Origin: a virus | Direction: 5' to 3' (one strand) | IMG/VR virus record: IMGVR_UViG_3300021961_007337 | Span: 1 to 30,562 of that record | Length of the DNA: 30,562 nucleotides | Shown here: piece by piece, positions 1 to 30,562 of the stretch | How the letters are laid out: each line of letters opens with the position of its first letter | Numbering within the stretch: position 1 is the first letter of the stretch | Notes under the pieces: generated by a model | The model's database searches: none | What the model was told of the DNA's origin: nothing | The model's input: only the letters and a program-made list of their open reading frames with translations | Program-made: the position numbers and the translations under genes

Positions 1-22
1 TGGTCGGATAGGATGCTGCCAT
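1..22 (-). CDS. Start of an unidentified gene running off the window edge
   Basis: Read on the minus strand, an ATG at position 22 opens the codons M-A-A-S-Y-P-T before the window ends. A T4-late-like box (CTAAATA, 34 to 28) ends five bases before this ATG, and a terminator for the preceding minus-strand gene lies just upstream, so a new transcription unit is expected here. The 17 bases from the promoter box through the first codons are identical to those of the nucleotidyltransferase gene that starts at 23836. No Shine-Dalgarno sequence is visible. The product cannot be named from seven codons. Confidence 0.55.
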
Positions 23-27
23 ACCAA

Positions 28-34
28 TATTTAG
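28..34 (-). promoter_or_regulatory. T4-late-like promoter box CTAAATA
   Basis: Minus-strand CTAAATA followed by TTGGT and then ATG. With the usual spacing of T4-type late promoters (start about six bases after the last A), transcription would begin at the A of the ATG at 22, giving a leaderless message. It sits directly behind the U-tract of a terminator. Confidence 0.55.
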
Positions 35-35
35 G

Positions 36-74
36 AAAAGAAAAAACGCGCCGCCAGAGAACCTGGCGGCGCGT
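36..74 (-). terminator. Intrinsic terminator of the minus-strand virion gene
   Basis: An 11-bp perfect GC-rich stem (47-57 with 63-73, loop 58-62), followed on the minus strand by six T, a C, and four more T. It lies 27 bases after the stop codon of the minus-strand gene 568-101 and is correctly oriented to end that transcript. Confidence 0.9.
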
Positions 75-100
75 GGGTCTTACAGGTAGGAAGGAACGAA

Positions 101-568
101 CTACGCGAGCTTGAGGACGCCACCGTTGGCATCCGACGCCCACTGAATCGTGATGTCACCACCGTTGGTCGGGGTGTCCACGACGTCGTAGAACGCAATG
201 ACCGGCGACGCGTTGTTATCTGCACCCTGCTTGAACAACACGCAACCACCGACCGTGTTGCCCGTGCCGAGTGTCGAGAACGTCACGTTGGCCGCGGTGA
301 AGAACGCGAAACCGTTCGAGGTGCCGGCGTCGTCGGTCTCCGAGACCGTCTTCGATGCGAGCGCGACGCGGGCATAGTTGGACACTGTGCCAGTCGTCAA
401 TTCGAACGACGCAATCTCGTGGACCGTGTTGGCATCCGCGAGGTTGGCGATCGTGTTCGATGCCTCGTAACCCGGGGTCACCAGTAACAATGCAACGTTA
501 TCGGTGAGCAGGTTGAGGCTGCCGTTTGCTAAGAGGAACTTACCCTGATTGAATACGAAATTAGCCAT
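101..568 (-). CDS. Probable phage virion protein, 155 aa
   Basis: The product is acidic, rich in Thr, Ala, Asn, Val and Gly, and has no cysteine-rich or catalytic motif. It begins MANFVFNQGKFLLANG and alternates short beta-prone segments. Small proteins of this type are common among phage head, tail or fibre-associated proteins, and the composition resembles the probable structural protein at 25011. The start at 568 has a good Shine-Dalgarno sequence (AGGAG, nine bases upstream). It is transcribed opposite to the replication genes, alone between a late-like promoter at about 692-698 and a strong terminator at 36-74, which suits a late structural gene. The structural role is inferred from composition and context; no specific family was recognised. 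Confidence 0.6.
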   Translation of the reverse strand: MANFVFNQGKFLLANGSLNLLTDNVALLLVTPGYEASNTIANLADANTVHEIASFELTTGTVSNYARVALASKTVSETDDAGTSNGFAFFTAANVTFSTLGTGNTVGGCVLFKQGADNNASPVIAFYDVVDTPTNGGDITIQWASDANGGVLKLA

Positions 569-691
569 TTCTTTTTTCTCCTAAAAATAACGTGCATTAG
601 TGCAGTTACTGGTTCGTACGCCACCCGCGCACGGAGGGTGCCGATGTGCCGGCGATTACTATATTAGTATATAGGAAACCTCGGCACTTCA

Positions 692-698
692 TATTTAG
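692..698 (-). promoter_or_regulatory. Candidate late promoter for the minus-strand virion gene
   Basis: CTAAATA on the minus strand, predicted start near 686, about 118 bases before the virion gene. A TATACT box also lies on the minus strand at 671-666 without a convincing -35 partner. Either could drive the gene. Confidence 0.35.
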
Positions 699-700
699 GG

Positions 701-729
701 TTGTCAAACCGCGCGGCGTATCGTATACT
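701..729 (+). promoter_or_regulatory. Sigma70-type promoter, TTGTCA-N17-TATACT
   Basis: -35 TTGTCA at 701-706, a 17-base spacer and -10 TATACT at 724-729. The ATG of the next gene is at 737, seven bases after the -10 box, so the expected transcription start coincides with the start codon. No Shine-Dalgarno sequence could be on such a transcript. Confidence 0.8.
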
Positions 730-736
730 ATCTCCC

Positions 737-1192
737 ATGCGACGGTGTACGACATGTCACGAACCCATTGCCGCCCCTCGATTGGTCGCCCTTCCGGCCA
801 CACGAGTTTGTGCGACCTGTTCGACCGAACAGCCCGTCAAGGGATACATGACATGGGAACATAAAACGGCTCCTGTCTTTCAGGTGGTCACCCCACGGCA
901 GCATCAGTGGTTGCGGTCCCGCGACCGCAAAGGCATGCGTTCAGGGTTGCCTATGTCCTCACGCGGGTCGTCGGCAATGTCGTCCACCGTCGCGCCTGTA
1001 TCATCTGGCCATACACCAAGTCGCACTCCGATTATGGCAACGGCATCTAATCCGCTGTCTTTGGTGCCAAATGCTACGACGTGCGCACACAAGGATCGTC
1101 CGCAGGTATCGTCGGCGGGCAAATGCCTAGACTGCGCACTTACCTATTATCGCAACCGTTTGTTGTGGGCACAGCTGCCTGCAAATAGATAG
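737..1192 (+). CDS. Small zinc-finger protein with DksA/TraR-like C4 motif
   Basis: A 151-residue protein. Residues 4-28 read CTTCHEPI...RLVALPATRVCATC, with Cys4, Cys7, Cys25 and Cys28 spaced as in the C4 zinc finger of DksA/TraR proteins, including the R-L-x-A-L-P-x-T-R-x-C signature. A basic, low-complexity middle follows, then a second possible metal site near the C-terminus (Cys-x-His and Cys-x2-Cys). DksA/TraR proteins bind RNA polymerase through its secondary channel; here the coiled-coil part is missing, so only the zinc ribbon is supported and a polymerase-binding role is inference. The start at 737 was chosen because the ATG lies seven bases after a near-consensus promoter; the frame is open further upstream, but only through the promoter itself. 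The message is predicted leaderless. Confidence 0.7.
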   Translation: MRRCTTCHEPIAAPRLVALPATRVCATCSTEQPVKGYMTWEHKTAPVFQVVTPRQHQWLRSRDRKGMRSGLPMSSRGSSAMSSTVAPVSSGHTPSRTPIMATASNPLSLVPNATTCAHKDRPQVSSAGKCLDCALTYYRNRLLWAQLPANR

Positions 1193-1220
1193 TTGACTTT
1201 CCGACAGGATGTGCTATACT
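1193..1220 (+). promoter_or_regulatory. Strong sigma70 promoter, TTGACT-N16-TGC-TATACT
   Basis: -35 TTGACT at 1193-1198 and -10 TATACT at 1215-1220, with an extended -10 TG at 1212-1213. The predicted start near 1227 gives a leader of about 64 bases to the regulator gene at 1291. Confidence 0.85.
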
Positions 1221-1230
1221 TATTCCTGTC
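1203..1230 (+). repeat. Operator-like inverted repeat spanning the -10 box
   Basis: Seven-base arms GACAGGA (1203-1209) and TCCTGTC (1224-1230) separated by 14 bases that contain the -10 box. The arms' centres lie two helical turns apart, suiting a dimeric repressor. The downstream gene encodes a winged-helix-like protein, so autoregulation is possible, though not shown. Confidence 0.5.
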
Positions 1231-1234
1231 AGTC

Positions 1235-1266
1235 GTTGATGCGTCGTTGTCGCCCGACGCAGCAAC
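1235..1266 (+). promoter_or_regulatory. Leader hairpin upstream of the regulator gene
   Basis: An 11-bp stem with one internal mismatch (1235-1246 with 1255-1266, loop 1247-1254) in the untranslated leader, ending about 14 bases before the ribosome-binding site. It has no U-tract, so it is not a terminator. It could stabilise the message or control translation. Confidence 0.5.
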
Positions 1267-1290
1267 TCACAACCAAGGCGAAAGGATAGA

Positions 1291-1569
1291 ATGAATACTA
1301 TGGCTACTCGTAAGTCTCAGAAGGATCGTCTCGTTACCGCGTTCAACAGCGGCTATGATTTCACCACGAACCAGATCGCATCGCGTCTCAACGTGAGCGA
1401 TTCACGGGCGCGATTCCTCATCACGGAGCTTCGTCAGGATGGCTATGCCATCTATAAGAACACCAAGACCATCAACGGCATGTCCACGCCGGTCTACCGT
1501 CTCGGCACGCCGAGCCGTGAGATGGTCGCTGCGGCGTTCGCGTCGCAGGGCGCGTCGATCTTCGCGTAA
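1291..1569 (+). CDS. Small winged-helix/HTH regulator-like protein, 92 aa
   Basis: Residues 8-60 form a helix-turn-helix pattern: KDRLVTAFNSGYDFTTNQIASRLNVSDSRARFLITELRQDGYAIY, with the recognition-helix region around SDSRARFLITELR and a wing toward TPVYRLGTPSREMV. Small proteins with this layout and the ending YRLGTPSR are common hypothetical proteins in environmental T4-like phages; their function is unknown to me. The start at 1291 has GAAAGGA upstream; an in-frame ATG at 1300 is the alternative. It has its own strong promoter and a long leader with a hairpin, unusual for this compact genome, and suggests high or controlled expression. DNA binding is inferred from the fold pattern only. 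Confidence 0.75.
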   Translation: MNTMATRKSQKDRLVTAFNSGYDFTTNQIASRLNVSDSRARFLITELRQDGYAIYKNTKTINGMSTPVYRLGTPSREMVAAAFASQGASIFA

Positions 1570-1577
1570 TCCCACGA

Positions 1578-1601
1578 CGGGGGAGGCCTCGGCCTCCCCC
1601 G
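1578..1601 (+). terminator. Perfect GC hairpin after the regulator gene
   Basis: GGGGGAGGCC (1579-1588) pairs with GGCCTCCCCC (1591-1600), closed further by C1578-G1601. There is no U-tract after it, so it may be a weak terminator or a 3' stabiliser rather than a true intrinsic terminator. Confidence 0.45.
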
Positions 1602-1701
1602 TACTCATTCGTAATGGCTGGCCAATCTGACATACGATGAGGTACATAATGATTGGTCGTGAACTGCCTAGCGGGAAGCTCACCTTCCACCCGTAAGCGT
1701 G

Positions 1702-1709
1702 AATAAATA
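1702..1709 (+). promoter_or_regulatory. Candidate T4-late-like promoter of the non-coding RNA
   Basis: AATAAATA, one base off the T4 late consensus TATAAATA and not overlapping any stop codon. The predicted start near 1715 is at the 5' edge of the hairpin-rich region that ends in the terminator at 2057-2093. Read-through from the promoter at 1193 is the alternative source of transcription. Confidence 0.4.
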
Positions 1710-1714
1710 GGGCA

Positions 1715-2093
1715 GAGACGGGTATTTCATGCGTAGATTAGCACCCCTATTCCACGCATACTCGGCACCGTAAAGGGACGAGAATCGTCGGGTAAGCCTT
1801 CGGGAACCCCTGACAGCCGAGAACTCGACTGGGCGAGTATAAACAGGATTTAGGCCCAGTGCGGCATATCGGTGTTACGCCGATATGCGAATCGTTGAAA
1901 CGTCGGAGTAGACTCTCCGGGGGCCACGAACGGTTCTTGCAGTCTCCAAGAATCGGCGGAGGCGTATCGAACGCCAAGCCGTGGTGATTATAATCACAGA
2001 CCTCACCAGAGGAAACTTGACCGTAGAAGGTCTGGTGTGATATTAGGAACGGTCGGCCGCCGCAGGAATCGCGAATTCCTGCGGCGGTTTTTT
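1715..2093 (+). ncRNA. Probable structured non-coding RNA, about 380 nt, no family recognised
   Basis: No convincing gene lies between 1570 and 2113, yet the stretch ends in a strong intrinsic terminator and is full of complementary segments in RNA-like nesting. Helices seen: 1729-1734/1754-1759; 1761-1766/1816-1821; 1828-1834/1854-1860; 1864-1872/1880-1888 (9 bp); 1904-1908/1915-1919; a three-way junction closed by 1924-1928/1980-1984 containing 1932-1939/1947-1954 and 1961-1965/1971-1975; and 1997-2003/2028-2034, which competes with 2004-2010/2031-2037. The loop AGACT (1910-1914) is complementary to the loop AGTCT (1941-1945), a possible kissing interaction, and TTACG in the loop at 1875-1879 could pair with CGTAA at 1769-1773. 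I could not match it to tmRNA, RNase P, a tRNA or a group I intron core. Large ornate phage RNAs such as GOLLD or ROOL are a thematic comparison only. Confidence 0.6.
2057..2093 (+). terminator. Strong intrinsic terminator
   Basis: A perfect 13-bp stem (2057-2069 with 2075-2087, loop 2070-2074) followed by six T. It ends the non-coding region; the promoter of the oxygenase gene begins six bases later. Confidence 0.95.
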
Positions 2094-2098
2094 ATTTG

Positions 2099-2107
2099 TG
2101 CTATACT
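2099..2107 (+). promoter_or_regulatory. Extended -10 promoter TGC-TATACT
   Basis: TATACT at 2102-2107 preceded by TGC; no -35 is visible, because that position falls inside the terminator stem. The ATG of the oxygenase gene at 2114 lies six bases after the box, so the transcript is predicted to be leaderless. Confidence 0.65.
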
Positions 2108-2113
2108 AGACGC

Positions 2114-2653
2114 ATGTTTCAAACCTACGACGGGATTCTTTCCAAACCCTTCTGCGAACATTTGATTCGGCGTTTTGATACGGCGGCACAGAAAGACCAC
2201 ACCCACTCGATGTTCGACCAATTGGAGATGACTCCACCGGCGGAGTGGACGCAGGAAACGGCGACTATTATGGATGTGGTCAAACGCGCGTCGGCCGACT
2301 ATGCGCATTACTATGACCCCCATAAGATGATGCCCATACAGCGGCTTGTCGAAACCTGTCGCATCAAACGGTACGAACCTAACCGACATCGATTTCCTCT
2401 TCACGCGGATGCGGCCAATTATCGAAGCTGCACCCGCTATCTGGCGTTTTTGTTTTACCTCAACGATAACGAAGCCGGCACGCGGTTCTATGGTGCACGG
2501 GATAGTGAAGGCTGGCGCATTGACGCCACGCAAGGCACCCTCCTCATCTTTCCCCCTATGTGGATGTTTCCGCATGAAGGGCTCATGCCGACCACCCATT
2601 CCAAATATATTCTCAGCACCTATTTCCATTTTGCCCCACCGACCACCGCATGA
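2114..2653 (+). CDS. 2-oxoglutarate/Fe(II)-dependent oxygenase (prolyl-4-hydroxylase-like)
   Basis: A 179-residue protein with the family's double-stranded beta-helix landmarks: His97-x-Asp99 in FPLHADAANY as iron ligands, a distal His near residue 154 in MFPHEGLM, and Lys164, ten residues later, as the likely 2-oxoglutarate anchor. LAFLFYLND and GTLLIFPP are typical core strands. Such enzymes hydroxylate protein side chains or other substrates; they are frequent in aquatic T4-like phages, where substrates are mostly unknown. The ATG at 2114 was chosen because it follows an extended -10 box by six bases; an in-frame upstream start would lie inside the promoter. The stop overlaps the next gene's start (ATGA). 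Confidence 0.85.
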   Translation: MFQTYDGILSKPFCEHLIRRFDTAAQKDHTHSMFDQLEMTPPAEWTQETATIMDVVKRASADYAHYYDPHKMMPIQRLVETCRIKRYEPNRHRFPLHADAANYRSCTRYLAFLFYLNDNEAGTRFYGARDSEGWRIDATQGTLLIFPPMWMFPHEGLMPTTHSKYILSTYFHFAPPTTA

Positions 2654-2916
2654 CGATGATGAACTCGATATACGCTCGTTCCGCCAAACTGTTTGTCTTG
2701 CAGTTTTGCATGTATTTTATTGTGACACTGAATATTCGCGCGGTCGCCCATTTAGATTATGTGATGGTGTTTATCACCGACGTGCTCATCGCGACTATTG
2801 GATTTACAACGATCAAAGAAGTCATCAAGGCCGAGACACGGACTGAGCAAATCTGTTATGTGCTGGGCGGGGCTGCGGGTGCGCAAGTCGCACTCGTGGC
2901 GTCATTTTTTCTCTAA
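2650..2916 (+). CDS. Small membrane protein, possible holin, 88 aa
   Basis: Three hydrophobic stretches are visible: about residues 12-28 (KLFVLQFCMYFIVTLNI), 33-53 (around LDYVMVFITDVLIATIGF) and 67-88 (YVLGGAAGAQVALVASFFL), with charged residues between them. Size and three-helix layout fit a class I holin or another small phage membrane protein. It overlaps the oxygenase gene by four bases, so the two are translationally coupled. The endolysin of this window is 7 kb away, so position does not support a lysis role. Confidence 0.6.
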   Translation: MTMMNSIYARSAKLFVLQFCMYFIVTLNIRAVAHLDYVMVFITDVLIATIGFTTIKEVIKAETRTEQICYVLGGAAGAQVALVASFFL

Positions 2917-2927
2917 CGGCGTGCGCA

Positions 2928-2935
2928 TATAAATA
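2928..2935 (+). promoter_or_regulatory. T4-late consensus box TATAAATA
   Basis: An exact TATAAATA between genes, not overlapping a stop codon. The predicted start near 2941 leaves an eight-base leader before the ATG at 2949. Confidence 0.55.
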
Positions 2936-2948
2936 ATACAGGAGCCCT

Positions 2949-3527
2949 ATGCCAATTCAATCATTTACGGCCCATCTTGACGAACACGCGGACTGGCAAC
3001 AACTGGACGAAGCCGGACTCTCTCGTATTCTGACGCACATTCAGACGCGTAATATGGGATTTATCACCGCCTTTCGCGGCGGGAGTGCGACCCCGCTCGC
3101 GCAGAATCGCGCATTGAATCGGCAACTCCAAACCGAGATTCGTCAGGCCGGGTTTGGCTACCTGCGCGTCGTAGGGTCGTGGCCGGAAAACGAAGGCACA
3201 CCCGAAGAGCGACAGGTCGTGGAAGAATCCTTTCTCGTCATCGGCAGCGATGGGGACGACAGCGGCAACCTGCGCGGATTTCTCAAAAAGGCGGGCGCGA
3301 AGTATCATCAGGATGCCGTCATCTATAAGCCGTGGAACACCACGACCGCGTATTTGATTTTCATGGGCAACCCCAACAAGTTGAAACCCATCGGCACGTT
3401 CTCGCTCAGTCCTCAAAATATCGGCAAAATGTATAGCAAGTTCAAGGGACACAAGTTTGTGTTCCATAGCATGTCAGAACAACGGGGATTTTTTGGTCGC
3501 CTCGCACACTATAAAGCCTACAAATAA
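2949..3527 (+). CDS. DUF3293-like conserved phage protein, 192 aa
   Basis: The sequence shows the pattern I associate with DUF3293-like proteins of phages and bacteria: GFITAFRG at residues 37-44, then N-R-x-L-N-R-x-L (NRALNRQLQTEI), a G-F-G-Y-L-R-V-V-G-S-W strand, EESFLVIG, and a C-terminal QDAVIYKPW. No catalytic motif is established. The start is an ATG with AGGAG just upstream; that Shine-Dalgarno sequence lies at or beside the predicted transcript start of the TATAAATA promoter, so it may only be fully present on longer read-through messages. Function unknown. Confidence 0.65.
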   Translation: MPIQSFTAHLDEHADWQQLDEAGLSRILTHIQTRNMGFITAFRGGSATPLAQNRALNRQLQTEIRQAGFGYLRVVGSWPENEGTPEERQVVEESFLVIGSDGDDSGNLRGFLKKAGAKYHQDAVIYKPWNTTTAYLIFMGNPNKLKPIGTFSLSPQNIGKMYSKFKGHKFVFHSMSEQRGFFGRLAHYKAYK

Positions 3528-3555
3528 ATTCTCGTCATTAGAATGAGGTTGTCCC

Positions 3556-4218
3556 GTGGATAGAGATTATTCAAAAATCGTGGCGGTGCCCCCCGCCAAA
3601 ATCAATCACAGTATTATGCATGATGTGGTCATTTTGATGACCCCCAACGAACAGGAGGCCCTCAAGCAGATGATTGCAGCTGCCCCCGATGATGCGGTGT
3701 TTGTGGAATATGGGTGTGGGGGATCCACCTGTCTCTTTGCCGCTCATATGCGAGCCTCGCAAAAGCTGTACAGCATCGAACATCAAAAAGAGGGGTTTCA
3801 GCGTATACGCATGGTGCTCGGGGATATGCAGCGTGGGGGTGAAGTATTTCTCTTTTGGAAGCCCGCGGCGGGCGGACGCAAGATGGGGTTTCAACTGGGT
3901 GAGGATGTGCACATCATCGAAGAGCACGAATTTCGTCGTTACGGCACACCCACCGAGGAACTTCCGCACGGGCTGGAGGACTACATCAATGCTACCGGCA
4001 TCGATATCGATTGGTCGAAGGTGCATTGTGTCCTCGTCGATGGTGTGGCGCGTGGGGCCGTGTTGGCGATGATTCGGCATAAACTGTCACCGAACGCGAT
4101 GGTGGTTGTGCATGACGCCGCACAGCGCAACACTTGGTATACGTGGGTGGTGCAGCCATTATATGACGCGCACGGATTCGTAGACAGTATGTTGTGGTTG
4201 ACGGTGCCCAAAAAATAA
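3556..4218 (+). CDS. SAM-dependent methyltransferase-like protein, 220 aa
   Basis: The motif VEYGCGGSTCLFA (residues about 49-61) is a Rossmann-type SAM-binding motif I, followed by LYSIEHQKEGFQRIR, with the acidic residue expected at the end of strand 2. VHCVLVDGVAR and NAMVVVHDAA fit later strands of the fold. The substrate is unknown; similar small proteins in phages often sit beside glycosyltransferases, as here. The start is GTG at 3556 with GAGG about seven bases upstream; the next in-frame ATG would remove 20 residues but keep the fold, so it is an alternative. Confidence 0.65.
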   Translation: MDRDYSKIVAVPPAKINHSIMHDVVILMTPNEQEALKQMIAAAPDDAVFVEYGCGGSTCLFAAHMRASQKLYSIEHQKEGFQRIRMVLGDMQRGGEVFLFWKPAAGGRKMGFQLGEDVHIIEEHEFRRYGTPTEELPHGLEDYINATGIDIDWSKVHCVLVDGVARGAVLAMIRHKLSPNAMVVVHDAAQRNTWYTWVVQPLYDAHGFVDSMLWLTVPKK

Positions 4219-4221
4219 CCG

Positions 4222-4250
4222 TTTACGTTCGTCGGTGAATACTATATACT
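4222..4250 (+). promoter_or_regulatory. Sigma70-type promoter, TTTACG-N17-TATACT
   Basis: -35-like TTTACG at 4222-4227 and TATACT at 4245-4250. The predicted start near 4257 gives an ordinary leader of about 33 bases carrying GGAG before the ATG at 4290. Unlike several TATACT promoters here, it does not abut its gene. Confidence 0.65.
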
Positions 4251-4289
4251 ATTAGTGTTTGACTTTATTATTTTTCCCGTGGAGTGATT

Positions 4290-5369
4290 ATGAATCTTGA
4301 AGTGCCGGTCAGTGAGTTACAGAAGAAGTCCCTATTCGTTGCGACCCCGATGTATGGCGGTCAGTGTTTCGGCTCCTATACCAAAAGTATTCTTGACCTC
4401 TCCCGCGTGTGCCAGGCGTACGGCGTTCAGGTGCAGTTCTCGTTTATCTTCAACGAGTCACTGATTACGCGGGCCCGTAACTATATGGTCGATGAGTTTT
4501 TGCGTAGTGCCCATACGCACATGATGTTTATTGACTCGGATATTGACTTCAATCCGATGGATGTCATTGCCTTGCTGGCGATGGACAAGCCGATTGCGGG
4601 GGGTCCGTATCCGAAGAAGTGCCTCGCATGGGAGAACATCTACGACGCGGTGAAGTATGGGCTGGTGCCCAATGACGACCGTGGGAAGTTGGCCGATTTT
4701 GCGGGCGACTTCGTGTTCAATGCGGCTCCCGGCACGACCGAAATCAAGTTGGACGAACCCGTTGAGGTGCTGGAACTCGGTACGGGCTTCATGATGATCG
4801 AACGGAGCGTCTTTACGAAGTTCGCCGACGCGTATCCACAGTATTGGTATAACCCCGACCATAACCGTTCGGCCGCGTTCGATGGCACCCGTAAGATTTA
4901 TCAGTATTTTCAAGCCGAGATCGAACCCGTCCACGGACGCTATCTGAGTGAGGACTATTGGTTCTGCCAGAAGGCGCGTGAAGCGGGTCTCGGTGTGTGG
5001 TTGGCGCCGTGGATGGTCATCAAGCATCACGGCACCTACATCTACAGTGGCAGTATTCCCGCGATGGCGACCGTGTCTAACGAGCGCATTCATCGCAACG
5101 ATCCGGTGCCGTCCGTCGTGCGTATGGATGGTACGGGCGGCAACCCCGCAGCGAACGCCCCGCCTGCGCCGGCATCTGGACCCGCGACGGTCAAGCAGTT
5201 CAGTTCCCTCTCCGCGTCAAAGCGCAAGGAACTCCTGACGATTGCGGCGGAGAAGATCGGGGTGGCGGCCGATGTGCTTCAGCAGCACTATAAGAATAAT
5301 CGCGACGCCTGGCTCGCAGAAAATCCTGACAGCTCTATTGAAGAAAAACTCAGACTCGTACAGCAGTAA
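4290..5369 (+). CDS. Glycosyltransferase (GT-A fold, GT2-like)
   Basis: A 359-residue protein. The N-terminal domain begins LFVATPMYGG and contains FNESLITRARN, then FIDSDIDF with Asp82-x-Asp84 as the likely metal- and sugar-nucleotide-binding DxD motif. SEDYWFCQKAREAGLGVWLAP is a typical acceptor-side motif. Close relatives are common in aquatic T4-like phages. The acceptor is unknown: modified phage DNA bases, virion protein or host surface sugar are all possible. From about residue 280 a Pro/Ala-rich linker leads to a separate charged helical domain of about 55 residues ending EEKLRLVQQ. The ATG at 4290 was chosen for GGAG five bases upstream; a GTG two codons earlier is less likely. Confidence 0.8.
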   Translation: MNLEVPVSELQKKSLFVATPMYGGQCFGSYTKSILDLSRVCQAYGVQVQFSFIFNESLITRARNYMVDEFLRSAHTHMMFIDSDIDFNPMDVIALLAMDKPIAGGPYPKKCLAWENIYDAVKYGLVPNDDRGKLADFAGDFVFNAAPGTTEIKLDEPVEVLELGTGFMMIERSVFTKFADAYPQYWYNPDHNRSAAFDGTRKIYQYFQAEIEPVHGRYLSEDYWFCQKAREAGLGVWLAPWMVIKHHGTYIYSGSIPAMATVSNERIHRNDPVPSVVRMDGTGGNPAANAPPAPASGPATVKQFSSLSASKRKELLTIAAEKIGVAADVLQQHYKNNRDAWLAENPDSSIEEKLRLVQQ

Positions 5370-5385
5370 CGCATAGGAGTAGAGT

Positions 5386-6054
5386 ATGATTATTGGATTG
5401 AGTGGATTTGCCGGCACTGGCAAGTCTACCATCGCTGAGTATTTGGTGCGTGAGCATGGATTTGTGCGGTTGAGTTTCGCCTCGGCGGTGAAGGATATCG
5501 CCGGTGCCGCATTTGGATGGGATCGACAACGACTGGAAGGCGCGACGCCCCAAGATAGACTCTGGCGAGAACAACCCGACGCGTTCTGGTCGCAGCGGAT
5601 GATGAAACCCTTCTCGCCGCGGTATGCGCTTCAGTTTCTCGGCACGGACATTTTTCGCCAGCATGTCCTCCCAACCATCTGGTGCGATAATGTCATTGCC
5701 AAAATTCGCAATCTCGGCCTCGACGCGAATGTCGTGATTGACGATGTGCGGTTCGTCAATGAACGGAACGCGCTCCGTGCTGAAGGTGCTCAATTTTTAT
5801 TGGTGCGCAAATCCGAGTTTCCGAGTGCTCTTCACGCAGAGTTATGGAACGCCGCCCGCGCACGATTTCGCGTGCGAGACATCATTCACGATGATCGGAC
5901 GCATCTCCATCTCTCGGAATGGGATTGGCTACAGGATGCCACGGTAGCCGACGACCCAGTAATTGTGAATAGTGGCAGTTATGATGACTTGTATGCAGCG
6001 GTCGATGCGTGGTATACTCCACACACGGCTGGTGCACTACTAACAACTAAGTGA
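5386..6054 (+). CDS. 1: Deoxynucleoside monophosphate kinase (T4 gp1-like)
   Basis: A P-loop GFAGTGKST at residues 7-15 opens the protein, followed by the LVREHGFVRLSFA pattern (helix, then strand) of the dNMP kinase family. The later VVIDDVRFVNERNAL carries the acidic Walker B-like and substrate-binding region typical of T4 gp1. The enzyme phosphorylates dNMPs to dNDPs to feed phage DNA synthesis. Length (222 aa) is close to T4 gp1 (241 aa). AGGAG lies upstream of the ATG. It is followed directly by the clamp gene, consistent with a replication operon. Confidence 0.85.
   Translation: MIIGLSGFAGTGKSTIAEYLVREHGFVRLSFASAVKDIAGAAFGWDRQRLEGATPQDRLWREQPDAFWSQRMMKPFSPRYALQFLGTDIFRQHVLPTIWCDNVIAKIRNLGLDANVVIDDVRFVNERNALRAEGAQFLLVRKSEFPSALHAELWNAARARFRVRDIIHDDRTHLHLSEWDWLQDATVADDPVIVNSGSYDDLYAAVDAWYTPHTAGALLTTK
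6010..6018 (+). promoter_or_regulatory. Candidate promoter TGG-TATACT for the clamp gene
   Basis: An extended -10 box inside the 3' end of the dNMP kinase gene (TATACT at 6013-6018). It would give the clamp gene a leader of about 38 bases containing GAGGA. It lies in coding sequence, so it could be coincidental. Confidence 0.35.
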
Positions 6055-6062
6055 GGATAAGT

Positions 6063-6800
6063 ATGGCTTCGTATGTATTGAATGATTCAACAGTAGAAAT
6101 TCTCAAGAACTTTGCGAGTATCAACAATCAGGTCGTGTTCAAGGCGGGCAGCGCCCAGCGGGCGTGTAACGACACCCGCAACTTTATCGCGGATGTGGAA
6201 CTCAATGAGCCACTGCCGCAGGAGTGTGCGTTGTATGAACTGAACCGTCTGCTCGGCATTATCGACACCTGCAAGAGCGATAAGCTGCCGACCATTGCGT
6301 TTGGCTCGTCATCGCTGGTCGTGGAGCATGACTACGGCAAGGTCACGATTCCGTATGCCCATGCGGATGTGGTCGCGGCGCCGCCTGGCGTGCAGTTCCA
6401 TCTGAAGAAACCGATTGCGACGTTCGATCTGCCGTCGGCCCTGTGGACGAAGATCAAGCGGACGGCCGCCGTGCTTCAGACGACGTCGTTGCACATCATC
6501 GTCAACACGGACGGGGAACTGGTGCTGAAGCTCGTCAACGAGAAGGATAAGGGTGGCGACGCCTCGGGGTCGGCGGCGTATAACATGCCCAACACCAACG
6601 TGCAGGAAGCGGTGGACAATACGTGGGCGGTGAAGTTCGATGCCCTCGAACTCATTCCCGGCGACTATACGGTCGAAGTCGGTGAAATCGGGAATAACAC
6701 CAATAGCAACACGTTGTTCGGCATGTTCTTCAAGCTCAACGACCCGACCAAGAAGGTCACCTATCTCACGTCTGGTCATGTCGTGAAGACGCGCACCTAA
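6063..6800 (+). CDS. 45: DNA polymerase sliding clamp (T4 gp45-like)
   Basis: A 245-residue protein beginning MASYVLNDSTVEILKNFASINNQVVFKAG, which follows T4 gp45 (LLKNFATINSGIMLKSG) closely. The length is slightly above the 228 aa of T4. The clamp is a trimeric ring that tethers the polymerase and in T4 also activates late transcription together with gp33 and gp55, which is relevant because late-like promoter boxes occur here. The ATG at 6063 has GAGGA five bases upstream; an upstream in-frame start overlaps the previous stop and is less likely. In the T4 order gp44 would follow directly; here a homing endonuclease gene intervenes. Confidence 0.92.
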   Translation: MASYVLNDSTVEILKNFASINNQVVFKAGSAQRACNDTRNFIADVELNEPLPQECALYELNRLLGIIDTCKSDKLPTIAFGSSSLVVEHDYGKVTIPYAHADVVAAPPGVQFHLKKPIATFDLPSALWTKIKRTAAVLQTTSLHIIVNTDGELVLKLVNEKDKGGDASGSAAYNMPNTNVQEAVDNTWAVKFDALELIPGDYTVEVGEIGNNTNSNTLFGMFFKLNDPTKKVTYLTSGHVVKTRT

Positions 6801-6926
6801 CACGCCTACGGCGACGGCTGTGGGAAAGCGGAACGTTCGGCATTCGGGAGGACGACGGTCTATTGAACGAGATGTCGAAGTTGGAAGGTATAATCCGCGA
6901 GGGGGGCTTCTTCCAACGCCCTCACT
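6801..6926. other. Intergenic stretch between clamp and homing endonuclease
   Basis: These 126 bases separate the converging clamp and homing endonuclease genes. They hold a TATAAT box at 6889-6894 with a TTGAAC 20 bases upstream (too far for a good promoter) and a 20-codon reading frame at 6872-6934 that runs into the endonuclease gene. No clear gene or terminator is seen. The stretch may be the displaced former gp45-gp44 junction. Confidence 0.4.
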
Positions 6927-7499
6927 TTATGTGACTAACAGTTTAGGTATAGTGTCATACAAAGATAAAATTTCTTTAGCCCATTTTATTTTATCTTTTA
7001 TTCGCTGACCGGGAGGATGGGACGATGACCACAGCTCTAAATTTTCTATACGGTTATCATTTCGCACACCATTTATATGGTGAACGGTTTCATGCGGGGT
7101 GAGCTTTCTATTCAAAAATTTGGACATAACTAATACATGTTCTAGTTCGTATGTACGGGAGGATGAGCGAACAAATTGTGTATTCGTTTCTGTGATGTAT
7201 ACCATTACATATCCATCGCGGTTAATCCATCGACCACCGGACCAATTATGAGAGAGTTTTCCTTTTTGGCGTCTACGTTCATTACTAGCACAACCACAAC
7301 TTTTGGTGTTTTTACGACGAAGATTGTTCGCCAATACTTCTGTGATTTTGCCGCATTGGCATTGACATACCCATTGTCTGGCGGCAGAACCAGACGGAAA
7401 ATATTTCATGTTTCCCTTTGAAATAACCGTTAATTTACCGAATATTTTACCGGTTAAATCTTGTGAATTGGGTGCTGGTTTTCCTTTTTGCTGAGCCAT
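6927..7499 (-). CDS. Free-standing HNH homing endonuclease
   Basis: A 190-residue protein. The N-terminal third (TGKIFGKLTVISKG, then WVCQCQCG and KSCGCA) is the AP2-type/zinc-finger-like region found in many phage HNH homing endonucleases. The C-terminal part has YELEHVLVMSKFLNRKL and ETVHHINGVRNDNRIENLEL, the His-His...Asn...Asn core of the HNH nuclease. These enzymes cut cognate sites and spread their own gene by repair. It lies on the opposite strand between gp45 and gp44, a junction also used by homing genes in other T4-like phages, and is clearly more AT-rich than its neighbours. The start at 7499 was chosen for GGGAGAG six bases upstream; an ATG five codons earlier overlaps that site. 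Confidence 0.9.
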   Translation of the reverse strand: MAQQKGKPAPNSQDLTGKIFGKLTVISKGNMKYFPSGSAARQWVCQCQCGKITEVLANNLRRKNTKSCGCASNERRRQKGKLSHNWSGGRWINRDGYVMVYITETNTQFVRSSSRTYELEHVLVMSKFLNRKLTPHETVHHINGVRNDNRIENLELWSSSHPPGQRIKDKIKWAKEILSLYDTIPKLLVT

Positions 7500-7518
7500 G
7501 TTATACTCTCCCATTGAC

Positions 7519-7525
7519 TATTTAT
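7519..7525 (-). promoter_or_regulatory. Late-like promoter box ATAAATA of the homing endonuclease
   Basis: Minus-strand AATAATAAATAG with a predicted start near 7513, just ahead of the GGGAGAG Shine-Dalgarno sequence. The endonuclease gene could therefore carry its own promoter, as free-standing homing genes in T4 do. Confidence 0.45.
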
Positions 7526-7563
7526 TATTCCAATGATTTTCAAAACAAATATGGAGCATTATT

Positions 7564-8499
7564 ATGATTGAAGAATTTATCTGGGTAGAAAAATACAGAC
7601 CTAGCAGAATTGATGAGTGCGTTTTACCAAATGATATCAAAAATACGGCAAAATCATTTGTCGCTCAGGGCGATTTACCGCATATGTTACTTATGGGCTC
7701 ACCCGGCACAGGAAAAACCACATTGGCCCTCGCGCTATGTCGTGAGCTTGATATCATTCCGTTAATAATCAACGGATCGGAAGAACGCGGAATTGATGTG
7801 TTGCGAACCAAGATCATAGATTTTGCCGCGGCCATGACTTTCGATGGTAAACGCCGTTGTATTATTATCGATGAAGCGGATTATCTTACACCAGAAGCAC
7901 AAGCAGGACTACGTGGGGTAATGGAGGCTTACGCGGTCAACTGCTCATTCATTCTCACCTGTAACTACAGCAACCGCATTATTCCCGCGCTCCACTCACG
8001 CTGCACCGGCATCTCGTTCGGCATTCCACCTGCGGAGAAGAAGCACCTGATGGTCCAGACGTTGGCTCGACTTCAGGACATGTTGGTCAAGGAACAGGTG
8101 ACCGCCTCGGAAGATGTGCTGATACAAGTCATCAAGCGGTGGTGGCCGGATCTGCGGCGCATGATTAATGAGATTCAGCGGGCGTGTGTGAATGGGGAAC
8201 TCACGCCTGCCGTGTTGGGGCAGCAAGCGGATGTGCAGTTCGATCCGCTCTGGAAAGCTCTCAAGACTCGCAACTATAAAGAGGCACGAGTCTGGATTGG
8301 TCAGTATGCGGACATCGACCCCCCGAAGTTTTATCGGTCGGTATTTGACTGGCTCCATGAGAATGCCGAGGATAGTCATATTCCGTCGCTGGTTGTGCTG
8401 ACGGCGGACTATCAGTATAAACATATGAACGCGGTAGACCCGCACGTCCATCTGGCGGCGTTCTGTCTGGAACTCATGCACAATGGGCAGTATCGGTAG
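7564..8499 (+). CDS. 44: Clamp loader large subunit (T4 gp44-like, AAA+)
   Basis: AAA+ landmarks in order: VEKYRPSRIDECVLP at residues 8-22; Walker A GSPGTGKT at 45-52; Walker B IIIDEAD at 100-106; sensor 1 LTCNYSNR; and the arginine finger S-R-C at 145-147. Length is 311 aa against 319 in T4. With gp62 it opens and loads the clamp using ATP. GGAG lies seven bases before the ATG. The 5' part, to about position 7930 (residue about 122), is strikingly more AT-rich in codon choice than the rest, which returns to the GC-rich style of the neighbours; the transition is inside the gene, and the reading frame is intact. Confidence 0.93.
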   Translation: MIEEFIWVEKYRPSRIDECVLPNDIKNTAKSFVAQGDLPHMLLMGSPGTGKTTLALALCRELDIIPLIINGSEERGIDVLRTKIIDFAAAMTFDGKRRCIIIDEADYLTPEAQAGLRGVMEAYAVNCSFILTCNYSNRIIPALHSRCTGISFGIPPAEKKHLMVQTLARLQDMLVKEQVTASEDVLIQVIKRWWPDLRRMINEIQRACVNGELTPAVLGQQADVQFDPLWKALKTRNYKEARVWIGQYADIDPPKFYRSVFDWLHENAEDSHIPSLVVLTADYQYKHMNAVDPHVHLAAFCLELMHNGQYR

Positions 8500-8507
8500 G
8501 AGCGACG

Positions 8508-8966
8508 ATGGCCTCGACACGAAAACCGATGATCGCCACAACAGGAAAACCGATAGACCCCACGGAGAAGAAGCCGACCATCTTCAACACGATTAACGCC
8601 CTCTCCGCCACGCGGCCGCTGACCTATCAGGATTTGGTGGAACAGAATCTGCCCTACGAACCCTTTATGGTCAACCGTGCGTTCTCGCTCTCCGAGGATG
8701 CCGTGCTGGCGGCGTCGATGATGAATCAGCGACCCCATCTGGACAAAGCCGACCAAGCGGCGTTCTATATTCATACGCTGCGTCCTCGTCGGCGATTTGA
8801 GAAGTGGCCGAAGTCCCTTGAAGACCCCGATAGTGCGGTTATTGCGAAGTATTATGGAATGAGTCAACGCGAAGCCAAACTTTCCGCAAACCTACATACT
8901 AAAGAGGAAGTTACGGTGATGCGGAAGGTCTTAGAAGACGGGGCTTCTCCATCACGGTTTCGTTAA
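8508..8966 (+). CDS. 62: Clamp loader small subunit (T4 gp62-like)
   Basis: A 152-residue protein directly after gp44 with TAGGAG upstream. Position in the order 44-62-regA is diagnostic. Sequence echoes of T4 gp62 are visible: EPFMVNRAFSL (T4: FMVENALSQF) and LRPRRRFEKWPKSLED (T4: PRGKRYGKWAKLVED). It is somewhat shorter than T4 gp62 (187 aa). It forms the fifth subunit of the gp44/gp62 loader. Confidence 0.85.
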   Translation: MASTRKPMIATTGKPIDPTEKKPTIFNTINALSATRPLTYQDLVEQNLPYEPFMVNRAFSLSEDAVLAASMMNQRPHLDKADQAAFYIHTLRPRRRFEKWPKSLEDPDSAVIAKYYGMSQREAKLSANLHTKEEVTVMRKVLEDGASPSRFR

Positions 8967-8987
8967 TATCGATGATGGAGATCTCGT

Positions 8988-9449
8988 ATGGCTGTTTACG
9001 ATTACGAGGCGTCCTTTGTGGAGATTCGGTTTCCTGATGTGGAAGGGGCGTCCGGCAAAGAACCGGCGGATAACTTTCTCAAAGTCAAGGAGACGCTGAC
9101 CCGCATCGGGGCGCCGGCTTATAGCAAAGACCCGAATGAGCCGGGGAAAACATTATGGCAGTCATGTCATATCTTATACAAGCGGCAACGCTACTACTTG
9201 GTGCATTTCAAGGAAATGTTCCTGTTGGACGGCAAAGCATCGCGCACCGTCATTACCGAGGACGATCTGGCACGGCGCAACGCGATTGCGATGCTCCTCC
9301 AGCAATGGGGCTTGATTGTCGTCGTGCATCAGGATCGCATTCAGAGCCCGCATCCGGCGCCGATTGATACCTTGAAGATTATTCCGTTCAAGGATAAAGG
9401 CAACTGGAATCTTCGTGCGAAGTATGAAATAGGCAAAACACGAAAGTAA
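8988..9449 (+). CDS. regA: RegA translational repressor
   Basis: Strong similarity to T4 RegA: NFLKVKETLTRIG at residues 29-41, then LWQSCHILYKRQRYYLVHFKEMFLLDGK, RRNAIAMLLQQWGLI, and the ending AKYEIGKTRK. RegA binds the start regions of early mRNAs and blocks ribosome binding. It is longer than T4 RegA (153 vs 122 aa) because of an N-terminal extension before the DNFLKV motif. Since many starts in this phage appear to lack a leader, how RegA acts on them is an open point. Confidence 0.93.
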   Translation: MAVYDYEASFVEIRFPDVEGASGKEPADNFLKVKETLTRIGAPAYSKDPNEPGKTLWQSCHILYKRQRYYLVHFKEMFLLDGKASRTVITEDDLARRNAIAMLLQQWGLIVVVHQDRIQSPHPAPIDTLKIIPFKDKGNWNLRAKYEIGKTRK

Positions 9450-9459
9450 CGGAGTGGTG

Positions 9460-9939
9460 ATGACAACGAGTGCTGTGGGCATCCAGTTAATCTGTGAGTT
9501 TGAAGGATTTCGAGCCGCGGCCTATCCAGATGTCGTGGGGGTCTGGACGATTGGCTACGGCACCACTCGTGTCAATAATCAACCCGTGACGAAGGGTATG
9601 ACGTGCACCGAAGCGCAAGCGAAAGAATGGGTGCATACGGACTTGAGACAGTTCGAGGCGGCCGTCACCGCCGCCTCGGCAAAACCCCTCACACAATTTC
9701 AATTTGACGCCTGCGTCTGTTTCGCATATAATATCGGTGCGGGTGGGTTTGCAAGTTCGACCGTTGGTCGAAAACTTCGCACGGGGAATATTGCCCTCAT
9801 CAATGAAAGCAACTTTGTGGCGTGGAATAAAGTAAGAAATAGTCACGGCGTCTTGGTCGAGTCGAGAGGACTGACGCGCCGGCGCAAGGCCGAATGGTAT
9901 TTATTTTCGACGGGAATGATTAAAACGCAATTCGAATGA
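9460..9939 (+). CDS. Endolysin, glycoside hydrolase family 24 lysozyme
   Basis: The catalytic pattern E-x8-D-x5-T is present: Glu15 in CEFEGFR, Asp24 in AYPDVVG, and Thr30 in GVWTIGYGTT. FDACVCFAYNIGAGGF and RGLTRRRKAEWYLF match the C-terminal lobe of phage lysozymes. At 159 aa it is the size of T4 gpe. There is no signal or SAR-type membrane segment, so it should need a holin. The ATG at 9460 has GGAG five bases upstream. Its position between regA and gp43, inside the replication operon, is unusual for a lysis gene. Confidence 0.92.
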   Translation: MTTSAVGIQLICEFEGFRAAAYPDVVGVWTIGYGTTRVNNQPVTKGMTCTEAQAKEWVHTDLRQFEAAVTAASAKPLTQFQFDACVCFAYNIGAGGFASSTVGRKLRTGNIALINESNFVAWNKVRNSHGVLVESRGLTRRRKAEWYLFSTGMIKTQFE

Positions 9940-9949
9940 GGAGTAGAGT

Positions 9950-10273
9950 ATGGGCACAGTGAAGATTATCAAGTTTGTCAGTTCGCAGGAAGTCATCGCT
10001 CGGGTGATCGAGGAGTCCTCCACCGAAATTATTGTCGAGTCCCCGTTGACAATTCAGCCGCTGCGTAGCGGGGAAACGTCGATGGCGATTGGGTTGATGC
10101 CGTTTACATGGGCGGGCGACAACAAAGACACCGTGGCGCTCAACCGTGCGCATGTGCTCTGCGTGATGAACCCCGAGGACGAACTCAAGACGCAGTATCT
10201 GGCGGCGCTCGCTGGTCTCACGATTCCGAATGGTGCGGCCACGCCAAAATTGACGTTGACTGAAGCGCGATAA
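9950..10273 (+). CDS. Sm-like-fold conserved phage protein, 107 aa
   Basis: MGTVKIIKFVSSQEVIARVIEES followed by IIVESPLTI, MPFTW and VALNRAHVLCVMNPEDEL is a five-strand pattern I recognise from small Sm-like proteins in cyanophage-type T4 relatives. RNA binding is possible from the fold but not shown. AGGAG lies upstream of the ATG. Confidence 0.6.
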   Translation: MGTVKIIKFVSSQEVIARVIEESSTEIIVESPLTIQPLRSGETSMAIGLMPFTWAGDNKDTVALNRAHVLCVMNPEDELKTQYLAALAGLTIPNGAATPKLTLTEAR

Positions 10274-10299
10274 CGTTCGCGTTTAGTCTCGGAATGAGG

Positions 10300-10305
10300 T
10301 ATACT
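10300..10305 (+). promoter_or_regulatory. -10 box TATACT before the polymerase gene
   Basis: TATACT seven bases before the ATG at 10313; a weak TTCGCG lies 18 bases further upstream. The predicted transcript starts at the start codon. Confidence 0.5.
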
Positions 10306-10312
10306 AATCCCC

Positions 10313-12994
10313 ATGACGGGAATGTATGATACGTACACCAGCGTGGTGGTGTTGAAAGATGACTTGGGCGTGCGATTGCGCGACCCCATCACCCGCCAAG
10401 GTTCCTTCTATAAAGTCCCCTATCAGCCGCGCACGTTCTATCCGTGCGGTATTAATGACGGGACGGAGAACTGGCGCACGCTTGATGGCACCGTGTTGAA
10501 GGAGCGACGCCATCGCAGCCTCTCACAGTATCATCACTTCGTGGATCGCTCCAAAGAAGAGGGGCGCATCATCTACGGCACCATCGCCCCGATGTATCAG
10601 TTTTTCGCGGAAGAAGTCGGTCAGAAATGCGGCATGCCGTTCGAGTCATTGCGCACGGTCTTTCTCGATATCGAGGTCGCGTCGGATCAAGGCTTCGCGC
10701 CTCCAGAGAATCCGTATCAGCCCATCACGGCCATTACCGCCGAAGTGTGGGGGCACTACTATGTGTGGGGCTGTGGAGACTATGCGAATCTCCGCGACGA
10801 TGTGACCTATACGCAGTGTCAGGATGAAGTCGCCCTCCTGATTGACTTTATTCGCTGGTGGACGGCCGACTATCCCGATATTATTACGGGGTGGAACACC
10901 CACACCTACGACATTCCCTATATTCTCAATCGCATCGACCGATTGCGTGACGAAAAGAAACTGAAAATCAGTTCGTCGGTGCTGTCGCCGTGGCGCAAAC
11001 TCACACATCGCAACGTGACGATGATGGGGCGCGACCAGAAGTTGCCAGACATTGTGGGCATTCCTATTCTGGACTATTTGGAACTCTATCGCAAGTTCTC
11101 GCTCACGCAGCAGGAGTCCTATCGACTCGATGCGATTGCGGAAGTCGAACTCGGCAAGAAGAAAGTGTCCTATGATGAGTATGGGTCGCTGCAACGGCTG
11201 GCGGAAGAGAATTATCAAAAGTTCATCGACTACAATATTATGGACGTGCAACTCGTCCGTGAACTGAACAACAAGCTCCATCATCTCGACCTGTGTGTGC
11301 AAATCGCCTATGGTGCGCGGGTGAACTTTCAGGACACGTTCAAACAGGTGCGTCTGTGGGATGCGATGATGTATTACGAATTGTATGACCGACAGATTGC
11401 GATTCCGTTGAAGCGCGAGACGCACAAGGGTGCGCAGTATGCCGGTGCGTATGTGAAAGACCCCATCACTGGTAAGCACGACTGGGTGGTGTCCTTTGAC
11501 GTGAACTCGCTGTATCCGTCGATTATGCGACAGTGGAATATCAGCCCCGACCGGCATTTGCCAATTGAGTGGTTGAAATCACGGTTGGAGGATATCGAAT
11601 ATTTGGCAGGGGCCGATGCGATCCACACACCACCTGCGCTACCGGAATGCACACCGCGTCAGTGGTTGCTGGATGTGCAGCAGCCCGACGTGCCGATGGT
11701 CGCGTGGGCATTGCGCGAACTGATTGCGTATCTGGAACGCACGGATATCGACACGACGTTACGGGATTTGTCCACGCCGGATCCGTTTCCGTGGCTGCGC
11801 GTCCTGTCGGTCTGCATCACGCCGAACAAGCAAGCGTTCCGCGTGGATATGACGGGGTTCCTGCCCGAAATCTTGGGGCGTCTCTACGAGGAACGTAAGT
11901 CCGCGAAGAAGAAGGAAACGGACGCGAAGAAGAAAGCGGCGAAGGCCAAGACCGACGAGGAACGACACCAGCACGAACGTGATGCGGTGTCGTGGGGTCT
12001 GCAACAGAACACCCGCAAGATTAATCTGAATAGTTGTTACGGTGCCGTCGGCAACGAACACTTCCGTTTCTTCGATGTGCGTCAGGCCGAAGCCGTCACG
12101 ATGACGGGGCAGATGATTATTCGCTATGTCGCGGACGAGGTGAATGCCTTTCTCAACAGTGAGTTCGGCACCAAGACGGACTATGTGCTGGCGAGTGACA
12201 CCGACTCTATCTATGTGAAACTCGCCCCCGTGGTCGCGAATATGCCCACAGCGGAAGCGATTGATTATCTCAACACATATTGCGAGAAAGATTTGCAGCG
12301 AGTCATCGACAAGGCGTTTCGCACCATCGGAGAGACGTTCAACACGCAAGAGAATGTGTTGGCGATGAAGCGCGAAGCGATTGCGGAGCACGGTGTGTGG
12401 ACGGCCAAGAAACGCTATCTGCTCTGGGTACACGACAACGAAGGCGTGCGGTTTGACCCCCCGAAGCTCAAGACCGTCGGCATCGAAGCGGTGCGGTCGT
12501 CCACGCCGAAGTATGCGCGGCAGGTCATTAAGAAGGCGCTGGAGCACTTCATTCGCGGCGACCAAGAGGGGTTCTATGCCTTGTTGGACGAAGCCGAACA
12601 AGGCTATCTCACCCGCCCATTTGAAGAGATTGCCTCGCCGCGGTCGTGCAACGGTATGAATGACTATCCGATTCTCCCGAGTGGGCAATTTACCAGTGGC
12701 ACCCCGATTCAAGTCAAGGGGTCATTGGTCTATAATCGGCACCTGAAAGACACGAACTTGGATAAACGCTATCCGAAGATTCGTGACGGCGAGAAGATTC
12801 GGTTCTGCTATTTGAAGCCACAGAATCCGCTGCGGTGTAATGTGATTGCGGCACCGAATACGTTGCCGCCTGAGTGGAAGTTGGAGCCGTTTCTCGATAG
12901 GCAAGAGCAGTTTGAGAAAACCCTGGCGTCTCCATTGGAGGCAATTATTTCTTGTGCGAACTGGACGATTCGACCGACGGCGACGTTGTTTTAG
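10313..12994 (+). CDS. 43: Family B DNA polymerase (T4 gp43-like)
   Basis: An 893-residue enzyme with intact proofreading and polymerase centres. Exo I is FLDIE (Asp119, Glu121), Exo II is GWNTHTYD (Asn195, Asp200), and Exo III is in YNIMD. Polymerase motif A is FDVNSLYPS, motif B is KINLNSCYGAVGN, and motif C is ASDTDSIY (Asp629, Asp631). Length matches T4 gp43 (898 aa). A highly charged Lys/Glu/Ala-rich helix near residues 525-555 precedes motif B. The ATG at 10313 is seven bases after a TATACT box with no Shine-Dalgarno sequence; a second ATG three codons on, with weak ACGGGA upstream, is the alternative. Confidence 0.96.
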   Translation: MTGMYDTYTSVVVLKDDLGVRLRDPITRQGSFYKVPYQPRTFYPCGINDGTENWRTLDGTVLKERRHRSLSQYHHFVDRSKEEGRIIYGTIAPMYQFFAEEVGQKCGMPFESLRTVFLDIEVASDQGFAPPENPYQPITAITAEVWGHYYVWGCGDYANLRDDVTYTQCQDEVALLIDFIRWWTADYPDIITGWNTHTYDIPYILNRIDRLRDEKKLKISSSVLSPWRKLTHRNVTMMGRDQKLPDIVGIPILDYLELYRKFSLTQQESYRLDAIAEVELGKKKVSYDEYGSLQRLAEENYQKFIDYNIMDVQLVRELNNKLHHLDLCVQIAYGARVNFQDTFKQVRLWDAMMYYELYDRQIAIPLKRETHKGAQYAGAYVKDPITGKHDWVVSFDVNSLYPSIMRQWNISPDRHLPIEWLKSRLEDIEYLAGADAIHTPPALPECTPRQWLLDVQQPDVPMVAWALRELIAYLERTDIDTTLRDLSTPDPFPWLRVLSVCITPNKQAFRVDMTGFLPEILGRLYEERKSAKKKETDAKKKAAKAKTDEERHQHERDAVSWGLQQNTRKINLNSCYGAVGNEHFRFFDVRQAEAVTMTGQMIIRYVADEVNAFLNSEFGTKTDYVLASDTDSIYVKLAPVVANMPTAEAIDYLNTYCEKDLQRVIDKAFRTIGETFNTQENVLAMKREAIAEHGVWTAKKRYLLWVHDNEGVRFDPPKLKTVGIEAVRSSTPKYARQVIKKALEHFIRGDQEGFYALLDEAEQGYLTRPFEEIASPRSCNGMNDYPILPSGQFTSGTPIQVKGSLVYNRHLKDTNLDKRYPKIRDGEKIRFCYLKPQNPLRCNVIAAPNTLPPEWKLEPFLDRQEQFEKTLASPLEAIISCANWTIRPTATLF

Positions 12995-13025
12995 GCAAAG
13001 CAACAACTTACGGGGGATATATTTC

Positions 13026-13054
13026 TTGACATTAGGGGGTGTCTAGAGTAAAAT
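13026..13054 (+). promoter_or_regulatory. Near-consensus sigma70 promoter, TTGACA-N17-TAAAAT
   Basis: Exact -35 TTGACA (13026-13031), 17-base spacer, -10 TAAAAT (13049-13054). The ATG at 13061 is six bases after the -10 box, so the start site falls on the start codon. It heads the accessory methyltransferase block. Confidence 0.85.
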
Positions 13055-13060
13055 ATAGGT

Positions 13061-15388
13061 ATGTCAAAAGTCGCCAAACGTGCTGTGGCCCGACGAAACA
13101 TCAAGTCTCGACTCGCCCGTCGTCGGAAGAGTGCACCTACTGTCGTGGAGCCGGGTATTGTCGTTGAGCGCATGTTCGTTTACGTGTGGGAAGATTTGTA
13201 CACCCGAGGCGACGTCAAGTTTGGTGAACACTTCAATAAGTTCGCGTCCGATATCGATGCCCGAGCGGATGTCGCGACGTATATCCGATCGTCGCTCACT
13301 CGCCAGAAATACAAGTTCGACGAGAAGCAAATTGTCATTCATGCGGTCATCGACGTGACGGACATCGCCCGTCGTGTCGGGAAACTGTATCCGAACGCGA
13401 AGATGGACGACTACATTCGTCGCGAAGCCGCGCTGCCTGGTCGCATCGCGATTCGTGATAAGAAAAGCGAATTCCATCGAGTCAAGCACATTGATGCGTT
13501 CGTCGCACAGATTCAATCGTGGTGTGACCGTCAGGGTCAGACCCGAGAAGTGGTGACTCTCTCACTCGCGCAGATTCGTCAAGTAGAAGCCACTTTGCGG
13601 GCCTTCGACGACGGACACCGTGTCATCCTCGCGGAACTTGCCCCACGATTCGGGAAAACAATCTACGCGATGGCGATCGCACGAGAACTGAATGTCCCGC
13701 TCATCGTGTTTACGAGTTACGTGCTCACGTCCTTCACGTCGGTGATTAACGACATCAACCGGTTCGAGCAATTTGCCAACATGGTGCTCGTTGATACGAC
13801 CGAAGACGGATGGGAACAACAGGTGACGGACGCCCTCGCGGCGGACAAACAGGTGGTGGCATGTGTGTCGCTGTGTAAGGGTGCATACCGCGAAGCACGG
13901 TTTACCTTCCTTGCAAAACAGCGCGTCAACCGTCTGTGGATCGTTGATGAGGCGGATTACGGCGCGCATCAGAAAAAGCAAGCGTCCGTACTCCAGAAGT
14001 ACACCAAGAAGGACCGCGTGATTCTAATGACGGGCTCCGGTGGCGACCGCGCGGTGTCGTCGTGGGGGGTTGACACGTACCTCTCGGTCACGTATCCTGA
14101 ACTCTTGGTGAATAAGCGGCAACCTACGCCTGCTAATATTCCCAAACTGAAATACTTCACCCATGACCGGCGCCGCGACGAGATGTATCCGAATCTGGTC
14201 TATCTCCAGTTGAGCTTCGGGCCATTCGTGGAAAAGATTCTAAAGTATTGCCCGAATACGAAGATTGAAGAGCTGGTGTCAATGACAAAGATGACCGCCG
14301 ACCCTGATATGATGACAGGGTTCATCACCACGTTGTTTCAGGCGCTTTTTCATGGTGTCAGGGTGCCGCAGTTAGCAATAAATCGGTATATTCCAAACCG
14401 TCGCACCCCCACCGTCTCGATCGTATTCGTCAGTGCGGCCACGAAGATTAAAAACTTGCAGCGGTTGGTGGAGATTGTCAAAGGGGCGATCGGAACGACC
14501 TGTGACGTTATCGGTATCCACGGCGAAGAAACCACTGGGCGTGACGCGGAAAATATGGTCCGCGAAAGACTCAACGCAATCAAGGATGCAGGGAATAACA
14601 GGAATCTGGTCATCATCGCCGCACAGATGGCGCAGCGGTCCTTCAGTGTTCCCGAAATCACGGAGACGTATCTGATGTACGATGCCGGTGATGCCGCGGC
14701 AACGTTACAGAAAGCGTCTCGCTGCTTGACTCCTAACGGAACCGACAAAATCGGCTATGTCATCAGCGTCTCGTTCGATCCAAACCGTGATGACAAGATG
14801 GATACGCAGATTGATGCGGCTATCGAGAACATCGCAACATCGTCGAACATCTCACGCGCATCGGCAGCGAAAGTGCTGTTCGATAACGTTGAGTTCTGGG
14901 AAGCCGTGAATGGACAGCGGGTGCGCGTCATCGCAAGCCGTTATCTGGAACAGCTTCAGTCAGCACCGTATCGTCTCGGTCGCGTCCTCGGGCGTCTTCC
15001 GAAAATCGAGTCATTCCCTGACGAGATTCGACAGTCGTTGCTGGCGTCGTCCTGCAAGTCCGCAACGGCACCGCGTCAAGCGGTCTCGCTCAAGGGTAAG
15101 ACGTATGTGCCAGTCGTGGGTGCGGTGTCGTCGCGGACACCCTCCGCTAAGTTGGATAATCAAAAAATCCGCGAGGCGGCGTACGCTATCTATGAACACG
15201 TCGCTGTGTTTTTTCACGGTACACTCGCAACGACGGTCGATGATATGTTAACGGCACTCAAAACCAATACGACGTTCCAGACGGAAGTCGAGTCGATGGT
15301 AAAGGTGCATTGGACGACGGTGCATTATCTGCTAAACCACCCCGATGTGCGGAAGAAGCTCGATTGGACGCTGACGGTTGGTCGATAA
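13061..15388 (+). CDS. Large SF2-type helicase/ATPase of the modification block
   Basis: A 775-residue protein. After a basic N-terminus (KRAVARRNIKSRLARRRK) and an unrecognised region, a helicase-like core starts near residue 170. It has a Walker A variant APRFGKT (about 193-199), Walker B/DEAD box IVDEADYG (about 292), and a motif III-like MTGSGG. A second RecA-like lobe holds VSIVFVSAA, VIGIHGEE, LVIIAAQMAQRS and QKASRCLTP as a motif VI candidate. The Arg-Phe before GKT resembles ATPase subunits tied to restriction-modification and phage helicases; a nuclease domain was not seen. It is followed 18 bases later by a DNA methyltransferase. The start is fixed by a near-consensus promoter ending six bases before the ATG. 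Function in DNA modification, restriction or anti-restriction is inferred from context. Confidence 0.7.
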   Translation: MSKVAKRAVARRNIKSRLARRRKSAPTVVEPGIVVERMFVYVWEDLYTRGDVKFGEHFNKFASDIDARADVATYIRSSLTRQKYKFDEKQIVIHAVIDVTDIARRVGKLYPNAKMDDYIRREAALPGRIAIRDKKSEFHRVKHIDAFVAQIQSWCDRQGQTREVVTLSLAQIRQVEATLRAFDDGHRVILAELAPRFGKTIYAMAIARELNVPLIVFTSYVLTSFTSVINDINRFEQFANMVLVDTTEDGWEQQVTDALAADKQVVACVSLCKGAYREARFTFLAKQRVNRLWIVDEADYGAHQKKQASVLQKYTKKDRVILMTGSGGDRAVSSWGVDTYLSVTYPELLVNKRQPTPANIPKLKYFTHDRRRDEMYPNLVYLQLSFGPFVEKILKYCPNTKIEELVSMTKMTADPDMMTGFITTLFQALFHGVRVPQLAINRYIPNRRTPTVSIVFVSAATKIKNLQRLVEIVKGAIGTTCDVIGIHGEETTGRDAENMVRERLNAIKDAGNNRNLVIIAAQMAQRSFSVPEITETYLMYDAGDAAATLQKASRCLTPNGTDKIGYVISVSFDPNRDDKMDTQIDAAIENIATSSNISRASAAKVLFDNVEFWEAVNGQRVRVIASRYLEQLQSAPYRLGRVLGRLPKIESFPDEIRQSLLASSCKSATAPRQAVSLKGKTYVPVVGAVSSRTPSAKLDNQKIREAAYAIYEHVAVFFHGTLATTVDDMLTALKTNTTFQTEVESMVKVHWTTVHYLLNHPDVRKKLDWTLTVGR

Positions 15389-15406
15389 ATACAAGGATAC
15401 TATATT

Positions 15407-16570
15407 ATGTTGTTTCGACATGATATCAACATTGACCTGTTGATTGATGACCTGTTGAATAAGATTCCGCAGCCGGTGTGGAAATCCTCAACGACCACGT
15501 TCCTCGATCCCGCCGCTGGTGGTGGACAATTCCTGAATCGCATTGTCACGAAGCTGCGGCTGTATGGACATAGCGACGCTAACATCCGTCGTCGTGTCGT
15601 TGGTGTCTTTGAAACCCTTATCGCGCGGAACTACGCCACGCGGATGGGTGTCATGGGCACTCTCATTTGTGATATACTAGAGGTTAACTATATGAACTTT
15701 GATGTCACTTGCAGCAATCCGCCGTATCAAGACGGGACTGGCAAATCCAGCAATAAACTCTGGAAACAGATTGTTGAGGATTCGCTGAAGCGACTCTCCC
15801 CCGGTGGATATATGGCTTTCGTGACGCCGCCCTCGTGGATGTCACCGGGTAGTCTCTATGACGATCTGATGGTCTACGACATGCAGTGGGTCAACCTCGA
15901 TGTGAAGAAGCACTTTAGCGTGGGAAGTGATTTTAGCGCCTGGGTGCTGCGAAAGCAGGCACCTAAGGGCACGACGAAGTTTGTCACACCCACGGAGACG
16001 CTGACGGTGGAGCATGATGAGTTCCCGTTCCTCCCGTCACGTATCGATAAGCATTCGCTGTCGATTACGAAGAAGCTGCTGGTGGGACCGAGGTTTGATA
16101 GTTTCATTAAAAATAATGAAAATCATTCGACCAAGGCCAACCATTTGTCTAAAACTAAAGATACCACTCATAAGTGGATTGTTCGTCATACTAATGTCCA
16201 AGATAGGTGGAGTAACAAAAAACCGGCAGAATATGATGTACCAAAGGTCATGCTTACAGAAAGCGGGAATCCCATTCCCGTGTATTCAGATGCTTGCGGT
16301 GTGAGCGAACATATGTTTTACATCAAGGTCAAGAACGCGACTGAAGGTAAGCGACTGGTGAAGGTGCTGTCGAGTAAACTCTATCAAGTCCTACTGAAAG
16401 ACAGCAATGGTGTGAAGGGGATGTGGAAGTATAGCGGGTGGAATCAGTTGGCGATTGTCCGCTCTCTGCCGGCTGTAGACCGTTCGATTGATTGGACCGA
16501 CGAGATGCTCTATGAGCACTTCAAACTCACGAAGGATGAGATTGCGTATGTCGAACAGTATGCCAAATAA
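15407..16570 (+). CDS. DNA N6-adenine methyltransferase, gamma-type (Eco57I/TaqI-like)
   Basis: A 387-residue protein. SAM motif I FLDPAAGGGQFL at residues 32-43 precedes catalytic motif IV Asn104-Pro-Pro-Tyr107 (SNPPYQDG), the order of gamma-class adenine methyltransferases, then GGYMAFVTPPSW. The C-terminal half is the expected target-recognition region. Inside it, bases 16090-16310 (residues about 228-300) are far more AT-rich, with codons unlike the flanks, suggesting a swapped segment. The N-terminus is short and lacks the usual TGEVFTP region, which the next gene has instead. AAGGA lies 9 bases upstream of the ATG; a GATAAATA box upstream overlaps the helicase stop codon. Confidence 0.85.
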   Translation: MLFRHDINIDLLIDDLLNKIPQPVWKSSTTTFLDPAAGGGQFLNRIVTKLRLYGHSDANIRRRVVGVFETLIARNYATRMGVMGTLICDILEVNYMNFDVTCSNPPYQDGTGKSSNKLWKQIVEDSLKRLSPGGYMAFVTPPSWMSPGSLYDDLMVYDMQWVNLDVKKHFSVGSDFSAWVLRKQAPKGTTKFVTPTETLTVEHDEFPFLPSRIDKHSLSITKKLLVGPRFDSFIKNNENHSTKANHLSKTKDTTHKWIVRHTNVQDRWSNKKPAEYDVPKVMLTESGNPIPVYSDACGVSEHMFYIKVKNATEGKRLVKVLSSKLYQVLLKDSNGVKGMWKYSGWNQLAIVRSLPAVDRSIDWTDEMLYEHFKLTKDEIAYVEQYAK

Positions 16571-17033
16571 CATTGAACGTTCCGACGAGCGCATCAAGCA
16601 AACCGGCGAAGTCTTTACGCCCGCACCGCTCGTGAATGAGCTGCTCGACCGCATTCCCCGTGAGGTATGGTCGAATCCCGAGAAAACCTTTCTCGATCCG
16701 TCCTGCGGTGATGGCAATTTCCTTGTCGAAGTTCTCCGCCGGAAGATTGCACACGGGAGCACGCCGACGCAAGCCCTCCAGACGACCTACGGGGTCGAAC
16801 TCATGTCGGACAACGCCGAGGCGTGTCGGTACCGACTGCTAGAGATTGCGGGAGACACGGAAGACCACCGGCGGATTGTTGAACACAATATTGCCTGTGC
16901 GGATGCACTGACATTTAATTATTGGAAACCCACGTTGTTTGGGGATACGGAATCGGCTCCGACACGGGCAAAGAAGTCCAAGAAGAAAAACGTAGTCACA
17001 TCAAATACTACTCCTATTGATGCACTAGTGTGA
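16548..17033 (+). CDS. Methyltransferase-like protein lacking the catalytic motif, 161 aa
   Basis: The protein has the N-terminal part of an adenine methyltransferase: TGEVFTPAPLVNELLDRIP, motif I TFLDPSCGDGNFL (residues about 47-59), and YGVELMSDNAEACRYRL for SAM ribose binding. It ends with a short basic tail (RAKKSKKKN) and never reaches an NPPY motif. It overlaps the end of the complete methyltransferase gene by 23 bases. It could be a partner subunit, a SAM-binding accessory protein or a truncated relic. Two in-frame starts exist (16548, 16560); the first was chosen, having AAGGA about 12 bases upstream, which is weak. Confidence 0.6.
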   Translation: MSNSMPNNIERSDERIKQTGEVFTPAPLVNELLDRIPREVWSNPEKTFLDPSCGDGNFLVEVLRRKIAHGSTPTQALQTTYGVELMSDNAEACRYRLLEIAGDTEDHRRIVEHNIACADALTFNYWKPTLFGDTESAPTRAKKSKKKNVVTSNTTPIDALV

Positions 17034-17035
17034 AT

Positions 17036-17548
17036 ATGGTGCATACCCAACACAATACCGGCCATCAAGAGTGGTATACTCCTGAATGGATTATCGAGGC
17101 GGCCCGGCGCACAATGGGGCGAATCGATCTTGACCCCGCCTCGAACCCTATCGCGAATCAATGGATTCGAGCCGACCGCTACTTTACTCACGAGCAGAAC
17201 GGATTGCTTCACGAATGGTCGGGCTGCGTCTGGCTTAACCCGCCGTATGCCAATAAACTGATGACTGCATTTATCGACAAACTGGAACAGTCATTGCCGA
17301 CAATGGAGTCGGCGTGTGTACTCACCAATAATGCCACCGAAACGCATTGGGGTCAACAATTATTGCGAATCTCGTCGGCAATATGTTTTCTTTCGCGGCG
17401 GGTGAAGTTTCTCACACCAGATGTCACGGTTAAGCACACGGGGTTGCAAGGTCAGATGGTGAGCTACATCGGCCCAGATGCCCCGACATTTATCGCCAAC
17501 TTTAATTCATACGGGCGTGTGTTTGTGCGTGGTATACTAACACGATGA
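17036..17548 (+). CDS. Phage DNA N6-adenine methyltransferase (Dam family)
   Basis: A 170-residue protein of the phage Dam-like family: EWYTPEWIIEAARR, then LDPAS at residues 32-36, YFTHEQNGLLHEW, the catalytic WLNPPY (Asn68-Pro-Pro-Tyr71), and VLTNNATETHWGQ. Full length for the family and apparently active. It methylates adenine in DNA; its target is unknown. The start is ATG at 17036 just after the previous stop; a GTG two codons earlier overlaps it. It ends in an ATGA overlap with the next methyltransferase. Confidence 0.88.
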   Translation: MVHTQHNTGHQEWYTPEWIIEAARRTMGRIDLDPASNPIANQWIRADRYFTHEQNGLLHEWSGCVWLNPPYANKLMTAFIDKLEQSLPTMESACVLTNNATETHWGQQLLRISSAICFLSRRVKFLTPDVTVKHTGLQGQMVSYIGPDAPTFIANFNSYGRVFVRGILTR

Positions 17549-17571
17549 CTCACACCATTCTTCACGGTGAT
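17529..17571 (+). repeat. Direct repeat copy 1: promoter plus methyltransferase start
   Basis: This 43-base segment recurs at 19547-19590 with one inserted base and two substitutions. It covers the TATACT promoter and the codons for MTHTIL. The two copies flank the live methyltransferase and PD-(D/E)xK genes. Confidence 0.85.
17530..17538 (+). promoter_or_regulatory. Extended -10 promoter TGG-TATACT
   Basis: TATACT at 17533-17538, six bases before the ATG at 17545, lying inside the end of the preceding gene. The same promoter-plus-start arrangement recurs at 19548. Confidence 0.65.
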
Positions 17572-18450
17572 AGCCGCACTCTGTTGTCCTCGTATGCGGA
17601 GCATACGTTCCATGCCTGTATTACGGATCCTCCCTATGGCATGAATATGGCCCAGTGGGATACGCAGGTACCACCTATCGACCATTGGCAGTCGGTGTAT
17701 CGTGTGCTGCGACCCGGCGCATTTTGTCTCGCATTCTGTTCACCCGAATTGTATCATCGGTTAGCCACGAATGTAGAAAACGCGGGCTTCGTCATCAAAG
17801 ATCAAATTATGTGGATGACCACAACCAAGATGCCGAAGTATAACCGACTGAAACCCGCACATGAACCTATCGTGGTCGCGCAGAAGCCATATAGCGGCTC
17901 GCTCGAATCTAATCAGGCAACGTGGGGCTGTGGGTTGATCGATACAGAAACGACCCGCGTACCGTGGGACAAGGCACCACCGAAAGGCTGGGTCGCAGGC
18001 GGTGTCAAGCGTCGTCAGTTTGGAAAACAGGGTAAGACGACGGGTACGCAAGAAGAGTTTGGTACCGTCGATGCAAATCCCGCCGGACGGTATCCATCGA
18101 ATATTATTGGTGACGTGCTCCCCGAACATCAAAAATATTTCTATGCTCCGAGGGCGACCCGCACCGAGAAGGGTGCAGATAATGATCATCCGACGGTAAA
18201 ACCATTGTCACTTATGGAATATCTGGTGCGAATATATACTTCTGTCGGGGCACATGTTCTTGACCCGTTCTGTGGAAGTGGTACGACGGGCGTGGCCGCG
18301 GTTCGACTCCAGCGTCACTTTGTGGGGATTGATATTGACCCCGCATACGTCATGATAGCAAATCAGCGATGTGCAGCGTCAGTTACTTCTTTGGAGAACA
18401 CTAATGATATCTTTTCAACAATTTTACCTCTCGGAAATGAAACTCGATGA
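17545..18450 (+). CDS. Beta-class DNA methyltransferase (N4-cytosine/N6-adenine)
   Basis: A 301-residue protein with the beta-class order: catalytic Asp28-Pro-Pro-Tyr31 (CITDPPYGM) first, then a recognition region, and SAM motif I DPFCGSG (residues 240-246) followed by HFVGIDIDPAYV near the C-terminus. DPPY alone does not decide between adenine and cytosine. A DNDHPTVKPLSLMEYL motif before motif I is typical of the family. The start overlaps the previous stop by four bases and follows a TATACT box by six bases. Its last 47 bases overlap the next gene. Confidence 0.9.
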   Translation: MTHTILHGDSRTLLSSYAEHTFHACITDPPYGMNMAQWDTQVPPIDHWQSVYRVLRPGAFCLAFCSPELYHRLATNVENAGFVIKDQIMWMTTTKMPKYNRLKPAHEPIVVAQKPYSGSLESNQATWGCGLIDTETTRVPWDKAPPKGWVAGGVKRRQFGKQGKTTGTQEEFGTVDANPAGRYPSNIIGDVLPEHQKYFYAPRATRTEKGADNDHPTVKPLSLMEYLVRIYTSVGAHVLDPFCGSGTTGVAAVRLQRHFVGIDIDPAYVMIANQRCAASVTSLENTNDIFSTILPLGNETR

Positions 18451-19519
18451 GGGAGGAAAATCTGACGCGATTCGGTATAATAGCGAACTTGGTGTATTAT
18501 ACGGTTTGATAGGAAATGGAAAATTTAATCCAAAACGACCAGAAAAGTCTCTTCCCGCATCAAAGTTAAGCAACCCTACGTCGTGCTATCGTGACATCGT
18601 CCGTTTAGTAGCACCTAACTTTATGCCTAACATCTTTATGATTTGGGCAAATCGTGCACCAATCATTAAAGAAAAAATTCTTGCCAAGCAAGGAAGTCTG
18701 CCTCGCAAATTTGGATGGAGTGGTGGCCAAAACATTGCCGGTGGTGTGTCAGATATTGCATTTGCGAGTGGAGGTACGCTCGGGATTAGTGTTAAAGCAG
18801 AAGGTGGAATCACTCTCGCCAATCTTAGCCCAAAGGCCCTCGGGATTCAAACAGACAAAGGTGTTGACGTATTTGACATGTATGCGGGTAAAGAATATCT
18901 GTTAATGAAGCAACAGATTTTTAAAGATGTTCTGACTGCTGCAAAGCGGCAACCGAATAAACCGCTGATTCCAATCAGTAAATACGGAATTACCTACGTC
19001 TCTAGAACAACGCAATTCCAGATTAAGTTGAAAACTGGCGTTCTAAACATGAGTGAGGCCGACATTATGAGTGCGGTGCGAAAGAACGCACAATGGCAAC
19101 GTGTGTTTGGTGATTGGTTTCAGGCAAACTTTATTGAGAAGCGGTCGTATGCGGCTCCCCTGTACAATAAAATTGCCAAAGTCTTCGAACTAACAATGGA
19201 AAAAAATTTAGCCAAGGCTAGCAAACTCGCGGGAATTTTACGCTTTGGTGATAGACCCTACTATTATCTCAGCGCGAAGAATTTATATTACGTGCCATCA
19301 TTTCATGAGGTTACGGATCTTCAACTGAAGAAAATTCGATACGCGAAACCAAAGGGCACCGCACAGCGATTCATCGCGGAAATTGGTCGAGCAGATAGTG
19401 ATGACAATGCCGAACTGGACATTTACATTCGATATGCAAATGGCATGTTTGAAAGTAATCCAACTGTGCGAATTCAAAGTTTAAAAAATCCGCAATATAT
19501 CGGATGGGAATTATTATAA
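18404..19519 (+). CDS. PD-(D/E)xK-like protein, candidate nuclease, 371 aa
   Basis: A nuclease-like core is visible in GGVSDIAFASGGTLGISVKAE (residues 113-133, given here only by its key residues Asp117, Ser129 and Lys131): an acidic residue, a beta hairpin, then S-x-K in place of the usual (D/E)-x-K. Similar SD...GxSxK proteins occur in environmental T4-like phages without known function. It begins MISFQQFYLSEMKL. The gene is markedly more AT-rich than most of the window, suggesting separate origin. GGAG lies seven bases before the ATG at 18404, which overlaps the end of the methyltransferase gene by 47 bases. Pairing with methyltransferases suggests a restriction-type nuclease, but the Ser substitution and lack of a known relative leave this open. 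Confidence 0.6.
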   Translation: MISFQQFYLSEMKLDEGGKSDAIRYNSELGVLYGLIGNGKFNPKRPEKSLPASKLSNPTSCYRDIVRLVAPNFMPNIFMIWANRAPIIKEKILAKQGSLPRKFGWSGGQNIAGGVSDIAFASGGTLGISVKAEGGITLANLSPKALGIQTDKGVDVFDMYAGKEYLLMKQQIFKDVLTAAKRQPNKPLIPISKYGITYVSRTTQFQIKLKTGVLNMSEADIMSAVRKNAQWQRVFGDWFQANFIEKRSYAAPLYNKIAKVFELTMEKNLAKASKLAGILRFGDRPYYYLSAKNLYYVPSFHEVTDLQLKKIRYAKPKGTAQRFIAEIGRADSDDNAELDIYIRYANGMFESNPTVRIQSLKNPQYIGWELL

Positions 19520-19546
19520 ATAACGCACCACCCACAAATTGATTTA

Positions 19547-19590
19547 GTGGTATACTATACACGATGACGCACACCATTCTTCGCGGTGAT
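19547..19590 (+). repeat. Direct repeat copy 2: promoter plus start of the methyltransferase fossil
   Basis: Second copy of the segment at 17529-17571, carrying the TATACT promoter and the codons for MTHTIL of the decayed gene. Confidence 0.85.
19548..19556 (+). promoter_or_regulatory. Extended -10 promoter TGG-TATACT of the fossil gene
   Basis: TATACT at 19551-19556, seven bases before the fossil's ATG at 19564. It may still transcribe into uvsX. Confidence 0.5.
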
Positions 19591-19679
19591 GTCCGTGAAC
19601 AACTCAAATCGAACTCAACCCCGAGTATGCCGCACTGGCCCAACAGCGTATTGAGACCGTCACGCTTCCCCTTTCGTGA
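19564..19679 (+). pseudogene. Internally deleted beta-class DNA methyltransferase remnant
   Basis: The first codons read MTHTILRGDVREQLK, nearly the start of the live methyltransferase at 17545 and typical of the family's N-terminus. After a frame change, bases 19608-19679 read IELNPEYAALAQQRIE and end TVTLPLS-stop, the classic C-terminus of the same family (motif around the SAM-binding strand 2). Everything between, including the catalytic DPPY and motif I, is gone: about 116 bases remain of a gene that should be near 900. In the first frame the ORF continues as a meaningless 46-codon sequence to 19704. The uvsX promoter overlaps its stop codon. Confidence 0.85.
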
Positions 19680-19685
19680 TATACT
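19677..19685 (+). promoter_or_regulatory. Extended -10 promoter TGA-TATACT of uvsX
   Basis: TATACT at 19680-19685 with TGA before it; the TGA is also the stop codon of the methyltransferase remnant. The predicted start near 19692 leaves a short leader carrying AAGGAG before the uvsX ATG at 19707. Confidence 0.6.
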
Positions 19686-19706
19686 AACCCTACAAGGAGC
19701 CTCATA

Positions 19707-20768
19707 ATGTCATTTTTCCGTTCACTGATTAAAGACCTTCCCGCGATGACCACGATTGCTTCCGACGGCTTGAGTTCGTCGGAGTTCGATGGCTACATCA
19801 ATACCGGCAGTTATACGCTGAACGCAGCCCTGAGCGGATCATTGTTTGGGGGTATGCCAAACAACAAGATTACGGTGTTCGCCGGTGACCCTGCGACAGG
19901 CAAAACCTTCTTCGTCTTGGGCGTCATCAAACAGTGGTTGGAAGATAACCCTGACGGTGGGGTGATTTACTTCGACACCGAAAGTGCCGTGACCAACCAG
20001 ATGTTGTCGGAACGGGGCATTGACCTCACTCGTATTGTGAAGTCAGAACCCGAAACGATTGAGCAGTTTCGACAGACCGCGTTGCAGATTCTTGACCGCT
20101 ACGACGAAACCCCACAGAAGGGGCGTCAGCCGATGTTGATGGTGCTGGACTCGCTCGGCAATCTGTCGAGTGCGAAGGAAGTCGAGGACATTCGTGCGGA
20201 GAAGGACACCCGCGATATGACCAAGGCGGGTCTCATTCGCGGCACCTTCCGTGTGTTGCGTCTGCGTCTGTCCAAGTTGAACGTGCCGATGATTTGCACG
20301 AACCACGTCTATGCCGTCGTGGGGGCGTATGTGCCGACGAAGGCGTTGTCGGGTGGGTCGGGTCTCATCTATGTCAGCGACTCGATTGCGATGCTCTCCA
20401 AGAGTAAGGATCGCGACAAGGAAAAGAATGTCATCGGCAGCATCGTCAAGGCCAAGATGTTCAAGTCGCGCCTGTCCCGTGAGAATAGCGAAGTCGAAGT
20501 CCGTATCTCGTATGCGGGTGGGCTGGACAAGTATTACGGCTTGCTGGATATGAGTGTCGAAGCCGGTCTGGTGCAGCACAGCGGTGGTAAGTATACGTTC
20601 CCCGGCGGCAAGCCGGTGTTCGCAGGCAAGATTCAGGAAGCCCCCGAGAAGTTCTTCACCGATGCGTTCTTGCAAGAACTCAACGACAAGTATGTGCGCC
20701 CGAACTTCAGTTATGGCGCGGGTGTGAGTGTCGCTCCGACTTCGACCGACGCTCCGGAGGAAGAATGA
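19707..20768 (+). CDS. uvsX: UvsX, RecA-like recombinase
   Basis: A 353-residue RecA-family protein. Walker A is GDPATGKT (residues 60-67), Walker B is PMLMVLDSLGNL (about 147-158), and DMTKAGLIRGTFR plus ICTNHVYAV follow as in T4 UvsX (391 aa). It performs strand exchange for recombination-dependent replication. AAGGAG precedes the ATG. The TGA stop overlaps the gp41 start (ATGA). Confidence 0.93.
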   Translation: MSFFRSLIKDLPAMTTIASDGLSSSEFDGYINTGSYTLNAALSGSLFGGMPNNKITVFAGDPATGKTFFVLGVIKQWLEDNPDGGVIYFDTESAVTNQMLSERGIDLTRIVKSEPETIEQFRQTALQILDRYDETPQKGRQPMLMVLDSLGNLSSAKEVEDIRAEKDTRDMTKAGLIRGTFRVLRLRLSKLNVPMICTNHVYAVVGAYVPTKALSGGSGLIYVSDSIAMLSKSKDRDKEKNVIGSIVKAKMFKSRLSRENSEVEVRISYAGGLDKYYGLLDMSVEAGLVQHSGGKYTFPGGKPVFAGKIQEAPEKFFTDAFLQELNDKYVRPNFSYGAGVSVAPTSTDAPEEE

Positions 20769-22246
20769 TCGAACCACTGATTCTGTCACACCTGATTCGT
20801 GATGAAGAATATACGCGACGGGTGTTGCCCTTCTTAAAGAAGGAGTATTTTACGTCGTCGCAGGGGCAAGTGCTCTATACGACCATCGAAGCGTTTATCA
20901 CCGCCTATAAGGTGACCCCGACCGTCGATGCGATCAAACTCGCCCTCGAACGCGAGTCCCTGTCAGGGAATGCCTATACCGACGCCACGACGCTGCTCAC
21001 CGAAGTGGCCGCCGTCACCCGTATCGATTCGGGTCGGCGTCAGTGGCTCATCGATCAGACCGAGCAGTTCTGTAAGCAACGCGCCCTCTATCTCGCCATC
21101 TCCGAATCCATCACTCGTATCGACAAGGATTTTGAATCGGCGGCCAGTGTGCCGGGGTTGTTGAAGGATGCGTTGTCGGTCGGGTTTCGCACACATATCG
21201 GGCATGACTACTTCGAAGATATCGGCGCACGGTATGACCTGTATCATCAGGAGCAGACGCGCATTCCGTTTGACTTGGAGTTGATGAACAAGATTACCGG
21301 CGGAGGCGTGACCCCCAAGACGCTCAATGTCATCGTCGCGGGCACCAACGTCGGTAAGTCGTTGTTCCTGTGCCATGTCGCGGCGTCTACCATCGCGCAA
21401 GGCAAGAAGGTGTTGTATATTACGATGGAGATGGCCGAAGAACGCATCGCCCAACGTATCGACGCGAACCTGTTGGATGTCACAATGGATACGCTTGAAA
21501 GTATGTCGCGGTCGATGTATGAACGCGCCTTTGAAGACCTTCAACAGCGACACGCATTCGGCAAACTCATCATCAAGGAATATCCGACGAGCGGCGGGCA
21601 TGTCGGGCACTTCCGTGTGCTGTTGGATGAGTTGGCGTTGAAGAAGCAGTTCGTGCCGGATCTGCTCATCGTGGACTACATCAACATCTGTTCGTCCATT
21701 CGCTTCAAGGCGGGCGGTCAGACCAATTCGTATATGTATGTCAAGTCGATCGCCGAAGAACTCCGTGGTCTGGCGGTCGAATACAATGTGCCGTGCTTGA
21801 CGGCCACCCAGTTCAACCGTGAGGGGTTCGACAATAGTGACCCGTCGCTCACGAACACCAGCGAGTCGTTTGGGTTGCCGCAGACAGCGGACTTACAGAT
21901 TGCGTTGGTCACCAGCGAAGAACTGGAACAGGATAGTTTATTGATGGTCAAGCAGTTGAAGAACCGCTATGCGGATACGTCAAAGTATCGCCGCTTTACC
22001 ATCAAAGTGGACCGCAGTAAGATGCGCTTGTCCAATGACCCACAACAGCAATACCTCTCGGATCCGATGCCAGTCGCCAATCCTCGACAGGGTAAACCCC
22101 ACAGTAAAACGGGAAAGCCTCGGCGGGAAGATGGGGACGACTCGGACACTTCGTATATGGGAGCCGCGTCCTTTATGCCGAAACCACCCGGCAAAAATCT
22201 GCGGCCGACAACGGGGTCACAGGGTAAATTTAAGATCACGTTCTAA
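20765..22246 (+). CDS. 41: Replicative DNA helicase (T4 gp41-like, DnaB family)
   Basis: A 493-residue protein with an N-terminal helical domain, then Walker A GTNVGKS (residues 193-199), ITMEMAEERIAQRIDANLLD, Walker B LLIVDYINIC, and LTATQFNREG, all characteristic of DnaB-type hexameric helicases of T4 phages. It unwinds DNA 5' to 3' at the fork and works with the primase encoded at 27123. The C-terminal 80 residues are Pro/Gly/Lys-rich and probably disordered. It overlaps uvsX by four bases. Confidence 0.93.
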   Translation: MIEPLILSHLIRDEEYTRRVLPFLKKEYFTSSQGQVLYTTIEAFITAYKVTPTVDAIKLALERESLSGNAYTDATTLLTEVAAVTRIDSGRRQWLIDQTEQFCKQRALYLAISESITRIDKDFESAASVPGLLKDALSVGFRTHIGHDYFEDIGARYDLYHQEQTRIPFDLELMNKITGGGVTPKTLNVIVAGTNVGKSLFLCHVAASTIAQGKKVLYITMEMAEERIAQRIDANLLDVTMDTLESMSRSMYERAFEDLQQRHAFGKLIIKEYPTSGGHVGHFRVLLDELALKKQFVPDLLIVDYINICSSIRFKAGGQTNSYMYVKSIAEELRGLAVEYNVPCLTATQFNREGFDNSDPSLTNTSESFGLPQTADLQIALVTSEELEQDSLLMVKQLKNRYADTSKYRRFTIKVDRSKMRLSNDPQQQYLSDPMPVANPRQGKPHSKTGKPRREDGDDSDTSYMGAASFMPKPPGKNLRPTTGSQGKFKITF

Positions 22247-22306
22247 ATAGACGTGAACCCTATAATCCGTTGGGTATGGGTTGTTTAATGATAAGAGGAG
22301 AACCGT

Positions 22307-23119
22307 ATGAATCTTCGTATCTTAAATCAATCACTCACTCGAAATCTGGATGACCTGCGCCCTCGGGTTGAAAGTGTCTTTCGGCCGATTATTAGTAGTG
22401 TGGCGCGCAGGCCCCACGCGGTGAATGTCGCAACGTTTCTTGCGTCGATGAAAGCGGCCCTGGCGGGCACGAAAGTCCGTGTCGTCAAGGAAGTGACCAC
22501 CAAGTTTGGTGCGCCGAAAGATACGGACGGGCAATACTATCCGGCACTCGGGGGGTTCTGCTTTGAACCCAATCCCGGCCGCACCGCCCGCATCGAAATT
22601 ATTGTCTGTATTCATCCCCACACCAATCGCCTTCCATTGTCCGTGGAGTCGTGGGAGTATTTTCAGTATCGGTTTTTGAAGTGCCTGACACACGAACTGG
22701 TGCATCGCGCACAGTTCGAAAACGGCCGTAAGCAAGATAATGCTCTTATTTTTCGACCCCACGCATCGGCGAATGTCGATAAGGGTATGCAAGCGGAGCA
22801 ACGCTATTTGGGGGACATGGATGAGGTGGAGGCGTATGCGCACGATTGTGTCGAAGAGTGGTATTACATCTATCCACAGACCCCGTTACACCTTCGTGAC
22901 ATTAAACGCGAGTTTAGAAATAAAGGCGGACGATTGCCCGCGATACAATACTACTACAGCACCTTTTTGGGCGACGAGTCGCATCCCTCCGTGCAACGAT
23001 TCTTTCGTAAAATTAAGGCATGGGACGAAATTATTCGACCGCTCTCGTTTGAGTTGCCGGACCCCCCTGCGTACGTCCAGCGACACGCGAAAGTGCAGCG
23101 GGACATCCGCTTAGGGTAG
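22307..23119 (+). CDS. HExxH metallopeptidase-like phage protein, 270 aa
   Basis: The motif THELVHRAQFENGR holds His129-Glu130-x2-His133, the zinc-binding HExxH of metallopeptidases, and MDEVEAYAHD about 40 residues later supplies a candidate third ligand (Glu173 or Glu175). Similar proteins are seen in T4-like cyanophages; their substrates are unknown. No signal peptide is visible, so action on phage or host cytosolic protein is inferred. AGAGGAG precedes the ATG. A TATAAT box lies at 22261-22266 upstream with a poor -35. Confidence 0.65.
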   Translation: MNLRILNQSLTRNLDDLRPRVESVFRPIISSVARRPHAVNVATFLASMKAALAGTKVRVVKEVTTKFGAPKDTDGQYYPALGGFCFEPNPGRTARIEIIVCIHPHTNRLPLSVESWEYFQYRFLKCLTHELVHRAQFENGRKQDNALIFRPHASANVDKGMQAEQRYLGDMDEVEAYAHDCVEEWYYIYPQTPLHLRDIKREFRNKGGRLPAIQYYYSTFLGDESHPSVQRFFRKIKAWDEIIRPLSFELPDPPAYVQRHAKVQRDIRLG

Positions 23120-23178
23120 TCGAACGTTCGTTGCGTGGCGCGTCGCCAGTGGGGTTTGGCGTCAAATAGAAAGGGAAC
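23120..23178 (+). other. Short intergenic region with small palindromes
   Basis: Holds the palindrome CGAACGTTCG (about 23120-23130) and a small hairpin TGGCG-CGT-CGCCA. Neither has a U-tract, so no terminator is called. Confidence 0.35.
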
Positions 23179-23185
23179 CTAAATA
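23179..23185 (+). promoter_or_regulatory. T4-late-like promoter box CTAAATA abutting a start codon
   Basis: CTAAATA ends six bases before the ATG at 23192 and does not overlap a stop codon. The predicted start is at or one base before the ATG. Confidence 0.55.
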
Positions 23186-23191
23186 CCGTAG

Positions 23192-23827
23192 ATGGTCACA
23201 TTTAGCGCATACACGGCCGTAGCAAATTCTGACGCAATTCGTCTGGATGAAGCTCCTGCCACCTCACGGTCCCCCCAATTAGTTCCTCATGTATTTTGTG
23301 ATATGGATGGGGTGGTGGCCAATTTTTATGCGGGCATGGAACGGTACTTCAATGTGCGTCCCCACAACGTCAATAAATTCCTGTTACAGCAAGACGGGTG
23401 GAGCCGCGTGGCCCGACACGAGCCCCACTTGTTTGCGAAGCTTCCAGTTTTGCCGGATGCGCGAGGATTAATGAACGGACTGGCACAGCTCCGTGACCAC
23501 AACCGTATTCGCTTGTCGATGCTCACCGCGATTCCTGACGAATGGTATGCGGACGCCGCGATGCGCCGCTCCGCCACGCTCGATAAAATAACATGGATGA
23601 CTCGCCATTTTCAGCGCATTCCCTCAAAAAACGTGCTGGTCGTTCGGCGAAAAAATAAGGCGAGTTATGCTATCGCACAGGTCAAGGCGGGGCGTCCACG
23701 TCCTATCCTTATTGATGATTTCGCCAAGAACATTCGCGAATGGGAATCGGCGGGCGGCGTTGGTATTCAGCATACCAGTGCGACGGACTCGTTACGTCAA
23801 TTAATAACGATGTTGCCGAGCGACTAA
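23192..23827 (+). CDS. HAD-family 5'(3')-nucleotidase-like protein
   Basis: A 211-residue protein. After a variable 30-residue N-terminus, VFCDMDGVVANF (Asp37, Asp39) is HAD motif I; SMLTAIP supplies motif II; and PILIDDFAKNIREWESAGGVGI is the acidic motif III typical of deoxyribonucleotidases. The likely reaction is dephosphorylation of nucleoside monophosphates, or of another small phosphate ester. The ATG at 23192 follows a CTAAATA box by six bases with no adjacent Shine-Dalgarno sequence (AAGGGA lies 16 bases upstream, before the predicted transcript start). Confidence 0.8.
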   Translation: MVTFSAYTAVANSDAIRLDEAPATSRSPQLVPHVFCDMDGVVANFYAGMERYFNVRPHNVNKFLLQQDGWSRVARHEPHLFAKLPVLPDARGLMNGLAQLRDHNRIRLSMLTAIPDEWYADAAMRRSATLDKITWMTRHFQRIPSKNVLVVRRKNKASYAIAQVKAGRPRPILIDDFAKNIREWESAGGVGIQHTSATDSLRQLITMLPSD

Positions 23828-23830
23828 ATA
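23824..23830 (+). promoter_or_regulatory. T4-late-like promoter box CTAAATA abutting a start codon
   Basis: CTAAATA-TTGGT-ATGGC, identical over 17 bases to the promoter/start at the left edge of the window on the other strand. It overlaps the stop codon of the nucleotidase, but the 17-base match elsewhere, where no stop is involved, argues it is functional. Confidence 0.6.
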
Positions 23831-23835
23831 TTGGT

Positions 23836-24744
23836 ATGGCGGCCCCACTCTATCTCATCTTCGGTCGATTCAACCCACCCACGATTGGGCATGAGGCGTT
23901 GTTTCATATCGCGATGAGCCACGCCCAGCAGCGTGGAGGAAAAGTAGTGGTCTTTGCGTCTCAGACCGAAGATCGAAAAAATCCCATTCCCTATCGAGAG
24001 AAGGTTGCGGTCATCAAGAAGAGTGTCCCGTCGATACGAATTGGACCGTCGTCGGTGCGCACACCCACCGAGGCGCTGACGTGGGCGTTCGACCAAGGCT
24101 ACCGCGACATTACCATACTCGTGGGCGAAGACCGCGAAGAAGGCTTCGAGAAGATGATCGGGTCGTGGCAAAAGTCCGAAGACCCCAAGCAACGGGCCGT
24201 GGTGCGCGTGGAAGCCCTTCCGCGTCAGGGACGTATGAATGCGTCCAAAGTCAGCGGCACGGTGGCGCGCCGGCTCGCCCAACAAGGCGACACCAAAAAC
24301 CTCAAGAAAATTCTCATCTCGGGGGCGCAAGACGCCACCACGATTCGTCGATTCGTAAACCTCATTCAAGCGCGTCTCGGTAAACTGAAGGAAATGATTA
24401 TGCCCAAGAAAACTCGTACGCTACAGGAAGATACCGCCCTCAACGTGGAAACCATCGACCCGCAGGTCGCCCGTGTGGTCGAACGGCTCCTTGCGGATTC
24501 GTCGTGGTTGAGCGAAGACACACCCACCGACGTGCCCACCAGTGACCCCACGGTTGGCGGCAGCTTAGACCCCGAAGAGCGGGTGCCGGAAGATACACCG
24601 AAGAATAAGTCGGTCGTTGTGATGTATCCCGACCGACGACTGAAATATGACACGATAAATAAAGCGAAGGAAGAACAGGGCGACGACACCCAACCGCATC
24701 ATATTAAGTTGCAGCGGGGTCCACAAGCGCGTCAACCCAAATAA
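23836..24744 (+). CDS. Nucleotidyltransferase (cytidylyltransferase/NMN-adenylyltransferase-like)
   Basis: A 302-residue protein. LIFGRFNPPTIGHEALF at residues 7-23 carries the (T/H)-x-G-H nucleotide-binding motif of the HIGH superfamily. YREKVAVIKK, and later GRMNASKVSGTVARRL in the position of the family's ISST-like motif, complete the catalytic domain. Such enzymes transfer AMP or CMP to a phosphate (for example NMN to NAD). The last 110 residues, from about TLQEDTALNV, form an acidic, Pro/Asp/Glu-rich tail of unknown role. Start at 23836 follows the CTAAATA box by five bases. Confidence 0.8.
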   Translation: MAAPLYLIFGRFNPPTIGHEALFHIAMSHAQQRGGKVVVFASQTEDRKNPIPYREKVAVIKKSVPSIRIGPSSVRTPTEALTWAFDQGYRDITILVGEDREEGFEKMIGSWQKSEDPKQRAVVRVEALPRQGRMNASKVSGTVARRLAQQGDTKNLKKILISGAQDATTIRRFVNLIQARLGKLKEMIMPKKTRTLQEDTALNVETIDPQVARVVERLLADSSWLSEDTPTDVPTSDPTVGGSLDPEERVPEDTPKNKSVVVMYPDRRLKYDTINKAKEEQGDDTQPHHIKLQRGPQARQPK

Positions 24745-24773
24745 TGAACGTCGTATATGGAGAAACAGCGATT

Positions 24774-24977
24774 ATGATTACGGTTACACAAATAGAAGAA
24801 CAGAAGCGTGAATGGGACGACCTGCGGGGGAAACTTCAACACCAGGCAGAGTCGCTACAAAAGGAAATCGAGAAAATATACGGTCAACTGAGTCAGGTCA
24901 GCGGAGCAATTCAAGCGTGTGATGTGTTGATTGAACGTGCATCTCAAGAAAATCAGTCCGAACCGTCGAATTCGTAG
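24774..24977 (+). CDS. Small coiled-coil protein, 67 aa
   Basis: MITVTQIEEQKREWDDLRGK leads into a heptad-rich helix with regular Leu/Ile/Val (LQHQAESLQKEIEKIYGQL) and ends SGAIQACDVLIERASQ. The pattern resembles small coiled-coil proteins of cyanophage-type T4 relatives; no function is known. The start could also be the ATG at 24744 that overlaps the previous stop (77 aa); the later one was preferred because GGAG lies about 11 bases upstream. Confidence 0.6.
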   Translation: MITVTQIEEQKREWDDLRGKLQHQAESLQKEIEKIYGQLSQVSGAIQACDVLIERASQENQSEPSNS

Positions 24978-24981
24978 TTTA

Positions 24982-24989
24982 TATAAATA
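24982..24989 (+). promoter_or_regulatory. T4-late consensus box TATAAATA
   Basis: An exact late consensus between genes, not at a stop codon. The predicted start near 24995 gives a leader of about 16 bases with GGGA before the ATG at 25011. It precedes a probable virion gene, fitting late expression. Confidence 0.65.
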
Positions 24990-25010
24990 CCAACAGACAT
25001 GGGATGACAT

Positions 25011-25697
25011 ATGGCAGATAAAAAAATTACCGAACTCACACAGTTGACCACGTTAACGTCCGACGACTTGTTCGTGGTCGTTGATGATCCGAGTGGCACA
25101 CCAATTACCAAAAAGATCGCCGCAGCGGATCTTTTTGGAAACGGCATCTCGTATGTGACCACCAGCACCTTTAAAGGCGCCACGACGCTGAAAAGTATAC
25201 TGACCGCAAACGTGTCGGCGAATACTGGTTCGGCGAATACGTTAATTGCCGGTGAGTTTATCACCAACGCCACGGCAACCTCAACCGACAGTTACCACCA
25301 GTATGCGGTGCGAGCGACGAGTGCGTTGTCGGGTGCCACAGCAAACGTTACCAAAGAACACGCCACCGCCAAGTTTATTATGGATGTGAGCAACGCGGGG
25401 TCGCTGATTGCGAACACCTACGTCGGGGTGTTTCAGGTGTCGAATACGGGCGTGCGGGTGGCCAACGTTCAGGCATTCGTGGGGTTTGGTGACGGTGCCA
25501 ACAACACCACGGCACAGACCAAGTATCTGTTCGATCTCGGTCTGGGTGGTGCTGCAAATGTCAGTGCGAACGTGACCAGTGCGGCGAATGCTACCACCTT
25601 GTTCTCCAGCTCCGCAGCAGGGGCAGCCACCCATAAGGTGCGCATTCGTGTTAATGGCACGGATTACTGGTTACTTGCAACGGATACAGCGTCGTAA
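25011..25697 (+). CDS. Probable phage virion protein, 228 aa
   Basis: The N-terminus MADKKITELTQLT and DDLFVVVDDPSGTP match a short attachment-type segment often found at the start of phage tail-fibre or virion proteins. The rest is Ala/Thr/Asn/Ser/Val-rich with repeated ATAN/ANVS-like phrases, like the minus-strand protein at 101-568. A structural role is likely but the exact part is unknown. It sits in a transcription unit of its own: TATAAATA promoter before it and a terminator after it. Confidence 0.65.
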   Translation: MADKKITELTQLTTLTSDDLFVVVDDPSGTPITKKIAAADLFGNGISYVTTSTFKGATTLKSILTANVSANTGSANTLIAGEFITNATATSTDSYHQYAVRATSALSGATANVTKEHATAKFIMDVSNAGSLIANTYVGVFQVSNTGVRVANVQAFVGFGDGANNTTAQTKYLFDLGLGGAANVSANVTSAANATTLFSSSAAGAATHKVRIRVNGTDYWLLATDTAS

Positions 25698-25715
25698 ACG
25701 CGTTGTTTATCCATA

Positions 25716-25722
25716 CTAAATA
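25716..25722 (+). promoter_or_regulatory. Late-like box CTAAATA overlapping a terminator region
   Basis: CTAAATA just before the terminator stem. Its predicted start near 25728 lies inside the left arm (25725-25733), so RNAs begun there would lack part of the hairpin and could pass into the gene at 25756. Confidence 0.45.
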
Positions 25723-25724
25723 CA

Positions 25725-25755
25725 GGGAGAGACATAACCGTCTCTCCCTTTTTTT
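25725..25755 (+). terminator. Intrinsic terminator of the virion gene
   Basis: A 9-bp stem (25725-25733 with 25740-25748, loop 25734-25739) followed by seven T. The U-tract runs directly into the ATG of the next gene at 25756. Confidence 0.9.
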
Positions 25756-26157
25756 ATGCAGAACTTGACGAAGAAAAACTATTTCGCATACGCCATCAAG
25801 ATGTATGATAACCCGAGTTGCTCGGGGATGGACGAATTTCAGCAAGACCTCCTTCGCATCAAATACATCAAACGCTTAGTGAACCGCTACACGCGCACGG
25901 GTGAGGTAGCCCCACGACTACTCATCAACCACGTTATTGGGGTCTACAATGTGTTTCAAGCATCCGCCGTCGCGCGATTACTCTTTTTTCGCAGTAGCAC
26001 GGACTCGTGGAGTGCCCTCAAAACGGTGCTCGAATACGTAAATCTCATGCCCGAAGAAATTCTTCCCGTTGACGGCATTCTCATCCTAAATAAAGATATA
26101 CCTCGCGACAAGGTGTTGTGGGAGAAGCTGACTCGATTGGTTGAAGGGCATGACTAG
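25756..26157 (+). CDS. Conserved T4-like phage protein, 133 aa
   Basis: The features MDEFQQDLLRIKYIKRLVNRY, then GEVAPRLLINHVIGVYNVF and ARLLFF, match a family I recognise from many T4-like phages; its function is unknown to me. The N-terminal FAYAIKMYDNPSCSG also fits the family, supporting the start at 25756 even though this ATG directly follows a terminator U-tract and has no normal Shine-Dalgarno sequence. The only purine-rich candidate lies in the terminator stem. The next gene overlaps its end by eight bases. Confidence 0.7.
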   Translation: MQNLTKKNYFAYAIKMYDNPSCSGMDEFQQDLLRIKYIKRLVNRYTRTGEVAPRLLINHVIGVYNVFQASAVARLLFFRSSTDSWSALKTVLEYVNLMPEEILPVDGILILNKDIPRDKVLWEKLTRLVEGHD

Positions 26158-26563
26158 ATTTATCGACACGCTATTAGCGCAGATTCTAGACAACTCGTCA
26201 GACACCGCGTCTGAAGATAAATACATGGTGGAGACGGACTCACTCGTCACACCGTCCGCGCAGTTTGCGGAACTTGGCAGTGGCCAACTCGACGAGGAAC
26301 GGATCCACGAAGAAATACGTCCCGAGCAGTTTGCGGGATGTCGAGTGTTTGAAGTAGACGCTGCTACCTTTACACGGTGCCGTCTCGGTAAACGCAAACA
26401 CGCACGATATGAAGAGTACGTCGGGAATGATTCGGTGGGTGACGCGATTCGCGAATATGGAAGAAGTCGTCACGGAAAGAAGGGAATCATTCTTATGAAC
26501 AGCACGACCGGCGCCATGCTCTATCTTCGTCATCCAGGCAAATATCATCTTTCATCACACTAA
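26150..26563 (+). CDS. Unrecognised protein, 137 aa
   Basis: The N-terminal half is acidic and Ser/Thr-rich (begins MTRFIDTLLAQILDNSSD); the C-terminal half, from EIRPEQFAGCRVFEVDA, is basic and looks like a compact domain ending MLYLRHPGKYHLSSH. No motif was identified. GAAGGG lies close upstream of the ATG at 26150, which overlaps the previous gene by eight bases. Confidence 0.6.
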   Translation: MTRFIDTLLAQILDNSSDTASEDKYMVETDSLVTPSAQFAELGSGQLDEERIHEEIRPEQFAGCRVFEVDAATFTRCRLGKRKHARYEEYVGNDSVGDAIREYGRSRHGKKGIILMNSTTGAMLYLRHPGKYHLSSH

Positions 26564-26565
26564 GT

Positions 26566-27081
26566 ATGCCAACAAAACGTCGTCGCGCCAGCCGAAATAT
26601 TACTCGTCGTGTGGATAACTCGCTCGAAGTGTCCATTGCGATGTTACAGGCACAGCAGGAACAAACCTCTGAGCGGTTTGCCAGCTTGGGCGACAAGTTT
26701 GACCGCATTCTTAGCCGCGTCGAAGAACTCGCATTACACACAACCAGCTTGAACTCCCGTCACGATACGGAAATTCAAGTGTTACAGAAACAAATCGCCT
26801 CGACCGAAACAATTCTTACACAAACACGAGAGGACATCAGCGCAATGACTTCAAAACTCACAGACCTTGTGGGCAAAGAACTATCTGAAGCCATTAATGA
26901 AATGTCTGAAGCCATCGATCAGCTTTCTGATAAGATGGAAAAACAACATGCCGGACTCGACGACCGCGTGCAGAGACTTGAACGCTGGCGCATGTTGCTC
27001 ATCGGCGGCGGCCTCGTCGTGGGGTTCCTCCTGTCTCGTGCCGCGGACAACGTATTGCACACAATTTTTCCGATTCAATAA
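26566..27081 (+). CDS. Coiled-coil protein with C-terminal membrane anchor, 171 aa
   Basis: A basic start (MPTKRRRASRNITRR) is followed by a long heptad-patterned coiled coil (residues about 20-135), then a single hydrophobic segment around MLLIGGGLVVGFLL (about 144-160) and a short tail. This makes a tail-anchored membrane protein with an extended, probably oligomeric, rod. Possible roles include inner-membrane lysis or superinfection functions; none is shown. No Shine-Dalgarno sequence is seen before the ATG, two bases after the preceding stop. Confidence 0.6.
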   Translation: MPTKRRRASRNITRRVDNSLEVSIAMLQAQQEQTSERFASLGDKFDRILSRVEELALHTTSLNSRHDTEIQVLQKQIASTETILTQTREDISAMTSKLTDLVGKELSEAINEMSEAIDQLSDKMEKQHAGLDDRVQRLERWRMLLIGGGLVVGFLLSRAADNVLHTIFPIQ

Positions 27082-27093
27082 CCTATATACTCA

Positions 27094-27120
27094 CGACGGC
27101 AGTATGATATACTGTCGGTC
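27094..27120 (+). promoter_or_regulatory. Promoter TGA-TATACT with overlapping inverted repeat, before primase
   Basis: TATACT at 27108-27113 with TGA before it, nine bases before the ATG at 27123. CAGTAT (27100-27105) and ATACTG (27109-27114) form an inverted repeat over the -10 box that extends imperfectly outward. A second TATACT lies at about 27085-27090. The repeat may be an operator or may simply reflect the -10 sequence. Confidence 0.5.
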
Positions 27121-27122
27121 GC

Positions 27123-28136
27123 ATGTCTCAGTGGCTTGAAGAAAAATATATTGGGTTGGTGGGTACGCAATTAGAGTATTTCCATCGACAGTCACGCACG
27201 ACGTATGGCTTTCGCTGCCCATTTTGTGGCGACTCCAAACGTCGTGTCAACAAGACACGCGGCTATTTCTTTTTACATAAAGGGCAGTATTTTTATAAAT
27301 GCCATAACTGTAACGTCAGTATGTCGCTTCGGTCGTTCTTGCGGCAACAAGCACCCGAGTTGTTTCGGGAGTATCAACTGGATGTGCTTCGGCAAGAGCG
27401 ACCCGTAACGCCTACGGTGCCGGCGCCATCGAGCGAGGTGCCTATGTTTGGATTCGGAAAAGCACCACTCAAGATGACGCTACCCACCATCGCGTCATTA
27501 CCCGAAGACCATCTCGCCGCCCAGTATTGCCGTTCCCGTCAACTTCCCGAATCCGCTCTCTCACATCTCTACTTCACCGATGAATGGACAACGTGGATCA
27601 AAGAGATGAAATGGTCGTATGCGTTGCCTGAAGATCACGCCCCACGACTCATTCTTCCGTGGTTCAACCGTCATCGCGAGTTGCTTGGTGCTCAAGCGCG
27701 ACGAATTGATGCCACCGGCACCGCCGCTCGATATGTGACCCTCAAACATGATAATTGCGAGGATAAGATTTATGGCTGGGATCGTGTGGAGATGCATAAG
27801 ACCATCTATATGGTCGAAGGTCCACTAGATTCGTGGTTTCTTCCCAACACCGTCGCCTCAATGGATTCAGACCTGATGCGACTTTATACAAAATATTTTA
27901 TGGGAAAGCACGTTGTCTTTGTGTGGGACAATGAGCCTCGCAATGTCACCGTGGCCAATAGTCTGTATAAGGCGATCAAAGCGGGCATGTCCGTCGTTAT
28001 TTGGCCGTCGTTTGTGCAAGAAAAAGATTTGAACGACATGGCGAAAGCAGGATATACTGTTCCCGAATTGGTGCAGCAACATACCGTGCGTGGGTTGCGA
28101 GCCGAGTTAGAATTTTTACGCTGGCGTCGGATGTAG
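27123..28136 (+). CDS. 61: DNA primase (T4 gp61-like)
   Basis: A 337-residue protein. A zinc finger Cys32-x2-Cys35 (FRCPFCGDSKR) and Cys60-x2-Cys63 (YKCHNCN) opens it, as in T4 gp61 (342 aa). The TOPRIM core follows: MVEGPLDSWF (Glu232, Asp236) and HVVFVWDNEP, then EKDLNDMAKAG. It makes RNA primers for lagging-strand synthesis with gp41 helicase. The start at 27123 is nine bases after a -10 box, so the leader is only about three bases. Confidence 0.93.
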   Translation: MSQWLEEKYIGLVGTQLEYFHRQSRTTYGFRCPFCGDSKRRVNKTRGYFFLHKGQYFYKCHNCNVSMSLRSFLRQQAPELFREYQLDVLRQERPVTPTVPAPSSEVPMFGFGKAPLKMTLPTIASLPEDHLAAQYCRSRQLPESALSHLYFTDEWTTWIKEMKWSYALPEDHAPRLILPWFNRHRELLGAQARRIDATGTAARYVTLKHDNCEDKIYGWDRVEMHKTIYMVEGPLDSWFLPNTVASMDSDLMRLYTKYFMGKHVVFVWDNEPRNVTVANSLYKAIKAGMSVVIWPSFVQEKDLNDMAKAGYTVPELVQQHTVRGLRAELEFLRWRRM

Positions 28137-28145
28137 TCGCTGCTA

Positions 28146-28151
28146 TATACT
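28146..28151 (+). promoter_or_regulatory. -10 box TATACT before thyX
   Basis: TATACT ten bases before the ATG at 28162; no -35 visible. The expected leader would be about four bases; GAGAAG between box and ATG could serve as a Shine-Dalgarno sequence only on longer transcripts. Confidence 0.4.
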
Positions 28152-28161
28152 AGAGAAGATT

Positions 28162-29004
28162 ATGGAACCTGTGGTAATACCAATTTTAGATCATGGTCAA
28201 GTGGTTTTGCTCGATGTGTTCGGAAGTGATGCGCGCATCGCCGAATCGGCTCGCGTCTCCTACGGCAAAGGCACCAAGAAAACCAGCAACGATAAAGCTC
28301 TCCTTCGCTATCTCATGCGGCACAAGCATACCTCGCCGTTTGAGATGTGTGAAGTATTATTTTATCTGAAGGTGCCCATCTTCGTGGCGCGACAACTTGT
28401 GCGGCATCGCACCGCGAACATCAACGAAGTCTCAGCGCGATACAGTGAACTCCCCGAGGATACCTATGTGCCTGAGCAAGTGCAGCTCGGCCCACAGTCC
28501 TCTATCAATAATCAAGGTCGGGCGGCCACGGAACCGTCGATTCGAACGCGGCGGGCGCAGTTCGAGATCGAACGACAGAACAACGATGCGTTTCAGTCAT
28601 ATGACCGACTGCTCACGGTGAATAATATTTCCAGAGAAATTTCTCGGGTGGTGTTGCCGCTTTCAACATACACAGAGATGTATTGGAAGTGTGATCTCCA
28701 TAACTTCTTTCATTTCTGTAAGTTACGGATGGACAGTCACGCCCAGTATGAAATTCGAGTGATGGCGACCGCAATGTTTGACGCGGTGGCCCCGTTTTTT
28801 CCGCTCTCAACCGACGCATTTCAAAACTATATACTTTATACGAAAACACTATCCGCGATGGAGCAACGACTGCTTCGTGAGATGGTGGCGCAATCACCAC
28901 TGCCCTCGGCGGAATCCGCCAAATTACTGGGTATGAGTGATCGTGAATATCAAGAATTTTCGGCGTGGATCACGGAGATTCAAGCCACAACTACAGGTGA
29001 ATAA
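28162..29004 (+). CDS. thyX: FAD-dependent thymidylate synthase ThyX
   Basis: The signature RHRTANINEVSARY (residues 81-94) is the ThyX motif RHRxxxxNExSxRY. Arg, His and Glu contacts for FAD and dUMP are also present (HTSPFEMCEV; LPLSTYTEMYWKCDLHNFFHF; the C-terminal region has HAQYEIR). At 280 aa it is normal for phage ThyX. It makes dTMP from dUMP using methylenetetrahydrofolate and NADPH, feeding phage DNA synthesis. It is followed by the class II RNR gene. Confidence 0.95.
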   Translation: MEPVVIPILDHGQVVLLDVFGSDARIAESARVSYGKGTKKTSNDKALLRYLMRHKHTSPFEMCEVLFYLKVPIFVARQLVRHRTANINEVSARYSELPEDTYVPEQVQLGPQSSINNQGRAATEPSIRTRRAQFEIERQNNDAFQSYDRLLTVNNISREISRVVLPLSTYTEMYWKCDLHNFFHFCKLRMDSHAQYEIRVMATAMFDAVAPFFPLSTDAFQNYILYTKTLSAMEQRLLREMVAQSPLPSAESAKLLGMSDREYQEFSAWITEIQATTTGE

Positions 29005-29006
29005 TC

Positions 29007-30562
29007 ATGTCCAAGCTCCCTGCATCACAGCCCTTCACAACCGATACCCCGTGGTCTACAGTGGGCTACCTTACCTATAAACGTACCTACTCGCGACGTC
29101 TAGAAGAAGATAATCTGAATGGTCCCACCGAAGAATGGGTGGATACGGTGAACCGTGTGATCGCGGCGTCTAATAGTCAACTCGACTGCCGATTCACCGA
29201 GGACGAACAACAGCGACTTCGCTATTACATGCTCAAGCTGAAGGGCACCGTTGCTGGACGATTCTTGTGGCAGTTGGGCACACCGACGATTGAACGATTG
29301 GGACTTCCGTCGTTACAAAATTGTGCGTTCGTGGCCGTTGATAACGCCGTGCGACCCTTTACGTGGGCGATGGATATGTTGATGCTCGGCAGCGGCGTCG
29401 GGTTTAGCATTCAAAAAGAACATGTGAACCAGATTCCGCCGGTCAAGAAACATTTTCATGGGCCGACGCGTCATGATCATGCGGATGCGGATTTTATTAT
29501 TCCCGACACTCGCGAAGGCTGGGTGTCGTTGCTGGAACGCACGTTAGAGAGCGCCTTCTCTCGTCGCAAGTCGGATTCATTTCGGTATTCGACCCAGTTG
29601 ATTCGTGGCGGCGGTGCTCCCATCAAAGGCTTCGGTGGTGTGGCGTCGGGGCCAGAAATTCTCTGTGACGGGATTGCGAAGATTTCGTCCATTCTGGAAA
29701 AACGCGCCGGGAAGAATCTCCGCCCGATTGACTGCTTGGACATCATGAACATCATCGGCAGTGTCGTGGTCGCCGGCAATGTGCGTCGGTCGGCCCAGTT
29801 AGCCATCGGGGATCCTGACGATATTGAGTATCTGTTGGCGAAGCGGTGGGACTTGGGGAACATTCCGCCCTGGCGCAGCATGAGCAACAACAGCGTGGCG
29901 TGCGATGACATCTCGCAGCTTCACGAGTTCTTCTGGGATGGGTATGAAGGGCGAGGCGAGCCGTATGGTCTCATCAACCTCACCCTCTCCAAGCAGGTCG
30001 GTCGTCTTGGAGAAACAGAATATCCAGATCCCACCGTGGTCGGCTACAACCCCTGCGCAGAACAGTCCCTCGGTAACTTTGAAACGTGTTGCTTGGCTGA
30101 AATTTTCTTACCCAACATCGAAAATTATGAAGAGTTCGTGGATGTGCTCACGTTACTCTATCGCATCAACAAGCAGTCGCTCGCCCTCGGGTGCCATAAC
30201 AAGGAAACCGAAAAGATCGTCAACGAGAATATGCGCATGGGTATTGGCGTGACGGGCTATCTCCAAGCAACGGACAAACAGAAGAAGTGGTTGAAGCCGG
30301 CGTATGAACATCTGCGGGAGTTTGATACGCAGTATTCGAAGGAGCGAGAGTTCCCGACGAGTGTGAAGCTCACGACCTGTAAGCCGAGCGGCACCTTGTC
30401 GTTGCTGCCGGGCGTGACGCCTGGCTGTCACCCCGGCTATGCGCAATACATGATTCGTCGTATTTCGATGGCATCCAACCATCCGTTGGTAGAGGTGTGT
30501 CGCGCGCACGGCTATGACATTGAGTATCGCTTGAACTTTGATGGGTCGCAGGATTACAGCAC
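29007..30562 (+). CDS. Class II (adenosylcobalamin-dependent) ribonucleotide reductase, partial
   Basis: The first 518 codons are in the window; the gene continues past its end. Landmarks of the monomeric B12-dependent type (nrdJ/RTPR-like) are LQNCAF (Cys106), GSGVGFSIQ, NVRRSAQLAIGD, NPCAEQ (thiyl-radical Cys350 with Glu352), and PSGTLSLLPGVTPGCHPG. It converts ribonucleotides to deoxyribonucleotides without needing oxygen. AGGTGA lies six bases before the ATG, two bases after the thyX stop. Assignment to class II rests on the motif pattern; the C-terminal cysteines are not visible. Confidence 0.93.
   Translation, partial: MSKLPASQPFTTDTPWSTVGYLTYKRTYSRRLEEDNLNGPTEEWVDTVNRVIAASNSQLDCRFTEDEQQRLRYYMLKLKGTVAGRFLWQLGTPTIERLGLPSLQNCAFVAVDNAVRPFTWAMDMLMLGSGVGFSIQKEHVNQIPPVKKHFHGPTRHDHADADFIIPDTREGWVSLLERTLESAFSRRKSDSFRYSTQLIRGGGAPIKGFGGVASGPEILCDGIAKISSILEKRAGKNLRPIDCLDIMNIIGSVVVAGNVRRSAQLAIGDPDDIEYLLAKRWDLGNIPPWRSMSNNSVACDDISQLHEFFWDGYEGRGEPYGLINLTLSKQVGRLGETEYPDPTVVGYNPCAEQSLGNFETCCLAEIFLPNIENYEEFVDVLTLLYRINKQSLALGCHNKETEKIVNENMRMGIGVTGYLQATDKQKKWLKPAYEHLREFDTQYSKEREFPTSVKLTTCKPSGTLSLLPGVTPGCHPGYAQYMIRRISMASNHPLVEVCRAHGYDIEYRLNFDGSQDYS

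Follow-up and report, generated by a model that had tools for sequence, protein, structure and literature searches.

The described systems closest to the locus reported here are the ROOL and GOLLD RNAs, which show that phage RNAs can assemble through kissing loops (PMC12286853), the Theta (HDV-like) ribozymes found by phage tRNAs (PMC10879173), and the Pistol self-cleaving ribozyme, for which the position of the cut has been described (PMC4604425). In Bacillus phage Troll, Cellulosimicrobium phage DS1, and Microcystis phage MaeS, a Pistol ribozyme coincides with a stop codon or closely follows it (in MaeS, a match by blastn only); in Gordonia phage GMA2 (1201-1257 of sequence L069), one directly follows the tRNA-Trp of a tRNA array. 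This placement right after a gene or tRNA fits a separating role for Pistol in general. In DS1 (L071), the ribozyme at 1202-1271 begins at the stop codon of the gene, and no gene is annotated in the next ~480 bases; the folding energy of this non-coding stretch is not unusual (z = -1.2). At 480-891 of the GMA2 sequence, a tmRNA gene (94.6 bits) occupies the place of an annotated short hypothetical protein, and a YrlA-like match below threshold lies at 916-1025.

We analyzed a virus record from IMG/VR (30,562 bases), the whole of which is called the window below. The replication genes in it are of the T4 kind: the family B DNA polymerase is ~37% identical to cyanophage polymerases, and a clamp loader and a UvsX-like recombinase accompany it. 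The window is part of a T4-like phage genome. An earlier note had described a large structured RNA in a gene-free stretch at 1702-2093. The gene-free stretch, the helices, and the terminator were located where the note had placed them, between a winged-helix protein gene and a 2-oxoglutarate oxygenase-like gene. Its range was too short at the 5' end, since the structure reaches roughly 100 bases further, to the stop codon of the winged-helix gene (~1571). A large structured phage RNA with a kissing loop is supported by covariation and withstands two of the note's refuting conditions, a lack of covariation and a missed gene; it is probably two RNAs separated by a Pistol ribozyme, not one. Our main reading, to which we give a probability of about 0.62, is that a single transcript would be cut by Pistol, releasing a trans-acting structured RNA of ~203 nt. 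The locus is laid out as follows:

1193-1220, + strand: sigma-70-like promoter (TTGACT-16-TATACT, extended -10), a consensus match only, preceding the winged-helix gene
1291-1569, + strand: winged-helix protein gene, 92 aa (Pfam HTH_39, E = 6e-6), the conserved upstream neighbor
1823-1894, + strand: Pistol ribozyme (Rfam match), predicted cut G1889/A1890
1890-2092, + strand: predicted released RNA, ~203 nt
2055-2089, + strand: intrinsic terminator, hairpin and T-rich tail, present in all lineages
2114-2653: 2-oxoglutarate oxygenase-like gene, the next gene 3' of the RNA in the window
2928-2935, 19515-19522, and 24982-24989, + strand: T4 late promoter element TATAAATA

The oxygenase-like gene is followed in the window by a gene for an 88-aa protein and then by a SAM-lyase-like gene (2949).

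The structured RNA was also found in six other virus contigs, which together with the window make up five distinct lineages. Over the RNA, L003 and L004 (the latter the same contig as G001) share 98.8% identity with the window; L005, L006, L042, and L075 (IMGVR_UViG_3300005805_001200) are distinct from it. Homologs were found via the winged-helix protein, short RNA motifs, and the neighboring glycosyltransferase-like gene; IMG/VR was scanned by short exact motifs and close protein matches, which may miss distant relatives. The winged-helix gene lies upstream of the RNA in all five lineages, and a SAM-lyase-like gene lies somewhere downstream in all of them. The directly downstream gene differs, being the oxygenase in the window, a homolog of the 88-aa protein in L005, and the SAM-lyase-like gene in L042 and L075. 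Pistol scores 62 bits in L075, which also has the winged-helix gene, the 3' RNA, the hairpin of a terminator, and the SAM-lyase-like gene; the 5' domain, described below, is absent from it. Because L075 keeps ribozyme, 3' RNA, and terminator without the 5' domain, these three form the conserved unit, exactly the part retained in all five lineages. In L077, the reading frame after a winged-helix-like gene comes within 60 bases, too soon to leave room for the RNA. L076 carries an array of nine tRNA genes (757-2000) just upstream of its glycosyltransferase-like gene, where the window has the structured RNA, and the related virus contig L032 carries a permuted tmRNA gene (6573-6761, 77.9 bits).

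Wider searches were also made. The scan of 84,980 species genomes, by the 5'-domain motif only, gave 20 matches, none with the rest of the motif; blastn against 50,697 phage and 72,556 plasmid records gave Pistol-core or trivial matches only; and a model of the 3' pseudoknot recovered only the known copies in 52 related records. The sole 17-mer match, in L041, is a chance match in coding DNA, the five extra matches of the 3'-pseudoknot pattern in viral contigs are unrelated hairpins, and the small minus-strand matches of the 5' model reflect the palindromic hairpin at 1730-1758. A Pistol-core-like DNA match of 88% identity lies under an annotated YodL-domain protein in a Paenibacillus rhizovicinus plasmid (NZ_CP048288.1, 111954-111996). 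No description of the released RNA was found in open PMC papers, which is not proof of absence, and it belongs to no described family that we found.

The Pistol ribozyme (RF02679) at 1823-1894 scores 63 bits against a cut-off of 34.5 and is the only Rfam family above cut-off in the whole window. The note had named no RNA family for the region, but this segment belongs to a described one; in the remainder nothing else reaches an Rfam cut-off, and a permissive search of the region gave nothing credible beyond Pistol. Helices P1, P2, and P3, the P1-loop pseudoknot, and the two-base cut junction are all present in the Rfam alignment, and applying the cut position of PMC4604425 to this alignment predicts self-cleavage between G1889 and A1890. 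Pistol is above cut-off in the window, L004, L042, and L075 (the relatives scoring 66.3, 62.1, and 55.8 bits), just under it in L005 (34.1 versus 34.5), and weak in L006 (23.3), where P3 has a long loop. P2 changes in step, with GAU/AUC in the window, CAG/CUG in L006, and AUU/AAU in L042 and L075. Counting against the release model, P2 is poor in L005, and in the window and L042 an A takes the place of the usual U after the predicted cut. The junction accordingly reads GA in these two and GU in L004, L005, L006, and L075.

For the region 1700-2095, the folding energy gives z = -5.4, a large share of which comes from the terminator; the 3' piece without the terminator gives z = -2.2 and the pseudoknot-rich 5' piece z = -0.35. 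Because of the terminator's share, energy alone proves little, and the comparison among relatives carries the case. Covariation is present in both the 5' and the 3' parts, in alignments of five or six sequences, two of them nearly identical, so that counts per helix are small. The predicted released RNA, ~203 nt in the window and 203-274 nt in relatives, contains the following elements:

1904-1955, + strand: kissing hairpins K1 (1904-1908/1915-1919) and K2 (1931-1939/1947-1955), loop-loop pairing 1910-1914/1941-1945
1924-1984, + strand: three-way junction, outer stem 1924-1928/1980-1984 with one compensated pair, arms K2 and 1961-1975
1985-1996, + strand: variable hairpin between junction and 3' pseudoknot, differing in length and sequence in every lineage
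2004-2054, + strand: 3' H-type pseudoknot, stems 2004-2009/2032-2037 and 2019-2024/2049-2054, conserved loop AGGAAACUU

Across K1, the kiss, K2, and the 3' pseudoknot, 31 pairs were counted (alignment A9). Cells pair in 96.8% of cases, against 34-42% with partners slid; two-sided changes are seen in 17 of the 31 pairs, compared with 2-6 for slid partners; shuffles average 10.1 such pairs and a covariation score of 0.204, where the alignment scores 0.641. The loop-loop complementarity that the note had picked out is borne out by compensated changes, with AGACU/AGUCU in the window and L042, GGAGU/ACUCC in L006, and AGAAU/AUUCU in L075; four of five pairs form in L005. By chance, two such loops of one sequence would share a five-base match with a probability of ~0.5%; its retention by compensated changes in separate lineages is far stronger evidence than this. 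The kiss may form within one molecule or between molecules. L042 has a second, partial copy of the K2 hairpin (ACAAACTGCTCTTGCAGTCTCCA, 2385-2407) after the three-way junction, a local duplication with the same kissing-loop letters. The three-way junction was likewise confirmed in its outer stem, counted from explicit strands, as MAFFT misaligns its 3' strand in L006 and L075. The proposal of two mutually exclusive 3' helices survived in one half: 2004-2010/2031-2037 has its six counted pairs formed in all sequences, three with two-sided changes, whereas 1997-2003/2028-2034 keeps 5/5 core pairs in two lineages and 4/5 in three, uncompensated, and switching between the two lacks comparative support. 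The elements that the note did not contain are the Pistol, the 3' H-type pseudoknot closed by 2019-2024/2049-2054, and a 5' extension with two pseudoknots.

This extension belongs to a 5' domain (1571-1758) of seven helices, two of which close pseudoknots; it is followed in the window by an insertion:

1577-1602, + strand: hairpin directly after the stop codon, without a T-run, three pairs with two-sided changes
1604-1657, + strand: pseudoknot 1, stems 1604-1613/1633-1641 and 1621-1627/1651-1657, four pairs with two-sided changes
1664-1723, + strand: pseudoknot 2, stems 1664-1670/1708-1715 and 1689-1694/1718-1723, inner hairpin 1674-1688
1730-1758, + strand: hairpin abutting Pistol in L005, L006, and L042, one compensated pair
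1759-1822, + strand: lineage-specific insertion (hairpin), absent in L005, L006, and L042

In alignment A3, 97.8% of the cells of the 5' domain pair, against 39-47% with partners slid, and 8 of 55 pairs show two-sided changes, against 1-3 when slid; none of 500 shuffles reached the observed value of either. Most of this covariation signal comes from the hairpin after the stop codon and pseudoknot 1. Pseudoknot 2 is the most conserved block of the domain, with a sequence kept almost throughout, which suggests that it is bound by something; the pairing of its closing stems is plausible only, because they are invariant and offer no variation in its support. The insertion occurs only in the window and its near-identical relatives; in L005, L006, and L042 the 5' domain runs almost directly into Pistol. 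A second pseudoknot suggested in the note, 1769-1773 with 1875-1879, is complementary (CGTAA/TTACG), but its 5' strand lies inside this insertion, so that comparison lends it no support. By-eye resemblances to a group I intron, an HDV-like ribozyme, RNase P, and tmRNA had no Rfam model match, and pseudoknot 2 differs in helix order from an HDV-like fold; Spot 42 RNA (RF00021) reached 23.7 bits against a cut-off of 80, largely from the terminator.

From this arrangement we infer co-transcription and cleavage in the cell. One transcript is proposed because, upstream of the RNA, no promoter-like site other than that at 1193-1220 is plausible; this site, a consensus match, belongs to the winged-helix gene. 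The window scan found no such site between 1220 and the predicted Pistol cut, and a second promoter-like site inside the RNA itself is probably a chance match. L075 has a comparable sigma-70-like site at 3809-3836; none was scored in L042. At pseudoknot 1 in L005 and L042, GATAAATAAT resembles a T4 late promoter, so a second transcription start inside the 5' domain is possible in these lineages. The transcript would run through the winged-helix gene, in most lineages the 5' domain, Pistol, the 3' RNA, and the terminator, which has an imperfect T-run in L005 and L075. Cleavage between G1889 and A1890 would leave a message ending in the 5' domain and Pistol, stripped of its terminator, and a separate RNA of ~203 nt with its 5' end set by the ribozyme and its 3' end by the terminator. 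Where present, the 5' pseudoknots may protect the new 3' end of the message from exonucleases. The released RNA would fold via the two kissing hairpins, the three-way junction, and the H-type pseudoknot, and would be a stable trans-acting RNA holding a protein or its own copies, not a leader for the gene downstream. A stable trans-acting or self-assembling RNA is our preferred guess at function because the RNA is separately terminated, its direct downstream neighbor changes, and its tertiary contacts are kept. We consider it improbable that this is an undescribed family of RNAs freed by a ribozyme, not by a nuclease or their own promoter, in which the kiss joins copies into an RNA-only assembly and the 5' domain, in most lineages, tunes the ribozyme as a natural aptamer-ribozyme pair.

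Among the alternatives, a cis-regulatory leader or attenuator, whose pseudoknots would sense something and control terminator read-through into the oxygenase-like or SAM-lyase-like gene, is unlikely. The position of the pseudoknots right before the terminator and the presence of a SAM-lyase-like gene downstream in all lineages agree with it. However, the directly downstream gene varies, antiterminator pairing is not conserved, and a ribozyme that cuts the RNA off the upstream message would be no help to a leader; the SAM-lyase-like gene, moreover, has its own T4-late-type promoter in the window, one of three plus-strand copies of TATAAATA (0.31 expected by chance) lying directly before it. We also doubt that the ribozyme serves only the winged-helix message, removing its terminator and limiting or timing its stability, with the 3' RNA as a by-product. 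Pistols of other phages do follow a gene and have protein-coding genes downstream, and the winged-helix gene is always upstream here; a by-product would have no need of 3' tertiary contacts, the kiss included, kept by compensated changes. There is less still to recommend one large RNA whose 5' domain and 3' RNA stay together as a nicked complex after the cut, or without it: both domains are kept, side by side, in four of five lineages, but L075 has the 3' RNA without the 5' domain, and no pairing was seen between the two. Chance folding or a missed gene is very remote, for although stop-free stretches occur on both strands and a 15-codon ORF (1649-1696, MIGRELPSGKLTFHP) is kept in four lineages, the 5' and 3' parts covary, the stop-free stretches differ between relatives, indel lengths do not divide by three, no protein reading accounts for the region, and the ORF changes mostly non-synonymously, I2T being a compensating change in pseudoknot 1. 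This ORF is probably not translated for its own sake, because its changes track the RNA pairing. A short ORF across the 3' pseudoknot is, like it, conserved only as RNA letters, its changes being mostly non-synonymous or in step with the pairing, and runs past the pseudoknot in L042 and L075.

Under the preferred reading, release of a trans-acting RNA, Pistol at the 5' edge of a structured RNA would have a concrete job, freeing a noncoding RNA with a defined end. The locus further contributes a phage RNA whose kissing loop is backed by covariation and which is compact enough for chemical probing and cryo-EM. Like ROOL and GOLLD, it is phage encoded and rich in pseudoknots and kissing loops; no Rfam model of either reached its cut-off in the window or was listed by the permissive search of the region, and the 3' RNA is ~200-270 nt, against >600, and comes with a ribozyme. 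As with the Theta ribozymes by phage tRNAs, a phage ribozyme would set the end of an adjoining noncoding RNA (PMC10879173), but the class differs, the end is the 5' end of the following RNA and not a tRNA 3' end, and the product is not a tRNA; no tmRNA or tRNA-like domain was found by ARAGORN or Rfam. With other Pistols it shares P1, P2, P3, the P1-loop pseudoknot, and a phage setting (PMC4604425); it differs from them in the A after the predicted cut in the window and in that a conserved structured RNA with a terminator of its own follows it, not a coding gene.

What the first reader, a model, noticed from the sequence alone, without database searches (positions are those of the whole stretch)
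13061..19679. Helicase plus four methyltransferase-type genes plus nuclease-like gene inserted between gp43 and uvsX
In the T4 order polymerase and uvsX are near neighbours. Here 6.6 kb of accessory DNA separates them: an SF2-like ATPase with its own near-consensus promoter, a gamma-type adenine methyltransferase, a half methyltransferase, a Dam-family enzyme, a beta-class methyltransferase, a PD-(D/E)xK-like protein and a methyltransferase fossil. Three different methyltransferase classes plus a translocase-like ATPase and a nuclease-like protein resemble a restriction-modification or superinfection-exclusion island carried by a lytic phage. Its composition in terms of gene types does not match any named defence system I know.
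Basis: partly seen in the sequence, partly recalled or inferred. Interest (0 to 1): 0.85.

Follow-up and report, generated by a model that had tools for sequence, protein, structure and literature searches.

The report
Two-piece phage DNA methyltransferase with motor
Between its DNA polymerase and recombinase genes this phage carries a DNA-modifying machine in which the piece that should hold the methyl donor and the piece that should do the chemistry are separate proteins next to a DNA motor, a layout that recurs in hundreds of phages and in bacterial chromosomes.

Summary
Of the six genes only the first three form a conserved unit: A (SF2 motor, 13061-15388), B (gamma-type MTase with NPPY, 15407-16570) and C (half-MTase, 16563-17033). 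D, E, F and the fossil are separate accessory genes; F was unlinked in all 15 loci examined. C is no decayed gene: 431 IMG/VR relatives were confirmed, and every distinct C examined (60 viral, 75 from cellular assemblies) lacks the catalytic NPPY motif while keeping the SAM-binding motif. In chromosomal operons (C, B, T5orf172-SF2 helicase) B is the mirror image: NPPY intact, first glycine of SAM motif I replaced by lysine in 55 of 55. Natural fusions join A to B (sister phages) and B's catalytic half to C (27 Aeromonas phage records); one phage has four tandem Bs, near-identical N-terminally and divergent C-terminally, before a single C. Best explanation: a bipartite N6-adenine methyltransferase (C supplies the SAM site, B catalysis and target recognition) on a Type ISP-like motor, probably a restriction-modification machine. 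Sister phages carry a different A-B allele at the same site with C 97% identical. Restriction is unproven; the window's B keeps its own motif I and A's nuclease domain is uncertain.

The parts
13026..13054 (+). sigma-70-like promoter TTGACA-N17-TAAAAT
   Evidence: 11 of 12 consensus matches; identical in sister L032, upstream of a different allele
13061..15388 (+). A: SF2 helicase-like translocase with an N-terminal alpha/beta domain (residues ~35-125); likely real start ATG 13172
   Evidence: ResIII weak; AF2 pLDDT 78.7; Foldseek top hit Type ISP LlaBIII 4xqk, E=5e-11, also HsdR and SauUSI; homologues directly upstream of B-C in many phages
15407..16570 (+). B: gamma-type N6-adenine methyltransferase, catalytic motif NPPY, C-terminal target-recognition half
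   Evidence: Eco57I E=7e-6; alignments and motif list
16563..17033 (+). C: SAM-binding half-methyltransferase (FTP motif X, DPSCGDGNF motif I, VELM motif II; no catalytic motif)
17030..17548 (+). D: Dam-family (PF05869) adenine methyltransferase, accessory
   Evidence: 95% identical in sister L032
17545..18450 (+). E: beta-class N6/N4 methyltransferase, accessory and exchangeable
   Evidence: replaced by a 28%-identical enzyme in sisters; 63% identical in S-SKS1
18404..19519 (+). F: conserved phage protein of unknown fold with nuclease-like invariant residues (E28, D117, S129-x-K131); not part of the A-B-C unit
19559..19679 (+). remnant of a beta-class methyltransferase gene (start copied from E, frameshifted tail)

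Best explanation
A, B and C are subunits of one ATP-driven DNA-modification machine. B and C together make one adenine-N6 methyltransferase: C binds S-adenosylmethionine (motifs X, I, II) and B carries the catalytic NPPY loop and the target-recognition part. A is an SF2 double-stranded-DNA translocase of the restriction-enzyme kind that B tethers to the target site. The phage methylates its own DNA and, most likely, A uses translocation to trigger cleavage or blockage of unmodified DNA (host or rival phage), i.e. a split Type ISP-like restriction-modification machine. Shown: conserved gene unit; complementary motif loss in C and in bacterial B; natural A-B and B-C fusions; tandem Bs sharing one C; allele exchange of A-B around a constant C. 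Inferred: physical complex, SAM in C used by B, methylated base, restriction. D and E are extra orphan-type methyltransferases added to the same modification locus.
For: Unit: A-B-C in this order in L001, S-CAM7 and many IMG/VR loci; 34 of 38 distinct C loci with enough flank have an NPPY gene within 6.5 kb, 26 of them abutting, against 0 of 10 control loci centred on F. Complementary loss: 0 of 60 viral and 0 of 75 cellular-assembly Cs have NPPY; motif I GxG is intact in the C group; bacterial B motif I is DPxxK[ST]GVF in 55 of 55 with NPPY intact. Fusions: A-B in one chain in sister L032 (1155 aa) and about twenty other loci; B catalytic half + C in one chain in Aeromonas phages PX29, Aeh1, phiAS5 and others. 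Bare halves: L107, L092, the second S-CAM7 copy, and Actinobacteria. Tandem Bs: L040 has four Bs with 90-98% identical first 80 residues and mostly 16-50% identical C-terminal halves before one C. Motor: Foldseek best hit LlaBIII, whose published order is nuclease-SF2-coupler-gamma MTase-TRD (PMC4872093), the order of the fused phage protein. Allele swap: L032 differs between 13062 and 16463 while C stays 97% identical.
Against: In the window itself B retains a plausible SAM motif I (DPAAGGGQF), so B could be a complete enzyme and C auxiliary. No complex could be modelled; the AF2 model of the natural B-C fusion was only moderate (pLDDT 69, pTM 0.62) and Foldseek gave no significant full-length match. 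The N-terminal domain of this A is not demonstrably a nuclease: profile comparison with the bacterial T5orf172 domains gave 1.5% probability. No expression, methylome or restriction data exist here.
Confidence: 0.68

Rival explanations
1. B is a self-sufficient methyltransferase, and C is a SAM-sensing or allosteric regulatory subunit that does not supply the methyl donor for B's chemistry; A is a motor that spreads methylation or removes proteins, with no restriction. The module is a pure anti-restriction modification device.
For: B of the window subgroup keeps DPxxGGGQF motif I; jumbo phages commonly carry several methyltransferases, interpreted as protection against host restriction (PMC7824862); a dedicated nuclease is not proven in this A.
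Against: Bacterial Bs have a fixed glycine-to-lysine change in motif I, fused phage Bs have lost motif I altogether, bare NPPY halves exist with only C beside them, and in Aeromonas phages C is fused directly to an NPPY half that has no other SAM half. A motor is unnecessary for simple protection.
Confidence: 0.2
2. C is a decaying duplicate of the N-terminal half of B (a gene fragment) and the island is an unordered pile of horizontally acquired methyltransferases, as is common in phage early regions.
For: C is homologous to the N-terminal half of B (C profile hits B of L031 and L040 at 1e-9 to 1e-12); D, E, F and the fossil do look like an accumulating, exchangeable pile.
Against: C is conserved across hundreds of phages and in bacterial operons with SAM motifs intact and NPPY always absent; 96.6% DNA identity of the C-D block in sisters while both neighbouring blocks are replaced.
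Confidence: 0.07
3. The module is primarily a recombination or replication-associated device (SF2 helicase next to pol, uvsX and gp41), with methylation marking phage DNA for the helicase.
For: Location between gp43 and uvsX; T5orf172-type nucleases have been proposed to act in phage recombination (PMC7824862).
Against: In T4 this interval holds modification and exclusion genes rather than replication genes; relatives of the module sit elsewhere in other phages (L018, L020, L027) and in bacterial chromosomes; A's closest folds are restriction motors.
Confidence: 0.05

Closest known systems
Type ISP restriction-modification enzymes (LlaGI, LlaBIII)
   Same: SF2 translocase upstream of a gamma-class N6-adenine MTase and TRD; A's best structural match is LlaBIII; fused phage A-B has the same domain order (PMC4872093)
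   Different: Separate polypeptides in the window, the SAM half detached as C, no Mrr-family nuclease domain seen; several Bs can share one C
Unnamed bacterial operon C / B / T5orf172-SF2 helicase (Bacteroides, Bifidobacterium, Clostridia; bare-half form in Corynebacterium, Rhodococcus, Janibacter)
   Same: Same three components with the same split of motifs
   Different: Order C-B-helicase; B motif I carries lysine; helicase has a clear T5orf172 (GIY-YIG superfamily) domain (E about 1e-8). PADLOC matches parts of it to models derived from Type IIG and Type II entries (PDLC03626, PDLC03375)
T-even-phage GIY-YIG-MTase plus C pairs (Klebsiella KpV477, Shigella PSD9) at the T4 dam locus
   Same: C half next to an NPPF protein without a SAM motif
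   Different: LEM-3-like GIY-YIG nuclease domain fused to the MTase, no SF2 motor in between
Type III R-M (Res/Mod) and Type I R-M (HsdR/M/S)
   Same: Translocase + MTase; ResIII-type motor; exchangeable specificity
   Different: Mod and HsdM are complete MTases; no detached SAM half; Type I uses separate HsdS
Circularly permuted EcoKI-like Dam enzymes noted in jumbo phages (PMC7824862)
   Same: Permuted motif order, as in the Aeromonas B-C fusion
   Different: The cited example APU01582.1 is not a C-family protein (no profile hit); the fusion in the same phage is APU01675.1
METTL3-METTL14 type two-subunit methyltransferases (from general knowledge)
   Same: Two related subunits, one of them degenerate
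   Different: Here the losses are complementary: one subunit keeps SAM binding, the other catalysis

Membership tests
gamma-class N6-adenine DNA methyltransferase (B plus C) | motif order X-I-II-III-IV(NPPY) on one chain | tested here: not met
   C has X-I-II only, B has IV with a motif I but no motif X FTP; met only when both chains are taken together
gamma-class N6-adenine DNA methyltransferase (B plus C) | catalytic [DN]PP[YF] present | tested here: met
   NPPY in B
Type ISP R-M | SF2 translocase of the restriction-enzyme type | tested here: met
   Foldseek best hit LlaBIII 4xqk E=5e-11, HsdR, SauUSI; overall TM-scores are low (about 0.3)
Type ISP R-M | all functions on a single polypeptide | tested here: not met
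   three genes in the window; A-B fused in sister L032 but C still separate
Type ISP R-M | N-terminal Mrr-family nuclease domain | tested here: inconclusive
   N-terminal domain of A predicted as bb-aa-b-aa, no Pfam nuclease hit
T5orf172 / GIY-YIG superfamily (N-terminal domain of A) | profile similarity to T5orf172 | tested here: inconclusive
   window subgroup vs bacterial T5orf172 alignment 1.5% probability; phage subgroup L046/L048 98.2%; bacterial helicases Pfam T5orf172 E=2e-8
Restriction-modification system (any type) | endonuclease activity blocked by the cognate methylation | not testable with these tools
   needs enzyme or plating assays
BREX, DISARM, MADS, Hma | signature genes of the system adjacent | tested here: not met
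   PADLOC and NCBIfam hits only to generic MTase models, far below curated cut-offs where these exist
bacterial C/B/T5orf172-SF2 operon family | detached SAM half C + NPPY protein B + SF2 helicase as neighbours | tested here: met
   window A-B-C; bacterial loci, 35 of 39 with all three by motif search

The most novel reading that the evidence does not exclude
A class of restriction-modification machine, shared by phages and bacteria, in which one dedicated SAM-binding half-subunit (C) powers several interchangeable catalytic/target-recognition subunits (B) coupled to a GIY-YIG-SF2 motor (A), so that new sequence specificities are gained by duplicating or swapping B alone; phages carry it as a portable weapon against host and rival DNA.
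Probability: 0.35. Interest if true: 0.88.

Novelty: new variant of a known kind. Interest (0 to 1): 0.74.

Why it matters
If right, adenine methyltransferases can run with their SAM site and their catalytic site on different proteins, and hundreds of phages and many bacteria use this. It would explain a family now annotated as hypothetical proteins or truncated methylases, give a simple route to multi-specific modification (four target-recognition subunits sharing one SAM subunit in L040), and add a phage-borne, ATP-driven restriction candidate. Isolated phages carry it (Synechococcus phages S-CAM7, MA01 and Bellamy; Klebsiella KpV477; Aeromonas PX29 and Aeh1), so it can be tested directly.

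Tried and rejected
Near-identity search of the 12-kb region in phage records: no match. PDB sequence searches with the fused A-B protein, with F and with T5orf172 gave nothing useful; C gave only weak gamma-MTase hits, CamA best. AF2 of the natural B-C fusion (PX29) to test whether the two halves complete one sheet: moderate model, Foldseek inconclusive, so not used as evidence. GIY-YIG nature of the window's own A N-terminal domain: considered from sequence and predicted topology, but the profile test failed, so not claimed. C as a pseudogene: rejected. Six-gene defence island as one system: rejected. The literature searches that I made (open-access PMC only) found no description of this split system; REBASE and subscription papers could not be searched, so prior knowledge there is possible.
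Full report
What is there. The window is a complete 30,562-bp IMG/VR fragment of a T4-like phage (DNA polymerase 36-37% identical to cyanophage and Methylophilales-phage polymerases). Between gp43 (ends 12994) and uvsX (starts 19707) lie six genes with overlapping or nearly abutting ends: A helicase 13061-15388, B methyltransferase 15407-16570, C half-methyltransferase 16563-17033, D Dam family 17030-17548, E beta-class methyltransferase 17545-18450, F unknown 18404-19519, then an E-like fossil. T4 has imm.1, imm, gene 42, b-gt and segA in the same interval: there too the gap between polymerase and recombinase holds superinfection-immunity and DNA-modification genes.

Which genes belong together. 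Relatives of A found in IMG/VR and in S-CAM7 are followed by B and C in the same order. A profile of C found 431 confirmed relatives in IMG/VR (a lower bound, since it depends on peptide patterns). Among the 80 fetched, the genes upstream of C follow four layouts: helicase-B-C; helicase split into two genes-B-C; helicase and B fused (1130-1270 aa)-C; and a shorter SF2 protein plus a small protein-B-C. Of 38 distinct C loci with at least 2.5 kb on both sides, 34 have an NPPY-containing gene within 6.5 kb and 26 of those abut C; three of the four exceptions have a B that the simple motif pattern missed but the B profile finds. As a control, 0 of 10 loci centred on F have one. D is shared with the sister phages only, E recurs near such modules but is exchangeable, and F occurs in 15 other viral contigs, none with A, B or C.

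Sister phages. L028 and L032 match the window at 92-98% DNA identity over the polymerase, C-D, uvsX and gp41. Between 13062 and 16463 the window's A and B are replaced by a single 1155-aa helicase-methyltransferase fusion (intact in L032, broken in L028) that shares only 48% identity in the B part, except for an identical 35-residue C-terminus; between 17533 and 19673 E and F are replaced by an unrelated-looking beta MTase. The promoter TTGACA-N17-TAAAAT just upstream is identical in both alleles. So the motor-specificity part and the accessory part are exchanged by recombination while C (97%) and D (95%) stay.

The split. C contains motif X (EVFTP), motif I (DPSCGDGNF) and motif II (VELM-x-DN) and ends before motif IV. 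None of 60 distinct viral or 75 distinct cellular-assembly Cs has NPPY, and motif I GxG is intact in the C group. B has NPP[YF] in nearly all cases, but its N-terminal half is variable: the window subgroup keeps DPxx[GA]GGQF, whereas fused and other subgroups have lost motif I. In chromosomal operons found with C (147 confirmed relatives in GTDB representatives, some of them probably phage contigs in MAGs), B reads DPxxK[ST]GVF in 55 of 55 cases, with NPPY intact. Bare halves also exist: L107 (C then a 279-aa protein starting MKFDVVVGNPPY), L092, a second copy in S-CAM7 (317 aa, NFPF, followed by C) and Actinobacteria (346-aa NPPY half downstream of the helicase). In Aeromonas phages (PX29, Aeh1, phiAS5; 27 records) one ORF starts M[RH]FDYMIANPPY, runs through the B-type C-terminal signature WTDDELFEKF and continues into a complete C: a natural fusion with permuted motif order. 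In L040 four tandem Bs are 90-98% identical over the first 80 residues and mostly 16-50% identical in the target-recognition half, followed by one C; L064 shows the same with three. These facts fit C as a shared SAM subunit and B as interchangeable catalytic/recognition subunit.

The motor. AF2 of A (20-sequence alignment) gave pLDDT 78.7 and pTM 0.70, with two RecA-like cores and helical C-terminal parts. Foldseek's best PDB hit is the Type ISP enzyme LlaBIII (E=5e-11), with HsdR and SauUSI also high; global TM-scores are low (about 0.3), as expected when domain orientation differs. Published LlaGI/LlaBIII order is Mrr nuclease, SF2 cores, coupler, gamma MTase, TRD (PMC4872093); the fused phage protein has SF2, linker, MTase, TRD in the same order with a different N-terminal domain. 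The bacterial helicases start with a T5orf172 domain (Pfam E=2e-8 and 1e-8). One phage subgroup matches these domains at 98% probability; the window's subgroup does not (1.5%), although its predicted topology (two strands, two helices, strand, two helices) is compatible. KpV477 and PSD9 fuse an LEM-3-like GIY-YIG domain to their B at the position of T4 dam.

How it works. Shown: a conserved three-gene unit, complementary motif loss, A-B and B-C fusions, tandem Bs per C, allele exchange. Inferred: C and B make one adenine-N6 methyltransferase; A is tethered through B and translocates on ATP; in at least some members a GIY-YIG-type domain cuts. For the phage, the machine would mark its own genome and act on unmarked DNA. 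Confidence 0.68 for the bipartite-MTase-plus-motor statement as a whole; restriction itself is less certain (about 0.5, a personal estimate).

Known or new. PADLOC, NCBIfam and Pfam have no curated system for the trio; PADLOC's REase_MTase_IIG and MTase_II models cover pieces, so relatives sit in databases as Type IIG or Type II entries without the split being apparent. Open-access literature searches gave no description. I therefore rate it a new variant of restriction-modification-type systems, not a new category.

Noticed in passing
L040:824-6495: Four tandem B genes with near-identical N-terminal and divergent C-terminal halves ahead of one C; L064 shows three. Looks like a target-recognition diversification array.
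   Followed up: partly
L028:561-1487 and L032:8742-9533 (-): Sister phages have insertions inside DNA polymerase and uvsX that the window lacks (possible introns or homing elements); uvsX is split at residue 207.
   Followed up: no
window 6927-7514 (-): HNH endonuclease gene on the opposite strand between clamp (gp45-like) and clamp-loader genes, in a low-GC stretch (0.42); probable homing endonuclease.
   Followed up: no
window 18404-19519: F has markedly lower GC (0.42) than its neighbours and belongs to a widespread, unannotated phage family with invariant E28, D117, S129-x-K131; in L011 and L016 it also lies near uvsX.
   Followed up: partly
window 17526, 19553, 19682 and others: Repeated TGNTATACTA-like strings (extended -10 look) shortly upstream of E, the fossil and uvsX; possible promoters.
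   Followed up: no
window 13061-13171: A's annotated start gives a lysine/arginine-rich, low-confidence 37-residue extension; homologues start at the equivalent of ATG 13172.
   Followed up: partly
L018, L041, L043, L045, L054, L066: The helicase is split into two genes between its two RecA-like cores in many phages, a rare arrangement for SF2 enzymes.
   Followed up: partly
L019:6409-6972: Bellamy-type modules carry an extra 187-272 aa protein between the SF2 gene(s) or B and C, with no family hit.
   Followed up: no
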